Shown here one piece after another: positions 1 to 55,259 of a DNA stretch of 55,259 nucleotides; position 1 is the first letter of the stretch; each line of letters opens with the position of its first letter. The notes below the pieces were generated by a model. The model did not search any database, was not told where the DNA came from, and saw only the letters and a program-made list of their open reading frames with translations. A program made the translations under genes and the position numbers. The DNA is from Oscillibacter sp. (GTDB taxonomy: Bacteria; Bacillota; Clostridia; Oscillospirales; Oscillospiraceae). The DNA lies in contig JAAWGR010000011.1 in assembly GCA_022795445.1 (NCBI GenBank), positions 1 through 55,259 of the forward strand. Reading direction: 5' to 3'.

Positions 1-126
1 GTTAGCATAGGGCGGCATATGATGGCCCTGGACAGTATGACCCCGACGGAACAAAGCAACGCCTATCTGTGTGACAGGGCGCGTGCGCGTAAGATCATCC
101 GGATGGTGGACTGGCTGAACAAATAG
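1..126 (+). CDS. C-terminal end of an unknown protein (cut by window edge)
   Basis: An open frame runs in from the left edge and stops with TAG at 124-126, giving the last 41 residues of a protein. The tail is polar and basic (it contains CDRARARKI and ends MVDWLNK). I do not recognise the family. It lies 91 bases before a serine recombinase on the same strand, so it is probably cargo of the same integrative element. An internal ATG at 22 has no clear ribosome binding site, so a longer upstream protein is more likely than a 35-residue one. Confidence 0.45.
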   Translation, partial: VSIGRHMMALDSMTPTEQSNAYLCDRARARKIIRMVDWLNK

Positions 127-217
127 AAACTGCTTCTGGCGCTTACAAACCAGATGCGATTATGGGGGCAGAAGTCTTGGCAGACGTTCTGCCCATTTTT
201 TACAAGGGAGGGAGTTT

Positions 218-1555
218 ATGAAACGCGTCCTTTTATATGTTCGCGTCAGCACGGAGGAACAGGTTATCCATGGCCTGTCAATCGAAGCACAGACAGCAGC
301 ACTGGAAGCCTGGGCGAAGGAGAATCAGCACGAGGTTGCCGGCATATACACCGATGCGGGGATCTCCGCCAGGAAGCCTGCGTCAAAACGTCCGGAGCTG
401 CAGCGGCTTTTGACGGATGTACAGGCGGGGAAAGGTGAGTTGATCGTCTTCACCAAGCTGGACCGTTGGTTTCGGAACATTGCAGAATACTATAAAGTCC
501 AGGAGGTTCTGGAAAAATACCATGTCGACTGGCGGACGATCCAGGAGGATTATGACACCTCCACCGCCGCCGGACGGCTGAAGATCAACATTATGCTCAG
601 CGTTGCCCAGGACGAGGCAGACCGTACCAGCGAACGGATCAAGGCGGTATTTGAGGTAAAACGCCAGAAACGGGAACCGCTGACAGGCGATTGCCCTACC
701 GGTTATAAACTGGAAGGGAAAAAAATTGTGAAAGATCCAGAAAAGGAAGAGGCGGTTACAGCTTTTTTTAAAAAATATATGGAAAGCGGTTCCGTTTCAG
801 CAGCTATGCAATGTGCTCAAGATTTGGGCTTGCACCTTTATTACCAATTAGCGCACAAAATGATTTCCAGTCCTTGCTATTATGGCTACTACTTTGGCGT
901 CGACGGCATGACGCCGCCTTATCTTACTAAGGAGGAATTTGAAACCATACAAGCGACACGGAGAAGGGTTGTCCGAAAGACGGAAAAAAACCGCGTTTAT
1001 CTGTTTTCGGGCCTTGTGTTCTGCGGCGAATGTGGTGGTCGGATGGGCGGACGCGTCAATACAAACCAAGCGTCCTTTTTTTACAACTGCACCTCGCATT
1101 ATATGCGGATCACGGGCTGTACCAATAACCGCAACCTTTTGGAGCGAAAAATAGAAGCCCATTTAATGGATAGCATTGATGAAAAAATGAACACGGCAAA
1201 AGTAGAAGATGTTACCTTTCAGAAACGGGAGAAACAAAGAGATTTTTCAGCAGAAATTCGGGCGCTGCGCGTAAAATCTGAAAAAGTGATGGATTTATAC
1301 ATCAACAATTTGATTTCCTTAGAGGAATGTAAAAAAAGGGCTTCGGAATATGAAGAAACGATAAAAGGCTTGGAAGGAGCACAAAAACGGCAGAAAAAGA
1401 CGGATTTCTCTAAGCTGGAAAAGGCGCTATTTGACGGATGGAAAAGTATGTATATTGACCTTTCAAAAGAAGAAAAGCGTGATTTTTGGAGGATTATCAT
1501 TCGGGAAATCCGAATCTACAAAGACGGGCATATCGAGTATAATTTGAACCTTTAA
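218..1555 (+). CDS. Large serine recombinase (site-specific integrase)
   Basis: This 445-residue protein cuts and rejoins DNA through a serine-linked intermediate to integrate or excise a mobile element. The N-terminal resolvase domain (about 1-145) has the YVRVS motif with nucleophile Ser11 and the conserved Arg9. It is followed by a recombinase domain (about 155-255), a zinc ribbon with Cys269, Cys272, Cys291 and Cys301, and a basic coiled coil (about 335-400). The length suits the shorter clostridial members. A strong ribosome site (AAGGGAGGGAG) precedes the ATG. It is the last gene before host-type genes, so the attachment site probably lies just downstream. Base composition changes sharply within the gene: by hand count, lines around 301 and 601 are near 57-60% GC, while those around 721 and 1201 are 28-37%. 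This suggests a mosaic gene. Confidence 0.93.
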   Translation: MKRVLLYVRVSTEEQVIHGLSIEAQTAALEAWAKENQHEVAGIYTDAGISARKPASKRPELQRLLTDVQAGKGELIVFTKLDRWFRNIAEYYKVQEVLEKYHVDWRTIQEDYDTSTAAGRLKINIMLSVAQDEADRTSERIKAVFEVKRQKREPLTGDCPTGYKLEGKKIVKDPEKEEAVTAFFKKYMESGSVSAAMQCAQDLGLHLYYQLAHKMISSPCYYGYYFGVDGMTPPYLTKEEFETIQATRRRVVRKTEKNRVYLFSGLVFCGECGGRMGGRVNTNQASFFYNCTSHYMRITGCTNNRNLLERKIEAHLMDSIDEKMNTAKVEDVTFQKREKQRDFSAEIRALRVKSEKVMDLYINNLISLEECKKRASEYEETIKGLEGAQKRQKKTDFSKLEKALFDGWKSMYIDLSKEEKRDFWRIIIREIRIYKDGHIEYNLNL

Positions 1556-1705
1556 TTTTTTCTTAAAAATACTTCATAAAATAAATGCTTCGGTTGATGG
1601 ACTCAAGTAAATAATAGGCATGGCGATTCCTCCTTAATGAATTTTATGGCAATCCGGTCAAAAGTGTGCTACACTGAAGGAAACTTGCCGTTGGAGGTCC
1701 ATCCT
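1556..1705 (+). other. Element/chromosome junction region
   Basis: This gene-free 150 bases between the recombinase and the methyltransferase gene is AT-rich at its left (1556-1620) and closer to the surrounding GC level after about 1640. The attachment site of the left element should lie here if the recombinase is the terminal gene, but no exact core can be named without the other end of the element. A frame open from 1637 into the methyltransferase lacks a ribosome site and is not used as the start. Confidence 0.4.
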
Positions 1706-2935
1706 ATGAAAACAGAACGCGCTTTTCCCGCCGTCACCGTCACGCCCAAGTCGGAAGCTGCAATCCGCCGGGGCCATCCCTGGGTTTACGGCGCGGAAAT
1801 CACCAACGCCTCTGGCACGCCGGAAAATGGGGGCTATGTGGACGTACTGGGGAAGAAAGGGCAGTACCTGGGCACCGGTTTCTTCTCCGAAGCGTCGAAA
1901 ATCCGCGTCCGGCTGCTCACCCGCAACGCCAACGACCATTTTGACCGGGCCTTCTGGAAACGGAAGCTCCAATGGGCCTGGGACTACCGGAAAACCGTTA
2001 TGGAACCGGAGGATTTAAACGCCTGCCGCGTCATTTTCGGTGAAGCGGACGCCTTTCCCGGACTGACGGTAGACAAGTTTCACGACCTGCTCAGCGTACA
2101 GGTCCTGTCTGTAGGCATGGAACGGGTGAAGGAGGAACTGCTGCCCATGCTGGTACAAATCCTGCGGGAAGATGGCCAGGAAATCCGGGGCGTGTATGAG
2201 CGTAACGATGCTGCCCTCCGGGAAAAAGAGGGGTTAAGGCAATACAAGGGCTGGTTTCCCCTGCCGGGAGAGCCAGCGCCGGAGACCGCGATGAGCGAGA
2301 TTGTGGAAAATGGCGTCAAATATCTGGTAGATGTGGAAAACGGACAGAAAACCGGCTTTTTTCTGGACCAGAAGTACAACCGCCGGGCAGTGGCCCGTCT
2401 GGCAAAGGGCCGGACGGTACTGGACTGCTTCACCCACACAGGCTCCTTTGCCCTCAACGCCGCCCTGGGCGGCGCGGCCCATGTAACCGCCGTGGATGTG
2501 TCCGAAGCGGCGGTGGAGCTGGCTCGGGCCAACGTGGAGCGCAACCGCCTGGGCCGCGTGGTGGAGTGTATGGCGGCGAATGTTTTCGATCTCCTGCCCG
2601 CGCTGGAAAAAGAGCCTTCCCGGTACGACTTCATTATCCTCGACCCGCCGGCGTTCACCAAGTCTCGGAAGACCGTCCACAACGCTCTGGCTGGGTATAA
2701 GGAAATCAATTACCGCGCCATGAAGCTCCTGCCCCGCGGCGGATACCTGGCAACCTGCTCCTGTTCCCACTTCGCGTCGGAAGACAAATTTACCGCCATG
2801 CTCCAGGACGCCGCCAAGGACGCCTGCGTCCGCCTCCGGCAGATTGAGGCCCGGCAGCAGAGCTGCGATCATCCTATCCTCTGGGGAGTGGAGGAGACGA
2901 ATTATTTAAAATTTTATCTGTTCCAGGTGGTTTAA
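1706..2935 (+). CDS. rlmI: Class I rRNA methyltransferase, RlmI (YccW)/PUA family
   Basis: A 409-residue SAM-dependent RNA methyltransferase; E. coli RlmI makes m5C1962 in 23S rRNA, and the exact target here is inferred. An N-terminal PUA-type RNA-binding domain (about 1-85) is followed by a central linker domain and a Rossmann methyltransferase. The SAM motif I is VLDCFTHTGSFAL, with acidic motif TAVD just after it, and motif IV is DPPAF. The conserved FFLDQKYNRR lies before motif I. I start at the ATG at 1706 because TTGGAGG lies at the right distance; an ATG at 1637 in the same frame has no ribosome site and adds non-homologous residues. It is the first host-type gene right of the integrative element. 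Confidence 0.88.
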   Translation: MKTERAFPAVTVTPKSEAAIRRGHPWVYGAEITNASGTPENGGYVDVLGKKGQYLGTGFFSEASKIRVRLLTRNANDHFDRAFWKRKLQWAWDYRKTVMEPEDLNACRVIFGEADAFPGLTVDKFHDLLSVQVLSVGMERVKEELLPMLVQILREDGQEIRGVYERNDAALREKEGLRQYKGWFPLPGEPAPETAMSEIVENGVKYLVDVENGQKTGFFLDQKYNRRAVARLAKGRTVLDCFTHTGSFALNAALGGAAHVTAVDVSEAAVELARANVERNRLGRVVECMAANVFDLLPALEKEPSRYDFIILDPPAFTKSRKTVHNALAGYKEINYRAMKLLPRGGYLATCSCSHFASEDKFTAMLQDAAKDACVRLRQIEARQQSCDHPILWGVEETNYLKFYLFQVV

Positions 2936-2980
2936 ACGGAGCTATCCGCCGCTGGGAGACGGCACGGAGGCCGGCGAAAT

Positions 2981-3013
2981 ATGAAAAAACGTAACAGGAG
3001 GTGGGGAAGGTGA
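2981..3013 (+). other. Possible 10-codon leader peptide upstream of the vat-like gene
   Basis: An ATG-initiated frame of ten codons ([10 protein letters not shown], very rich in Arg/Lys) ends in TGA at 3011-3013. That stop overlaps the GTG start of a second tiny frame at 3010 (GTGA overlap). I see no strong ribosome site upstream. Ribosome-targeting antibiotic resistance genes are often induced by stalling on such leaders; that role here is inference. Confidence 0.25.
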
Positions 3014-3045
3014 AACGCTGCCTTGCCGGAGCCGGTATCGTCTGA
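3010..3045 (+). other. Possible 11-codon leader peptide before the vat-like gene
   Basis: A GTG-initiated frame ([11 protein letters not shown]) has a very strong ribosome site, AGGAGGTGGGGAAG, just upstream, and stops at 3043-3045, 29 bases before the acetyltransferase ATG. Good translation signals on a non-homologous mini-frame directly before a probable antibiotic-resistance gene fit a regulatory leader. No obvious competing hairpin pair was found by eye. Confidence 0.35.
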
Positions 3046-3074
3046 AAAAAATCAATCAAAAGGAGAACCCAAAC

Positions 3075-3704
3075 ATGACGATATCGGATCAGAAAATCTA
3101 CCCCCGCACGGGGGATCGGGAAACCGTCTACTTGAAGAGCGTTGTGACAGGTCCCTACGTAGTTGCCGGCGATTTTACGATGTACAATGATTTCGTGAAA
3201 GACCCGCGGGATTTTCAGCGGAACAATGTGCTGTACCACTACCCGGTCAACCAGGACAAGCTGGTGATCGGGAAGTTCTGCTCCATCGCCTGCGGCGCGA
3301 AATTTCTGTTCAACAGCGCCAACCACACTCAGACGTCCCTCTCCACGTATCCTTTCCCCATCTTTTTTGAGGAGTGGAACCTGGATATCAAGGACATCGC
3401 GTCAGCCTGGGACAACAAGGGGGATATTGTCATCGGCAGCGACGTGTGGATCGGCTATGAAGCGGTTATCCTGGCCGGCGTAACCATTGGGGACGGCGCC
3501 ATCATCGGCACACGAGCAGTCGTAACCAAGGATGTACCGCCTTACACGGTTGCCGGAGGCGTCCCGGCGCGGCCAATCCGCAGGCGGTTTCCCGATGAAA
3601 CGGTTGCCGCGCTGCTGGATTTGAAATGGTGGGATTGGCCTGTCGAAAAAATTGCGCAGAATCTTCCTGCCATCCAGTCAGGGAACGTGGAACAGCTGCA
3701 ATAA
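3075..3704 (+). CDS. Vat-like streptogramin A / xenobiotic O-acetyltransferase
   Basis: A 209-residue left-handed beta-helix acetyltransferase. Vat enzymes use acetyl-CoA to acetylate virginiamycin M-type (streptogramin A) antibiotics. Family hallmarks are [19 protein letters not shown], the catalytic-His segment NSANH (His84), STYPF, the hexapeptide repeats [26 protein letters not shown] and [14 protein letters not shown], and the C-terminal LDLKWWDWP typical of Vat proteins. Length matches Vat(A)-Vat(E). The ATG at 3075 follows AGGAGA. Two mini-frames precede it, suggesting drug-responsive control. Its 3' end overlaps the convergent membrane-protein gene by 27 bases. Other xenobiotic acetyltransferases share the fold, so the substrate is not proven, but the trp-rich tail and loop pattern favour Vat. 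Confidence 0.85.
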
Positions 3705-4301
3705 CGTCCGGACGGGAACCGCTTGCCGCATCCCCTCCAAATCCCCGGTGACGCGGAGAAAATACAGCGAACAAACCGTGTCTGCGGTAAACAGCAGCAG
3801 GAACGCGTAAGACCCCCATGCCGGAATCGCCTCCGCAAACACCGCCGCCAGAGGCTGTACAAAGTGTACGGCTCCCGCCGTCAATACGCCCCACGCCAGG
3901 GAAAACGGTAAACACACCCGCCCCGCGACGTTTCCAGGCACCTGGGAGTAGTCCCAGAACCAGACGCCGAGCAAAACTTCGCCCACCCAGTGATAGGCAT
4001 ATTCCACGGCTGTCGCAGCCAGCCCGCCCCAAACAGCCAGCGGGAACCATCCCATCGGCGGCAAGGCCAGCACCGCCAGCATCCCAAACCCATAGACTGG
4101 GCACAGCGGCAGCAGCAGGAAGCACCGCCGCTTCTGAGACTCCGCCCGGCTGAGGAGGGCAAATGCCCTTTCCAGCCCCCAGCCCAGGAAACTGTAGAAC
4201 CAAAAATACCAAAGCCAATTTACCAAGCCAATCATCCCTCCCGTCACAGTCTCTCCCAGAAAAAGAGGGCTATCCGCCTCTTGCGCTGGCAGATGTTTCA
4301 T
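3678..4301 (-). CDS. Putative ABC-transporter type IV membrane protein (CmpB/PF06541-like)
   Basis: An approximately 207-residue membrane protein with five or so hydrophobic segments. The [10 protein letters not shown] stretch near the start, [10 protein letters not shown] and [21 protein letters not shown] match the family annotated as putative ABC-transporter type IV (CmpB); its function is unknown. The gene is convergent with the vat-like gene and overlaps its last 27 bases. The start is uncertain. The first ATG (4301) lacks a ribosome site. A second ATG (4235) has GGGAGGG directly against it, and a TTG a few codons later would have better spacing. The homologous region begins near LVNWLWYFW, so the first 20 or so residues may not be translated. 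Confidence 0.72.
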
Positions 4302-4322
4302 GCTATACTTGTACTATCGCTT

Positions 4323-4418
4323 GATATAGTTGAAGCTCTTGAACATCCACAAATTGCGGATGTTCAGCCAGCGGGGCGAAGACCCGCTGGACGGGCTTTG
4401 CCCGTGTGTGTTGACTAT
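4323..4418. repeat. Multi-hairpin dispersed repeat, copy 1
   Basis: 85 bases (4323-4407) match 12389-12473 with five substitutions and no gaps by hand alignment. The unit holds three consecutive stem-loops: GAACATCC(A)C/GCGGATGTTC (one mismatch here), CCAGCGGG/CCCGCTGG with a 7-base loop, and ACGGGC/GCCCGT with a TTT loop. They are bracketed by ATAGTTGA at the left and a partly matching TTGACTAT at the right. It lies between divergent genes, upstream of the broken glycosylase. It could be a MITE-like or REP-like element or a structured RNA. Confidence 0.85.
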
Positions 4419-4489
4419 AAAAACAGCAGTATCCTATGCTCCCTTTTAGAATTTATATATACAGTCAAAAAACAGGAGGTAATACGGGT

Positions 4490-5059
4490 ATGGATACATG
4501 GGAAAGCCTGCGTACGGAATGCCTGGCCTGCCAGGGCTGTTCCCTGGCGGAAACACGGACGAACGTCGTGTTTGGCGACGGCGCGGAGAATGCGGAGATC
4601 CTTTTCATCGGGGAAGGCCCCGGCCAGCATGAGGACGAGCAGGGCAAGCCCTTTGTCGGCCGTGCAGGCAAGCTGCTGGACGATATGCTGGAAATGGTGG
4701 GCTTGGACCGGACAAAGGTGTACATCGCCAATATTGTCAAGTGCCGTCCGCCCGAAAACCGCGACCCGCTGAACGTGGAACAGGATGCGTGCATCGGCTG
4801 GCTGCGCCGCCAGACGGCGCTGCTCTAGCCAAAAATCATCGTCTGCCTGGGCCGCATTGCGGCGAAGGCCATTATCAAAAAGGATTACCGCATTACGGCG
4901 GAACATGGCCAGTGGTTTGAACGCAACGGCGTACAGATGACAGCAATCTACCATCCGGCGGCTCTGCTGCGGGACGTCAGCAAGCGGCCGGACACCTTTG
5001 AGGATATGAAAGCGATCCTGGCTATGGCCAAAGAAATCTGCGATCATACGGAATTTTAA
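4490..5059 (+). pseudogene. Uracil-DNA glycosylase, family 4, interrupted by in-frame TAG
   Basis: Family 4 (Fe-S) uracil-DNA glycosylases remove uracil from DNA to start base-excision repair. The frame starts at an ATG with AGGAGGT nine bases upstream and has Cys14 and Cys17 of the cluster site, motif A (GEGPGQHEDEQGKPFVGRAG) and NIVKCRPPENRDP. A TAG at 4826-4828 ends the protein at 112 residues. The same frame then continues open for 76 codons to TAA at 5057, with KIIVCLGRIAAKAII and the catalytic motif B HPAALLR. Total length (189 residues plus the stop) is normal for the family. The truncated product would lack motif B. The intact downstream frame points to a recent single-base change, suppression or a sequence error rather than old decay. 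Confidence 0.9.
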
Positions 5060-5065
5060 CAAGGT

Positions 5066-5108
5066 AAGCTCCGCATCCGGAAGAAACGGAATGCGGAGCT
5101 TGTTTTTT
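5066..5108 (+). terminator. Rho-independent terminator after the glycosylase gene
   Basis: An 11-bp stem AAGCTCCGCAT/ATGCGGAGCTT (5066-5076 with 5091-5101) with a loop that can extend the pairing, followed by G and six T. It separates the glycosylase gene from bioY. Confidence 0.88.
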
Positions 5109-5130
5109 CCTTAGGGTTCGTTTCGCACGA

Positions 5131-5184
5131 TTGTCAACCGCTTTTAAAAAATAGGTTGACAACTAGAAAGGATTGCGGTATGAT
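5131..5184 (+). promoter_or_regulatory. BirA-type biotin operator overlapping the bioY promoter
   Basis: A perfect inverted repeat TTGTCAACC (5131-5139) - 14 bases - GGTTGACAA (5154-5162) matches the known BirA operator pattern. A sigma-A promoter is nested in it: TTGACA at 5156-5161, a 17-base spacer to TATGAT at 5179-5184. BirA bound to biotinyl-AMP would cover the -35 box and shut off bioY when biotin is plentiful. Confidence 0.9.
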
Positions 5185-5217
5185 TTCCCAGAAAACAAAA
5201 AGGAGGATTGATGCATT

Positions 5218-5796
5218 ATGACTTCTACACCTTCCAAATCTGCTGCTGCATCCCGTCTGCGGACCTTAGACCTAACATATGTCGCACTATTTACCGTCTT
5301 GATGGCGGTGGGTGCCTGGATCTCAATTCCTGTGCCCGCGCCGTTGGTGGAGTTTACCATGCAGAGCTTCGCCATCTTCGCAGCCCTGACGGTCTTAGGC
5401 GGACGGCGGGGGACTTACGCCGTGGCGGCCTATCTGCTGCTGGGCGCAGTGGGCGCGCCGGTGTTTGCCGGATTCCACGGCGGGCTGGGCGTCTTGCTGG
5501 GGACAACCGGCGGCTACATCGTCGGCTTTTTTGCCCAGGCCCTGCTGTACTGGGCCATGACCGCCAAGCTGGGGGACTCCCTGCCGGTCAAAGCCTTGGC
5601 GTGCGCCGCGGGACAGTTTGTGTGCTGTTATGGCATCGGCACTGTCTGGTTCATCACCGCCTACACCCAGGCAAACGGCCCCATCAGCGTCCTGACCGCC
5701 CTGGGCTACTGCGTATTCCCCTTTATCGTGCCCGACCTGCTGAAGCTGGCGCTGGCACTGGCAATCTCCCGCCGGGTAAGCGGATATTTGAAATAA
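5218..5796 (+). CDS. bioY: BioY, biotin-binding S component of an ECF transporter
   Basis: A 192-residue integral membrane protein that binds biotin and, with ECF A, A' and T subunits encoded elsewhere, imports it. About six hydrophobic helices are visible. Family motifs include TYVALFTVLMAVGAWISIP, the TMQSFAIFAALTVLGGRRGTYAV region, AYLLLGAVGAPVFAGF with GGLGVLLGTTGGYI, and PFIVPDLLKLALA near the end. The ATG at 5218 follows AAGGAGG by about 11 bases; an ATG at 5211 is out of frame. It stands alone behind a BirA-type operator, and no biotin synthesis gene is adjacent, which fits a biotin scavenger. Confidence 0.95.
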   Translation: MTSTPSKSAAASRLRTLDLTYVALFTVLMAVGAWISIPVPAPLVEFTMQSFAIFAALTVLGGRRGTYAVAAYLLLGAVGAPVFAGFHGGLGVLLGTTGGYIVGFFAQALLYWAMTAKLGDSLPVKALACAAGQFVCCYGIGTVWFITAYTQANGPISVLTALGYCVFPFIVPDLLKLALALAISRRVSGYLK

Positions 5797-5803
5797 AAAG
5801 AAA

Positions 5804-6679
5804 TTAGATCGTTTCCCGCAGCAGGCGGAGGAAGAGTTCCATCGCCGGGTTTTTCCACCGCCCCTTTCTCCAAGCGCATAGCGTCGGAAGCCGCAGCCCT
5901 GAAATCGGCGCGTCCAGCTCCACAAGCGTCCCGGCGGCAAGTTCCTCCCTGGCCACGAAGCGGGGCAGGAAGGTAAACCCCAGGTTGGACATGACACAGC
6001 GCTTGATTGTCTCAATGCTCCACAATTCCAAAGTGACATCCAGAACAATGTTCCGTTCCCGCAGGTACGCCTCCAAGCGGCGGCGGAAGATGCTGTCCGG
6101 CTCATCGGTGACAAGGGAAGCAGGTTTCACTTGGTTTGGCGTCGTAAAATCGGGACATGCGAAGTTCGGGGCGGCCAGGAGGATGATGTCGAACATCCCC
6201 AGGGATTCCACCTCCAGCGCCTCCCGGCTCCAATCCATATCGTAGCCTACGCCAAGATCGCAGTCTCCGGTGCGCACATTCTCCGGGATTTGCAGACAGT
6301 TGCGGCTCCGGATGATCAGCCGCGCCTGGGGCGCCAGCGCCCGGAAGGAGCGGATGACTGGCTGCATCTGGTAGCACAGCAGCGTTTCCGCCATGTCCAC
6401 CCGGAGGGTACCTGCGGGGATGTGGTTGGACACGTTGATTTCCAGCAGGCGGTCAGCCGCCGCCAGCAGTTCCCGGGCCTGTACCAACGCCTGGCGGCCT
6501 ACTTCCGTCAAGACCATCCGCCGTCCCACCCGTTCAAACAGCGGCACGCCGAGGGATTCCTCCAGCTGCTGAATCTGAGCGGTGATGGTAGACTGCGTGT
6601 AACCCAAGAATTCTGCCGCACGCTGATAACTGCCCCGGTCAACCACAGCCTGGAATGCCCGCAGGTTTTTCAGCTCCAT
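5804..6679 (-). CDS. LysR-family transcriptional regulator
   Basis: A 291-residue regulator. The N-terminal winged helix (about 1-60) has the standard LysR pattern: LRAFQAVVDRGSYQRAAE, then GYTQSTITAQIQQLEESLG and PLFERVGRRMVLTEVG. A periplasmic-binding-protein-like effector domain follows (about 90-290), with the DCDLGVGYD strand. It is divergent from a LysE-family exporter gene with about 110 bases between them, the usual layout for a LysR protein controlling its neighbour. The effector is unknown; an amino acid is a reasonable guess from the partner. Confidence 0.93.
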   Translation of the reverse strand: MELKNLRAFQAVVDRGSYQRAAEFLGYTQSTITAQIQQLEESLGVPLFERVGRRMVLTEVGRQALVQARELLAAADRLLEINVSNHIPAGTLRVDMAETLLCYQMQPVIRSFRALAPQARLIIRSRNCLQIPENVRTGDCDLGVGYDMDWSREALEVESLGMFDIILLAAPNFACPDFTTPNQVKPASLVTDEPDSIFRRRLEAYLRERNIVLDVTLELWSIETIKRCVMSNLGFTFLPRFVAREELAAGTLVELDAPISGLRLPTLCAWRKGRWKNPAMELFLRLLRETI

Positions 6680-6792
6680 TTCTAACGCCCCATTTCATCG
6701 ATTTTTTCGATATTATATATCAATAACTTTCGCTTTTCAAATGAATTATTTTCTGTTATGATAGGCCCATCTTGATAAAGGATGTGCTTCCC
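6680..6792. promoter_or_regulatory. Divergent LysR/LysE promoter region
   Basis: AT-rich spacer between the divergent genes. It contains the inverted repeat ATCGA-TTTTT-TCGAT (6697-6711) and a -10-like TATGAT at 6757-6762 directed toward the exporter. The repeat is a candidate LysR site (T-N11-A geometry); this is inferred from position. Confidence 0.45.
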
Positions 6793-7386
6793 ATGCCGCT
6801 CTCGCTCCTGCCCTCGTTCCTGCTCTACTGCTATGTCGGGGCCATCACCCCTGGTCCTGCGAACCTCTGCTCCCTCTCCACGGCCCTCCGGTATGGCAGA
6901 GGCCTGGCCCTGCGCCAGTGGCGGGGACTGTTCGTGGGATTTTCCGTCATCTCCATGGCGGCGGTAGCAGTCACGTTCCTCCTGGGCACCCTTCTGAATC
7001 CGTATGTTGGTTACCTCTCCTGGCTTGGCGCGGCGTACCTCCTCTGGATGGCGTGGCATACGTTCCGCTCCTCCAGCGGCCCTGAGGGACAGGAGGCCGC
7101 GCAGCCCAGCTTCCTCACAGGCTTGCTGGTACAGCTTACCAATGTAAAAATCATGGTGTTCTGCCTTATGGCGTTGGCGTCCTATGTGCTGCCTTATAAC
7201 CGTTCCTTCTGGGCGCTTCTGGCGGTGGGACTGTTCCTACCCTTTACTGGGCCGGTTGCCAACTTGGCATGGCTGTTTGCCGGAGCGGCGCTGCAAAAGT
7301 TGTTTGCAAACCATCGCCGGGCAGTAGACGCTGTGATGGCTGCGGCGCTTGCATTGTGTGCTGTCAGCCTGGTATGGCCCCATTGA
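6793..7386 (+). CDS. LysE/RhtB-family amino-acid exporter
   Basis: A protein of about 197 residues with five or six membrane helices. Family features are the early GAITPGPANLCSLSTALRYG segment (the conserved PGP with an N-x-x motif), the following G-R-x-x-G glycine-rich region, GLLVQLTNVKIMVFCLMAL in the middle, and a hydrophobic C-terminal helix. Such proteins expel amino acids such as lysine, threonine or homoserine lactone. I place the start at the ATG at 6793 with AAAGGA upstream rather than at a TTG at 6772. It is paired with the divergent LysR gene and followed by a strong terminator. Confidence 0.88.
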   Translation: MPLSLLPSFLLYCYVGAITPGPANLCSLSTALRYGRGLALRQWRGLFVGFSVISMAAVAVTFLLGTLLNPYVGYLSWLGAAYLLWMAWHTFRSSSGPEGQEAAQPSFLTGLLVQLTNVKIMVFCLMALASYVLPYNRSFWALLAVGLFLPFTGPVANLAWLFAGAALQKLFANHRRAVDAVMAAALALCAVSLVWPH

Positions 7387-7406
7387 TCGGAAACATCCAT
7401 AAATAC

Positions 7407-7439
7407 AACATAGGGGCGGCTGTCAGCCGCCCCTATGTT
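7407..7439. repeat. 33-base near-perfect palindrome
   Basis: Sixteen-base perfect arms, AACATAGGGGCGGCTG and its complement, are separated by one T. It sits directly before a conventional terminator between convergent genes. It may be a REP-like extragenic palindrome or an mRNA 3'-end stabiliser. Confidence 0.8.
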
Positions 7440-7440
7440 C

Positions 7441-7467
7441 ACCCGTCCTGTCCAGGACGGGTTTTTT
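7441..7467 (+). terminator. Rho-independent terminator after the LysE-type exporter
   Basis: A ten-base stem ACCCGTCCTG/CAGGACGGGT with a two-base loop runs into six T (7462-7467). It closes the exporter transcript. Confidence 0.85.
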
Positions 7468-7513
7468 GCGCCTCAAACAGCCAGCCTTTACAGGGTCCGA
7501 TTCGCCATCGTTT

Positions 7514-7567
7514 CTACGGCTCTCCTGTGTACAGTTTTACAGCCTGTGCAGCTGTTTTGTAAGCCAT
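7514..7567 (-). CDS. Possible 17-residue small protein downstream of cinA
   Basis: ATG at 7567 with CAGGAG nine bases upstream opens a 17-codon frame (MAYKTAAQAVKLYTGEP) ending in TAG. It is 79 bases beyond the cinA stop, on the same strand. The ribosome site is good, but a frame this short can arise by chance and no homology is recognised. The remaining sequence between 7468 and 7645 shows no other feature. Confidence 0.25.
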   Translation of the reverse strand: MAYKTAAQAVKLYTGEP

Positions 7568-7645
7568 CTTAACACGCTCCTGCCAGAAAATGCAAGAAAA
7601 GCCTTCTAAGTTTGTAGGTTGAAGCTGAAATTTCCAATCCTGTGC

Positions 7646-8908
7646 TCAGACCGTTTCCACTGGGAGGCCTGTTAACCAGCGCCGTACCACATCAAAGGCG
7701 TGGTTTGCCGCCAGCCCCTGGATACGGTCGCGCCGCCGCCGCCCGAAATCCACCTTCCGGCAGAAGGTCCCCTCGGGAGTCGCAAGGCCGATGTAGACGA
7801 TGCCTACTGGCACCCCCCGTTCATCCGGGTCTGGTCCCGCCACGCCGGTGATGGATACGCCAATATCTGCGCCGGTAATCCGGCACACGCCTTCTGCCAT
7901 AGCGCGGGCAGTTTCTTCGGACACCGCTCCGTATGTATCCAGGGTCTCCTGCGGCACGCCCAGTACGGCCCCTTTCACAGAGGTCCAGTAGCTCACCACA
8001 CCGCCCCGGTAGACGGCAGAGGCTCCTGGGATGGCCGTCATGCGTTCCGCGACCAGGCCGCCGGTACAGCTCTCGGCGGTGGCAAGGGTCAAGCCTTTCA
8101 GGAGCAGCAGGCTGTGGCAGCACTCTGCCAGCCCGGAGACATCGACGCCGTAAACGACATCCCCCAGAGTTTCGCAAACCAGATCCCATACAGGGTTCAG
8201 CATCGCTTGGGCTTCTTCCTCGGTTGCGGCTTTGGCGGTAGCCCGGAGGCGGACTTCACCGGGCTTGGCGTAGGTGGCAAGGGTGGGATTTGTCATATGG
8301 GCCATTTTTTCGTGGAGCAGCTCGTCGATGGAGCTCTCCCCCATGCCGAAGGTCATGATATCCCGGGAGACGATCACCTCCTTGGACAGTTTGCGCAGGT
8401 AAGGTTCTCCGCACCGGCGGAGCATGGTGGTCATTTCATGGGGCGGGCCGGGGAACATGAGGACGTGGACGCCCTCGCACTCGAAGGCGCAGCCTGGGGC
8501 GGTACCGACAGGGTTGTCGAACACGGTACAGCCTTCAGGGAGTTCGGCCTGCTGGGTGTTGTTCTCCGGCATCGGGACATGGAGAGCGGATTCATAAAAG
8601 GTCCGGATGTCGTCCAGAATGTCCGGATGGAGCGTCAGTTTTTGGTGGAAGGTTTCGCAGATTGTCTGCTTGGTGAGGTCGTCATAAGTGGGGCCAAGGC
8701 CGCCGGTTGTGATAATGATGTCTGCCCGGCGGCGGGCGATGTCCAGGGCTTCCCGGAGGCGGTCGGGATTGTCGCCCACAACGGTGTGCCAGAAGACGTT
8801 GATCCCCAGTGTGGAGAGGCTTTCAGAGAGCACTTGGGCGTTGGTATTGGCGATGTTGCCGAGGAGCAGTTCCGTCCCTACGGCGATGATTTCAGCAGTA
8901 TGTGACAT
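7646..8908 (-). CDS. cinA: CinA, competence/damage-inducible protein with PncC domain
   Basis: A 420-residue two-domain protein. The N-terminal molybdopterin-binding-like (COG1058) domain, about 1-170, has AEIIAVGTELLLG, TTGGLGPTYDDLT and NPVGTAPGC. The C-terminal PncC-type nicotinamide-nucleotide amidohydrolase domain, about 255-415, has ATAESCTGGLVAERMT and SITGVAGPDPDE. CinA takes part in pyridine-nucleotide recycling (ADP-ribose and NMN) and in many Firmicutes is associated with recA and competence. I use the ATG at 8908 (AAAGGAGG upstream); a longer frame from 8971 lacks support. It lies downstream of thiI and a small unknown gene on the same strand. Confidence 0.95.
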   Translation of the reverse strand: MSHTAEIIAVGTELLLGNIANTNAQVLSESLSTLGINVFWHTVVGDNPDRLREALDIARRRADIIITTGGLGPTYDDLTKQTICETFHQKLTLHPDILDDIRTFYESALHVPMPENNTQQAELPEGCTVFDNPVGTAPGCAFECEGVHVLMFPGPPHEMTTMLRRCGEPYLRKLSKEVIVSRDIMTFGMGESSIDELLHEKMAHMTNPTLATYAKPGEVRLRATAKAATEEEAQAMLNPVWDLVCETLGDVVYGVDVSGLAECCHSLLLLKGLTLATAESCTGGLVAERMTAIPGASAVYRGGVVSYWTSVKGAVLGVPQETLDTYGAVSEETARAMAEGVCRITGADIGVSITGVAGPDPDERGVPVGIVYIGLATPEGTFCRKVDFGRRRRDRIQGLAANHAFDVVRRWLTGLPVETV

Positions 8909-8954
8909 AGAGAATCCTCCTTTTCCTATCCATTTTTCTGTGGACAATGCAGCT

Positions 8955-9170
8955 TCAAGACTTGCTTGCAAGCCTTTTTGAAATCTTTATAAGAACATGG
9001 AATTTTTTCTTGTTTTTCTTAAAGCAGGTCTTTATCCTTCTGAGACTCTCGTCATAGTCCTCTCTGGCGTCAGATTTCCTCTGACTGATTCGATCAATTT
9101 TATCCGCCATGCGCAGAATCGCAGCCTCCAGGGCAATCTTCTTTTTCGTTACGGTTTCACCCAAACCCAC
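8955..9170 (-). CDS. Small basic hypothetical protein overlapping the thiI end
   Basis: A 71-residue, Lys/Arg-rich, probably all-helical protein. It starts at a GTG at 9170 inside the last codons of thiI, in a different frame. A GGAGGG lies six bases upstream of the GTG, and the 22-base overlap fits translational coupling. It ends 47 bases before the cinA start. I do not recognise the family. The good ribosome site and operon position support it; the unusual charge and lack of homology leave doubt. Confidence 0.45.
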   Translation of the reverse strand: MGLGETVTKKKIALEAAILRMADKIDRISQRKSDAREDYDESLRRIKTCFKKNKKKFHVLIKISKRLASKS

Positions 9171-10327
9171 TGTTCGCCCTCCAGGGACCGTGCAAGCAAA
9201 GCTTCCACATCCAAGGCGGCCTCTGCCGCCCGCACGTCTTCGACACGGGGCCGGGTTGCCGGGTGGCGGGGGGTAAATACGGTGCAGCAGTCCTCATAGG
9301 GCAGGATGGAGGTGTCATAAGTCCCGATCCGCTGGGCGGTATGGATGATCTCCACCTTGTCTATGCCGATCAAGGGCCGCAGGACCGGCAGGGTGGTAAC
9401 GTCCTCCGTAACGCACAGCGCAGCCATCGTCTGGCTGGCGACCTGTCCCAGGGATTCACCGGTGATCAGCGCTTTTGCGCCCGCCCGCTTGGCGATGGCT
9501 TCGGAAAGGCGCATCATGAAGCGGCGCATGATTAGAGTAAAATATTCTTCCGGGCAGTTTTTGCGGATTTCCTCCTGGATTTCCGTAAAGGGTACGATGT
9601 GTACCCGTAGGCGGCCGCACCAGGCGGTCAGGAGGCGGGCCAGTTCCATCACCTTATCCTGGGCCTGTTGGGAGGTGTAGGGCGGGGAGACAAAATGGAC
9701 CATTTCCAGCTCCACGCCCCGCCGGGCCATCATCCAAGAGGAGACTGGGCTGTCCAGTCCGCCTGACAGCAGGCTGACGGCATGGCCGCCCATCCCCACC
9801 GGCAAACCTCCTGCGCCGGGGATGGAAGGGGCGTGGACATAGGCGTATTTCTCCCGGATTTCCACGAACACCGTCAAGTCCGGGCGGTGGACGTCTACCG
9901 CGACGTTGGGGAACGCCTCCGCCAGCTCGCCGCCTACGGCCTGGGAAATCTGGATGGAGTTCATGGGGAAATTTTTATCGGCCCGCTTGCTCTCCACTTT
10001 GAAGCTCTTAGCGGCGGCAAAGGCGTCTGCCAGATATGTTTTTGCCGTCTCGACGACGGCCTCCACGGTCTTTTCGCAGGGCACCGCCCGGGCCACCGAT
10101 ACCACGCCGAACACCTGCCCGCAGGCTGTCCAGGCGGCGTCCATATCGCAGGATTCGCTGACCGGCTCCACGTAGATCGTACTCTGCCGGAGATAGATTT
10201 GGAAGCTGCCCAGCCCCTTCAGGCGGCGGCGGACGTTGGAAGTCAAGCGGTCCTCAAAGGCGCGGCGGTTTTGACCCTTCAGCACCACCTCCCCCAGTTT
10301 CAGCAAAAGGGTTTCGTTGTTTTTCAT
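9149..10327 (-). CDS. thiI: ThiI, tRNA 4-thiouridine sulfurtransferase
   Basis: A 392-residue enzyme that adenylates and thiolates U8 of tRNA (s4U) and can supply sulfur for thiamine synthesis. It has an N-terminal ferredoxin-like region and THUMP RNA-binding domain (about 1-170), then the PP-loop ATPase with SLLSGGLDSPVSSWMMARRG and the later ALITGESLGQVASQT motif. There is no C-terminal rhodanese domain, as in Bacillus-type ThiI, so a separate cysteine desulfurase would deliver sulfur. The ATG at 10327 has GGAGGG five bases upstream; a far longer open frame reaching 10675 runs antisense to nothing useful and overlaps the XRE gene, so I reject it. Confidence 0.95.
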   Translation of the reverse strand: MKNNETLLLKLGEVVLKGQNRRAFEDRLTSNVRRRLKGLGSFQIYLRQSTIYVEPVSESCDMDAAWTACGQVFGVVSVARAVPCEKTVEAVVETAKTYLADAFAAAKSFKVESKRADKNFPMNSIQISQAVGGELAEAFPNVAVDVHRPDLTVFVEIREKYAYVHAPSIPGAGGLPVGMGGHAVSLLSGGLDSPVSSWMMARRGVELEMVHFVSPPYTSQQAQDKVMELARLLTAWCGRLRVHIVPFTEIQEEIRKNCPEEYFTLIMRRFMMRLSEAIAKRAGAKALITGESLGQVASQTMAALCVTEDVTTLPVLRPLIGIDKVEIIHTAQRIGTYDTSILPYEDCCTVFTPRHPATRPRVEDVRAAEAALDVEALLARSLEGEQWVWVKP

Positions 10328-10424
10328 AAAGTCCCTCCAAAAAATAGTTGTTACAGGCATGATACCACATTCCGGTTCCGGGGGAAAGGAAAAAATATGC
10401 CGGAATTGCGCAAAGCGAACCTCT

Positions 10425-10754
10425 TCAAAGGTCGCCCCGCAGGAGGAACAGCTGCAAGACCTTCTCTGCCAAGCGCAGTTCCCGGGGGGAGCAGCGGTCC
10501 AACAGGGCTTGGAGGCTCCCCTGATCCACGGACTCCTCTCCTTCACCGAACAAGATATATTCCATCGAGAGGCGGGAGGTTTTGGAAACTTTGATGAGGG
10601 TGTCAATGGACATCTGAGAGGTCCCCACCTCGATCTGTCCGTAATAGCCTGCGCCGATATCTGCCAGTTCCGCAAATTGTTCCCGGGTGAGGTTGAGACG
10701 GTTCCGCTGCTTGCGGAGCCGCTGGCCGGCGGCGGTGCGCTCCTGTTTTGTCAT
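10425..10754 (-). CDS. XRE-family helix-turn-helix regulator
   Basis: A 109-residue protein with a lambda-Cro/XRE helix-turn-helix in residues about 12-66 (QRLRKQRNRLNLTREQFAEL, then GAGYYGQIEVGTSQMSIDTL) and a short helical C-terminus that may mediate dimerisation. The ATG at 10754 lies downstream of AAAGGAG; an earlier ATG at 10778 lacks a site. It is divergent from the recombinase-derived double-winged-helix gene at 11088. Between them is a perfect inverted repeat that could be its operator. It lies 97 bases upstream of thiI on the same strand and might share the transcript. Confidence 0.88.
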   Translation of the reverse strand: MTKQERTAAGQRLRKQRNRLNLTREQFAELADIGAGYYGQIEVGTSQMSIDTLIKVSKTSRLSMEYILFGEGEESVDQGSLQALLDRCSPRELRLAEKVLQLFLLRGDL

Positions 10755-10922
10755 GGATGATTCTGCTCCTTTCAACATGTTTTGTCACAGTCTATCCTTG
10801 GATCGAGAGATACAAAATATGCGAAAAGATATTGATTTTTGTTATTTTTTAGCGTATCCCGCAAGGTATAAAACCTTGAATCCCTTGCGCTGCAATAATT
10901 ACACGGAATTCGCAAAATTCAA

Positions 10923-10950
10923 GTTTTGTTATCAATAATTGTAACAAAAC
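10923..10950. promoter_or_regulatory. Inverted-repeat operator candidate
   Basis: GTTTTGTTA (10923-10931) and its exact complement TAACAAAAC (10942-10950) are separated by ten bases. Similar half-sites recur nearest the XRE gene (GTTTTGTCAC around 10777) and near 10835 (TTTTTGTTAT). The repetition across one divergent intergenic region points to a dimeric regulator, most simply the adjacent XRE protein. Confidence 0.55.
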
Positions 10951-11011
10951 GATTTGGAAAAATCCTGCAAATTCCGCCCAGACCGCTTGAAAACGCGAGG
11001 TGTCCAGGCGC

Positions 11012-11039
11012 TTGTTCGAGTCACGTGATTTGCTATACA
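11012..11039 (+). promoter_or_regulatory. Likely promoter of the recombinase-like gene
   Basis: TTGTTC at 11012-11017, a 16-base spacer, and TATACA at 11034-11039 give a near-consensus sigma-A promoter about 45 bases before the start codon, downstream of the inverted repeat. Confidence 0.5.
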
Positions 11040-11087
11040 AGTGTAACATGCAGGCGCGCCTTGTGCGCGACGGATGGAGGGTCCGTT

Positions 11088-12362
11088 ATGCAGGAATACG
11101 TCGTCAACCGCCCTGACGAGGGGGCTATGAACCGCATTTTAAACCAAAATCCCAGCACCGCAACCAAAACAATTTTACGTTTGGCGTGGCAGGCCGGGCT
11201 GCTGCGGGACGAGATTCAGCGTCTCACATGGGAGCAGGTGGATTTTTTAGACGGTAAAATTGTCCTGCCGGACCGGAGCGTTCCGCTGCCGGACGAGCTG
11301 TCCCAGTGGCTTTGGGCCCTGCGGGACGGCCGGGACCGGCGTTTGGAAACCGTTGTGCTGTCGGACCGGGACCAGAAACCGCTGACGCCCCAGTCCATCT
11401 CCCGCCTGGCGCGGACGGCCCTGGATAAAGAGGGTCAGGAAAAAGTCCGCCTCATTGACCTGCGGCATGATTTTGTTCTGCGGCAGCTGGAAGAGCATGA
11501 TTGGCAGTATGTTTCCCGGATCACTGGCGTCGAGGCGGCGGGACTGAACGTCCATTTTGCGGAGCACTTGGAAACAAAGCAGATTTCAACCCGTATTCAC
11601 CGGGAAGCGCCTATGCAGGTCGATGAGTTTGCACTGTGGAAGCTGCTGCGGGCAGAGGGCGTTTCACCCGCGGCGGTTACGCTGTGGCTGACGTGGCAGC
11701 TGGGGCTGCAATTGGAAGAGATTGTCGCCCTGCGCTGGGAGCAGGTGGATTTCCGGCAGGAAATGATTTTCCTGGAACGGGACCAGCTGGCGATGACGGC
11801 AGGGATCTCGGCGGTGCTGCGGGAGCTGCGGACGCAGGAACCGGAGGCGGAGTATGTGCTCACGTCGCCGCGGAGCCGGCAGCCCTATGACCGGACACGG
11901 CTGAGCAAGCTGGTGCGGGCGGCCCTGGTGAAGGCGGGGCTGGACGATTTGTCGCTGCGGGATTTGCGGATGGATTGCGGCTTCCGTACCGGAGGCGAGG
12001 GGAAGATTATGGCTTTTGTGCAGAAGAACCACGCGATTACGCGGAACGAGGTTATGGAACTGCTGCAAGTCTCCCGCACAACGGCGTATAACCGGCTCAA
12101 ACAGATGGTAAAGCGCGGAAAGCTTACCCAGGTAGGGGCGCGGTATTATTTGCCCGAGACCGTTGTGCCGCCGGAGCGGCAAGGTGAGGTGATCCTGGGG
12201 TATTTGGAGCGGGAAGGGTTTGCTTACCGCCAGGATATTGCCCGGATATTAGGGATTGACGCTTCCCAGTGCCGTCCGATTTTACAGAGGATGATGACCA
12301 TGGGGCAGATCATGCAGCAGAAGCAGAAGTACATATTGCCCCCGCTGACGAAGGAGGGGTAA
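11088..12362 (+). CDS. Degenerate tandem tyrosine-recombinase-like protein with two winged helices
   Basis: A 424-residue protein of unknown role. Residues about 25-165 and 190-305 each resemble the catalytic core of tyrosine recombinases and share the motif WEQVDF (48-53 and 217-222), so they look like an internal duplication. In the first half, Arg40 keeps box-I Arg and IDLRH (123-127) matches HDLRH with the first His changed to Ile. The Tyr position appears to be Phe157 (VHFAEH). In the second half Arg is Gln208 and no Tyr nucleophile is visible. Two winged-helix domains follow (about 310-358 and 365-418; SRTTAYNRLKQMVKRGKL in the first). It is probably a DNA-binding protein that has lost strand-exchange activity. 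The ATG has GGAGGG upstream; a longer frame from 10926 is not supported. Confidence 0.75.
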   Translation: MQEYVVNRPDEGAMNRILNQNPSTATKTILRLAWQAGLLRDEIQRLTWEQVDFLDGKIVLPDRSVPLPDELSQWLWALRDGRDRRLETVVLSDRDQKPLTPQSISRLARTALDKEGQEKVRLIDLRHDFVLRQLEEHDWQYVSRITGVEAAGLNVHFAEHLETKQISTRIHREAPMQVDEFALWKLLRAEGVSPAAVTLWLTWQLGLQLEEIVALRWEQVDFRQEMIFLERDQLAMTAGISAVLRELRTQEPEAEYVLTSPRSRQPYDRTRLSKLVRAALVKAGLDDLSLRDLRMDCGFRTGGEGKIMAFVQKNHAITRNEVMELLQVSRTTAYNRLKQMVKRGKLTQVGARYYLPETVVPPERQGEVILGYLEREGFAYRQDIARILGIDASQCRPILQRMMTMGQIMQQKQKYILPPLTKEG

Positions 12363-12388
12363 GGACTTAAAAAACACAGGTTTTGCAC

Positions 12389-12484
12389 GATATAGTTGAA
12401 GCACTTGAACATCCGCAAATTGCGGATGTTCAACCAGCGGGACAAAGACCCGCTGGACGGGCTTTGCCCGTGTTCCTCAACTAT
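12389..12484. repeat. Multi-hairpin dispersed repeat, copy 2
   Basis: Second copy of the 4323 repeat, and the better-paired one. Stem 1 is GAACATCCGC/GCGGATGTTC (ten perfect pairs), stem 2 CCAGCGGG/CCCGCTGG, stem 3 ACGGGC/GCCCGT. The outer arms ATAGTTGA (12392-12399) and TCAACTAT (12477-12484) pair perfectly over eight bases, closing the whole unit into a multi-branched structure. It begins 27 bases after the preceding stop codon. Confidence 0.88.
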
Positions 12485-12514
12485 GAAGTCATACACACAA
12501 CCGCTTACACGGTC

Positions 12515-12541
12515 CCTGGCGGCAGTTATACTGCCGCCAGG
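12515..12541 (+). other. Strong stem-loop in the 12.5 kb intergenic region
   Basis: CCTGGCGGCAGT and ACTGCCGCCAGG form twelve perfect pairs around a three-base loop. There is no T-run directly after it. It is one of a series of hairpins between the recombinase-like gene and arcA. Confidence 0.7.
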
Positions 12542-12544
12542 TTA

Positions 12545-12567
12545 AAAAGAATCATTCTGATTCTTTT
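12545..12567 (+). terminator. Possible terminator hairpin
   Basis: AAAAGAATCA-TTC-TGATTCTTTT is a perfect ten-base stem ending in four T. It could end transcripts from the recombinase-like gene, though the stem is AT-rich and the T-run is part of it. Confidence 0.4.
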
Positions 12568-12601
12568 CAAGTGTGTCGCCTATATTCTGGAATGACACTG
12601 C

Positions 12602-12635
12602 GCAGCCCTTCTGCAAAGGAGGGCTGCCTTTTTTT
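12602..12635 (+). terminator. Rho-independent terminator upstream of arcA
   Basis: GCAGCCCT (12602-12609) pairs with AGGGCTGC (12620-12627), followed by C and seven T. It isolates the arc genes from everything upstream. Confidence 0.85.
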
Positions 12636-12718
12636 AAAAAATGAATGAAAATCAAAAATCTTGGGATTCTATCTCCGAAAGACCCCACACGGTCAAGTGT
12701 GAAAAGGAGTGATCACTT
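12636..12718 (+). promoter_or_regulatory. arcA upstream region
   Basis: This short AT-rich stretch must hold the arc promoter. TGAATGAAAATCA (12642-12654) loosely resembles an ArgR (ARG) box, and CACAC-GGTCAA-GTGTG (12686-12701) is a small inverted repeat just before the ribosome site. Neither is a firm assignment; no consensus promoter stands out. Confidence 0.3.
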
Positions 12719-13945
12719 TTGGAGACGGGAATCCATAATACTTCCGAGATCGGGAGGTTAAAAAAAGTGCTCCTGCATCGCCCGGGAGCAGAGCTGGAAA
12801 ACCTGATGCCCGAATACTTGGAACGGCTGCTGTTTGACGATATCCCCTATCTGCGCGAAGCGCAAAAAGAACACGACGCATTCGCCGACTGCCTCCGTCA
12901 GCAAGGCGTAGAAGTCGTCTACCTTACTGATCTCGTCGTTAATTCCCTCACTTCGGACGAGGTCCGCAGAGACTTCATCCAACAGTTTCTCAATGAGTCC
13001 GGCGTACAGGACCAGCGTACCCATGAACTTCTCTCCGATTACTTGGGCAAGATGCCCGACAAAGAGATGGTTTCTGCCATGATGGCCGGCGTGCGCAAGA
13101 GCCAGCTCCGCCAGGAGAGCGGCAAGCTGGGCGATTACCTCTCCGCTGCGGAGGATGAATATCCCTTTGCCGTCGACCCCATGCCCAACCTCTATTTTAC
13201 CCGCGATCCCTTCGCCACAATTGGTACTGGTGTCTCCATCCATAAGATGCACACCGCTACCCGAAACCGCGAAACCTTATTCGGCAAATTTATTTTTGAG
13301 CATAACCCGGAGTATATGCACGCTCCCCGCTGGTACGACCGCGGCGAAGTCTCCTCCCTGGAAGGCGGCGATATCCTGATCCTCAGTCCGGAGGTCCTGG
13401 CCGTCGGCATCTCCCAGCGTACCCGCGGAGACTCCATTGACACCCTTGCGGAAACCATCCTTTCCTATAACAAGACGAATTTTAAGAAAATCTTGGCGTT
13501 CAATATTCCCAAGACCCGCTCCTTCATGCACTTGGATACGGTTTTTACGATGGTTGACCGGGACAAGTTTACCGTCCATCCGAATATTTTGAACCGCATC
13601 ACCGTGTTTGTTATGGAGCTGGATGAAAACCGCAAGATGAAGATTGAGCAGGAGGACGCCCGTCTGGAGGATATTTTGAAGGAACATCTTCGTCTGGATC
13701 ATGTGACCTTGATCCCCTGCGGGCAAGGCAGCGAGATCGATGCCGCACGGGAACAGTGGAGCGACGGCAGCAACACTTTGGCCATTGCTCCCGGCGAGGT
13801 TGTTGTCTACTCCCGCAACTATGTTACCAACCATTCCTTGGAAGATGCAGGCATTCGCGTCCACACCATTCCCAGCGCCGAGCTCTCCCGCGGACGCGGC
13901 GGACCCCGCTGCATGTCTATGCCTCTTTGGCGGGAAAATCCCTGA
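12719..13945 (+). CDS. arcA: Arginine deiminase
   Basis: A 408-residue cytoplasmic enzyme that hydrolyses arginine to citrulline and ammonia, the first step of arginine fermentation. Motifs in order: IGRLKKVLLHRPG, the active-site segment LYFTRDPFATIGTG, LEGGDILILSPEVLAVG, a histidine-containing MHLDTVFTM, and the C-terminal GGPRCMSMPL with catalytic Cys398. Length is normal. The start is a TTG at 12719 with AAGGAG nine bases upstream; no ATG fits. It is followed by argF and a YfcC-type carrier on the same strand. A carbamate kinase gene is absent, so the ATP-yielding third step must be encoded elsewhere. Confidence 0.97.
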   Translation: METGIHNTSEIGRLKKVLLHRPGAELENLMPEYLERLLFDDIPYLREAQKEHDAFADCLRQQGVEVVYLTDLVVNSLTSDEVRRDFIQQFLNESGVQDQRTHELLSDYLGKMPDKEMVSAMMAGVRKSQLRQESGKLGDYLSAAEDEYPFAVDPMPNLYFTRDPFATIGTGVSIHKMHTATRNRETLFGKFIFEHNPEYMHAPRWYDRGEVSSLEGGDILILSPEVLAVGISQRTRGDSIDTLAETILSYNKTNFKKILAFNIPKTRSFMHLDTVFTMVDRDKFTVHPNILNRITVFVMELDENRKMKIEQEDARLEDILKEHLRLDHVTLIPCGQGSEIDAAREQWSDGSNTLAIAPGEVVVYSRNYVTNHSLEDAGIRVHTIPSAELSRGRGGPRCMSMPLWRENP

Positions 13946-14059
13946 ACGCGGGGGCTTTTTTGAGGCTCCCGCCTCAAGCTCCGGCGCGGGGTCCCGCCCC
14001 ACACCCCGCAAGCCTTGAAAAAGGCTTGATCCAAATTCTAATTAAAGGAGAACCAAATC
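13946..14059 (+). other. arcA-argF spacer with hairpin
   Basis: The 114-base spacer contains CAAGCCTT-GAAA-AAGGCTTG (14009-14028), a perfect eight-base stem with a GNRA-type loop, preceded by GC-rich inverted segments. There is no T-run, so it is more likely an mRNA processing or stability element than a terminator. Confidence 0.55.
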
Positions 14060-15058
14060 ATGGCAGTTAATTTGAAAGGCCGCAGTTTCCTGACCCTTGA
14101 GGACTTCACCCCCACAGAAATCCGTTACCTTTTAGACCTTGGCCACGCACTGAAGGCCAAACGCCGCGCCGGCATTTGCGAACCCACGATGAAGGGGAAA
14201 CACATTGTTCTGCTGTTTGAGAAGACCTCGACCCGTACCCGCTGTTCGTTTGAGGTAGCCGCCACGCAGGAGGGCGCTCATGTCACGTATTTGGATGCTG
14301 GCAGTTCCCAGATGGGTAAGAAGGAATCCCTGGAAGACACGGCGAAGGTTCTGGGCCGGTTTTTTGACGGCATTGAGTACCGCGGCTATGCCCAGTCCGT
14401 TGTGGAGGATTTGGCCAAGTGGGCAGGCGTACCGGTTTGGAATGGTTTGACCGACGCCGACCACCCCACCCAGATTCTGGCGGATATGATGACGATTGAG
14501 GAGCATTGCAAGAAGCCGCTGAACAAAGTGAAGATTGTGTTCCCTGGCGATGTGCGGAACAATATGTGCTATGCCTGGATGATTGGCGCGGCGAAGATGG
14601 GAATGCATTTTGTTGGGCTTGGCCCTCAGGAGCTGGCAAAGGAGATGGATCACGAACTGGTGCAGCGCGTATTTGCGGAGGCCCGTAAGAACGGCGCGCT
14701 TTTGGAGATTACCGATGACAAGAACGCAGTTCGGGATGCAGATGTGATCTATGGTGATATCTGGGCCTCCATGGGTGAGGAGGAGCTGATCCCCAAGCGT
14801 GCGGAACTGCTTTCTCCCTACCGTGTGACAGAGGAGACCTTGGAGGCCACTGGGAATCCGGATGTGCTGTATCTGCACTGTTTGCCTTCTTTCCACGATT
14901 TTGAAACGAAGCTTGCGAAGGAGTGGAAGGACAAGGGCGTTGATATCCGGGAAGTTACGGATGAGGTATTCCGCAGCCGCCACAGCGTCGTGTTTGACGA
15001 GGCAGAGAACCGAATGCATTCCATTAAGGCTGTGATGGTTGCAACTATTGGAAAATAA
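14060..15058 (+). CDS. argF: Ornithine carbamoyltransferase
   Basis: A 332-residue enzyme. In the arginine deiminase pathway it runs catabolically, converting citrulline and phosphate to ornithine and carbamoyl phosphate (arcB role). Signatures are the carbamoyl-phosphate loop STRTRCSFEVA, the DHPTQ-like segment ADHPTQILADM, DVRNNMCYAWM, and the ornithine-site HCLPSFHD. The ATG at 14060 follows AAAGGAG. It lies between arcA and the YfcC carrier, so the catabolic role is favoured over biosynthesis; sequence alone cannot separate ArcB from ArgF. Confidence 0.96.
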   Translation: MAVNLKGRSFLTLEDFTPTEIRYLLDLGHALKAKRRAGICEPTMKGKHIVLLFEKTSTRTRCSFEVAATQEGAHVTYLDAGSSQMGKKESLEDTAKVLGRFFDGIEYRGYAQSVVEDLAKWAGVPVWNGLTDADHPTQILADMMTIEEHCKKPLNKVKIVFPGDVRNNMCYAWMIGAAKMGMHFVGLGPQELAKEMDHELVQRVFAEARKNGALLEITDDKNAVRDADVIYGDIWASMGEEELIPKRAELLSPYRVTEETLEATGNPDVLYLHCLPSFHDFETKLAKEWKDKGVDIREVTDEVFRSRHSVVFDEAENRMHSIKAVMVATIGK

Positions 15059-15076
15059 CAGGGGAGGGAAATCCCT

Positions 15077-16465
15077 TTGAAGGAACCCAAATTCCGTATG
15101 CCTACGGCGTACACTATCCTGTTCCTGCTGATTATAGCTGTTGCTGTTTCCACCTGGCTGATTCCGGCGGGAGCGTATGATTATGCCGACGGCGTGCCAA
15201 TCGCCGGCACGTACCATGCCGCAGACCCGAACCCTCAGGGGGTCGGAGATGTGCTGAAAGCAGGTTTTTCCGGTTTTTATGACGCAGTGGATGTCTGTGT
15301 GTTTATCCTGATGGTTGGCGGCTTCTTGGGCGTGGTGATGAAGACCGGCGCAGTAGACGCAGGCGTCAGCAACATCATACGCCTTCTGGGCGGGCATGAA
15401 AAGTGGCTGATTCCCATTTTGATGCTCCTGTTTGGCCTGGGCGGCACCACCTATGGTATGTGGGAAGAAACTATGGCTTTCTATCCGCTGTTGATCCCGG
15501 TTTTTCTGGCGGCAGGCTATGACGCGGTAGTTGGCATTTCGGTTATCCTCCTGGGCGCAGGCGCAGGCGTGATCAGTTCTACGGTCAATCCCTTTGCAAC
15601 AGGCATCGCCGCAGGCTTTGCGGGAGTCTCTCTGGGAGAGGGCATTTTTCTCCGCGTAATTCAATGGATTGTGTTTGAGAGCGCAGCCATTTGGTTTGTG
15701 ATGGCCTATGCGGCCCGGGTGAAGAAGAATCCTGCGAAGTCGGTCGTAGGCGTTGGCGCAGGCAAGATTTCCGCGAATATGGAGGAAACCACAGAGTTTA
15801 CTGCACGGCGGAGAGTGATTATGGCGGTTTTTACCTTGGTCTTTCTGGTCATGGTTTACGGTGTCATTCCGTTTGATGAAATGGGCCTGCCTCTGCCGGT
15901 TTTAGGCTGGTGGTTCCCGGAGCTGAGCGCTTTGTTTTTGACAGGCGGCGTGATCGTGGGGCTGATCGACCGGATGCGGGAGGACGAGATTGCGGAGACG
16001 TTTGTTGCAGGCTGTGCAGACCTGTTAGGCGTAGCGTTGATTATTGGCATCAGCCGCGGCATTACGGTGCTGATGAATGACGGCGCGATTACAGACACCG
16101 TATTGCATTGGGGTGAGGATGCGCTGTCGAATACAGGGCCAATCAATTTTGTCTTGCTGGCGTATCTGATTTATATGCCCCTGACCATACTGATCCCCTC
16201 ATCTTCCGGTCTTGCAACGCTGTCTGTGCCGATTATGGCGCCGCTGGGCCGTTTTGCCGGGGTAGGGGGCGATTTGGTCGTGACGGCATTTCAGTCGGCC
16301 TCCGGATTGGTGAATCTTATCACCCCCACGGCTGCCGTGGTGATGGGCGCGTTAGCCCTGGGACATGTCCCGTATGACCGCTGGGTCAAGTATGTTTGGA
16401 AACTGATTTTGTATTTTTTCCTTTTGACGATGGTTTTCCTGATCATCGGTGTCCTGCTCGGATAA
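15077..16465 (+). CDS. YfcC-family (ArcD-like) amino-acid carrier
   Basis: A 462-residue membrane protein with about twelve helices. It begins PTAYTILFLLIIAVAVSTWLIPAGAY, the typical YfcC/COG1288 N-terminus, and contains GGTTYGMWEETMAFYPLLIP, VISSTVNPFATGIAAG, and PSSSGLATLSVPIMAPLG with LITPTAAVVMG near the end. YfcC-family proteins often replace ArcD in arginine deiminase operons, so arginine/ornithine exchange is the likely role; that substrate is inferred from context. The start is a TTG at 15077 behind GGGGAGGG, 18 bases after argF. A strong terminator follows. Confidence 0.88.
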   Translation: MKEPKFRMPTAYTILFLLIIAVAVSTWLIPAGAYDYADGVPIAGTYHAADPNPQGVGDVLKAGFSGFYDAVDVCVFILMVGGFLGVVMKTGAVDAGVSNIIRLLGGHEKWLIPILMLLFGLGGTTYGMWEETMAFYPLLIPVFLAAGYDAVVGISVILLGAGAGVISSTVNPFATGIAAGFAGVSLGEGIFLRVIQWIVFESAAIWFVMAYAARVKKNPAKSVVGVGAGKISANMEETTEFTARRRVIMAVFTLVFLVMVYGVIPFDEMGLPLPVLGWWFPELSALFLTGGVIVGLIDRMREDEIAETFVAGCADLLGVALIIGISRGITVLMNDGAITDTVLHWGEDALSNTGPINFVLLAYLIYMPLTILIPSSSGLATLSVPIMAPLGRFAGVGGDLVVTAFQSASGLVNLITPTAAVVMGALALGHVPYDRWVKYVWKLILYFFLLTMVFLIIGVLLG

Positions 16466-16469
16466 GCAG

Positions 16470-16499
16470 CGCGGCATGGCGTCAGCCATGCCGCGTTTT
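16470..16499 (+). terminator. Rho-independent terminator of the arc operon
   Basis: Eleven-base stem CGCGGCATGGC/GCCATGCCGCG with loop GTCA followed by TTTT. It sits just after the carrier stop codon. Confidence 0.88.
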
Positions 16500-16529
16500 C
16501 CTGCGCAGTATCTTTCCCTCTACGGGCGC

Positions 16530-16559
16530 AAAACGGGACCGCCCTTTCAGACGGTCCCG
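16530..16559 (-). terminator. Minus-strand terminator after the Dabb gene
   Basis: CGGGACCG (16534-16541) pairs with CGGTCCCG (16552-16559); read on the minus strand the stem is followed by TTTT (16530-16533). It faces the arc terminator between convergent operons. Confidence 0.75.
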
Positions 16560-16575
16560 CTCAAGTGCGTGCGGT

Positions 16576-16857
16576 TTAAAATTCGTAATCAACAGCTGCC
16601 CGGTCCTTCCGGATGGACTTGCAAAGCGCGGACACAGCCTGATGCCGGGGGTCCTTTTTGTAGGCTTCCAACGTTTCCAGGCTCTCGAACTCGCAGACGC
16701 ACACCGCGTCGTAGTTGTCATTCCCGACGCTGACCGCCACCTCGCTGCGCAGCAGCTGGGGCAGTACGCCTTGCAGGCCGCGGAGGCCATCCAGGAATTT
16801 TGCCTGCTCGGCCTCGGTGCCGGGCCGGAATTTCCACATGACAATATGACGGATCAT
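16576..16857 (-). CDS. Dabb (dimeric alpha-beta barrel) domain protein
   Basis: A 93-residue small protein starting MIRHIVMWKF, the typical opening of stress-responsive A/B barrel (Dabb) proteins, with NDNYDAVCVCEFESLETLEAY and a C-terminal Lys-Asp-Arg segment before the final strand. These form ferredoxin-like dimers; most have no known reaction. Its ATG overlaps the stop of the upstream aminotransferase gene by four bases (ATGA), so the two are translationally coupled and probably act together. A terminator follows. Confidence 0.9.
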   Translation of the reverse strand: MIRHIVMWKFRPGTEAEQAKFLDGLRGLQGVLPQLLRSEVAVSVGNDNYDAVCVCEFESLETLEAYKKDPRHQAVSALCKSIRKDRAAVDYEF

Positions 16858-18062
16858 CGTGCCGCCTCCTGTTTCTGGTTGTATGCCGCAATTCCCAAGC
16901 CCAGCAGCTCGATGGAGCGCCGCAGATCGTCCGGGTTGGTGACGTAAGCGATCCGGATCTCGCTGCGGCCCAGGCCTGGGGTTGCATAAAAGCCCTCGCC
17001 GGGGGCGTACATCACCGTTTCACCGTTATCCTCAAATTCTTTCAAGAGGAAGGATTGCAGCTTGTCGGCGTCGTCCACTGGCAGGGTGGCCATGAGGTAG
17101 AACGCGCCCTCGGGGGTGCTGAACTGTACGCCGGGAAGCTTTGACAGGCTTTCCACCACCACATCCCGGCGGCGGCGGTATTCCTCCCGCACCTTAGCGC
17201 AGTATTCGGGGGTCATCGCCTGGTAGAGCGCCGCCGCGCCAAACTGGTCCAAGGTTGCGGCGCAGAGCCGTCCCTGGCAGATTTTCAGCGCATGGGAGAT
17301 CAGTTCCCGGTTGCGGGAGATCAGCGCGCCAACCCGTGCGCCGCAGGAGGAGAAGCGTTTCGAAACGGAATCGATGACTACGACGTTTTCCGCCGCGTCG
17401 GCAAATTCCAGCATCGAGCTGAGGGCTTCGCCGCTGTAGATAATTTCCCGGTACACTTCGTCGCTAACAAGGAATAGGTCATGCTCCTTGGCGATGTCCA
17501 CTAAGACTTGCTTTTCAGCGTTGGTCAGCACGGTACCGGTAGGATTGCCGGGGTTGGTGACCAGGATTGCCCGGGTATGTTCGTTGATCAACGGCTCGAT
17601 CTTTTCCCTGGAGGCATAGCGGTAGCCCTCGCCGGGCACGGTGGGGATTGGGCGGACGCGTCCGCTGGAGACGTTGATGAACGTGGTGTAATTAGGGTAA
17701 AAAGGTTCTGGGACAAGGATTTCATCGCCCTCCTCCAGGATACAGGCCATAACCGCCTGCAAAGCTTCGCTGCCGCCGACGGTAACAAGGATATCCTCTG
17801 TGGAGAGGGGGATTCCGATATTCTGGTAATACATTTGGATTGCCTGCAGCAGCACCTCCACGCCCGGGGAAGGGGAGTAGGCCAGGACGGCGCTGCCGAA
17901 ATTCCGCACGGCATCGAAGAACGCCGGGGGGGTTGGGATGTCCGGCTGCCCAATATTCAAGTGATGGACTCGGCGGCCCTTAGCCTCTGCCGCAACCACA
18001 TATGGATGGAACTTGCGGATGGGCGAGAGGGAACACGCTTCAATATGTTTGGAAAATTTCAT
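16854..18062 (-). CDS. Class I PLP-dependent aminotransferase
   Basis: A 402-residue fold-type I aminotransferase (aspartate/alanine type). It shows HHLNIGQPDIPTPP, TVGGSEALQAVMACIL, VTNPGNPTGTVL with the conserved Asn and the PLP-linked Lys in DSVSKRFSSCGARVG, then RSEIRIAYV near the C-terminus with the carboxylate-binding Arg. The substrate cannot be set from sequence. I start at the ATG at 18062, eight bases after AGGAGG; an upstream frame from 18095 has no ribosome site. A promoter is visible upstream. Its stop overlaps the Dabb gene start. Confidence 0.93.
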   Translation of the reverse strand: MKFSKHIEACSLSPIRKFHPYVVAAEAKGRRVHHLNIGQPDIPTPPAFFDAVRNFGSAVLAYSPSPGVEVLLQAIQMYYQNIGIPLSTEDILVTVGGSEALQAVMACILEEGDEILVPEPFYPNYTTFINVSSGRVRPIPTVPGEGYRYASREKIEPLINEHTRAILVTNPGNPTGTVLTNAEKQVLVDIAKEHDLFLVSDEVYREIIYSGEALSSMLEFADAAENVVVIDSVSKRFSSCGARVGALISRNRELISHALKICQGRLCAATLDQFGAAALYQAMTPEYCAKVREEYRRRRDVVVESLSKLPGVQFSTPEGAFYLMATLPVDDADKLQSFLLKEFEDNGETVMYAPGEGFYATPGLGRSEIRIAYVTNPDDLRRSIELLGLGIAAYNQKQEAAR

Positions 18063-18138
18063 CCAATCTTCCTCCTGATATGCGAAGCCTAGCAAAAAGT
18101 GCGAATGTTTTCCAGTCCCAAATCACGGACATTTAATT

Positions 18139-18166
18139 ATTGTAGCATATTAAAGATATCTGTCAA
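18139..18166 (-). promoter_or_regulatory. Promoter of the aminotransferase-Dabb operon
   Basis: On the minus strand, TTGACA (18166-18161), a 16-base spacer ending in TGC, and TACAAT (18144-18139) form an extended -10 sigma-A promoter about 75 bases before the start codon. The region 18167-18224 to its right holds no clear terminator for the BI-1 gene. Confidence 0.75.
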
Positions 18167-18224
18167 CACTTTTTGCAAGGAATTGGAGGAAACGGCAGGA
18201 AACGAAAACAACACAGCCGTTTTT

Positions 18225-18911
18225 TCAGCGTTTGTTCTTACCCAGGAAGCGCAGGAGGTACAGGAATAGGTTGATGAAATCCAGGTACAGCTGCAAAGCG
18301 GAAATGATAGACGCCCGTTCCAGCATCGCTTGGTCGCCCTGGAAGGCCTGATAATAAGCTTGGATTTTCTGGGTATCATAGGCAGTAAAGCCCATAAAGA
18401 CGGCGATCCCAACCAGGCAGACCACCCGGTCCATCATCCCAAGGGGCAGGAACAGGGACAGGATTCCAAAAAGGATCAGGAACACCAGCCCGCCGATGAG
18501 GATGGGGCGCAGGCGGGAGAGGTCGGTTTTGGTGAAGTAGCCATAGAGGGCCATACCGCCGAAATAGACGGCCGTCATGGCAAAAACCAGGACCAGACTG
18601 GTCATGCTGAAGATCAGGAAGTAGGCGGAGAAGACGACGCCGTTCAGGACCGCGTAGGCGAAGAACAGGGCACGGGCGGTCCCTGGCCGCAGATGCTGCA
18701 AGCGGGCCGAGAGGAACAACACGACAGCCAGCTCTGCAATCAGCAGAAGGATATGGAAGTAAGGGATTGCGAAGACGTAAAAAATCGCCCCAGTCATATA
18801 GCCGCCGATGGCAACGGCAAAGGTGGCCAGCAGGCCCAGGAACATCCAGGTAAAGGTTTTGACGGTGTAGGAACTGAGGGATTCCTGCATTTGCAGATCA
18901 TTTTCCCACAT
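18225..18911 (-). CDS. Bax inhibitor-1/YccA-family membrane protein
   Basis: A 228-residue integral membrane protein with seven predicted helices. It has the family N-terminus (SYTVKTFTWMFLGLLATFAV), the central NGVVFSAYFLIF, and the C-terminal GFTAYDTQKIQ followed by SALQLYLDFINLFLYLLRFLG, which hold the conserved Asp pair that acts as a pH-sensing gate in the Bacillus homologue BsYetJ, a proton-sensitive calcium leak. The ATG at 18911 follows AAGGAGGT. A consensus-like promoter precedes it. It is not obviously linked to the flanking aminotransferases. Confidence 0.93.
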   Translation of the reverse strand: MWENDLQMQESLSSYTVKTFTWMFLGLLATFAVAIGGYMTGAIFYVFAIPYFHILLLIAELAVVLFLSARLQHLRPGTARALFFAYAVLNGVVFSAYFLIFSMTSLVLVFAMTAVYFGGMALYGYFTKTDLSRLRPILIGGLVFLILFGILSLFLPLGMMDRVVCLVGIAVFMGFTAYDTQKIQAYYQAFQGDQAMLERASIISALQLYLDFINLFLYLLRFLGKNKR

Positions 18912-18962
18912 AATAAAAGACCTCCTTACATTCCGGCGCGTACCGCCGGGAAATTTACTTTT

Positions 18963-18991
18963 ATAATAGCACAAGATTTCCTCTTTGTCCA
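18963..18991 (-). promoter_or_regulatory. Promoter of the BI-1 gene
   Basis: Minus-strand TGGACA (18991-18986), 17-base spacer, TATTAT (18968-18963). It begins four bases after the end of the neighbouring aminotransferase gene, giving BI-1 its own promoter. Confidence 0.65.
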
Positions 18992-18995
18992 GGGC

Positions 18996-20132
18996 TTACA
19001 GCGTTTTCAGGAACCGTTCGACCCGTTCCAAGCCCTGGTTCAAATCCTCATCCGAATAGCAGTAGGACAAGCGCATAAAGCCTTCTGTGCGGAAGTATAT
19101 GCCTGGGACCAAGCCCACGAGACCTTCTTTCAGCAATTTCTCGCAGAAAGACAGGGAATCCAAGCCGCAGCTTGGAACGCGGGCAAACAGATAAAATGCG
19201 CCCTCCGGTTTTTGCGCCTCCAATCCCATCGCCTGTATGCGCTGGCAGACCAGGTTCCGCCGTTTCCGGAACCGCTCCACCATAGGAGCAGTATCGGTTT
19301 CCAGCGCTGCGGCGCAGGCGGGCTGGATAAAGGCCGGAGCTGAGGCAACGGCATATTGATGAAAGACCTGCATCCGCTGTTTGATAGGGGCGTCCGCGAG
19401 GCAGTAGCCCGCCCGCCAGCCGGTCATGGCATAGGGCTTGGAAAAGCTTTGGATGACGATAATCCGGTCCCGCATATCCGGATATTCGGCAAAGCTGTGA
19501 TAACAGTCTGTATAAACCAGCGTCCGGTATACGTCGTCACACAAGACGAAAATGGGCTTGTCCTGGAGAACGCTGTGAATGGCGTCCAAGGTTTCTTTTG
19601 TGTAGATGCAGCCGGTGGGGTTATTGGGCGAGTTGAGCACCAGCGCCTTGGTCTTTGGCGTGACAGCAGCCTTCAGCCGCTCGGGGTCGACCTGAAAGCC
19701 GTTCTCCTCCGTCGGCAGCAGTACTGGCACACCGCGGCACAATTGTGTGACCGCCTCATAAAGACTGTATGCCGGGGTGGGGATAATCACCTCATCGCCG
19801 GGGTTCAGGATGGTGGAAAACGCGATGAAAAGCCCTTCGGTCGCGCCGATGGTAAGGATGATCTCATCAGGGGCGTAGTGCAGGCCGTGGGTCTGTTCCT
19901 CAAACTTCGAGACGGCTTCCAGAAGGTATGGATAGCCGTTGTTTGGAGGATAATGGGTCATATTTGCGTCCAGCGCAGCTTTCGCAGCCTCTTTGACCGC
20001 CTCTGGGGTGTTCTGGTCCGGTTCGCCGATGGTGAGGGAACAGGCTCCCGGCGTATTCCGCACCAACGCGGTAAAACGCCGGATGCCGGAGAGCTGTACA
20101 CCCTGTACGGCGCTGTTTAGCACAAATTCCAT
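18996..20132 (-). CDS. Class I PLP-dependent aminotransferase (PatA/AraT-like)
   Basis: A 378-residue aminotransferase with CSLTIGEPDQNTPEAV, TIGATEGLFIAFSTILNPGD, VLNSPNNPTGCIY and the PLP Lys in IQSFSKPYAMTGWRAGY, and a C-terminal MRLSYCYSDE holding the substrate-carboxylate Arg. The SFSKPYAMTGWR pattern is that of aspartate/aromatic aminotransferases and N-acetyl-diaminopimelate aminotransferase (PatA). The start at 20132 follows AAAGGAG; a longer frame from 20159 lacks a site. Upstream on the same strand is a tiny frame with its own strong ribosome site and two palindromes, a possible control region. It differs clearly from the other aminotransferase in the window. Confidence 0.92.
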   Translation of the reverse strand: MEFVLNSAVQGVQLSGIRRFTALVRNTPGACSLTIGEPDQNTPEAVKEAAKAALDANMTHYPPNNGYPYLLEAVSKFEEQTHGLHYAPDEIILTIGATEGLFIAFSTILNPGDEVIIPTPAYSLYEAVTQLCRGVPVLLPTEENGFQVDPERLKAAVTPKTKALVLNSPNNPTGCIYTKETLDAIHSVLQDKPIFVLCDDVYRTLVYTDCYHSFAEYPDMRDRIIVIQSFSKPYAMTGWRAGYCLADAPIKQRMQVFHQYAVASAPAFIQPACAAALETDTAPMVERFRKRRNLVCQRIQAMGLEAQKPEGAFYLFARVPSCGLDSLSFCEKLLKEGLVGLVPGIYFRTEGFMRLSYCYSDEDLNQGLERVERFLKTL

Positions 20133-20198
20133 CCAGAATGCTCCTTTCCTCTCCCACAATGCTCCGCGGGGAACGCCGCTCCTGCGGCGTCCTGGGGC

Positions 20199-20264
20199 TC
20201 AGCGGTCGCTGGGAATCCAGCAGTCCTGAAAAATCAGGTCGTCAATATCGTCCATTCTGCCCAC
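20199..20264 (-). CDS. Possible 21-residue acidic small protein or leader peptide
   Basis: A short frame reading MGRMDDIDDLIFQDCWIPSDR begins at a GTG (20264) six bases after AAAGGAGG. An ATG at 20270 touches the ribosome site and an ATG at 20255 is further away. It ends at TGA 66 bases before the aminotransferase start. Ribosome site strength and the operator-like palindromes upstream argue that it is translated; whether it acts as a leader or a free peptide is unknown. Confidence 0.4.
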   Translation of the reverse strand: MGRMDDIDDLIFQDCWIPSDR

Positions 20265-20283
20265 GCCCATCCTCCTTTATCCG

Positions 20284-20328
20284 ATAGACTATTGATCAGT
20301 CTATGCGCGGGGATGCAAAATATTGCAT
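20284..20328. promoter_or_regulatory. Pair of palindromes before the small frame and aminotransferase
   Basis: ATAGACT-N7-AGTCTAT (20284-20304) and ATGCAA-AATA-TTGCAT (20313-20328) are perfect inverted repeats 8 bases apart, upstream of the minus-strand small frame. They look like binding sites for dimeric repressors. No regulator gene is adjacent. Confidence 0.45.
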
Positions 20329-20385
20329 GGACTTTTTCCTTCACAAGTGGAAATTTACCGTATTTTTTGTAAAATCACGTCACTT

Positions 20386-21543
20386 TTAATACCGGCTGTA
20401 TACCGTTGTCAGCTTATCGTCAATGAACTCTGACAGGTTTCCCCACCGCGTCCAGCGCAATTTCCCCTGGGCACGGAATTCGCAGGCTGTATAATCCTTG
20501 CTCTCCGGGTCAACGCTGGTCAGGATTACAATCCGTTCAGAATCGCCGGATTTGATATGGATTAGATCCCCTGCCTTCAACGTGCGCCATGTCCAATACT
20601 GCTTGACCTCAGCGTCCTCCCCAAACAGGTAATCGCTGACCGCCATTCCAAACGCCAGGCAGCCCGAGCCGCTGCCCAGCTTAGGGGAACGGTAATCATA
20701 GCGCGGGTCCCTGCTCCAAACCATCTCATCCGGACACACCGCTTTCACCACCGCCAGAAGCTCCTGCAAGTTCTCCTCGGTGATCTCCTTCCCATTCGAG
20801 AGGCAGCTGCCGTCCTTGTGAAGAGGCGTGTCCGCATTGATCCGGCTCATCATCTTCTGCACCGTCTCGCCCCCCTGCAAACCGAAAACCGGAGCGCCGG
20901 CGGCTTCCGCCAATTCCGCAGGGATATCCCGCAGAAGGTCCTGCAGCCGGGCCAGGACGACGCAAGCCTGGGCCCGGGTCACAGTCGCGTTTCCGTTAAA
21001 ACGCCCGTCGGTCTGGCCCCGCATCAGGTTCACCGTATAGCACGCCACGACGGCTTCCCGATAGCGGATCGGGATGCCGCCCCAATCATCGAGGGCATTC
21101 TTGGCAGTCTCCTGCGCCTCCGTATCGACGGCGGCCCTGCCGTCCAGCAGACAGTACAGCATCTGCGCCATATCATAACGGGCAAGGGGCCGGTTGACAA
21201 AATCGCCCCAAGCTTCCCCGTTGGCTTGGTAAGCCGTCTCCAGGCTGGTGCCTGCCAGGGCCGGGAGGCAGGCGTTCAGGGCGCGGGTCTGCCGGGAAAG
21301 TTCCTCCGGTTCTTCCGCCAGCGCGTCCGCCAGGACAGAACGGGATAAAAAGGCGCAGAACTGGGCGGCCGTCACCTGGCTGTCCGGGTGGAAAGAGCCG
21401 TCCGCGTAGCCGGTAACGACGCCCTCCGCCGCTGCTTTCTCAATGGGAGCGAAAGCCCAATGGTCGCTGGACACATCCGAAAAAATGGATTCTGCGGCCA
21501 GGGCGGTGAGCGTCAGGCAGCAGAGCGCCAACAGGAAAAGCAA
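20386..21543 (-). CDS. SLH-domain surface protein with degenerate C-terminal peptidase-like domain
   Basis: An exported protein of about 385 residues. A hydrophobic signal segment (LLFLLALCCLTLTALA) is followed by an SLH repeat (FSDVSSDHWAFAPIEKAAAE with GYADGSFHP), a diverged second and a third (MRGQTDGRFNGNATVTRAQA) that would anchor it to the wall. The last 100 or so residues (SGCLAFGMAVSDYLFG, later GDLIHI and RIVILTS) resemble papain-fold wall enzymes, but the usual His after the GD strand looks replaced. The true start is unclear. No ATG or GTG is in frame; an ATT at 21564 follows AAGGAG. A GTG at 21556 would fit only if the six-T run at 21547-21552 lost one base. A -10-like TATGAT lies at 21594-21589 (minus). 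Confidence 0.72.
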   Translation of the reverse strand: MLFLLALCCLTLTALAAESIFSDVSSDHWAFAPIEKAAAEGVVTGYADGSFHPDSQVTAAQFCAFLSRSVLADALAEEPEELSRQTRALNACLPALAGTSLETAYQANGEAWGDFVNRPLARYDMAQMLYCLLDGRAAVDTEAQETAKNALDDWGGIPIRYREAVVACYTVNLMRGQTDGRFNGNATVTRAQACVVLARLQDLLRDIPAELAEAAGAPVFGLQGGETVQKMMSRINADTPLHKDGSCLSNGKEITEENLQELLAVVKAVCPDEMVWSRDPRYDYRSPKLGSGSGCLAFGMAVSDYLFGEDAEVKQYWTWRTLKAGDLIHIKSGDSERIVILTSVDPESKDYTACEFRAQGKLRWTRWGNLSEFIDDKLTTVYSRY

Positions 21544-21766
21544 TCCTTTTTTCCACGCAGTAATGATCTCCTTTTATGATTTTGCCATATCATAGCACAA
21601 TCCTGGGAAAACCACAAGAGCCGCTTTTTAGTCCGGGATCATTCCGGGTAAAGCGCACGCCGTTCGGGCATCTGCAAACGCTCCGCGCCGCAGGCGTCCC
21701 CACACTGCGCCGGAATGCAATGAAAAACAAGGGCTTTACCTCTTTTGCATTTTCTGTTATACTATT

Positions 21767-21781
21767 ATGAATTATATTCAT
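21767..21781. promoter_or_regulatory. Palindrome in the recJ upstream region
   Basis: ATGAAT-TAT-ATTCAT is a perfect palindrome 26 bases before the recJ start codon, just after TATACT (21758-21763), a likely -10 box. It resembles an ArgR half-site pair but with one base too few between arms. The rest of 21595-21757 shows no feature. Confidence 0.4.
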
Positions 21782-21807
21782 CTTGTGGTGCGAGGAGGGT
21801 CATCTTT

Positions 21808-23895
21808 GTGAAATATAAAAGATGGAACGTCGGCTCCCCGGTGGACGCGGACGTGGAACGGCTCTGCAATGCCGGTTATTCTTACTTGTTATCATCCGTA
21901 CTGGCTTCCCGGGGCGTAACGTCCCCAGAGGCGGCGGCGGAATTTCTGGAACGGGACCGGAATCTGTCCCTTTCCCCCATGCTGATGCGGGACATGGATA
22001 AAGCAGCCTCCCGTATCCAGCAGGCAATCAACACCGGCGAGACCATCGCCGTATTTGGCGACTATGACGTGGACGGCATCACCTCCACCGTCATGCTTTT
22101 AGACTACCTGAAAAGCTGCGGCGTCAACTGCCTGCGGTTCATCCCCCACCGGATCGAAGACGGCTACGGCCTGTCCTGCGACGCCATCCGGGGCCTGCGG
22201 GAGAAAGGCGCGACGCTGATGGTCACCGTAGACTGCGGCATCACAGGCAACGAAGAAGTTGACTATGCCAACTCTCTTGGGCTGGATGTCGTCGTCACCG
22301 ACCACCACGAGTGCAAAGAGGCCATCCCCAATGCCGCCGCCGTGGTGGACCCCCACCGTCCGGACTGCCCCTACCCCTTCAAGCATCTGGCGGGCTGCGG
22401 CGTAGCGCTGAAGCTCATCCTGGCCCTGGGGGGCGAGAACCGCGAGGACGCCCTGTTCGCCCGGTACTGCCCCCTTGCCGCTATCGGCACCATCGCCGAC
22501 GTCATGCGCATGGAAGGGGAAAACCGCACTATCGTCTCCTGCGGCCTGGAGACCTTGGAACACTCCGACTTTGTTGGCATCCATGCGCTGCTGAAAGAGG
22601 CGGGCCTTCTGGGCAAGCCCATTACCTCCACCCAAATCGGCTTTGTCCTCTCTCCCCGAATCAATGCCGCCGGACGCATGGGGGAAGCGGACCTTGCCGC
22701 CGACCTTCTGGAAACCAGCGACCCCGCCCGTGCGGAAGAACTGGCCCGCGCCCTCTGCGAGCTGAACCGGGAACGCCAGGCTGTGGAACAGACCATCTGC
22801 GCCGATGCGGTGGAACAGATCCAAAGCCTCCGCAGTGAGGAGCGGAGCGCCCTGGTCCTTTCCAGCGACCACTGGCATCAAGGCGTGGTGGGCATCGTGG
22901 CCTCCCGCCTGTCCGAAAAATATTCCTGCCCCAGCTTTATGATTCATTTAAAAGACGGCGTGGGCCGGGGTTCCTGCCGTTCTTACGGCGGGTTCAACCT
23001 CTTCTCCGCCCTGGAATCCTGCGCCGACCTCCTGGACGGCTTCGGCGGCCACGAGCTGGCCGCAGGCTTCACGATCCCAGAGGCCAACATCGACGCTTTC
23101 CGCGTCCGCATGAACCGCTGTGTCCGCAGCGTCTCCGGCGGCGGGCTGCCGGTCAGCTCCCTGAATGTGGACGCCGCCGTGGCCTCCCCCTGTGAGATGA
23201 CCTTGGAGCAGGCCGACGAGCTGAGCCTTTTGGAGCCTTACGGGGCCGGGAACCCCCGTCCGGTGTTCGCTCTCCTGGGGGCGACGGTGGACGCGATCCA
23301 GGCTGTGGGCCAGGGACGGCACCTGAAACTCCGGCTCTCCAAGGGCGCCAGCCGGTTTGACGCCATTTTCTTCTCCACTACCGAAGCCGAGTGCGGCATC
23401 CCCGCCGGCAGCCGGGTGGATGCGGCCTTCTACCTCCAGGCCAACACCTTCCGGGGCGTTACGACGCTGCAATTGCAGCTGATCGACCTGCGTCCCTCCC
23501 TCACCCCCAGCCGCAACGAGGCAGATTCCCTGGAACTGCTGGACCGCCTCCTGTCCGGTGGGCACATCACCCCGCAGGAAACCCTCCGGCTCCGGGCAGG
23601 GCGGAACCAGTACGCATCCTGCTGGATCGCGCTGGAACGTCGTCTCCGGCAGGGAAAGGCGGAGGAGGACCGCCTGCCGTACCTCCGCTGCCTGGCGGCC
23701 CAAACCGGAGGCTGTGAAAGCTTTTTGCGCACAGCCCTTGCGCTGGAAGTCTTCCGGGAGCGGGGACTGATCTCCATGTCCTGCCAGGGAGACCGCCTGA
23801 CGCTGAGCTTGGTGCAATTCCAGGGGAAAGCGGACCTGACCGCCTGCCCCTATCTTCTCCGGCTGCATAACGCGGCTGGAAGCGAGGTGTTCTGA
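21808..23895 (+). CDS. recJ: RecJ, single-stranded-DNA-specific 5'-3' exonuclease
   Basis: A protein of about 695 residues that degrades 5' single strands in recombination and mismatch repair. The DHH domain has the metal-binding motifs AVFGDYDVDGIT, MVTVDCGITG and VVVTDHHECKE, then the DHHA1 domain with SSDHWHQGVVGIVASRLSEKY and the GGHELAAGF glycine motif, and an OB-fold region with LEPYGAGNPRPVFAL. A long C-terminal extension (about 560-695) lacks clear motifs, as in many Firmicutes. The start is a GTG at 21808 with GAGGAGGG upstream; the frame extends to 21745 without a ribosome site. Its stop is one base before relA, so the two are co-transcribed. Confidence 0.95.
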   Translation: MKYKRWNVGSPVDADVERLCNAGYSYLLSSVLASRGVTSPEAAAEFLERDRNLSLSPMLMRDMDKAASRIQQAINTGETIAVFGDYDVDGITSTVMLLDYLKSCGVNCLRFIPHRIEDGYGLSCDAIRGLREKGATLMVTVDCGITGNEEVDYANSLGLDVVVTDHHECKEAIPNAAAVVDPHRPDCPYPFKHLAGCGVALKLILALGGENREDALFARYCPLAAIGTIADVMRMEGENRTIVSCGLETLEHSDFVGIHALLKEAGLLGKPITSTQIGFVLSPRINAAGRMGEADLAADLLETSDPARAEELARALCELNRERQAVEQTICADAVEQIQSLRSEERSALVLSSDHWHQGVVGIVASRLSEKYSCPSFMIHLKDGVGRGSCRSYGGFNLFSALESCADLLDGFGGHELAAGFTIPEANIDAFRVRMNRCVRSVSGGGLPVSSLNVDAAVASPCEMTLEQADELSLLEPYGAGNPRPVFALLGATVDAIQAVGQGRHLKLRLSKGASRFDAIFFSTTEAECGIPAGSRVDAAFYLQANTFRGVTTLQLQLIDLRPSLTPSRNEADSLELLDRLLSGGHITPQETLRLRAGRNQYASCWIALERRLRQGKAEEDRLPYLRCLAAQTGGCESFLRTALALEVFRERGLISMSCQGDRLTLSLVQFQGKADLTACPYLLRLHNAAGSEVF

Positions 23896-23896
23896 C

Positions 23897-26074
23897 ATGA
23901 CCATACAGGAGCAGTATGAACTGCTGGAAAAAACCGTCCGGGGTTACAATACCGGCGCTGATTTCAACGCCATCCACGCCGCGTATGAATATGCGGAGAA
24001 GTGCCACGAGGGGCAAAAACGCAAGAGCGGGGAACCCTACATCATCCATCCCCTGGCCGTGGCTCAGATTGTGGCGGAGAACCTGAAGCTGGATTCCGAA
24101 TCCATCGAAGCCGCGCTGCTGCACGACGTGATTGAGGACACTCCCGCCACCCACGGGGACGTTGCCAAGCGGTTTTCTCCCACCATCGCCGACCTGGTGG
24201 AGGGCGTCAGCAAGCTGACGCGGATCCAGTATGCCACCAAGGAAGACGAACAGATGGAGAACCTGCGGAAGATGCTCATTGCGATGAGCAAGGACATCCG
24301 GGTGATCCTGGTGAAAGTTGCCGACCGGCTGCACAATATGCGGACAATGGAGTACCAGTCTCCGGAGAAGCAGAAGCAGAAATCCCTGGAAACCATGGAG
24401 ATTTACGCGCCCATTGCCCACCGGCTGGGGATGCAGCGCATCAAGTGGGAACTGGAGGACCTCTCCCTCAAGTACCTGGACCCAGTGGGATACCATGAGA
24501 TCGTCACCAAGATCAGCGCCAAGAGCCAGGAGAACGACGCCTTTTTGCAGCGCACCTCCCTGGAGATCGGCGACCGGCTGAACGAGCAGGGCATTGATCA
24601 TATCGTCTACGGCCGGATTAAGCACCCTTACTCCATCTACCGGAAAATGTTCAACCAGAATAAGTCCCTGGATGAAATCTTCGACCTCTATGCTTTCCGG
24701 GTGCTGGTGGCCAGCGTGGGGGACTGCTACAACGTTCTGGGTGTTATCCATGACCTGTACAAACCGATTTTAGGCCGGTTCAAGGACTATATCGGCACCC
24801 CCAAGCCCAATGGCTATCAATCCCTCCACACCACCGTTATGGGCACCGAGGGCGTACCCTTCGAGGTGCAGATCCGTACCCGGCAGATGCACGATTTTGC
24901 CGAGTACGGCGTGGCGGCCCACTGGAAGTATAAGCAAAACGGCATGGGAGCCGGCACCGAGGGCAAATACGAGTGGGTCCGCCGCCTGCTGGAAAACCAG
25001 GAGGGCGCAGACGCGGAAGACTATATCCATTCCTTGAAAGTCGACATGTTTGCAGACGAGGTGTTTGTATTCACGCCCCAGGGCGACGTGCAGAACCTGC
25101 CCGCCAAGGCCACCCCCATCGATTTCGCTTACGCCATCCACTCCGCCGTAGGCAACCGTATGGTGGGCGCAAAGGTCAACAACCGGATCGTAACCCTGGA
25201 CCACATCCTGAAAAACGGCGACATTGTGGAGATTCTGACCTCCAAGGCCGCTAAGGGTCCGAGCCGGGATTGGATGAAGATCGCCAGGAGCGCAGAGGCC
25301 CGCAGTAAAATCCGGCAGTGGTTCAAGAAGGAGAAAAAAGAGGAAAACATCGCCAACGGCCGCTCCGCCTTTGAGCAGGAGCTGAAACACTGCGGCGTGT
25401 CCATGAAGGATGTGACTGCTCCGGAGAATCTGCCGGTTTTGCTGAAAAAGGTTGCCTATAACTCTCTGGATGAAATGTACGCCGCCATTGGATACGGCGG
25501 CTTCACCGCCCAGAAGGCGGTAGGGCGGATGCACAACGAGCTTTTGCGCATTGCCCGGAAGGACCAGAGCGAAATCCAGGAAAGCAAGCCGGAACCCGCC
25601 GCACCAAAAAAGATCAAAAGCGAGCAGGGCATCATCGTTGAGGGACTGGACAACTGCCTGGTCAAGTTCTCCAAGTGCTGTACACCTGTGCCGGGAGACG
25701 AGATCGTAGGCTTTATCACCCGTGGTTACGGCGTCTCCGTCCACCGGGCCGACTGCCCCAATGCCTCTCCGGAACGCCGGGCCGGACAAGAGGGCCGCTG
25801 GCTCAAGGTCTCCTGGGGGGAAGACACCAATGATAGTTATCCAACCACCATCGAGCTCATCTGCAAGGACCGGCTGAACCTGCTGCTGGACGTCTCGGCG
25901 GCGCTGTCCTCCACCAAAACCTTTGTCTCCGGCATCCAGTCCCGGAGTACGGAGGACGAGTTTGCCATTTTCCGCATTGAGATCCGCGTCCGGGATGGGG
26001 AACAGATGAAATCCGTCATGAACCGTCTGAACCAGATTTCCGGCGTGCTGAGCATTACCCGCCCTGCGGGCTGA
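23897..26074 (+). CDS. relA: RelA/SpoT bifunctional (p)ppGpp synthetase/hydrolase (Rel)
   Basis: A 725-residue stringent-response enzyme that makes and degrades (p)ppGpp on the ribosome. In order: HD hydrolase domain (about 45-150) with HDVIEDT and the later KVADRLHNMRT; synthetase domain (about 235-345) with GRIKHPYSIYRKM and GYQSLHTTVMG; TGS (about 385-445; VFVFTPQGD); helical and zinc-finger regions with FSKCCTPVPGDEIVGFITRG; and ACT at the end. Both catalytic halves look intact, as expected for the single long Rel of Firmicutes. It begins one base after recJ and is followed by a small membrane protein and dtd, a common clostridial order. Confidence 0.97.
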   Translation: MTIQEQYELLEKTVRGYNTGADFNAIHAAYEYAEKCHEGQKRKSGEPYIIHPLAVAQIVAENLKLDSESIEAALLHDVIEDTPATHGDVAKRFSPTIADLVEGVSKLTRIQYATKEDEQMENLRKMLIAMSKDIRVILVKVADRLHNMRTMEYQSPEKQKQKSLETMEIYAPIAHRLGMQRIKWELEDLSLKYLDPVGYHEIVTKISAKSQENDAFLQRTSLEIGDRLNEQGIDHIVYGRIKHPYSIYRKMFNQNKSLDEIFDLYAFRVLVASVGDCYNVLGVIHDLYKPILGRFKDYIGTPKPNGYQSLHTTVMGTEGVPFEVQIRTRQMHDFAEYGVAAHWKYKQNGMGAGTEGKYEWVRRLLENQEGADAEDYIHSLKVDMFADEVFVFTPQGDVQNLPAKATPIDFAYAIHSAVGNRMVGAKVNNRIVTLDHILKNGDIVEILTSKAAKGPSRDWMKIARSAEARSKIRQWFKKEKKEENIANGRSAFEQELKHCGVSMKDVTAPENLPVLLKKVAYNSLDEMYAAIGYGGFTAQKAVGRMHNELLRIARKDQSEIQESKPEPAAPKKIKSEQGIIVEGLDNCLVKFSKCCTPVPGDEIVGFITRGYGVSVHRADCPNASPERRAGQEGRWLKVSWGEDTNDSYPTTIELICKDRLNLLLDVSAALSSTKTFVSGIQSRSTEDEFAIFRIEIRVRDGEQMKSVMNRLNQISGVLSITRPAG

Positions 26075-26090
26075 TTTAGGAGGCAGAGCT

Positions 26091-26276
26091 ATGTTTGACC
26101 GAATGACACTTTCTTTGATCATTACCAGCGTCATCGGCATTATTTTCATCATTTATGGCGTCTGGGGCGCGTTCTTCCAGCTGGACAGCCGCCGTACTCG
26201 GGATATGGGCCGAGTGTGCCTGACCATCGGCGTGCTGCTCCTGGCCCGGCTGGTTCTCCATGTTTTTAATTCTTGA
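26091..26276 (+). CDS. Small two-helix membrane protein
   Basis: A 61-residue protein with two hydrophobic segments (SLIITSVIGIIFIIYGVWGAF and VCLTIGVLLLARLVLHVF) joined by a charged loop DSRRTRD. The ATG has AGGAGG at good distance. It sits in the recJ-relA-dtd operon. No family is recognised; the position suggests only co-expression. Confidence 0.75.
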   Translation: MFDRMTLSLIITSVIGIIFIIYGVWGAFFQLDSRRTRDMGRVCLTIGVLLLARLVLHVFNS

Positions 26277-26301
26277 CGAATGAAAGAGGGGATTGATTGT
26301 T

Positions 26302-26745
26302 ATGCGCGCAGTTGTCACCCGCGTAAAACACGCGTCTGTTACCATCGAGGGAACCGTCCGGGGACAGATCGACACGGGCTATCTGGTGCTCCTGGGCGTG
26401 GGGCCGAACGATACGATGGAAACCGCCGCAAAATTGGCGGAAAAAATCTGCAACCTGCGGATTTTTGAGGACGAAAACGGAAAAATGAACTTAAACCTGG
26501 AACAGGCAGGCGGCGCGCTGCTGGTGGTCTCCCAGTTCACCCTCTACGCCGATACCTCCTCCCGCCGTCCCGGCTTTTCCAGGGCCGCCAAGCCTGACCT
26601 TGCCATCCCGCTTTATGAGGAATTCATGGCCCGCTGCCGCGCCCGGGGGTTTACCGTGGAACACGGCGAGTTCGGCGCGGAGATGGAGGTCGATTCCCTG
26701 AACCAAGGCCCTGTTACCATTTTGTTTGATACGGAACATCCATAA
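26302..26745 (+). CDS. dtd: D-aminoacyl-tRNA deacylase
   Basis: A 147-residue homodimeric enzyme that removes D-amino acids (and glycine from tRNA-Ala) mischarged onto tRNA. It shows MRAVVTRVKHASVTIEG, GYLVLLGVG, KICNLRIFEDENGKMNLNL and LLVVSQFTLYAD, with the signature catalytic SQxT. The cross-subunit GP motif appears in NQGPVTIL at the C-terminus. I begin at the ATG at 26302 after GAGGGG rather than at a TTG nine bases earlier. Its partner in many genomes is relA, as here. Confidence 0.96.
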   Translation: MRAVVTRVKHASVTIEGTVRGQIDTGYLVLLGVGPNDTMETAAKLAEKICNLRIFEDENGKMNLNLEQAGGALLVVSQFTLYADTSSRRPGFSRAAKPDLAIPLYEEFMARCRARGFTVEHGEFGAEMEVDSLNQGPVTILFDTEHP

Positions 26746-26761
26746 AGAAGGAGTGTGCGAT

Positions 26762-27832
26762 ATGGAAAACATCCCCCAGAAACAGCCTCACCCGGATTGG
26801 CCTTGGACGCTGGAAATTGCGTGCAAGGGCAAAACCGCTAATTTTGATTGGGACGACATCCGCTGGGAATTGAACTGCCTGGAACCGGATAATGACAGCT
26901 TCCTGATTTTAGAGCAGACCCAGGGCAAGGACTACTGGTTCATCCAGAGCGCCATCGCCCTGGCCGGTCCCCACGCGGGGCAATATGTTGTCGGCTGCGG
27001 CTGGTCAGATCCGGACGGCCCGGCGATGGTGGAGACGTATGTGGGCTTGGAGGAAGCAATACGGTACTTCCAGGCCGTGATGGAGCGGAAGCCTTTGGAC
27101 TTCTCCGGGTTTGAGGATTTGTCCTTTGAGCTTCCGGAAAACCAAAACCAGTCTGCTCTGCAAATCCGCCGAATGGAGGTCGGGCAGCTGGGTACAAACT
27201 GCTATATTTTGACCGAGAAGCACGCAAACTTGGCAGCGGTCATTGACCCCGGCGGGGATGCGCCGCGGATTATCAAGGAAATTCAGCGGCAGGGCGTGAA
27301 GCTCCAGTATATCCTAATGACCCATGGGCATTACGACCATGCAGATGCCTTGCCGGAGCTTGCGGCCGCGTTCCCGGAGGCCGAGATCTATATCCACAGA
27401 AAGGATGTCCAGGGCGTGGACCCCCAGCTGTTCCCCGTCCCGGCCATGCTGAAGGACCCTAAATGCCCGGTGAAACAGCTTCATTATTACAAGGCGTTCA
27501 ACGACAGGGACGTCGAGACGCGGGACGCCAGGGATTTGCCCTTTGGCTGCTTGAACATCCACCCTATCCACACCCCCGGCCACTCCGAAGGAAGCGTGAC
27601 CCTGCGGGTGAACGGCGGGCCGCTGTTCTGCGGCGACACGCTGTTTGAAGGCTCCTGCGGACGGACGGATTTCCCCGGCGGGAATGTACAGAAGATGCTG
27701 TCGTCTCTGCGGCTCTTTGGCCTGATGGAAGGCGACGCGCCGGTCTACCCCGGCCATATGGCGCCGACCACCTTAGAGAACGAGCGGAAGAATAACCCGT
27801 TCCTCCGCCAGGCGATGCAGACGCAGCCATGA
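26762..27832 (+). CDS. Metallo-beta-lactamase-fold hydrolase with novel N-terminal domain
   Basis: A 356-residue protein. Residues about 135-356 form a glyoxalase II-like metallo-beta-lactamase domain: VGQLGTNCYIL, the metal motif THGHYDHAD (His188, His190, Asp192, His193), HTPGHSEGS, CGDTLFEGSCGRTDF and PVYPGHMAPTTL. This matches the YcbL/YqgX group of hydroxyacylglutathione-hydrolase-like proteins. Residues 1-130 form an extra domain, rich in Trp and acidic residues (WTLEIACKG, DDIRWELNCL, FLILEQTQGKDYWFIQSA), that I do not recognise; typical relatives are only about 205 residues. The start ATG follows AAGGAG. The stop overlaps the hemZ ATG by four bases. Confidence 0.87.
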   Translation: MENIPQKQPHPDWPWTLEIACKGKTANFDWDDIRWELNCLEPDNDSFLILEQTQGKDYWFIQSAIALAGPHAGQYVVGCGWSDPDGPAMVETYVGLEEAIRYFQAVMERKPLDFSGFEDLSFELPENQNQSALQIRRMEVGQLGTNCYILTEKHANLAAVIDPGGDAPRIIKEIQRQGVKLQYILMTHGHYDHADALPELAAAFPEAEIYIHRKDVQGVDPQLFPVPAMLKDPKCPVKQLHYYKAFNDRDVETRDARDLPFGCLNIHPIHTPGHSEGSVTLRVNGGPLFCGDTLFEGSCGRTDFPGGNVQKMLSSLRLFGLMEGDAPVYPGHMAPTTLENERKNNPFLRQAMQTQP

Positions 27833-29295
27833 AGCTGGAATTTCATGGCCACAACGAACGCTATACGGTGGAACAGAGCCTGCTGAACCTGTTCCCCGGC
27901 GAACTGCCGGTTTACGAGCCCATCCGGCTCCAGGAAGACAAAAACTGGGCCATCGTATCCTGCCGGGAGGAGGAAACCCGGTTCCATGTCACAGTGGAAA
28001 TGTGCTGGCAGGGGAACGCTGAGGCTTACAGCTTCGGCTGTCCCCTGCAGGGCACGGAGTTCCAGCGGGAACGCCAGCGGCGGCACGCCGTCGGGGCCTG
28101 CTTCTTCCTGGCCTACCGGCAGCTGACCGGCGGGCAGCCGCCCTGGGGGATGCTCACCGGCGTCCGGCCAGACAAACTGGTGACGGAGGCCCTGTCGGAA
28201 GGCAAATCCCTTGAGGCGGCGCGGCAGATGATGGAGAAAATTTATTATGTCACTCCCCGCCGGGCCGCGCTGGCCCTGGAAACCGGCACGGCGGCGGTAT
28301 GCGCCCTGGGGGATTTAGGCCCTCGGGATATCGCGCTCTACGTGGGCATCCCCTTCTGCCCCACCCGCTGCGCGTATTGCTCCTTCGTGAGCCAGTCGGT
28401 GGAAAAGAGCCTTGCCCTGGTGGAGCCATACCTGGACGCGCTCACCGCGGAAATCCGCAGCGCCGGAGAAATGGTCCGGCGGCAGAATCTGCGGATACGG
28501 GCTTTGTACGTGGGCGGCGGCACGCCGACAACCCTTTCCGCCAAACAGCTCCACCGTCTTTTCACCGAACTGGAAACCGCCTTTCCCCTGGGCCAAGGGC
28601 TGGAAATCACCGTTGAGGCGGGCCGCCCGGACACCATCACGGCGGAAAAATTGGGCATCCTGAAAGACAGCGGCGCGACCCGCGTTTCCGTGAACCCCCA
28701 AACCATGGAAGCCCATGTATTGGATGCCATTGGCCGCCGCCACAGTCCCGGCGACATTGCGCGGGCTATGGAGCTGGTGGCCGGCGCCGGATTCCAGCAC
28801 GTCAACATGGACCTGATCGCAGGTCTGCCCGCGGACACGCCCGATGGCTTCCGCCGTTCCCTGAAAGCCTGCCTTGCTTTTCAGCCGGATAATCTGACCG
28901 TTCACACCCTGGCGTTAAAAAAGGGCAGCCGCCTTTTGCTGGAAGGCTCGGCCATTCCTGGTCCGGAGGCCGTCACGGAGATGCTGGACGCCGCTGAACC
29001 CGCCCTCCGCGGCGCGGGCTACGCCCCCTACTACCTTTACCGTCAGAAATATATGTCCGGCAGTTTTGAGAACATCGGCTGGACCCGTCCCGGCGCTTCC
29101 TGCCTGTATAATATCTATATCATGTCCGAACTCTGCTCCATCCTCTCCCTGGGCGCGGGCGGGTCCACGAAGGTGGTCGACCCTTCCCGCCGGCAGATTC
29201 AGCGGTTTTTTAATCCCAAATTCCCGGAAGAATATACGAACCGGCCAGAAAAAATGCAGTTGAACCAAGCGGCGTTTGCTGCTTTTTATGAATGA
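27829..29295 (+). CDS. hemZ: HemZ-type radical SAM coproporphyrinogen dehydrogenase
   Basis: A 488-residue radical SAM protein. A non-catalytic N-terminal region (about 1-160) ends with PWGMLTGVRPDKLVTEA, which is diagnostic of HemZ. The radical SAM core follows with the cluster motif CPTRCAYCSF, GGGTPTTLS, EITVEAGRPD and NMDLIAGLP. HemN-like relatives oxidise coproporphyrinogen III or transfer haem; whether HemZ does so here is unproven. Four-base overlap with the preceding hydrolase gene shows tight coupling. The next gene begins 27 bases later. Confidence 0.93.
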   Translation: MKLEFHGHNERYTVEQSLLNLFPGELPVYEPIRLQEDKNWAIVSCREEETRFHVTVEMCWQGNAEAYSFGCPLQGTEFQRERQRRHAVGACFFLAYRQLTGGQPPWGMLTGVRPDKLVTEALSEGKSLEAARQMMEKIYYVTPRRAALALETGTAAVCALGDLGPRDIALYVGIPFCPTRCAYCSFVSQSVEKSLALVEPYLDALTAEIRSAGEMVRRQNLRIRALYVGGGTPTTLSAKQLHRLFTELETAFPLGQGLEITVEAGRPDTITAEKLGILKDSGATRVSVNPQTMEAHVLDAIGRRHSPGDIARAMELVAGAGFQHVNMDLIAGLPADTPDGFRRSLKACLAFQPDNLTVHTLALKKGSRLLLEGSAIPGPEAVTEMLDAAEPALRGAGYAPYYLYRQKYMSGSFENIGWTRPGASCLYNIYIMSELCSILSLGAGGSTKVVDPSRRQIQRFFNPKFPEEYTNRPEKMQLNQAAFAAFYE

Positions 29296-29322
29296 TCATG
29301 GCTGAAAGGAGCGTTTCGTCCT

Positions 29323-30258
29323 ATGCCGTATTCGCTGAAAGAACTCAATGAAGCCGTCCGCAGCGATCCCAGCGGCTTTGCCCAGCAGTGCGACGACGCA
29401 TTTACGCAAAAGGTCGCCAGCGCCGCAGAGAAAATTGCCGCCCACCGCACACAATCCCACATCATCCTCCTCTCCGGTCCCTCCGGCTCCGGCAAAACCA
29501 CTACCGCGCTGAAAATCGAAGAACAGCTGGAGCAGATGGGCATCGGAACGCATACGGTTTCCATGGACAACTATTTCAAAACCCTTGATCCGGAAACTTG
29601 TCCTCGGAACCGGGATGGGGAGATCGATTACGAATCCCCCTTCTGCCTGGACGTAGACCTGCTGAACCGGCACTTTGCTCTGCTGGACAGGGGTGAGACC
29701 ATTTATGTGCCGAAGTACGAGTTTGCCCGGCAGATGCGCTCCGATATTTTCGCCCAGCCCCTGCGCCTGGGACCGAACGAACTGGCGATCTTTGAGGGCA
29801 TCCACTCCTTGAACGACATCATCGTCGGCAAGAATCCCCAGGCGTTCAAGCTCTATATCGCTGCCCGCAGCGATATCATAGATGAAGACGGGACGGTGAT
29901 TTTCCAGCGTTCCTGGACGCGGCTCTGCCGCCGGATCGTGCGGGACTACAAATTCCGGGGCAGCGACGCCGCCTTTACGCTGAAGCTGTGGGAAAACGTG
30001 CGCCGGGGCGAACGCCTCTATATTGCGCCCTACAGGGAAAACGCTGATATCATGTTTGACTCCTCCCTGCCTTTCAGCGTCAGCGCGTTAAAGCCTTTTG
30101 TCGTGCCGCTGCTGGAAGAGATCCCCAGAGGAAAATACCAGGTCGTAGAGGAGATGCTGAGGGGCTTTGAAAAAATCGAAGCCCTGGATGAGAAGTATAT
30201 CCCGCCCAAGTCCCTCTCCCGGGAGTTCATTGGCGGCAGCCCTTACGACAACCACTAA
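29323..30258 (+). CDS. Uridine kinase / phosphoribulokinase-family P-loop kinase
   Basis: A 311-residue cytoplasmic kinase with Walker A GPSGSGKTTTALK at about residue 52, the base-site VSMDNYFKTLD, a conserved LAIFEGIHSLND Walker-B-like strand and SWTRLCRRIVRDYKFRG as in uridine kinase-like proteins. It has an N-terminal helical extension of about 45 residues. The phosphorylated substrate is unknown; the neighbouring purine nucleoside phosphorylase suggests nucleoside salvage, but this long group is often only 'nucleoside kinase'. The ATG follows GAAAGGAG. Confidence 0.85.
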   Translation: MPYSLKELNEAVRSDPSGFAQQCDDAFTQKVASAAEKIAAHRTQSHIILLSGPSGSGKTTTALKIEEQLEQMGIGTHTVSMDNYFKTLDPETCPRNRDGEIDYESPFCLDVDLLNRHFALLDRGETIYVPKYEFARQMRSDIFAQPLRLGPNELAIFEGIHSLNDIIVGKNPQAFKLYIAARSDIIDEDGTVIFQRSWTRLCRRIVRDYKFRGSDAAFTLKLWENVRRGERLYIAPYRENADIMFDSSLPFSVSALKPFVVPLLEEIPRGKYQVVEEMLRGFEKIEALDEKYIPPKSLSREFIGGSPYDNH

Positions 30259-30303
30259 AACCCTATCATCAACCGGTGCAAATCGGAAAAGGAGGAACCA
30301 TTT

Positions 30304-30723
30304 ATGAGCGAGAACAAGCAATTTTACAGTCTGCTGGATACCCTCCGGCGCACGGCAGTCCTAACGGGCAACATCGCCCTCGGGGGCGCATACCTGGCAG
30401 AGCAGAAAGCGGAGGAGCTGGTTGCCTCGGCGAAGCTGCGCCGCCGGGCAAGCCGCCTGGAGGAAGACATCAAGGAACGGCTCCAAGACGTAGGGAAACT
30501 GATCTATTCGACCCACGCCGGCAAACCCCAGGACTCGGATGAAATGCACGAGACCCTTCAGGAGATCGACCATTTGAAAGGCGAATTGGACGCCCTCAAC
30601 AAACAGCTCGGCCGTGCGCCGGAAGCATTGGCCTGTCCGTTCTGCGGCGCGGATGTCCAGCCGGAAGACCGGTATTGCCGGGAATGCGGCGAGGGACTGT
30701 TTGAGGAAGAACCGGAAGATTAG
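30304..30723 (+). CDS. Zinc-ribbon protein of unknown function
   Basis: A 139-residue protein. The first 100 residues are helical and charged with coiled-coil character. The C-terminus carries a four-Cys zinc ribbon (CPFCGADVQPEDRYCRECG). This is a common architecture with no set function, possibly an adaptor or membrane-associated regulator. The ATG has GGAGG upstream. It lies in the gene string between the kinase and punA. Confidence 0.8.
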   Translation: MSENKQFYSLLDTLRRTAVLTGNIALGGAYLAEQKAEELVASAKLRRRASRLEEDIKERLQDVGKLIYSTHAGKPQDSDEMHETLQEIDHLKGELDALNKQLGRAPEALACPFCGADVQPEDRYCRECGEGLFEEEPED

Positions 30724-30737
30724 GAGGGCTCCCAAAC

Positions 30738-31565
30738 ATGAATTTTTATACGCTTGAGCAATACCAGGAAAGTGCAGCCGCTCTCCGGGAGCGGCTGGAC
30801 GGCTTCCAGCCCAAAACGCTGCTGATCCTTGGCTCCGGCCTGGGGGCCATGGCGGACGAAGTGGAAACCCCCATCGTTGTCCCCTATGGCAAAGTCCCCC
30901 ACATGAAGCGTTCCACAGTAGCCGACCACAAGGGACAGTTTGTGTTCGGCCGCCTGGCGGGCCAGGATGTGGCCGTCATGCAGGGCCGCCTGCATACCTA
31001 TGAAGGCTGGTCTGCCGCCGACGCCGCGTATCCCGTCCGGGTGCTGCGGCTGCTGGGCGCGGGGACGCTGCTGGTCACCAATGCCGCCGGGGCCGTCAAT
31101 ACGGCGTTTTCCGCCGGAGATTTGATGCTGATCACCGATCACATCAAGCTCTTTGGCGACAGCCCCCTGCGTGGGCCAAACATTGAGGCGCTTGGCCCGC
31201 GGTTTCCCGACATGAGCCACGTCTACACCCCCCGCCTCCAGGACGCCGCCCGGCAGACAGCTGCCGCCTTGGGCATCGTTCTCCGGGAAGGCGTTTACAT
31301 GTTCTTCCCCGGCCCGCAGTACGAAACCCCGGCGGAGGTCCGCTTTGCCCGGATCGCAGGCGCGGACGCAGTGGGAATGTCCACGGTACCGGAAGCCATT
31401 GCCGCCGCCCACTGCGGTATGGAAGTGCTGGGCTTCACGCTTTGTACCAACATGGCCGCGGGGGTCCTGGACCAGCCCCTGTCGGGGGAGGAAGTCGTTG
31501 CCGCCGCTGAGGCAGCCGCCCCCCGTTTCTCCGCACTGGTAAAGGGCTGTCTGGAACGGCTGTGA
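30738..31565 (+). CDS. punA: Purine nucleoside phosphorylase (trimeric, PNP-II)
   Basis: A 275-residue enzyme that splits inosine, guanosine and their deoxy forms with phosphate. The sequence shows LLILGSGLGAMADE (phosphate loop), MQGRLHTYEGWS, TLLVTNAAGAVNTAFSAGDL, MFFPGPQYETPAEV and GMSTVPEAIAAAHCGM with the conserved purine-site TLCTNMAAG. Length matches the trimeric class. It follows the zinc-ribbon gene by 14 bases, with GGAGGG upstream of the ATG. Confidence 0.95.
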   Translation: MNFYTLEQYQESAAALRERLDGFQPKTLLILGSGLGAMADEVETPIVVPYGKVPHMKRSTVADHKGQFVFGRLAGQDVAVMQGRLHTYEGWSAADAAYPVRVLRLLGAGTLLVTNAAGAVNTAFSAGDLMLITDHIKLFGDSPLRGPNIEALGPRFPDMSHVYTPRLQDAARQTAAALGIVLREGVYMFFPGPQYETPAEVRFARIAGADAVGMSTVPEAIAAAHCGMEVLGFTLCTNMAAGVLDQPLSGEEVVAAAEAAAPRFSALVKGCLERL

Positions 31566-31726
31566 CCGGACAGCCGCCGCTGTGTATGGCTGTACCGTAA
31601 AAATACACAGGGCCCGTATAATCTGGGCCTCTGTCCCATAAAGTTGGCACTAGGGGCCCATCCCCTCACGGGACGGCTGCAAAACCGCTTCCGCGCATTT
31701 TTTTGATAATTTGAGGTAAGCTCTCC
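31566..31726 (+). other. Intergenic region before the SpoVB-like gene
   Basis: 160 gene-free bases. TATAAT lies at about 31617-31622 inside an imperfect hairpin formed by two GGGCC-rich arms, and a TGTAT/ATACA pair lies upstream. Both a punA transcript end and a new promoter are plausible; neither is clear. The TTTTTTT at about 31700 is not preceded by a good stem. Confidence 0.35.
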
Positions 31727-33343
31727 ATGTCTAGTAGTAAAAAAAAGCAGTCCTTCCTGGGCGGGGCCGCCATCCTGGCCTCTGCCGTCGCAATCGTCAA
31801 GGCCATCGGATTTTTCTACAAAATCCCCCTGAACAACATCATTGACACCGAGGGCAAAACCTATTTTGACTCGGCGTACCAAATATACAATGTGTTGCTG
31901 ACGATCTCCACCGCTGGCCTGCCGCTGGCACTGTCGAAGCTGGTTTCCGAGGCCCAGGCCCGGGGACGGGAGAACGAAAAGCGCAAGCTGTTCTCCACTG
32001 CCATTTGGATTTTCCTGATTTTAGGAATTGCGGGCTCCGCCTTCATGTTCTTCGGCACCAAGACGGTCGCCGGGATGCTGAATAACGAAAGCGCCTATTA
32101 CGCCATCCGGGCTTTGGCCCCGGCGGTATTCTGCGTGTGCCTGCTGGCCTGTATGCGGGGTTATACCCAGGGCCAGGGGGATATGAAGCCCACGGCCATC
32201 TCCCAAGTGCTGGAGGCCCTGTGCAAGCTGGGCATCGGCCTGCCTCTGGCAGCTTACATCCTGAAAGCCGGGAACGGTCAGGAATACGGAGCGGCAGGGG
32301 CCATTTTCGGCGTCACGGTCGGAACCGTCCTGTCTATGCTATTCCTGATCTTCTACCTGTTCACCCATCGTTCCCCTGGGGATTCTCTGGACATCCCCCC
32401 CAGCCGGACGCTCCTGGCGGCACGGATCCTGATCATCGGCATCCCCATCACCCTCAGCAACTGCGCCATGAGCATCATCTCCCTGGTGGACACTTCCATC
32501 GTCCTGGGGCGGCTGCAGGACGGCCTGGGTATGACGGAGATAGCAGCGTCGGCCCTGAAGGGCCAGTATGGCTATGCCATTGATATGATGAACCTGCCCT
32601 CCTCCTTTGTGTTCCCCGTGACCATGAGCCTGATCCCCGTAGCGGCTGCCGCCCTGGCCCGGAAAGACTATCGGTCCGCAAACCGCACCATCACCTCCGC
32701 TCTCCGGCTGATCGCCATCCTGGCGCTGCCCTGCGGCGTGGGCCTGTCTGTGCTCTCCACGCCGATCATGCGCCTGATCCTGCCCCTCCACCCGGAAGCC
32801 GCCGTCGCTGCCGGGCCGCATCTGAAGATTTTGGGCATCGCCTGCATCTTCATCTGTATCATGAACCTGACCAACGCCATTTTGCAAACCTACGGCAAAG
32901 TTCACCTGCCTATCTTGACGGTGATTTTAGGCGGCATCATTAAGATCGCGATGAACTATATCCTTGTGGGCAACCCGGATATCAACATCCACGGCGCGCC
33001 CATCTCCACCCTCTGCTGTTATTTGACCATCGCGGGGCTGAACCTGTTCTTTGTCTGGAAATATTCGCCCCGGCGGCCCCATTACCTCCGCCTGTTCTTC
33101 CTGCCCACTGTGGCGACGCTCCTGATGGGCGGCGCGGCATGGGCGGTCTGCGGTCTCGCTGGCAAGGTCCTGGAAAAGGGACACTCCGCCTATGGCGCCA
33201 ACGCCATCGCCACCTTGTTGGGCATTTTGGCGGGCGCAGGGGTGTACGCCGTGCTGGTGGTTGCGCTGGGCATTTTGCGGGCGGACGACCTGAAAACGGT
33301 TCCCCATGGGCAAAAATTGGCAAAACTACTCCATCTGAAATAG
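31727..33343 (+). CDS. SpoVB/YabM-type MOP-family polysaccharide flippase
   Basis: A 538-residue membrane protein with about 14 helices, of the MurJ/SpoVB/MATE-like exporter superfamily. It opens FLGGAAILASAVAIVKAIGFFYKIPL, then PLALSKLVSEA in loop 2, and LACMRGYTQGQGDMKPTAISQ, all characteristic of the SpoVB/YabM branch. Such proteins flip lipid-linked wall precursors. Position directly before mazG-yabO-yabP-yabQ-divIC-yabR equals that of B. subtilis yabM. It has no strong ribosome site, only GAGGTAAGC about 13 bases before the ATG. Confidence 0.9.
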   Translation: MSSSKKKQSFLGGAAILASAVAIVKAIGFFYKIPLNNIIDTEGKTYFDSAYQIYNVLLTISTAGLPLALSKLVSEAQARGRENEKRKLFSTAIWIFLILGIAGSAFMFFGTKTVAGMLNNESAYYAIRALAPAVFCVCLLACMRGYTQGQGDMKPTAISQVLEALCKLGIGLPLAAYILKAGNGQEYGAAGAIFGVTVGTVLSMLFLIFYLFTHRSPGDSLDIPPSRTLLAARILIIGIPITLSNCAMSIISLVDTSIVLGRLQDGLGMTEIAASALKGQYGYAIDMMNLPSSFVFPVTMSLIPVAAAALARKDYRSANRTITSALRLIAILALPCGVGLSVLSTPIMRLILPLHPEAAVAAGPHLKILGIACIFICIMNLTNAILQTYGKVHLPILTVILGGIIKIAMNYILVGNPDINIHGAPISTLCCYLTIAGLNLFFVWKYSPRRPHYLRLFFLPTVATLLMGGAAWAVCGLAGKVLEKGHSAYGANAIATLLGILAGAGVYAVLVVALGILRADDLKTVPHGQKLAKLLHLK

Positions 33344-33400
33344 AAAAATTCGGGTTTTTTTGAATTTTTCCTTGAAATTTCTTGCAAAGGCTGATAATGT

Positions 33401-34201
33401 ATGGTAGATTTTCAATGTAAGCGCCGTTATGACTGGGAAGACTTCCTGGAAATCATGCGGCTGCTGCGGGCTCCCGGAGGCTGCCCCTGGGACGCTGAAC
33501 AAACCCACGGCTCCATCCGCCGGAATTTCCTCGAGGAGACCTGCGAGGTCCTGGATGCCTTGGACCGGGACGACCCGGAGGGCATGTGCGAAGAGCTGGG
33601 CGACGTTTTGTTGCAGGTGGCCTTCCACACCCAGATCGAAACCGAGCGGGGACGCTTTACCATGGACGATGTGGTGGACGGCGTTTCCAAGAAACTGGTA
33701 TACCGGCATCCCCATGTGTTCGGCGATGTCCAGGTGGCGGACAGCGGCGAGGTGCTGTCCAACTGGGAAGTGCTGAAACGGAAAGAAAAAGGGCAGGCTT
33801 CCACTGCGGACGCCGTGGAGGCCGTGCCCCACACCTTGCCCGCCCTCTGGAGGGCGGAGAAGATCGCCGGAAAGGCCGCCAAGGCCGGTTTCCGCTGGGA
33901 CAGCGCCCTTGGCGCCCTGGGGAAGCTGGAAGAGGAGGCCCAGGAGCTGCGGGAGGCCGTGGAGGCCGGGGGCCCGAAAGACGCGCCTCACGGCGTCCAG
34001 GAGGAACTGGGCGACCTGCTGTTTATTGCGGCAAGCCTCGCCTGGATGAACGGCGTGGACCCCGAAGAAGCCCTCCATCTTGCGTGCGACAAATTCTGCG
34101 GACGTTTCCGCCGCGTGGAGGCCCAGGGTCCCTTGGAGGGCTGCACAGAAGCGGAACTCGTGGCCCGGTGGAAGGCCGCAAAGGAAGAACATCCGTCTTA
34201 A
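33401..34201 (+). CDS. mazG: MazG nucleoside triphosphate pyrophosphohydrolase
   Basis: A 266-residue two-domain pyrophosphatase that clears non-canonical NTPs. The first MazG domain has LLRAPGGCPWDAEQTH, FLEETCEVLDAL and EELGDVLLQVAFHT, holding the EExxE/ExxD metal site. The second has EKIAGKAAKAGFRW, LEEEAQELREAV and EELGDLLFIAASLA. B. subtilis YabN carries an additional N-terminal methylase domain; this protein does not. Ribosome site weak (AAAGG). Position is that of yabN in the yab cluster. Confidence 0.95.
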   Translation: MVDFQCKRRYDWEDFLEIMRLLRAPGGCPWDAEQTHGSIRRNFLEETCEVLDALDRDDPEGMCEELGDVLLQVAFHTQIETERGRFTMDDVVDGVSKKLVYRHPHVFGDVQVADSGEVLSNWEVLKRKEKGQASTADAVEAVPHTLPALWRAEKIAGKAAKAGFRWDSALGALGKLEEEAQELREAVEAGGPKDAPHGVQEELGDLLFIAASLAWMNGVDPEEALHLACDKFCGRFRRVEAQGPLEGCTEAELVARWKAAKEEHPS

Positions 34202-34263
34202 CGCGCTACTGCGTTTAGAATAGAATCCAAAAAAATATAAGATTATACGGAGGATACCTTATC

Positions 34264-34539
34264 ATGAACAAAGCTGAACTGATCAATGCCGTCGCTGCCA
34301 ACGCGGAAGTGTCCAAGAAGGACGCGGAAGCCGTCATCACCGCCACCCTGGACGCCATCACCGAGGCCCTGAAGGAGGGCGAGAAGGTCCAGCTCGTGGG
34401 CTTCGGCTCCTTTGAGGTGAAGAAGCGCGCCGCCCGTATCGGCCGCAACCCTCAGACCAAGATGCCGGTGGATATCCCGGAGACCACGGTTCCCGTTTTC
34501 AAGGCCGGCAAGGTTCTGAAGGAAGCCGTCGCCGACTGA
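34264..34539 (+). CDS. hup: HU-family DNA-binding protein
   Basis: A 91-residue nucleoid protein. MNKAELINAVA and the signature GFGSFEVKKRAARIGRNPQT are textbook HU, with the P in the DNA-bending arm (NPQTKMPVDIPE). It compacts DNA as a dimer. It sits between mazG and yabO; a good CGGAGG precedes the ATG. Only four bases separate it from the S4 gene. Confidence 0.97.
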   Translation: MNKAELINAVAANAEVSKKDAEAVITATLDAITEALKEGEKVQLVGFGSFEVKKRAARIGRNPQTKMPVDIPETTVPVFKAGKVLKEAVAD

Positions 34540-34543
34540 AGCG

Positions 34544-34789
34544 ATGCGGCTGGATAAATACCTGAAGGTCTCGCGCCTGATCAAGCGCCGGACCGCCGCC
34601 AACACGGCCTGTGACAACGGCCTTGTCAGCGTGAACGGCCGCCCCGCCCGGGCCTCCTATGAGGTCAAGGTGGGAGACCAGATCGCCATGCAGCTGGGGG
34701 CGCGGACCGTTACTGTGGAGGTTGTATCCGTGCAGGAGCCGCTCCGTCAGGGTGATGGAGCGGCGCTGTATAAAGAAGTAAAGCCATAG
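34544..34789 (+). CDS. rqcP: RqcP (YabO), S4-domain ribosome quality-control factor
   Basis: An 81-residue S4 RNA-binding protein: MRLDKYLKVSRLIKRRTAAN, then GLVSVNGRPARASYEVKVGD. In B. subtilis it binds obstructed 50S subunits with RqcH and helps add alanine tails. The position after hup and before yabP matches the conserved cluster. Confidence 0.94.
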   Translation: MRLDKYLKVSRLIKRRTAANTACDNGLVSVNGRPARASYEVKVGDQIAMQLGARTVTVEVVSVQEPLRQGDGAALYKEVKP

Positions 34790-34839
34790 GCATAATCTCC
34801 CCCCTCCCGCCATATCCTTTGGACAGGGAGGGAGGAAAC

Positions 34840-35118
34840 ATGAACGATTATAGCACATCCCCGGCCCCGCACCGCTTGGAGCTGGAAGGCCGGGAACGGC
34901 TGACCATCTCCGGCGTGGAAGATGTGGAACGCTTTGACGAGGAGGGCATCGTGATGTCCACCTCCGCCGGAACGCTGGTGATCGCCGGGGAAGACCTGCA
35001 TATTGGAAAACTGTCCTTGGACGGGGGCGAGCTGCACGTAGACGGGCGGATCGACTCGGTGACGTATGAGGACCAGGCCCCCAGCCGAGGCGGCTTCCTG
35101 GGCCGCCTGTTTGGCTGA
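34840..35118 (+). CDS. yabP: YabP, sporulation protein
   Basis: A 92-residue protein with RLELEGRERLTISGVEDVERFDEE and GTLVIAGEDLHIGKLSLDGGEL, the YabP/YqfC family fold. It is needed for late sporulation in Bacillus with YabQ; it is mother-cell (sigma E) controlled there. The ATG at 34840 follows GGAGGG; an ATG seven codons earlier is less likely. Its stop is one base before the yabQ ATG. Confidence 0.93.
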   Translation: MNDYSTSPAPHRLELEGRERLTISGVEDVERFDEEGIVMSTSAGTLVIAGEDLHIGKLSLDGGELHVDGRIDSVTYEDQAPSRGGFLGRLFG

Positions 35119-35119
35119 G

Positions 35120-35761
35120 ATGGGGGTGGAGAGCGCCCGGCAGCTGGTGTTGTTTGGGCAGTCCATCCTGCTGGGCCTGTGCGCCGGGGTGCTGTACGAC
35201 CTCCTGCGCCCGTTCCGCCTCCGCGCACCCCGCTTCACGGGGCTGCTGGACGGGGCGTACTGCCTGACCGTGGGCGGTGGGATGTTCCTATTCCTCCTGC
35301 GGCGGGCCGAGGGACAGCTACGGGGCTTTACGGTGCTGGGCGTCCTGGGGGGCGCGGTACTGTATTTCTGCGCTTTCGCTCCGCTGCTGCGGCCGTTGTG
35401 GGGCTTCTGGGCAGACACGCTGGTGCTCCTAGCCCATATGCTGTCCCTGCCGCTGGTCTGGCTGCGGCGGATGGAAAAAAAATTGCGCCGGTGGTGTAAA
35501 AATCTCTTTTATTTTTGGCGGAAATGTTTTACAATCAGAAATAGGGGGCGTATCCCCCGTAAAGGAGGGAGCCAGGTTGGCAAGAGGAAAAAAACCAGCA
35601 CAAAAAAAGCTTTGCGCCGGGCTCCTGAGCAAGGTTCTGATTTTCACGCTTCTGGCCGCCGCCGCGCTCCAGCTGTTCCAGCTCAACGAGCAGGTGGACG
35701 CCGCCCTAGCCGACCGGGACGCCCTAGAGGCACAGGTCGAGGCCACGCGGCAGAAGAATGA
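35120..35761 (+). CDS. yabQ: YabQ, sporulation membrane protein
   Basis: A protein of up to 213 residues with four to five membrane helices (SARQLVLFGQSILLGLCAGVLYDLLRPFR, then LLDGAYCLTVGGGMFLFLL and FTVLGVLGGAVLYF), the YabQ pattern, required for the spore cortex. The start overlaps the yabP end (TGAGATG). The last 60 or so codons overlap the whole first half of divIC in another frame and read like an antisense-type shadow (Arg/Pro/Gly-rich), so the ancestral stop near 35560 may have been lost by frameshift. Confidence 0.85.
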   Translation: MGVESARQLVLFGQSILLGLCAGVLYDLLRPFRLRAPRFTGLLDGAYCLTVGGGMFLFLLRRAEGQLRGFTVLGVLGGAVLYFCAFAPLLRPLWGFWADTLVLLAHMLSLPLVWLRRMEKKLRRWCKNLFYFWRKCFTIRNRGRIPRKGGSQVGKRKKTSTKKALRRAPEQGSDFHASGRRRAPAVPAQRAGGRRPSRPGRPRGTGRGHAAEE

Positions 35762-35876
35762 CGCGCTGAAGAGCGATATTGCCGAGGGCTGCACACCGGA
35801 GAAAATCCAGGAAATTGCACGGCGGGAACTGGGCTGGGTCCTCCCGGGCGAGTATGTGTTTACCATGGGGAAATGA
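35577..35876 (+). CDS. divIC: DivIC/FtsB-like septum formation protein
   Basis: A 99-residue bitopic protein: short basic cytoplasmic tail, one hydrophobic helix (KVLIFTLLAAAALQLFQL), then an extracellular coiled coil and PEKIQEIARRELGWVLPGEYVF, the DivIC C-terminal signature. It acts with FtsL and DivIB in the divisome. A TTG start at 35577 follows AAAGGAGGG. It lies entirely within the yabQ end in another frame. Confidence 0.92.
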   Translation: MARGKKPAQKKLCAGLLSKVLIFTLLAAAALQLFQLNEQVDAALADRDALEAQVEATRQKNDALKSDIAEGCTPEKIQEIARRELGWVLPGEYVFTMGK

Positions 35877-35952
35877 GTTCCCCTAACAGCGCCGGAAGGC
35901 GCTTGCCGCAGCGATGCGGCACAAATTAGCGGAAGGAGAAAAACAAAACAAT

Positions 35953-36411
35953 ATGGTGCCTCAGGTTGGGAGTATTTTGGAAGGTAAGGTAAGCAGCATT
36001 ACCAATTTCGGCGCGTTTATCGCGCTGGAGGGCGGCGGTTCCGGGTTGGTACATATCTCGGAAATCGCCAATACGTATGTCAACGATGTACACGACTTCT
36101 TAGAGGTTGGCCAGGCGGTGAAAGTCCTGGTGCTGTCGGCAGAGAATGGGAAGGTCAACCTTTCCATCAAAAAGACCCTGCCGCCGCCGGAACGCCGCGG
36201 CCCGCGCCCGGCAAGGCCAACAGCGCCGCGTCCAGCCGCCGCGCCGCGGACGTCCGCCCTAGCCAGGGGCCATGCACGTCCGCCGGCCCCATCGGGCGAC
36301 CCGGACTTCGAGGACAAGCTGAAACACTTCCTCTCCTCTTCTGAGGGTAAGATGGCCGATTTGAACCGGAGCCTGGATGGCCGCCGGGGTGGGGGCCGCC
36401 GCCGGAAATAA
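35953..36411 (+). CDS. yabR: YabR, S1-domain RNA-binding protein
   Basis: A protein of about 152 residues. The N-terminal S1 domain has GSILEGKVSSITNFGAFIAL, GLVHISEIA and KVLVLSAENGKVNLSIKK. A long Pro/Ala/Arg-rich linker is followed by a helix DKLKHFLSSSEGKMADLNRS. Related to general stress protein 13. The ATG used follows AAGGAG by 14 bases, an unusually long gap; an ATG at 35914 has no site. This is the last gene of the yab block, followed by a terminator. Confidence 0.9.
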   Translation: MVPQVGSILEGKVSSITNFGAFIALEGGGSGLVHISEIANTYVNDVHDFLEVGQAVKVLVLSAENGKVNLSIKKTLPPPERRGPRPARPTAPRPAAAPRTSALARGHARPPAPSGDPDFEDKLKHFLSSSEGKMADLNRSLDGRRGGGRRRK

Positions 36412-36424
36412 GGGTTTGCCTGCC

Positions 36425-36455
36425 AAGGGCCGCCTATTGGGCGGCCCTTTTGTTC
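36425..36455 (+). terminator. Rho-independent terminator of the yab cluster
   Basis: Ten-base stem AAGGGCCGCC/GGCGGCCCTT with a five-base loop and a following TTTTG tail, 14 bases after the yabR stop. Confidence 0.82.
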
Positions 36456-36474
36456 TGCCTGGCTGTTTCCCCAT

Positions 36475-36545
36475 AAAAAAGGGCCACGCGGTGCAGAAAG
36501 AGAACACCGTGCGGCCCAAGCGGGTGGGATATTGGAAAGCTTCCT
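36475..36545 (-). ncRNA. Candidate ~70-nt small RNA (promoter plus terminator, no frame)
   Basis: On the minus strand an extended -10 promoter, TTTACA (36579-36574), 17-base spacer ending in TGT, TACTAT (36556-36551), would start a transcript near 36544. Only about 55-70 bases later lies a strong terminator: imperfect 13-base arms (36505-36517 with 36481-36493) followed by six T (36480-36475). No coding frame lies between. The terminator could instead be a backstop for the HAD operon, which already has one at 37003. Confidence 0.35.
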
Positions 36546-36710
36546 ACATCATAGTAACATGATTTCCAGAGGTTGTAAATAGGAAGTTTTGTCGATTTCC
36601 GACGATCTGCAAAATTTTCTTCCCCCTTTTTCTTTTGTGTGGATGGATTGCAGCCGAAAGCCAGCAGGGATCAAATCGAAACGATAAATTCAAATTTGGA
36701 GGAACCGCAG

Positions 36711-36854
36711 ATGGAAGATATGGATCGATTTGGCCGGTACGCTCTACTTGCTGCCATCGCCGGAGATCTCCTGATCTCCTGACTGCTTTCCCTGTTTTAC
36801 AGAGGTTACAGCAATCGGAGCGTGCATCTGCACTTATTTTTTCAGCGTGAATGA
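36711..36854 (+). pseudogene. Remnant of a small membrane protein, interrupted by TGA
   Basis: ATG at 36711 after TTGGAGG opens a 23-codon frame MEDMDRFGRYALLAAIAG ending TGA (36780-36782); the same frame continues for another 23 codons (LLSLFYRGYSN and on). Together they look like the first helix and loop of a DUF998-type membrane protein (AAIAGDLLI...LFYRGYS). The rest of the gene is missing. A further open stretch at about 36860-36990 reads YGYNRIENSWKKYDHFQF and IGNNRRRLPIFRRYYKL in the plus direction, possibly other debris. Confidence 0.45.
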
Positions 36855-36984
36855 ATCAAAACATATGGTTACAACCGCATCGAAAATTCATGGAAGAAGT
36901 ATGACCATTTCCAGTTTGCCTCGCAGCGGACTATAGGGAATAACCGACGCCGTTTGCCCATCTTTCGGCGGTACTACAAATTGG
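36855..36984 (+). other. Gene-poor debris region
   Basis: Lower-GC sequence with an unbroken plus-strand frame but no start signal. It is best read as decaying gene remnants. No repeats or hairpins apart from the terminator to its right. Confidence 0.35.
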
Positions 36985-37010
36985 AAAAGGCCGTGGAAAA
37001 TCCCACGGCC
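36985..37010 (-). terminator. Terminator of the mutS-to-HAD gene string
   Basis: GGCCGTGG/CCACGGCC stem (36989-36996 and 37003-37010) read on the minus strand is followed by TTTT (36988-36985). It closes a run of 13 genes. Confidence 0.82.
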
Positions 37011-37024
37011 TGCATAGATATGGT

Positions 37025-37903
37025 TCAAAACAGCGCTTCCTGGTCCGGCAGAACGTCCTCCCCGATCCGGCGGCGCTGCTGGGCATTCTCCTCCCAGAGC
37101 CGGTCCGCAATCGCCATTTTACGGATGATATTCTTCACCGTCAAATCCAGCCCCGAGCCTTCCCGGTAATCCGCGGGAAAGATGAAATCCACCCGGCCCT
37201 TGGCAAGCAGATCCTCTACGCCAGCCTGGTTCGCGGCCTGATAGACCGCAATGGCTTGCCCGCCGTAAGCCCGCATCATCTTCATGCAGGGCACGTCGGA
37301 GAGGCCGTCGCCCAAGTAGAGCATATTCGTAAAGGGCACCCGCTTGCTGTCGTCCGGCATGGAATCGTTGAGGGTCTTGTCATCGGAAACATCCAAAACC
37401 CCTTTGTTGATCCGGTAGACAAACTGGGTCTTTGCGGTAAAATTGACGGCCAATTTTGGCCAGACAGGTTTCCCGTCCCCGTCATAGAAAAACTCGCTGG
37501 CGTAGATCTCCTTGAACGCTCCGCTGATGGTAGACCCCTCAATGATCTCCCGGAGGCCGGAGGAAATAATGTAATGCTCCACCTCCACGCCCTGCTCCGC
37601 GCCAAAGGCATTGATTCGGGCAAACCACTCCTGCACGCCGGGGAACAGCTCGATTCCCCGGCCCTTTTCCACAAGGTCTGCCCGGGTAAAGGGCAGCGTT
37701 TTACGCTCCGCCTCCCGGAGCATGGTGTACATGTACGCCAGCACGCCGTCGACCCGGTTCCGCCGGCCAAAACCGTTTGCCTTCGCCCAGAACTCTGCCG
37801 GAGTCATGCCCAGGCTGGGGATAAAGGCATAATCCTGCATATCCGTTGTACAAAGGGTCTTATCAAAATCATACAAAAACGCAACAATCGGACGCGGCAG
37901 CAT
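37025..37903 (-). CDS. HAD-superfamily hydrolase (phosphoserine phosphatase-like)
   Basis: A 292-residue hydrolase with motif I YDFDKTLCTTD (Asp nucleophile), a cap-like helical insert, motif II IISSGLREII and motif III/IV around YLGDGLSDVPCMKMM. The typical substrates of this subgroup are small phosphates, but this member is long (normal 210-230), with an internal extension. The last gene of the long minus-strand run, 34 bases from divIVA. ATG at 37903 follows AAAGGGG. Confidence 0.88.
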   Translation of the reverse strand: MLPRPIVAFLYDFDKTLCTTDMQDYAFIPSLGMTPAEFWAKANGFGRRNRVDGVLAYMYTMLREAERKTLPFTRADLVEKGRGIELFPGVQEWFARINAFGAEQGVEVEHYIISSGLREIIEGSTISGAFKEIYASEFFYDGDGKPVWPKLAVNFTAKTQFVYRINKGVLDVSDDKTLNDSMPDDSKRVPFTNMLYLGDGLSDVPCMKMMRAYGGQAIAVYQAANQAGVEDLLAKGRVDFIFPADYREGSGLDLTVKNIIRKMAIADRLWEENAQQRRRIGEDVLPDQEALF

Positions 37904-37936
37904 CTGGAAATCGCCCCTTTCGCCGCGGAGAGGCCA

Positions 37937-38701
37937 TCAGCCCATTTCTCCGCTGTAATTGCGGCCAAATTTCAGCTCTTTGATGTTAATGCGCCGGGTC
38001 GGTTCTTCGTCGGCCGGGATGGAGGGCTTTGCCGTGGCTTCCACAGGCCGCTTTTCCTCCATCAGCTGGGGAGGCTGGGGGCGGCTGCTCTCGGGGATCG
38101 CTCCCGGCGCAGACGTCTCCGCTTCTTCCGAAGAAACCGGTTCTGCTACTGGCTGCGGTTCTTCCTTTGGAAGCTCCTGGGCAGCCAAAGCGGCGTTTAC
38201 CTGCTCCTGGATTTCCACGGCGGCAGCCGTCTGCTCATCAGCGACGTCCAGGGCAAGCTCCGGCAGGTGTTCCAGGAACTGGAGCTCCTTGGCGCAGAGT
38301 TCCCGGCTGGCGGCGATGAACTGCTGCAGCTCCTGCCGGCCCTGGCGCAGACGCTCCTCACAGGCAGCCACGTCGCGGCGGTACTCCTCCAGCTTGTCCC
38401 GGGTCGTTGCCTCCGCCTGGGAGAGGATTTCATCCCGCTTGGCCTCCGCCTCCTGGACGATGGTATCCGCCATGCGCTGGGAGGTTAGGACGATTGTCCG
38501 CATGGAATCCTCAGTGGCGCGGTATTCCTCCACCTTTTCCACCAAGACCTTCATTTTCGCCTTCAGAGCTGCATTTTCCTTGTATAGGGCCGTATAGTCG
38601 TCGGTTACTTCGTCCAGGAACTCGTCGACCATAGCCATGTTATAGCCTCCCATCACCGCCTTGGTAAAGGCATGGCTGGAGACCTCCTGTGGTGTAAGCA
38701 T
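37937..38701 (-). CDS. divIVA: DivIVA, polar/septal curvature-sensing protein
   Basis: A 254-residue coiled-coil protein. MLTPQEVSSHAFTKAVMGGYNMAMVDEFLDEVTDDY is the lipid-binding N-terminal module (shown here by its start MLTPQEV and GYNMAMVDEFLDEV). It continues as long coiled coils (about 30-150) and an acidic/proline tail. It positions division and wall-growth machinery. It lies next to sepF, as in other Firmicutes. Confidence 0.95.
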   Translation of the reverse strand: MLTPQEVSSHAFTKAVMGGYNMAMVDEFLDEVTDDYTALYKENAALKAKMKVLVEKVEEYRATEDSMRTIVLTSQRMADTIVQEAEAKRDEILSQAEATTRDKLEEYRRDVAACEERLRQGRQELQQFIAASRELCAKELQFLEHLPELALDVADEQTAAAVEIQEQVNAALAAQELPKEEPQPVAEPVSSEEAETSAPGAIPESSRPQPPQLMEEKRPVEATAKPSIPADEEPTRRINIKELKFGRNYSGEMG

Positions 38702-38738
38702 ATTGCCAGGTTCCTCCTGTTTTCAGATTGCCGCCTGG

Positions 38739-39173
38739 TTAGAAATACAGGCCGTTGTTTTCCAGCTCGTCGATCAAATCGCCCTCGATGTCCACATGGT
38801 AGGGAGTAATAATGTAAGTATTCGCGGCTACTTTTTTGATCTTGCCCTCGCCGGCATAGGCGACGCCGGAGAGGAAGTCAATCAGCCGCCGGGCGATATC
38901 CTTGTTGGTGGATTCCAGGTTCAGCACAACCGTGCGCTTGTCCTTCAGCTGGTCGGCAATTTCGGAGGCGTTCTCAAACCGTTCCGGTTTCACCAGGATG
39001 ACCTTCAGCTGGGTGGTGGCGTGAATGTTCACCACCTTGCTGCGGCGGTCGTCCAGCTTTACGCGGCGGTCGTCAAAGGGGTCCCGGCGGGGCTCTTCTT
39101 CAAATTCATCTTCGTCATAGTCTTCTTCGTCGTAGGGATGGGTCAGTTTCTTCAGTTCATCAAATATGCTCAT
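38739..39173 (-). CDS. sepF: SepF, FtsZ-bundling cell division protein
   Basis: A 144-residue protein: N-terminal membrane-targeting helix (MSIFDELKKLTHPYDEEDYD), acidic linker, then the core KVVNIHATTQLKVILVKPERFE with AYAGEGKIKKVAANTYIITP. SepF bundles FtsZ and anchors it to the membrane. GGGAGG lies before the ATG. Between yggS and divIVA, exactly as in B. subtilis ylmE-ylmF. Confidence 0.96.
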   Translation of the reverse strand: MSIFDELKKLTHPYDEEDYDEDEFEEEPRRDPFDDRRVKLDDRRSKVVNIHATTQLKVILVKPERFENASEIADQLKDKRTVVLNLESTNKDIARRLIDFLSGVAYAGEGKIKKVAANTYIITPYHVDIEGDLIDELENNGLYF

Positions 39174-39223
39174 AGCGTACCTCCCGGCCGTTTTATTTTC
39201 CTATCAAATATATAGGGCGTGGA

Positions 39224-39916
39224 TTATGGATAGCGCCGGCTGCCGAAGATTGCGGAACCCACCCGGACCATGGTTGCCCCGGCGCGGATGGCGTCCTCAT
39301 AGTCGGCACTCATGCCCATAGAAAGCTGTTGAAATCCATTATGGTACAAATTTCCGCCGATGTCAACAAAAAGTGTCCAAACTTTCTCAAAATAGCGGCA
39401 ATTTTCTTCACGGTCCGCATCTGCAGGAGGAATTGCCATCAGGCCCAAAACTTTGATATGTGGGCATTTCAGGGCGGCTTCGGCTCCGGAAAAGAGGTCT
39501 TGGGGAAGGAATCCGCTTTTCGCCTCCTCCTCGCCGATATTGACTTCCAAGAGGACATTCTGCACCAGATCCAGTCCGGCGGCGGCTTTTTCCACTGCCT
39601 CCAGCAGGGCCAGGGAACCCACAGATTCGATCAAATCTACCTTCCCCACCACCTGCTTGACCTTGTTCCGCTGCAAATGGCCGATGAAGTGCAGCGGCGC
39701 GCCGTCGTAGGCGTGATCGGCCAGTTTGGCAGTCATTTCCTGGACGCGGTTTTCCCCCAGGGCATCGATCCCTGCGGCGATGGCCTCCCGGCAGGCGGCG
39801 GCATCGTTCATCTTGCTGGCTCCAACCAGAAGAATCTCCGAGGGGTCCCGGCCCGCCTCTTTGGCGGCGGCGGCTATATTGGCCCGGATTTGGGCAATGT
39901 TTTCAGCAATCGACAT
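39224..39916 (-). CDS. YggS/PLPBP family pyridoxal-phosphate homeostasis protein
   Basis: A 230-residue PLP-binding barrel protein without known enzymatic activity, which balances vitamin B6 pools. It shows EILLVGASKMNDAAACREAI (PLP Lys), GENRVQEM, LHFIGHLQRNKVK and the C-terminal LSMGMSADYEDAIRAG with GSAIFGSR. I choose the ATG at 39916, eight bases after AAAGGAAG; one at 39922 touches the ribosome site. It belongs to the division cluster. Confidence 0.95.
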   Translation of the reverse strand: MSIAENIAQIRANIAAAAKEAGRDPSEILLVGASKMNDAAACREAIAAGIDALGENRVQEMTAKLADHAYDGAPLHFIGHLQRNKVKQVVGKVDLIESVGSLALLEAVEKAAAGLDLVQNVLLEVNIGEEEAKSGFLPQDLFSGAEAALKCPHIKVLGLMAIPPADADREENCRYFEKVWTLFVDIGGNLYHNGFQQLSMGMSADYEDAIRAGATMVRVGSAIFGSRRYP

Positions 39917-39936
39917 ATCCATCTTCCTTTTCTCTG

Positions 39937-41190
39937 TTATTGCAAAACCTTCCGGTCATAGAGCCCTTTTGCGGAAATAATGATCTCTTCTCCCGGGCGG
40001 AGGATCAGTTCCTCATCCGTGGCCGTTGCACGGACCAGCACGAAATTCTCTCCGGTATAAAGTACATCCACCGGTTTGAACCGTGCCCGCAGACCCACAA
40101 CGCAGTAAACCCCCGTCTGGCTGGCAGTGGTGAGGCTGCCGTCCTCATTCTGCACGGCGCGCTCCGCCCGGAGGGCTGTTTTGGGAATGCGGACGCCCTC
40201 AACGGCGTCGTAGAGGATTTCCGCCCGCTGCTGGCGCAGGAGGGTCAGCTCCTGCAAATAAGTATTGCCGCGGAAGACTGCCACCACCCGGCCGTTCTCC
40301 GACGGCCCGATAGAATCCAGCACAACCGGGAAATCCCGGTCCGCCCCCTTAGCGAACCGCAGGGACAGGCTGCCATCGGGCAGGTTGTCCAACATGGCGG
40401 CGTCCGCGGCGGTGAGGACCGCCCCATAATACCAGGCGTTCCCCAAAATCAGCTTCCCCACATGGGAGGCGGCTTCCATCTGGGCCGTCAGGCTCCCCAG
40501 CTGGGAGGGCGTCATACCCTCCAAGGTTTCCGGCGTGAGGACCGTCTCAAAGCCGTCTACTTCTCCAGAGTAAAGGCCCGCCTCCGGCGCAGTGATGCGC
40601 CGGACAGACCCTGCCGCCTGCGAACGCAGGCTTTGCAGCTGGGCGTCCACCTCTTGGATCTGGTCGGCCAAGTCTCCGCCGCCATCGGTATAATCCCGCT
40701 TCAGCACCAAGGCCCGCAGCTCAGACGCTTCGTTCTCCGCGTCGTAGAGGCGGTCCGCCGTCACGCAGCGGCGGTAGTTCAGGATGCTTTCCTCGATCTG
40801 GGTATCCAGTTTTTTCACCGTCCCGGCGTCCAGGCTCTCCTGGGCGTAACGCAGCTGCTCCAGCCGGACTGCCAGGGCGTCAATCTCCGCTTGGCGGTCC
40901 AGGGAAGCCTGGTCTGCGTATACCGCTGCGACCGTTCCGCCGGAGCCGACCCGCTCGCCTTCCGCCCGCTGGATGCGCAGAAGGCCGCCGTCGTCGTCCG
41001 GCAGGACCCGTTCCGTCCGGACAACGTAGCCCGTGGCCTCCACTCCCAGCTCCACCTGGTAGGCGTAAGCCAGGGTGGTGGAGAGGGGATCGTTGAAGTA
41101 ACCCACCGCCTGGAAAACAAAATAGGACAGCACGCCGAGGGTAACGGCGGCGGTGAGCAGTTTCATCCCCAGCCCTGTTTTCTTCTTCAT
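39937..41190 (-). CDS. HlyD-like membrane-fusion/cell-wall adaptor protein
   Basis: A 417-residue protein with one N-terminal membrane helix (LLTAAVTLGVLSYFVFQAVG), two long coiled-coil stretches (about 105-170), and beta-rich lipoyl-like and C-terminal regions (PKTALRAERA, LRPGEEIIISAKG). HlyD-family efflux adaptor is the closest type, but no ABC transporter is adjacent. In clostridia such genes recur beside yggS-sepF-divIVA, suggesting an envelope role. Five bases after hfq. Confidence 0.82.
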   Translation of the reverse strand: MKKKTGLGMKLLTAAVTLGVLSYFVFQAVGYFNDPLSTTLAYAYQVELGVEATGYVVRTERVLPDDDGGLLRIQRAEGERVGSGGTVAAVYADQASLDRQAEIDALAVRLEQLRYAQESLDAGTVKKLDTQIEESILNYRRCVTADRLYDAENEASELRALVLKRDYTDGGGDLADQIQEVDAQLQSLRSQAAGSVRRITAPEAGLYSGEVDGFETVLTPETLEGMTPSQLGSLTAQMEAASHVGKLILGNAWYYGAVLTAADAAMLDNLPDGSLSLRFAKGADRDFPVVLDSIGPSENGRVVAVFRGNTYLQELTLLRQQRAEILYDAVEGVRIPKTALRAERAVQNEDGSLTTASQTGVYCVVGLRARFKPVDVLYTGENFVLVRATATDEELILRPGEEIIISAKGLYDRKVLQ

Positions 41191-41194
41191 GGCG

Positions 41195-41431
41195 TTATGT
41201 AGGGATTTCCTCCGGCGAGAGTTCCACAGGCCGGATGGGTGCGATGGTGGAGATGGCGTGCTTGTAGATTACCTGCTGCCGGCCCTCGCTGTCGAGGATA
41301 ACCACAAAGGCGTCAAAGCCGGCGATGACGCCCCGCATTTGGAACCCGTTCATTAGGAACATGGTGACGGGGACCCGGTCCCGTTTGGCCCGGAGGAGAA
41401 AAATGTCCTGTAAGTTTGCTTTGCTCTGCAT
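41195..41431 (-). CDS. hfq: Hfq RNA chaperone
   Basis: A 78-residue Sm-like protein. [35 protein letters not shown] and the signature YKHAISTI are clear. It forms hexamers that bind sRNA and mRNA. The ATG at 41431 follows AAAAGGAGCGG. It is 112 bases downstream of miaA, the classic miaA-hfq pair. The spacer has two hairpins (GGACGAA/TTCGTCC and GGCCCG/CGGGCC on the minus strand), which may shape processing or autocontrol. Confidence 0.97.
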
Positions 41432-41543
41432 AATCGTCCGCTCCTTTTTTCTGTGCCGCGCCCTGTAGACAGATTTGGCCCGCCGGAGAGCCGGGCCACG
41501 GCCATTTTTTCCCGGCTGGACGAAGGGATTTCGTCCGCCAATG

Positions 41544-42491
41544 TTAGGATACGCCTGTAGCCGAGAGAATTTCCGTCGAAATCTGTAGTGCCCGGGCAAA
41601 ATCCCGGTCTTTTTCCCAAAATATCCAATGGATGGCAGGATTCCGCCGCAGCCACGTCAGCTGCCGCTTGGCGTACTGCCGGGAACGCAGCTTCACCTCC
41701 GCAATGGCCTCCGCTTCTGTGGCGGCGCCGTCCAACACGGCTAAAAACTCCTTGCACCCGATGGCCTGCAAGGCGGTTGCGTCCCGGGGCAGTCCCCTGG
41801 CCAGGAGGCCTCTCACTTCCTCTAAAAGCCCTGCTTCAACCATCTTGTCCACCCGCCGGTCAATCAGCGCCTTCATATCTGCCCGGTCCGCGAACTGCAA
41901 ACCAATCCACACGGCGTCGTACCGGGGCGGCAGGTTCTTGGTCTCCCGGTTGTGGGCGGTGATGGTCTTACCGGTTTCCAGGTAAACTTCCAACGCCCGC
42001 AGGATGCGTTTTTCATCCGCGGGGTGGAGGCGTTCTGCCGCCTCTGGGTCCGCCTGCCGCAGCTCCTCTAGCAGGGGCGCGATTCCTTCCGCCTCCAGCT
42101 GCTTTTGCAGACGATTCCGGATTTCTCCCCCCGCCTGCCCAGCGGCAAACCCATGGCCCTGGATCACTGCGTCCATCCACAAACCCGTGCCGCCTACCAG
42201 GACGGGCAGCTTTCCCCGCCGGAGAATCCCGTCGATGATGGGGACGGCCATCTCTGCGTAGCGGGCGGCGGACCAGCGTTCCCACGGCTCCGCAACGGCC
42301 ACCATATGGTGGGGCACACCGTCCATTTCTTCTTCCGTCGGCGCGGCGGTGCTGATGGTCATGCCTTTGTAGATCTGCATCGAATCGGCAGAAACCACTT
42401 CTCCGTTGTACCGCTTAGCCAGCAGTATCCCCAGCGTCGTCTTGCCGCAGGCTGTAGGGCCGGCGACACATACGATTTTCCTTGCCGCCAT
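41544..42491 (-). CDS. miaA: tRNA dimethylallyltransferase
   Basis: A 315-residue enzyme that adds dimethylallyl to A37 of tRNAs reading UNN codons, the substrate of MiaB (also in this window). P-loop [31 protein letters not shown] and [11 protein letters not shown] are in place. It overlaps the preceding oxidoreductase stop by one base (TGATG). The C-terminal [16 protein letters not shown] is diagnostic. Confidence 0.97.
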
Positions 42492-43108
42492 CAGAACTCC
42501 CGTCCCAGCTGGCGGGCCTTTTCCTTGGCTTCGGACAAAATCTCCCGGGCCTTGGACGGGTCTACATCCAGGCCGCCTGCAAACACATAGTCAAACCGGG
42601 GAATGCCGAACATTGCCGCCAGCTGCTTCCAGTAGAGGACGCCCAGGCTTTCCGGTTTTTCAAAGTCTCCGCCCGTCGTGAGGTATGCCAGGCGCTTTGC
42701 CTTGCAGTCGCCGTGGCAGCCGTCAGCCTCGTAATGATAGCACAGGCCGCAGGCGGAGATATGCTCGATGTAAACCCGCAGGGCGGCGGGGAAGGACAAA
42801 TCCCAAAAGGGCGCAGTGACAAGGATTTCCTCCGCCTCCCGGAACACACGCGCCTGCTCGAACAGCGGGCCGGAAAAATTCCCGGCAGCGGACAAGGCGT
42901 CCCGCTCCCTGACCATTTCTTCTGTAAAGGGCTGAAGGCCCTGCTTTTGCACTTGCAGCGCCAAATAAGAATCATGCGGACGGGCCTCCCGGAAACCATC
43001 CAGGAAAGCGTATGCCAAGCCCAGTGTGCGGGAGTCTGCGCCGCGTGGACTGATACAGGCGTCAATCCACAGCATTTTGCCAGTTGGCAGCATGGATTCT
43101 GTGTTCAT
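42491..43108 (-). CDS. NAD(P)H-dependent flavodoxin-fold oxidoreductase
   Basis: A 205-residue flavodoxin-fold protein of the NQO/AzoR-like type: MLWIDACISPRGADSRT (flavin phosphate loop), EEILVTAPFWDLSFPAALRVYIEH, YLTTGGDFE. Substrate unknown. ATG at 43108 after GGAG; the TGA of the preceding small gene ends two bases before. A Cys-rich insert (ACGLCYHYEADGCHGDC) is notable and could bind metal or be redox-active. Confidence 0.87.
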   Translation of the reverse strand: MNTESMLPTGKMLWIDACISPRGADSRTLGLAYAFLDGFREARPHDSYLALQVQKQGLQPFTEEMVRERDALSAAGNFSGPLFEQARVFREAEEILVTAPFWDLSFPAALRVYIEHISACGLCYHYEADGCHGDCKAKRLAYLTTGGDFEKPESLGVLYWKQLAAMFGIPRFDYVFAGGLDVDPSKAREILSEAKEKARQLGREF

Positions 43109-43109
43109 A

Positions 43110-43304
43110 TTACTCCAATCCCTCAAAAACCGTGGTAATAATTGGCCTTCCCTCCCGGTCCAGGAGGGGCGTCAGGCCGCCGCTGTTGGAAGACTGGTAA
43201 TAGAGATAATTTACCCCAGTTTTCCGGTCAATCAGAATTTTCGTCTCCGTCAGCATACCCTCTTGCCGGTAATCGACTACGAAACGCTCATCTTTCTTTG
43301 CCAT
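43110..43304 (-). CDS. DUF6440-type small protein
   Basis: A protein of about 64 residues, with ERFVVDYRQEG, KILIDRKTGVNYLYYQSSNSGG and LTPLLDREGRPI. This pattern is that of the DUF6440 family, of unknown function. The ATG at 43304 gives good spacing to GGAGG; ATGs at 43307 and 43316 are alternatives. Between mutL and the oxidoreductase. Confidence 0.8.
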   Translation of the reverse strand: MAKKDERFVVDYRQEGMLTETKILIDRKTGVNYLYYQSSNSGGLTPLLDREGRPIITTVFEGLE

Positions 43305-43316
43305 CATATCCTCCAT

Positions 43317-45206
43317 CTAAGCCCGTTTAAACATCTTCTCCAGCTCGTACTTCGTCCGCTTCACGGCCACAGGCCGCCCGTGGGGGCAATATTGCACCTC
43401 GCCGCTCTGCACCTTTTCCACCAGTACCCGCAGCTCTGCCGGGTCGCTCTTCCATCCGCCCTTGATGGCCGCTTTGCAGGCCATGGTGTGGAGCATCGAC
43501 TCCCGGCGCTCCTCCAAGGAACGCCCCATCAACAAGCATGCCGCAAGCTCCTCCAAGACAGCCTGGACATCTCCGGCGTCGATGTCCGCCGGGACCTCCC
43601 GGATCAGCAGCGTCCCGCCGCCGAAGTCCTCGCAGGAAAAGCCGAATTCTTCCAGCAGCGGCAGATTTTCCAGCAGCAGCTCTTTATCCATCTGCCCCAG
43701 CTCCACTGCGGCAGGCTGAAGCAGCGTCTGGCGCATAGGCGGCTCCTGAGCCGCCTTCATACGGTCAAAGTTGACCCGCTCATGGGCGGCGTGCTTATCG
43801 ATCAGCCACACATTGCCGTCCCCGCTCTCGCAGATGATGTACGTCCGCAGCACCTCCCCCGCAATCCGCCAGGGTTCCTCCTTCGGCGGCTCGATGGCCC
43901 GCTGCCCGGGGACTTCCTCCGCCTGGGCCCGGGGGATCGCCGGGACGAACGTTCGGGGTTTCTCCGGCGGCTTTGGAAGAGGCCGCTGCTCCTGGGGCAT
44001 CGGCTCCCTTCGCTTTGCGCCATATGTAACCACAGACGCGCTGTCCGACAGGCGCGCCGACGCCGACGGACGTTCGGAATCCCACGCAGGATGGGGCCTG
44101 GAAGCCGGGCGGGCCGGAGGTGCGGTATGCTGGGCACGGAACGTTCTAGCGTCCATGGATTGGAAGAAATCCCCCCGCTGGTTTTGAACCTGCTCTGGAG
44201 CCGGCGCGGCGGGCTGGGGCGCGCCCTGCGCCGCGAGGCAGTCCAAAACCGTATGATACACCGTGTCGAACACCGCTTGCTCCTGGGCAAATTTTACCTG
44301 GGTCTTTGCCGGATGGACATTCACATCCACCAGTTCCACTGGCAGCGTCACGGCCAGCACACAGCCGGGGAACTTGCCTTTCATGATCTGGTTTCGATAC
44401 CCTTCTTCCAGAGCCGCAGTCAGGAGCTGGGATTTGATAAACCGTCCATTTACGAAAAACACCTGCATCGACCGGGAACCCCGACACTGGAGAGGCTTGG
44501 TGACGAAACCGGATACCGTGACATCGCCGCCTTTCCCTTCCACCGGTACCAAGCTTCGGGCGAAATCCCGGCCCAGCGCGGCGTATACGGCGGACTCCAG
44601 CCGCCCGTCGCCGGGGGTGTGGAGCGCGTCCGCGCCGTCCTTGCGGAATTTGAAGGATACATCCGGATGGGACAGGGCCAAGTGCTGCATAAGGCCGTTA
44701 GCGGCGGCCGTTTCGGCACTGTCCTTGCGCATGAATTTCAGCCTTGCGGGAGTATTGTAAAAAAGATCGCGGACGGTGATGGTGGTCCCCTCCGGCGCAC
44801 CCGCGTCCTCTACGGCGCCAGGAATCCCCCCTTCCAGGTGCAAAGCCGCTCCGGCGGCATCCTCCCGGCGGCGGGTGAGGATGTCCACCCGGCTCACGGC
44901 GGAAATCGCCGCCAGCGCCTCCCCGCGAAAGCCCAGCGTACCAATCCTCCCCAAGTCTTCCGGGCCTTGCAGCTTTGAAGTGGCATGGCGAAGAAATGCT
45001 GTAGGCAGTTCCTCCGGGGCGATGCCGCAGCCGTTGTCAGTTACCCGGATCAGCCCCATGCCGCCCCGCTGGACTTCGACAATAACCGCAGAGCTGCCCG
45101 CGTCCAAGGCGTTCTCCACCAGCTCCTTTACCACGCTGGCAGGACGCTCCACCACCTCGCCCGCCGCAATCAGGTCTGCGACGTGGGGGGCAAGCTGTCG
45201 AATCAT
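43317..45206 (-). CDS. mutL: MutL mismatch-repair protein
   Basis: A 629-residue ATPase. The N-terminal GHKL domain has AAGEVVERPASVVKELVENALDAGS, DNGCGI and TLGFRGEALAAI (Bergerat fold). The C-terminal domain has DKHAAHERVNFDR (the DQHAxxE-type endonuclease site, with K in place of Q), CHxKAA-like ACKAAIKGG and CPHGRPVAVK. MutL-type nicking endonuclease activity is expected in species without MutH. RBS AAGGAGG. Only two genes away from mutS, on the same strand. Confidence 0.97.
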   Translation of the reverse strand: MIRQLAPHVADLIAAGEVVERPASVVKELVENALDAGSSAVIVEVQRGGMGLIRVTDNGCGIAPEELPTAFLRHATSKLQGPEDLGRIGTLGFRGEALAAISAVSRVDILTRRREDAAGAALHLEGGIPGAVEDAGAPEGTTITVRDLFYNTPARLKFMRKDSAETAAANGLMQHLALSHPDVSFKFRKDGADALHTPGDGRLESAVYAALGRDFARSLVPVEGKGGDVTVSGFVTKPLQCRGSRSMQVFFVNGRFIKSQLLTAALEEGYRNQIMKGKFPGCVLAVTLPVELVDVNVHPAKTQVKFAQEQAVFDTVYHTVLDCLAAQGAPQPAAPAPEQVQNQRGDFFQSMDARTFRAQHTAPPARPASRPHPAWDSERPSASARLSDSASVVTYGAKRREPMPQEQRPLPKPPEKPRTFVPAIPRAQAEEVPGQRAIEPPKEEPWRIAGEVLRTYIICESGDGNVWLIDKHAAHERVNFDRMKAAQEPPMRQTLLQPAAVELGQMDKELLLENLPLLEEFGFSCEDFGGGTLLIREVPADIDAGDVQAVLEELAACLLMGRSLEERRESMLHTMACKAAIKGGWKSDPAELRVLVEKVQSGEVQYCPHGRPVAVKRTKYELEKMFKRA

Positions 45207-45236
45207 AAAAAGGCGCCTCCTTCCAGAAATCTGCCG

Positions 45237-46145
45237 TTACAGCAGCAGGGATACGCAGGGAATCGTGACCATAGCGGCCAGGGTTGTGACAAACGTCACC
45301 TGGGCCATGCACTCCGTATCGCCGCCGTACTCCATGCACAGCAGTGCGCCGTTCATAGCGGCGGGCATAGCCATTTGAATAACACCCACCTGCATCACCA
45401 CTCCCTGGAAGCCCAGGGCCAGCAAGAGCGGATACAATGCCGCAGGCAGGGCCAGCAGGCGGATCGCTGTCAAAATCCACATCCTGGGCGAGGCCAGCAC
45501 GTCCCTGACGGACAGCCCTGTCAGTAGAGAGCCTACCAGCATTAAGCACAGGGGGATGGACATATCGCCCACCATTGCGAACATTTCCCCAACCAGCGCC
45601 GGAGTGCGGATACGGGTGAACGCCAGCGCCAGCCCCAGTACCGCCGCCAGTACGCAGGGGGACAGCAGCTGCTTCCATTGGAACCGTTTCGCCCCTACCA
45701 GCAGCAGGGGGCCGATGGTGTAGTTCAGCAGGTTGAAGGGAATGGCCAGGATCACGGCATAAAACAGCGCCTCCTGCCCGAACAGGCTCAAAACCACCGG
45801 ATAGCCCACGAATGCAAGATTGTTGAACACCAATGTGTAACGCCAGATACCCATCTGCCCTGGCGTACCGCCCAAAAGACGGGGCACGGCCAGGGCAAAG
45901 AGAAATTCCAATCCATAGAAAACAATGCCTACACCCAGCACCGAGAGGATGACGCTGGCTTCCGGCAGCTCGTCCCCGGTGAGGACGGCCCCGATGATCA
46001 TAGCGGGCATGGTGATGTTCAGCGCCAGCTTGGAGAGGCGGGAATCGACCTCCCCGCCCAAATAGCCCAAATGGTTCCCCAGACAACCTGCGCCCAGGGT
46101 AAACAGGATAACCAGCATCGTGCGGAAGGTATCCAGGAAATTCAT
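45237..46145 (-). CDS. AEC (auxin efflux carrier)-family transporter
   Basis: A 302-residue, ten-helix carrier. NITMPAMIIGAVLTG, LVFNNLAFVGYPVVLSLFG and MQVGVIQMAMPAAMNGALL are the conserved AEC halves (AXXN-type motifs). Members export small organic acids such as malate. It is inserted between mutL and the CPBP gene, likely an operon passenger. ATG at 46145 follows TAGGAGG. Confidence 0.9.
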   Translation of the reverse strand: MNFLDTFRTMLVILFTLGAGCLGNHLGYLGGEVDSRLSKLALNITMPAMIIGAVLTGDELPEASVILSVLGVGIVFYGLEFLFALAVPRLLGGTPGQMGIWRYTLVFNNLAFVGYPVVLSLFGQEALFYAVILAIPFNLLNYTIGPLLLVGAKRFQWKQLLSPCVLAAVLGLALAFTRIRTPALVGEMFAMVGDMSIPLCLMLVGSLLTGLSVRDVLASPRMWILTAIRLLALPAALYPLLLALGFQGVVMQVGVIQMAMPAAMNGALLCMEYGGDTECMAQVTFVTTLAAMVTIPCVSLLL

Positions 46146-46158
46146 AGGTTTCTTCCTC

Positions 46159-46872
46159 CTAATGGCTCCCGGCAAGCAGCGTCAGATAGGACAGCGCGTT
46201 GGCGGCGGCGTGTACGCCAATGGCGGCCCAAAGGGTGCCGGAATGTTCGTAAGCCCAGGCCAATACCAGCCCGGGGATCATATATTGCGGCATCCGCAGG
46301 AAGCAGGACACGTCCCGCTGTGCTACGGCATACTGCCACACATGGAGCAGCGCAAACAGCAGGCAGCTTGCCAGATACGCCCGCAGACGGCTCCGGTCCT
46401 TCAGTCCGCCGAAAACCAGGCCGCGAAACAACACTTCTTCCACGAACGGCGCAAGGAAAACCACAATCAGAAGCGTTGACAGCGGCGCGCCGCCCGCATG
46501 GCGGGAGATGGCTGCATCGTTGAGGTTTGCGGGAGCTGGGCGGGAGAAAAGCAGATTCAGCCCATACATGGCCGCAAGGCCTATCGCGGCGGTTTTCAGG
46601 GCCATCGAAGGATTTTCTGTAAACCGGCGGGAGGTCTTGACCAGAAAGCGGCGGAATATCAGAACGGTGACGGCAAAGACGCTGTAGTAGTAGACCACGC
46701 TCCGCAGTTCGCCGCTGATGCGCCGTCCAAGCAGTTCCTCCGCATGGGAAAAGGCCGGTCCCGCCGCCAACGGCAGGAGCAGGAGGTAGAATGTGAAAAA
46801 TACGGCGCCCACGAACCGTTCCCCTGGCGTCAGGCAGCTTTTCCGGCTGGGCAAATGGCGCTGCCGGTTCAT
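46159..46872 (-). CDS. CPBP-family intramembrane metalloprotease (CaaX-like)
   Basis: A 237-residue membrane protein with about seven helices. The catalytic EEVLFRGL (Glu-Glu-x-x-x-Arg), FALLHVWQ (His) and IGVHAAANAL (His and Asn) motifs of the Abi/CPBP family are intact. In Gram-positives it can serve in immunity or protein processing. Its ATG overlaps the mutS stop by four bases. Confidence 0.92.
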   Translation of the reverse strand: MNRQRHLPSRKSCLTPGERFVGAVFFTFYLLLLPLAAGPAFSHAEELLGRRISGELRSVVYYYSVFAVTVLIFRRFLVKTSRRFTENPSMALKTAAIGLAAMYGLNLLFSRPAPANLNDAAISRHAGGAPLSTLLIVVFLAPFVEEVLFRGLVFGGLKDRSRLRAYLASCLLFALLHVWQYAVAQRDVSCFLRMPQYMIPGLVLAWAYEHSGTLWAAIGVHAAANALSYLTLLAGSH

Positions 46873-49460
46873 TTCAGTTTCTGCTTCAGCTCGTAGAGCA
46901 GGCTCATGGCTTCAATCGGCGTCAGCGCGTCGGGCTGGCAGCGCCGCAGGGCGTCCAGCACTTCCCCCTCGCCGATGGCCGTCAGGGAAACTTGATCCGG
47001 CTCCTGGCGGGGAAGAACGCGGGGTCCGCTGTCCGCCTCCAGCTCCTGTAGGATTTTACGCGCCCGCTGGAGAACCCCGTCGGGCAGGCCCGCCAGTTTG
47101 GCAACCTCAATGCCATAGCTGCGGTCCGCGCCGCCGGGAAGGATTTTGCGCAGGAAAATAATATCTTCCCCGCGGGTTTTTACCGCAATGTTGCAGTTAA
47201 CCGTACCAGGAAGGACATTTTCTAATTCTGTCAGCTCGTGGTAGTGGGTGGCAAACAGGGTCTTGGCGCGCTTCTTTTCCGCGCAGTGCTCCAGCACGGC
47301 GCGGGCAATGGACATACCGTCGTAAGTGGAGGTGCCCCGGCCGATCTCGTCCAAGATCAGAAGGGAGTTTTTCGTCGCACAGCGGAGGATGTCGGCTACC
47401 TCCGTCATCTCCACCATGAACGTCGACTGTCCGGCGGAAAGATCATCGCTGGCTCCCACGCGGGTAAAAATCCGGTCCACCACGCCGATGTGGGCATGGG
47501 AGGCAGGCACAAAACTGCCCATTTGGGCCATGAGGACGATCAAAGCCACCTGGCGCATATAGGTCGACTTCCCCGCCATATTCGGGCCGGTGATGATTGC
47601 CGTGCGGCCCTCCTTTTCGCCCATGAAGGTATCATTCGGAACAAACAGCGTATCCTTCAGCACCTGCTCCACTACAGGGTGCCGTCCGTCCCGGATGTCG
47701 ATCACGCCGGATTCGTCCACCTCGGGACGGCAATAGTTGTTCCGTACCGCCACCGACGCCAGAGACGCCAGCGCATCGATTTCCGCCACGGCGTCCGCGC
47801 TCTTCTGGACGCGGGCCGACTGGGCGGCGATGTCCAGGCGCAGCTGGGTAAACAGCTCGTATTCCAGGGCCACCACCCGCTCTGAAGCGGTGAGGATGGT
47901 GTGTTCCAGGTCTTTCAATTCCTGGGTGATGTAACGCTCGCCATTGGAGAGCGTCTGCTTGCGAACATAGTCCTCAGGCACCTGGTCTTTAAAGGAATTG
48001 GAGACTTCGATGTAATAACCGAACACCTTGTTGTAACGGATCTTCAGGGTACGGATGCCGGTGCGTTCTTTTTCCTTTGCTTCCATTTCCGTGATGATGT
48101 CCTTGCCGCCGTTGAGGATATGCCGCAGGCGGTCGACTTCCTCATGGAAGCCGTCGCGGATGATGCCGCCCTCTCGGACGGAGAACGGGGGCTGGTCACA
48201 GATGGCCGCCGCGATGCGTGTGCCAATGTCGTTCAGAGCGTCCAATTCCCCCGCCAGTTCGGAAAGGCGGCGGTCGGAGGCAGCGGCGGCAAAGGTTTTG
48301 ACGGCGGGCAGTTTTTCGATCGCGGAGCGCAGGGAAACGAGGTCCCGGCCTCCGGCGGAACCGTAGACGATGCGCCCGATCAGCCGCTCCATATCGCCCA
48401 AGCCGCTCATAGAGGCGGTTAACTCTTCGCGGTTGATGGAATCGCTCACCAGCGCCGCGACGGCAGCGTTCCGGCGGCAGATATCGGCGGCGTTCAGGAG
48501 AGGCCGCTCCAGCCAGCTGCGCAGGCGCCGTGCGCCCATAGGCGTCTGCGTGCGGTCCAGGACCCACAGGAGGCTGCCTTTTTTCTCCTTATTCCGAAGG
48601 GTTTCCGTCAGTTCCAGGTTGCGGCGGGCGGTCAGGTCCAGTTCCATGAACCGTCCCTGCTCGTAGTAATCCAGGTCGTTGATATGGGAGAGGTCAGTTT
48701 TTTGCGTTTCATATAAGTAATGTAATAAACCGCCCAGGGCCATGATTGCGGCAGGGGCGGGGACGCGCTCACAGGCATTGTCGCCGTACTGTTTGCGGAT
48801 ATTCCGTTCTGCCTCCCGGAGAAGGAAGCGGCGTTCTCCCCCATTTTCCACGCGGCAATGGAATTTATCCCGCAGGGCGGCGGTAAGCGTATCTTCGGAG
48901 GCAGCGCCGTCGTTGAGAACGGCTTCGGCAGGGGAGAAGCGGCCCAGCTCGTTGATGGTGTGCTCCAGGCGGTCTTTACCGGCGAAGGAGGTCAGGTGGG
49001 TTTTACCGGTGGTAACGTCGCAGAAGGCGGCGCCGGCAGCTTGGGAGTCCAGGTATATGCCGCAGATGAAGTTACTGGCTTTGTCGTCGAGGCAGGCGGC
49101 GTCGGTGACGGTGCCGGGGGTGACGACGCGGATGATGTCGCGCTTGACGAGACCTTTCGCCTTGGAGGGATCTTCCATTTGTTCGCAGATGGCGACTTTA
49201 TAGCCTTTGGCGATCAAGCGGGCGATGTAGGCGTCGCTGGAGTGGTATGGGACGCCGCACATAGGCATTCGCTCCGCCTCTAGCTTAGCGTGTTTGCCTT
49301 TGTCCCGGCTGGTCAAAGTCAAGTCGAGTTCTTTGGACGCCAAACGGGCGTCGTCGTTGAACATTTCATAGAAATCGCCCAAGCGGAAAAACAAAATGGA
49401 ATCCGGATTCTGTTTCTTTATTTCCAGATATTGTTTCATCATCGGTGTCATCTCTGCCAA
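46869..49460 (-). CDS. mutS: MutS mismatch-recognition protein
   Basis: An 863-residue protein. It has the mismatch-binding motif FFRLGDFYEMF with the Phe-x-Glu, the connector and lever regions, and the ATPase: TGPNMAGKSTYMRQVALIVLM, the DEIGRGTSTYDG signature, and ATHYHELT. The start is a TTG at 49460 with AGAGGTG seven bases upstream; an ATG nine bases later is closer to the site than normal. The first gene of the long minus-strand run. Confidence 0.97.
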   Translation of the reverse strand: MAEMTPMMKQYLEIKKQNPDSILFFRLGDFYEMFNDDARLASKELDLTLTSRDKGKHAKLEAERMPMCGVPYHSSDAYIARLIAKGYKVAICEQMEDPSKAKGLVKRDIIRVVTPGTVTDAACLDDKASNFICGIYLDSQAAGAAFCDVTTGKTHLTSFAGKDRLEHTINELGRFSPAEAVLNDGAASEDTLTAALRDKFHCRVENGGERRFLLREAERNIRKQYGDNACERVPAPAAIMALGGLLHYLYETQKTDLSHINDLDYYEQGRFMELDLTARRNLELTETLRNKEKKGSLLWVLDRTQTPMGARRLRSWLERPLLNAADICRRNAAVAALVSDSINREELTASMSGLGDMERLIGRIVYGSAGGRDLVSLRSAIEKLPAVKTFAAAASDRRLSELAGELDALNDIGTRIAAAICDQPPFSVREGGIIRDGFHEEVDRLRHILNGGKDIITEMEAKEKERTGIRTLKIRYNKVFGYYIEVSNSFKDQVPEDYVRKQTLSNGERYITQELKDLEHTILTASERVVALEYELFTQLRLDIAAQSARVQKSADAVAEIDALASLASVAVRNNYCRPEVDESGVIDIRDGRHPVVEQVLKDTLFVPNDTFMGEKEGRTAIITGPNMAGKSTYMRQVALIVLMAQMGSFVPASHAHIGVVDRIFTRVGASDDLSAGQSTFMVEMTEVADILRCATKNSLLILDEIGRGTSTYDGMSIARAVLEHCAEKKRAKTLFATHYHELTELENVLPGTVNCNIAVKTRGEDIIFLRKILPGGADRSYGIEVAKLAGLPDGVLQRARKILQELEADSGPRVLPRQEPDQVSLTAIGEGEVLDALRRCQPDALTPIEAMSLLYELKQKLK

Positions 49461-49739
49461 CTGGTTTCACCTCTTTATCTTTGCTATTCCATAGCTGGTA
49501 GGTTCGAACCCCCCATTTTCTCTTTTTCTGTGCGCAGAAAAAGAGAAAACGGGCCGTTCACGGTCCAAAAGAGAAAAAGACGCCCCGCGGGGGATTTTTG
49601 GACCGGTGGAATCTTCCGGCGCCTACTTCTGCAAACGAGAAGACCATGCTGATTCGCCTCTGCGTCTACTTCCGCTGTCGCTGCTGCGGAGACCGCTGAG
49701 GGGTGTACTTCTATCGCTGTTCAACCGACAGAAAAGGTT
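49461..49739. other. mutS upstream intergenic region
   Basis: A 279-base spacer between mutS and the XRE gene. It holds a perfect 15-bp A/T-rich stem, TTTTCTCTTTTTCTG/CAGAAAAAGAGAAAA (49516-49530 with 49535-49549, loop TGCG), and a further GAGAAAAAGA copy at about 49570. The 10-base palindrome GGTTCGAACC (49501-49510) also occurs. No promoter could be chosen with confidence. Confidence 0.55.
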
Positions 49740-49952
49740 TTACAACGATCGCGGCCATTCCCGGCATACCAACTCGTCCAACGATACTTTATAGTAATCT
49801 GCCAGTGCAATCAGCGTTGACATGCGGGGTTCCTTTTCCCCATACTCATACCTCTGGTATGTGTGCAGACTGATCCCCAGTTCTTGTGCAAGCTCCTTTT
49901 GAGATGCCCCTTGTTTTTCCCGCAAATCGATAAGATTTTGAAAAAATTTCAT
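49740..49952 (-). CDS. XRE-family helix-turn-helix repressor
   Basis: A 70-residue, single-domain regulator: LIDLREKQGASQKELAQELG, SLHTYQRYEYGEKEPRMSTL, LADYYKVSLDELVC. This is a complete Cro/C1-type domain. The ATG at 49952 follows GAGGT; earlier ATGs lie within the operator region. It is divergent from a small gene at 50054, with two identical palindromes between, so it likely represses both. Confidence 0.9.
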   Translation of the reverse strand: MKFFQNLIDLREKQGASQKELAQELGISLHTYQRYEYGEKEPRMSTLIALADYYKVSLDELVCREWPRSL

Positions 49953-49970
49953 AAAAACCTCATAGATATC

Positions 49971-50025
49971 TTGACATTCCATTTTTGGAACGCTATAATC
50001 CAATTATAATATTCCAAAAATGGAA
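49971..50025. promoter_or_regulatory. Promoter with two matching palindromic operators
   Basis: Plus-strand TTGACA (49971-49976), 17-base spacer, TATAAT (49994-49999). Within the spacer sits TTCCA-TTTT-TGGAA (49977-49990); a second copy TTCCA-AAAA-TGGAA lies at 50012-50025, 35 bases apart centre to centre. A repressor on the first site would block the promoter. Confidence 0.8.
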
Positions 50026-50053
50026 TGCAGAAAATTTTGTAGAGGTAGTAAAA

Positions 50054-50308
50054 ATGGATACATATTTAAGATGTCTATACAATTATATAATGGAAAGCAA
50101 ATCCATAGCGTCTCAGGAAAGCCTTACAACCTACCACCATTGCCTGGCAAAGTCCGATGCCGCGTATCAAAAGATGGAAAAATCCCTGACAGCGGAACAG
50201 CTGGGTTTCGTGGAAGACTATCTGGAAGCCCGCAGCGTCCTTTCCAGCATGGAAACCGGCCGGATTTTCGAGGAGGCTGTCGCTTTGGGCAAGTGGATGG
50301 CCCATTAA
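50054..50308 (+). CDS. Small helical hypothetical protein (DUF6809-like)
   Basis: An 84-residue helical protein, with SLTAEQLGFVEDYLEARSVL and IFEEAVALGKWMA. The shape resembles the clostridial DUF6809 group (unknown function, often near phage-type regulators). The ATG has AGAGGTAG upstream. It is transcribed from the double-operator promoter and its stop overlaps the convergent miaB stop by three bases. Possibly a regulator partner. Confidence 0.7.
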   Translation: MDTYLRCLYNYIMESKSIASQESLTTYHHCLAKSDAAYQKMEKSLTAEQLGFVEDYLEARSVLSSMETGRIFEEAVALGKWMAH

Positions 50309-51723
50309 ACCGGCTCACCGTACAATGCCCAAGTGTTGCTGTCGGTGATCTTTACATCTATAAAATGACCCGCCAGTTCCGGCCCGCCCTTCAGGCGCAC
50401 CAGCCGATTCCCCTCCGTTCGGGAGGTCAGCGGGAAATCCGCATCCCCGCTCTCACCATCCACCAGCACCCGCACCGTCTGTCCAATGTACGCCCCGTGG
50501 AGCGCCGCTGACTGCGCATTCTGCACCTCTAACAGTGCATCGAACCATTTTTGTTTCTCTGCTCTGGGCACGGGGTCCGGCATTTCTGCCGCCTTCGTTC
50601 CCGGACGCGGGCTGTAAAGGAACGTGAACAGCGCGTCAAATCCAATTTCCTTCACCAGGGAAACTGTGTCCATAGCCTCTGCTTCCGTCTCGCCGGGGAA
50701 GCCGATGATCACATCGCTGGTCAGCACCAGTCCCGGCATCACACTCCGGGCATACTGTACCAGTTCCAGATACTGCGCTCGGGTATAGCGCCGGTTCATC
50801 TCGCGCAAAATACGGTCGTTGCCGGATTGGAAGGGAAGATGCAATTGCCGCGCCACATGGCGGCTTTGTGCCATAGTGTCAAAAAGTTTCTGCGTAGCGT
50901 CCTTCGGATGGCTGGACATGAAGCGGATCCAGTAGTCGCCGTCAATCTGGTCAATCTCGCGCAGCAGATCGGAAAAATCATACTGGATATCCAAGTCATT
51001 GCCATAGGAGTTGACGTTCTGCCCGAGGAGGGTAATATCCTTATATCCTTCCTGCACAAGCTGCCGGACCTCCGCCAGGACGGCCTCTGGGTCACGGCTC
51101 CGCTCCCGGCCCCGCACATAAGGCACGATGCAGTAGGAGCAGAAGTTATTGCATCCATACATAACTGACACCCAGGCCTTGACGCCCCGTTCCCGCACCA
51201 CGGGAATCCCTTCCGCGATGGAGCCATGTTCATCCTGGATGGAGAACACCCGCTTACGGTTTTCATACACCTGCCAGAGCAGCTCCGGGAATTTCCACAA
51301 TGCCTGGGGGCCGAAAACCAGATCCACATGCCGGTAGGACTCCCGTATGCGCTTGGCAACGCGTTCCTCCTGGGCCATGCACCCGCACAGGACGATGACC
51401 TGCTGCGGGTTTTCTTTTTTGCTGTGGGTCAGAATCCCCAGATTGCCGAACACCCGCTGTTCTGCGTGCTCCCGTACGGCGCAGGTATTTACCAGGACCA
51501 GATCGGCCTCTTTGGGTTCGTTGGTGAAACGGAAACCACAGGTTTCCAGCATTCCCATCAGCCGCTGTCCGTCGGCCACATTCTGCTGGCAGCCGAAGGT
51601 TTCCACACACGCGGCAGGTTGGGTTTCGCCCCAGAAGGTCCGAATCTTACCCATAAACGCCCGCTGCCGCGCCAGTTCCGCCTCTGGAATCAGCACATTT
51701 TCTCGCTTCAAAGAGGCCCTCAC
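50305..51723 (-). CDS. miaB: MiaB, tRNA-2-methylthio-N6-dimethylallyladenosine synthase
   Basis: A 472-residue radical SAM enzyme that methylthiolates i6A37 made by MiaA. Three UPF0004-domain Cys motifs (CVETFGCQQNVADG, NTCAVREHAEQ, CGCMAQEER), the radical SAM CxxxCxxC in GCNNFCSYCIVPYVRGRERS, and a C-terminal TRAM domain (GQTVRVLVDGE). GTG start at 51723 assumed; a TTG four codons later after GAGGG is the alternative. A clear promoter lies upstream. Confidence 0.95.
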   Translation of the reverse strand: MRASLKRENVLIPEAELARQRAFMGKIRTFWGETQPAACVETFGCQQNVADGQRLMGMLETCGFRFTNEPKEADLVLVNTCAVREHAEQRVFGNLGILTHSKKENPQQVIVLCGCMAQEERVAKRIRESYRHVDLVFGPQALWKFPELLWQVYENRKRVFSIQDEHGSIAEGIPVVRERGVKAWVSVMYGCNNFCSYCIVPYVRGRERSRDPEAVLAEVRQLVQEGYKDITLLGQNVNSYGNDLDIQYDFSDLLREIDQIDGDYWIRFMSSHPKDATQKLFDTMAQSRHVARQLHLPFQSGNDRILREMNRRYTRAQYLELVQYARSVMPGLVLTSDVIIGFPGETEAEAMDTVSLVKEIGFDALFTFLYSPRPGTKAAEMPDPVPRAEKQKWFDALLEVQNAQSAALHGAYIGQTVRVLVDGESGDADFPLTSRTEGNRLVRLKGGPELAGHFIDVKITDSNTWALYGEPV

Positions 51724-51752
51724 ACCTTTCAGAAAGATTTGAATTCCAAAGT

Positions 51753-51781
51753 ATCATAGCATAAAAACTCCGAAAGCACAA
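51753..51781 (-). promoter_or_regulatory. miaB promoter
   Basis: Minus-strand TTGTGC (51781-51776), 17-base spacer, TATGAT (51758-51753), about 30 bases before the start codon. The -35 is within a CTCCG/CGGAG inverted repeat. Confidence 0.65.
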
Positions 51782-51804
51782 GGCTTTTCCGGAGCTTGGC
51801 AGCG

Positions 51805-51833
51805 TTGACAATCCATGAGCGGAATGTTATATT
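51805..51833 (+). promoter_or_regulatory. pyrG promoter
   Basis: TTGACA (51805-51810), 17-base spacer, TATATT (51828-51833), followed at once by GGG. In B. subtilis the pyrG transcript starts with GGGC and slippage in low CTP adds G residues for antitermination; here the start GGG is followed by TAT and no leader terminator is seen, so that mechanism is doubtful. Leader about 65 bases. Confidence 0.72.
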
Positions 51834-51907
51834 GGGTATGTTGTCAGGAAGCGGCCCGCGGTCCCTGCGGGATGGCGGAAAAATGTGGAAGGACAGGAGA
51901 AAAGGGT

Positions 51908-53509
51908 ATGTCAACCAAATATATATTTATCACCGGCGGCGTGGTTTCGGGGCTTGGCAAAGGGATTTGCGCGGCCTCTCTTGGCCGGCTGCTGAAGCAG
52001 CGGGGCGTCCGGGTACGGAACCAGAAATTTGACCCATATATCAATGTAGACCCTGGCACCATGAGTCCTTATCAGCATGGAGAAGTGTTTGTGACCGAGG
52101 ACGGCGCGGAAACCGATCTGGACCTGGGACATTACGAGCGGTTCGTCGATGAGGATTTAAACGGCAACAGCTCCATTTCCTCCGGCAAGATTTACTGGTC
52201 CGTTCTGAACCGGGAACGCCGGGGCGACTACTTGGGCGCGACGGTACAGATCATCCCCCATATCACCAACGAGATCAAAGGCTGCATTTATTCGATGGCG
52301 GAGGAACATGTAGACGTTGTTATCACCGAAATCGGCGGCACTGTGGGCGACATCGAATCCCAGCCCTTCCTGGAAGCCATCCGGCAGGTGGCGGCGGAAC
52401 GCCCACGGGGCGATGTGCTGTTTATCCATGTGCCGCTGATCGTCCAGATTCCCGGCTCCGGGGAACTGAAGTCCAAACCTACCCAGCATTCCGTAAAAGA
52501 ACTGCTGTCTCTGGGCATCCAGCCAGACATCCTGGTCTGCCGCTGCGACGCGCCCATCGACGCCGACGTGCGCCGTAAGATCGCGCTGTTCTGCAATGTG
52601 GAACCGGACTGCGTGATCCAGAATGCCACGGCGGAAATCCTATACGAAGTACCCCTTCTGATGGCAAAAGAGGGCTTAGATGAAGTCGTCTGCCGCAAGT
52701 TGGGACTCATCACCCATCAGGCAGACCTCCGGGAGTGGACCGCTATGGTCCAGCGGGAGAAGAATGCCCATAAGAAGACGGAAATCGCCCTTGTGGGCAA
52801 GTACACCCAGCTCCATGACGCGTACCTCTCTGTGGTGGAGTCCCTGAACCACGCCGGTACGGCGAACGATACGGTCGTTACGATCCGCTGGGTGGATTCA
52901 GAGACCCTGAACGTCCAGAACACAGCGGAAACTCTCGCGGGCTGTACGGGCATCCTGGTGCCCGGCGGGTTCGGCGAGCGGGGCATTGAGGGTATGATCT
53001 GTGCGGTGCAGTACGCCCGGGAGAACGATATCCCTTACCTTGGCATCTGCCTGGGGATGCAGATGGCCGTGGTTGAGTTTGCCCGGCACGTCCTGGGCTA
53101 CGCCGACGCCAACTCCTCCGAGTTCTCCGAGACGACCACTCATCCCGTCATCGGCCTCATGCCTGATCAGGTGAACATCTCCAACAAAGGCGGCACAATG
53201 CGCCTTGGCCGTTACCCATGTATCCTCAAGGATGGTACCCGCAGCCGTGCGGCCTACGGCCAGGAGGAAATTTTTGAACGCCACCGGCATCGGTTTGAGT
53301 TCAGCAACGATTACCGCGCCGAGATGGAACAGGCCGGGATGGCCCTGGCAGGCCTCTCACCCAATGGGCATCTGGTGGAGATTATTGAAATTCCAAGCTG
53401 CACCTGGTTTGTCGGCTCCCAGTTCCACCCCGAGTTCAAAAGCCGTCCCGACCGTCCGCATCCGCTGTTCTACGGCTTTGTGAAAGCTGCTGTCGAAAAA
53501 CAATCATAA
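51908..53509 (+). CDS. pyrG: CTP synthase
   Basis: A 533-residue amidotransferase that makes CTP from UTP. The synthase domain has [18 protein letters not shown] (P-loop), [20 protein letters not shown] and [13 protein letters not shown]; the glutaminase domain has [10 protein letters not shown]-like [12 protein letters not shown] (nucleophile Cys) and the final His/Glu in [11 protein letters not shown] at 51908 after AGGAG; a frame reaching 51815 lacks a site. Monocistronic, followed by a short hairpin CCGGGA/TCCCGG. Confidence 0.97.
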
Positions 53510-53557
53510 AAGGCCGGGATGAATTCCCGGTCTTCAATCAGAAAGGAGTCTTGTACC

Positions 53558-54649
53558 ATGAACCACATTGCCTCCATTACTGCCGCCTTGGAGACCCATG
53601 ATCTCCATGCCGTCCTCCTTACCGGACAATCCAACCGCTTTTATGCCTCCGGCTTCTTCACCCCCGGCTCTGACGCCGTCGCCCTTATCACCCGCCGCTC
53701 GTCCTACTTCTTCACCGACGCCCGGTACACTGAGGCCGCCGGGAACGCCCTCCCAAAGGACGTACAACTCCGGGAACTGACCGCCGAAAACCGCCTCACC
53801 GTCCAGCTTGGGCAGATTTTCGCCCAAGAAACCATCCAGCGCGTCGGATTCGAGGACGCTTCCCTCTGTGTGCAGGAGTACGAACGCTACCGTAAAACCT
53901 TTGCGGAACTTTCCGCGCCCTGCGAACTGCTGCCCGCTTCGGATTGGCTGATCGGCCTCCGGCGTACCAAGGACGACGCGGAACTTGCCGCCATGCAGAC
54001 CGCCCAGGAGATCGCCGAACGCGCTTTGGAAGACGTTCTCCGGGAAATCCGTCCCGGCGTGACGGAAAAGGAGATTGCCGCACGCCTCCAGTACTTGATG
54101 CTCCATTATGGCGCGTCGGATATGTCCTTCGACCCCATTGTTGCCTCTGGGTCCAACGGCAGCCAGCCCCACGCCGTCCCGACGGAGAAGGAAATCCAGG
54201 CGGGGGAGTTTGTGACCATGGACTTCGGCTGCATCTACGGCGGCTACTGCTCCGATATGACCCGCACCGTGGCTGTGGGGCGCGCCACGGAGGAGATGCG
54301 CCGCGTTTATGAGACCGTCCTTGCCGCCCAGGCCGCGGGCATCGCCGCGGCAAAGGAGGGCGTTACCGGCAAGGCTGTGGACAGTGCGGCGCGGGAGGTC
54401 ATCCAGGCCGCCGGGTACGGCGAATACTTCTCCCACAGCTTCGGGCACGGCGTCGGGGTGGACATCCACGAGGAACCGCGGGCCTCCGCCGCTAACGACA
54501 AGCCCCTTCCGGCAGGGGCGGTGATCTCCGCCGAGCCGGGCATCTATCTCCCTGGGCGGCTGGGGGTGCGGATTGAGGATGTCCTCCTCATCACCCCGGA
54601 CGGCAGCCGCAACCTCACCAAAGCGCCTAAAGAGTTGATTATATTATGA
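53558..54649 (+). CDS. pepP: Xaa-Pro aminopeptidase (M24 family)
   Basis: A 363-residue metallopeptidase that releases N-terminal residues before proline. The creatinase-type N-domain (about 1-125) precedes the pita-bread domain with FDPIVASGSNGSQPHAVP, VTMDFGCIYGGYCSDMTRT (two metal Asp), FGHGVGVDIHEEP (His) and SAEPGIYLPG with VRIEDVLLITPDG (two Glu): all five metal ligands are present. ATG at 53558 after AAAGGAG. The stop falls inside a perfect palindrome that may be the element insertion point. Confidence 0.93.
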   Translation: MNHIASITAALETHDLHAVLLTGQSNRFYASGFFTPGSDAVALITRRSSYFFTDARYTEAAGNALPKDVQLRELTAENRLTVQLGQIFAQETIQRVGFEDASLCVQEYERYRKTFAELSAPCELLPASDWLIGLRRTKDDAELAAMQTAQEIAERALEDVLREIRPGVTEKEIAARLQYLMLHYGASDMSFDPIVASGSNGSQPHAVPTEKEIQAGEFVTMDFGCIYGGYCSDMTRTVAVGRATEEMRRVYETVLAAQAAGIAAAKEGVTGKAVDSAAREVIQAAGYGEYFSHSFGHGVGVDIHEEPRASAANDKPLPAGAVISAEPGIYLPGRLGVRIEDVLLITPDGSRNLTKAPKELIIL

Positions 54650-54656
54650 TAATATA
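54640..54656. other. Perfect palindrome at the peptidase stop codon (candidate attachment core)
   Basis: TATATTAT-G-ATAATATA is a 17-base palindrome with 8-base arms spanning the last codons and stop of the peptidase gene. The second recombinase gene begins 102 bases away. Serine recombinases often insert at gene ends and at palindromic AT-rich cores, so this is a plausible site; no element-chromosome junction is visible. Confidence 0.35.
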
Positions 54657-54727
54657 GAGAGAACCCCTGGGCATTTGCTCATGTGAGATAAAGAAGTAAG
54701 TAGAGGTTAAAAATTTTTGCCGTCACC

Positions 54728-54749
54728 ATCCGGCGGGGCCTCGCCGGAT
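54728..54749 (-). terminator. Hairpin between peptidase and recombinase genes
   Basis: ATCCGGCG (54728-54735) and CGCCGGAT (54742-54749), six-base loop. On the minus strand the T-run (TTTTT) lies about 15 bases further on, so terminator strength is doubtful. It lies 10 bases beyond the recombinase stop. Confidence 0.45.
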
Positions 54750-54758
54750 AGGTCTGGC

Positions 54759-55259
54759 TCAATCATCGGGCAAGTCCACCTTGCCTACAAAAGAATAATA
54801 AATCTCAATGTCCTGGTGGCGCGTTCCCTGCTCGTCCTTCCAGCACTCATGCACCACGATTTTCTCTACGAACTCCCGCAGGAAGGTCGGGGTCAATTCC
54901 TCGAAGCTGGTGTACTTCCGCACAACGGCCATGAACTTCTCCACGTTCACAGCGGCCTCCTGCGCCTGTCCCAGCTCCACCTGCAATTCGGTGACACGGG
55001 CTTTCAACGTTGCCTGCTCCTGCTCGTAATCGGCGCACAGCTCCATAAAACGCTCGCCACTGATGCGCCCGCTCACGCTGGCCTCATAAAGCCTTTTGAA
55101 GATGCCGTTCAATTCCCCGATGCGCTTCTGCGCCGCCTCCAATTCCCGGCGGCGGGCGGTGTTCTTTCGCTTGCCGCCGTCCTCGTTCTGCGCCATCAGC
55201 AGCTTCATAAACCGGGCCTCATGCTTGGCGGCGTAGCTGGTGACTTTCCGCAGATTTTC
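54759..55259 (-). CDS. C-terminal part of a large serine recombinase (DUF4368 type; cut by window edge)
   Basis: The last 166 residues of a large serine recombinase; the frame stays open to the right edge, so the gene starts outside. Within: basic coiled coil (KHEARFMKLLMAQNEDGGKR), then RISGERFMELCADYEQEQ and the C-terminal DUF4368-type block FVEKIVVHECWKD with IEIYYSFVGKVDLPDD. This tail type is common on Tn5397/TndX-like conjugative-transposon recombinases. It is a different protein from the left-end recombinase, so a second element begins here. It faces the peptidase gene. Confidence 0.93.
   Translation of the reverse strand, partial: ENLRKVTSYAAKHEARFMKLLMAQNEDGGKRKNTARRRELEAAQKRIGELNGIFKRLYEASVSGRISGERFMELCADYEQEQATLKARVTELQVELGQAQEAAVNVEKFMAVVRKYTSFEELTPTFLREFVEKIVVHECWKDEQGTRHQDIEIYYSFVGKVDLPDD

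Follow-up and report, generated by a model that had tools for sequence, protein, structure and literature searches.

The stretch of Oscillibacter sp. DNA that was analysed (the window, 55,259 nucleotides) contains two closely similar repeats, each folding into three stem-loops inside an outer stem. What are these repeats, and why is their fold kept? Both are copies of a small mobile DNA element that is unable to move alone. Because the element forms a dispersed family, shows TA target duplication at two empty sites and has an IS630-like end, it very probably belongs to the non-autonomous MITEs of IS630/Tc1-mariner type.

Two forms of one element

The original prediction described a two-copy unit of about 95 bp. 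The repeat is real: copy 2 (12389-12486) and copy 1 (4323-4407) are 94% identical over 85 bases, with five differences. The copies agree throughout stems 2 and 3, the loop of stem 2 reads GCGAAGA in one copy and ACAAAGA in the other, and copy 2 closes with the arms ATAGTTGA and TCAACTAT, all as had been noticed. One pair is indeed broken in stem 1 of copy 1, but that stem carries two changes rather than one, the second converting U-A to U-G. The extent and number of the copies also had to be revised. Copy 2 is 100 bases longer than supposed: its left cloverleaf abuts a second, inverted one, and the unit is therefore 12391-12584. Beyond the original pair, a third copy lies on C9 (84%) and a decayed one on C33 (72%). 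The four copies in this genome are probably relics whose source has been lost. The last 14 bases of copy 1 are the same as the right end of the full-length copies L077, L078 and L079.

Table 1. Positions of the two copies, their parts and adjoining signals in the window
Feature	Position	Strand	Remarks
Copy 1, single-cloverleaf form, 95 bp, TATAGTTGAAGC...GTTGACTATA	4325..4419	+	outermost TAs are the presumed target duplication
Copy 1 outer stem, 5′ arm	4326..4338	+	pairs with 4406-4418; R1 model positions
Copy 1 hairpin 1	4339..4367	+	
Copy 1 hairpin 2, CCAGCGGG/CCCGCTGG	4368..4390	+	
Copy 1 hairpin 3	4391..4405	+	
Promoter-like pair TTGACT-18-TATGCT	4411..4440	+	consensus match only; 1 found against 0.4 expected from shuffles; first hexamer is the copy 1 right end, second lies in the flank
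Copy 2, full-length double cloverleaf, 194 bp, TATAGTTGA...GTGTCGCCTATA	12391..12584	+	
Copy 2 left cloverleaf	12391..12484	+	outer stem 12392-12404 with 12472-12484; hairpins 12405-12433, 12434-12456, 12457-12471
Copy 2 centre, CTATGAAGTC	12481..12490	+	2 changes from CTATATAGTC, expected for two end-to-end elements
Copy 2 right cloverleaf, inverted relative to left	12485..12584	-	closing arms 12493-12498 with 12571-12576; hairpins 12500-12513, 12515-12541, 12545-12567; R2 match L001:1597-1696:-, 70.8 bits
Terminator-like hairpin and T run	12602..12627	+	just beyond copy 2, outside the element

A family with inverted ends and TA target sites

A search of relatives, of the kind suggested with the original prediction, found the family in 19 of 86 same-genus genomes at E≤0.01, or 17 when the weak matches in G005 and G017 are set aside. 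The hosts are Oscillibacter/Dysosmobacter-type bacteria, in which the copies are short, non-coding and dispersed, with up to 37 model matches per genome. At full length the element spans about 180-195 bp, runs from TATAGTC to GACTATA and comprises two inverted three-hairpin cloverleaves, six hairpins in all. Its terminal inverted repeats of about 21 bases are close to TATAGTCARCRCANTTGAAAA in most subfamilies. In G098 the end pattern, with up to three mismatches allowed, gave 41 + 48 = 89 matches, and the reversed control pattern 0 + 0. A phage or plasmid origin was dropped after one search returned a single 21-base match (E 0.9) and another returned none.

Target duplication was examined by comparison with empty sites. 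G033 lacks two inserts that are present in G102, and the uninterrupted sequences, TATGA-TA-GGAC at the site of L105 and TTCCAA-TA-GCTG at that of L099, each reveal a duplicated TA. These two clean sites come from 14 tried, the remainder being uninformative: L081 compared with G101 fits in length but not in sequence, and divergence was too great at L104, at L109 and in the remaining L081 comparisons for an empty site to be read. The TGA that precedes the element was considered as a stop codon and rejected, with only 1 of 14 cases flush with the end of an open reading frame.

Members of the IS630 family insert at TA. In L180 (G030) an IS630-type insertion sequence occupies 878 bp between TATAGTAAAACCAGTTGAAAA and TATAGTTACCACAGTTGAAAAG, with a DDE_3 match exceeding the Pfam cut-off; its second end equals the right end of the G098 element at 20 of 22 bases, so that the element resembles, at this end, an insertion sequence of its own lineage that carries a transposase. 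In L186 (G071), TATAGTCAGCCAACTTGAAAA adjoins IS630-type pieces. At both loci the ends are of the type TATAGT-N8-[CG]TTGAAAA, a type that the element shares; unlike IS630 insertion sequences, the element carries no transposase gene. The ends at L181 and L204 match only with one or two mismatches and carry little weight, because about 0.5 chance hits are estimated per locus.

DDE_3 (IS630 transposase) matches were found in 5 of 17 element carriers (G033, G102, G064, G099 and G097) against 7 of 69 other genomes, many of these assemblies being incomplete. There was no DDE_3 match in the present assembly, and none in 12 of the 17 carriers overall; G032 has 14 such matches, yet lacks the element. 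When 30 DDE_3 loci were scanned with the R1 model, 24 gave no cloverleaf. Facing end pairs 230-4000 bp apart occur at four of 329 loci: L180, L089, where a single cloverleaf lies next to a separate double element, and L254 and L095, neither of which has a 90-codon open reading frame between its ends. An autonomous copy combining the element ends with cloverleaves was not found, and facing ends at insertion-sequence distance were absent among the matches listed for G098 and G064. Several element ends in those two lists are unpaired.

The proposal that the repeat is a mobile MITE gains support from its copy number, inverted repeats, TA at two empty sites and IS630-like end, and we infer that it is moved in trans by an IS630-type transposase. 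The inverted ends and the TA duplication make the REP-like alternative offered alongside it a poorer fit. Hairpin-rich dispersed units do resemble REP elements, and a palindrome of REP/BIME or IS200/IS605 derivation could be moved single-stranded by a Y1 transposase. REP and BIME units are palindromes that lack TA duplication and inverted ends of DDE type, features that the present element has and that suit an IS630-type enzyme better. Movement by a Y1 transposase is highly improbable.

Conservation of the fold

As RNA, the 100-nt copy units fold with z scores of -6.8 and -9.2 relative to shuffled sequences, and the full 194-nt copy 2 with -11.8 (-13.6 as DNA). The two strands of the units fold comparably. 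The covariation expected of a structured element is present among the copies. In a sample of 74 of 95 source loci, which is biased towards intact folds and from which an E cut-off removed more, 92.3% of cells in the left half are paired, with two-sided changes at 28 of 39 base pairs. In the right half, aligned as A6 from 63 matches out of 76 sources and wrongly including one left half (L036:1501-1592), the values are 91.7% and 30 of 41. For both halves the two-sided changes were matched by 0 of 500 shuffles. The sources left out of the 74 are 10 further G098 copies, L028 and L047 as repeated loci, L044 and L045 as chance hits, and a further seven, most of them weak or decayed: L006, L038, L042, L043, L086, L095 and L116.

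Such strong covariation in both halves might indicate that the repeat acts in the first place as a structured RNA, either cis-regulatory or small, which happens to be multicopy and whose cloverleaf is selected as RNA of one strand. Promoter-like hexamers at the element edges are in keeping with this, as is L038 (G084), which lacks TATAG ends and appears to lie just upstream of a ribosome-binding-like site. Selection on this RNA strand should, however, favour G-U over A-C mismatches. Among recent copies, where stem variation is 3-4 times lower than loop variation, private stem changes comprise 15 G-U and 22 A-C (p 0.32); this count covers 55 of 114 copies, in clusters of at least five, located via a conserved hairpin, which somewhat lowers stem variation. 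A less biased set of 23 G098 copies, located via the ends and hairpin 2, gave 11 G-U and 9 A-C distinct stem events, although variants common to several copies inflate its loop count. The two mismatches are about equally frequent, so there is no sign that selection acts on a single RNA strand. The comparable folding of the two strands, the inverted ends, the unrelated insertion sites and the TA duplication also argue against a primarily RNA element. Known RNA families were rejected, with 0 Rfam matches at gathering score within the window and only sub-threshold hits in a focused scan. We regard this explanation as improbable. With the fold so strongly kept, some RNA role may exist, but the MITE account does without one and recent copies show no strand preference.

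The paired changes might also arise without selection, if template switching between the arms of a quasi-palindrome copies one arm onto the other. Of 4026 pair cells in recent copies, 18 have changed on both sides, where 2.4 would be expected under independence, and 17 of the 18 changes lead to Watson-Crick pairs; neighbouring changed pairs occur in runs of three in L299 and four in L307. These counts are of cells and not events, three two-sided changes each being common to two copies, and the runs may reflect subfamily differences within a cluster. Moreover, 150 one-sided changes persist alongside the 18, and template switching alone leaves the persistence of the entire branched layout unexplained. 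As a sufficient cause it is possible but doubtful. A further suggestion, which we consider unlikely, is that the non-coding body has been kept as a double cloverleaf on either strand, by selection or self-correcting mutation, and that folded single-stranded DNA or a cruciform takes part in transposition or copying. If that were true, IS630-type cut-and-paste transposition would gain a structure-dependent step.

Proposed origin and relation to known elements

Under the MITE account, the DDE transposase of an IS630-type insertion sequence would excise the element and insert it at TA, with YGA as the putative preferred context ahead of it. The full unit probably arose as a dimer, by insertion of one single-cloverleaf element into the terminal TA of another, and copy 1 seems to have undergone an internal deletion afterwards, at a GTGT repeat. 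Lineages that spread have retained the hairpins. The fold most probably matters whichever strand forms it, aiding movement or lessening harm beside genes, and its retention was perhaps assisted by arm-to-arm correction during replication.

Elements of this kind are already known; what is unusual is the double-cloverleaf shape and the strictness with which it is retained. Correia/NEMIS elements of Neisseria are likewise small MITEs with inverted ends and terminal TA; they duplicate the target, come in a shorter size class of about 107 bp and a longer one of about 155 bp, and form stable stem-loops in their transcripts (PMC2229807). As described in that source, they differ from the present element, with its two inverted three-hairpin cloverleaves, sizes of about 95 and 180-195 bp, between-species stem covariation and other host group. 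RUP of Streptococcus pneumoniae, a 107-bp MITE with ends like those of IS630-Spn1, shares the IS630-type ends, the TA targets and a proposed movement in trans (PMC2229807, PMC3049150); a double-cloverleaf plan is absent from the RUP descriptions in these sources, and for the present element a likely partner is known from relatives alone. CIR elements of Caulobacter and Brucella, represented by RNA models, also keep their structure across species, but in the description in PMC2229807 a linker connects their two long arms and no inverted ends are listed, in contrast to the cloverleaves and inverted ends seen here.

Stable folds have been described for bacterial MITEs (PMC2229807), and this family is suited to asking what maintains them: it has both recent copies and diverged subfamilies in abundance, the two-sided stem changes are well in excess of chance, and the cause of fold retention is therefore directly testable. 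The annotation and comparison of Oscillibacter/Dysosmobacter-type genomes also gain a recognisable repeat family.

Extent and setting of the repeat

The two copies of the repeat in the window align over 85 bases with 94% identity, as the original prediction had described, and the strong folding proposed for both was borne out (z -6.8 and -9.2). The count of five differences between them also held, but stem 1 of copy 1 carries two changes rather than one. No Rfam match at the gathering score and no tRNA was found in the window. The same assembly contains a third copy on contig C9 (84% identity) and a decayed copy on C33 (72% identity). When 60 genomes, this one among them, were searched, matches were also found in G016 and G033, and these copies extend beyond the end originally assigned to the repeat. 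The full element is approximately 180–195 bp long and reads TATAGTC-cloverleaf-CTATGAAGTC-cloverleaf-GACTATA. Copy 2 holds the complete element; copy 1 consists of a single cloverleaf followed by the right end of the element. Copy 1 would appear to have lost its interior through a deletion at a GTGT repeat, because its final 14 bases, GTGTGTTGACTATA, are identical to those of the full-length copies L077, L078 and L079. The junction of the C9 copy is nearly the same.

Copies of the element and neighbouring features in the window
Feature	Position	Remarks
Serine recombinase (Resolvase + zinc ribbon)	218-1555	Close to contig edge
CmpB-type membrane protein gene	3678-4301	Read leftwards; left neighbour of copy 1
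Copy 1	4325-4419	Single cloverleaf
Short ORF, 130 aa	4436-4828	Right neighbour (downstream) of copy 1; terminates at TAG
Integrase-like gene, 478 aa	10926-12362	Before copy 2; two phage-integrase stretches and winged-helix matches
Copy 2	12391-12584	Full-length element
Arginine deiminase gene		After copy 2

The right end of copy 1 provides TTGACT 18 bases upstream of TATGCT (window 4411-4440), and its insertion may, judged by consensus match only, have given rise to a rightward-facing hybrid promoter. The locus of the short ORF had been named a broken glycosylase. Copy 2 is followed by a hairpin that is terminator-like by consensus match only. The 478-aa protein has an unusual layout, with both integrase stretches and the winged-helix matches in one protein.

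Transposition and the likely IS630-type partner

Three copies were used to build R1, a covariance model for the left cloverleaf. Matches at E<=0.01 were obtained in 19 of 86 same-genus genomes, so copies do occur in relatives; 17 remain without G005 and G017, whose weak matches (L044 and L045) have no TATAG ends. The sole G084 copy inspected (L038, G084:C2:66048-66139) likewise lacks these ends; it apparently lies just 5′ of a ribosome-binding-like site, and is possibly a co-opted copy. Matches numbered 37 in G098, 36 in G102, 30 in G073, 23 in G064, 20 in G033 and 6 in the window genome; these figures are not exact copy numbers, because scoring stopped at 49 candidates per genome and some copies were matched on both strands. 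In the wider family, with 14 candidates scored per genome, matches at E<=1e-8 were found in 3 of 300 genomes (this one counted) and 2 of 106 genera. The outermost right hairpin pattern matches at least 120 stretches of named genomes, candidate elements from pattern alone; among the matches listed are Oscillibacter sp. 1-3, Anaerotruncus sp. G3(2012), one 'Bacilli' MAG, and many Oscillibacter, Dysosmobacter, Clostridia and Oscillospiraceae MAGs.

The copies have sharp ends and flanks unrelated to each other. With up to 3 mismatches allowed, G098 has 41+48 occurrences of the 22-base end pattern and 0+0 of the reversed pattern. Joined flanks of 14 insertion sites were compared with 86 genomes, yielding two clean empty sites, both in G033 (TATGA-TA-GGAC and TTCCAA-TA-GCTG), with TA in place of the TATAG...CTATA of the element. 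Both loci without the unit and a target duplication, TA, were thus found at these two sites. For the insertion L081, the G101 counterpart agrees with an empty site in length but not in its letters; in 13 further L081 comparisons, and in those for L104 and L109, counterpart sites were too diverged to read. Flanks favour A at -1 (51/71), Y at -3 (58/71) and A at +1 (42/71). The right flank of L107 (query 1650-1764), and also L103, contains a separate sequence starting about AACCTGTATTCA that turns up at several places across numerous genomes of the genus and seems to be a further dispersed repeat family.

Of the 86 genomes, 12 contain a match to the IS630-type transposase domain DDE_3 (PF13358), 11 of them above the cut-off: 5 of 17 element carriers versus 7 of 69 others. 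G033 alone has 29 matches, many fragmentary. In G030, an 878-bp unit (L180) has the ends TATAGTAAAACCAGTTGAAAA and TATAGTTACCACAGTTGAAAAG, with GATGGA before it; its second end and the G098 right end, TATAGTCAGCACAGTTGAAAAG, agree at 20 of 22 bases, and its reading frame is broken up in the sequence as given. In G071 (L186), TATAGTCAGCCAACTTGAAAA adjoins IS630-type pieces; in G003 (L181), a looser end pair approximately 920 bp apart flanks a DDE_3 match; L204 has one loose end only. R1 finds no cloverleaf in 24 of 30 DDE_3 loci, and it is therefore the ends that the element and the IS630-type units have in common. The window assembly (93% complete) contains no DDE_3 match, and its element copies are probably relics.

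Conservation of the fold

In the left half (75 copies, 70 distinct) 92.3% of cells are paired, and 28 of 39 pairs show two-sided changes. For the right half, aligned in 63 rows (58 distinct) that include one left half, the figures are 91.7% and 30 of 41. Both alignments are model-fitted and hence biased towards structure. Two-sided cells numbered 359 on the left (115.9 ± 7.9 when shuffled, 25-66 when slid) and 376 on the right (110.3 ± 8.3 and 25-53), counts that are inflated by relatedness of the copies, and the shuffles ignore kinship. The structure that RNAalifold itself predicts from the left-half alignment has 29 pairs, 19 with two-sided changes.

The 23 recent G098 copies compared, whose median identity to the consensus is 97.9%, had 48 changes over 150 sites in stems and 57 over 42 in loops, or 0.0139 versus 0.0590 per site and copy; 29/150 stem and 17/42 loop sites were variable. 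In 55 copies from five subfamilies, private changes were rarer in stems, at 63 of 6232 site-copies, than in loops, at 53 of 1763 (odds 0.33, p 1e-8), and so were shared variants, with 24 for 554 sites in stems versus 30 for 163 in loops (odds 0.20, p 5e-8). Two-sided changes occupied 18 of 4026 cells, against 2.4 expected under independence; 17 of the 18 were Watson-Crick, and three of the changes were each common to two copies. This stem pattern fits selection on a strand-independent fold; it also fits arm-to-arm correction through template switching, or subfamily structure left over within clusters. Private stem changes gave 15 G-U and 22 A-C mismatches (p 0.32), small numbers in which no sign of selection on one RNA strand is seen.

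Origin and known relatives

The R1 model recognises right halves as well, on the opposite strand (L113 and L114 are examples), and both halves therefore follow a common plan. In 48 of 114 copies the centre reads CTATGAAGTC, and in most others it starts CTATGAAG; the centre is two bases off CTATATAGTC, the junction predicted for insertion of one element at the terminal TA of another. We infer that the full element arose as such a dimer. CTATGAAG (window 12481-12488, for example) is conserved despite its unpaired GAA.

MITEs that combine inverted ends with TA termini and a stable fold are well known from bacteria. They include Correia/NEMIS, in two size classes, and RUP, for which IS630-Spn1 is the proposed mover (PMC2229807, PMC3049150). 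A paper on Thiomargarita describes terminal TATA as common among MITEs and present in the IS630 family (PMC4853749). No published description of this family was found among the open-licence papers listed for Oscillospiraceae MITEs, bacterial cloverleaf MITEs or Oscillibacter structured RNAs; those listed for cloverleaf MITEs concern giant viruses and yeast mitochondria. The element is a bacterial MITE of known type, and its unusual structure is the new part.
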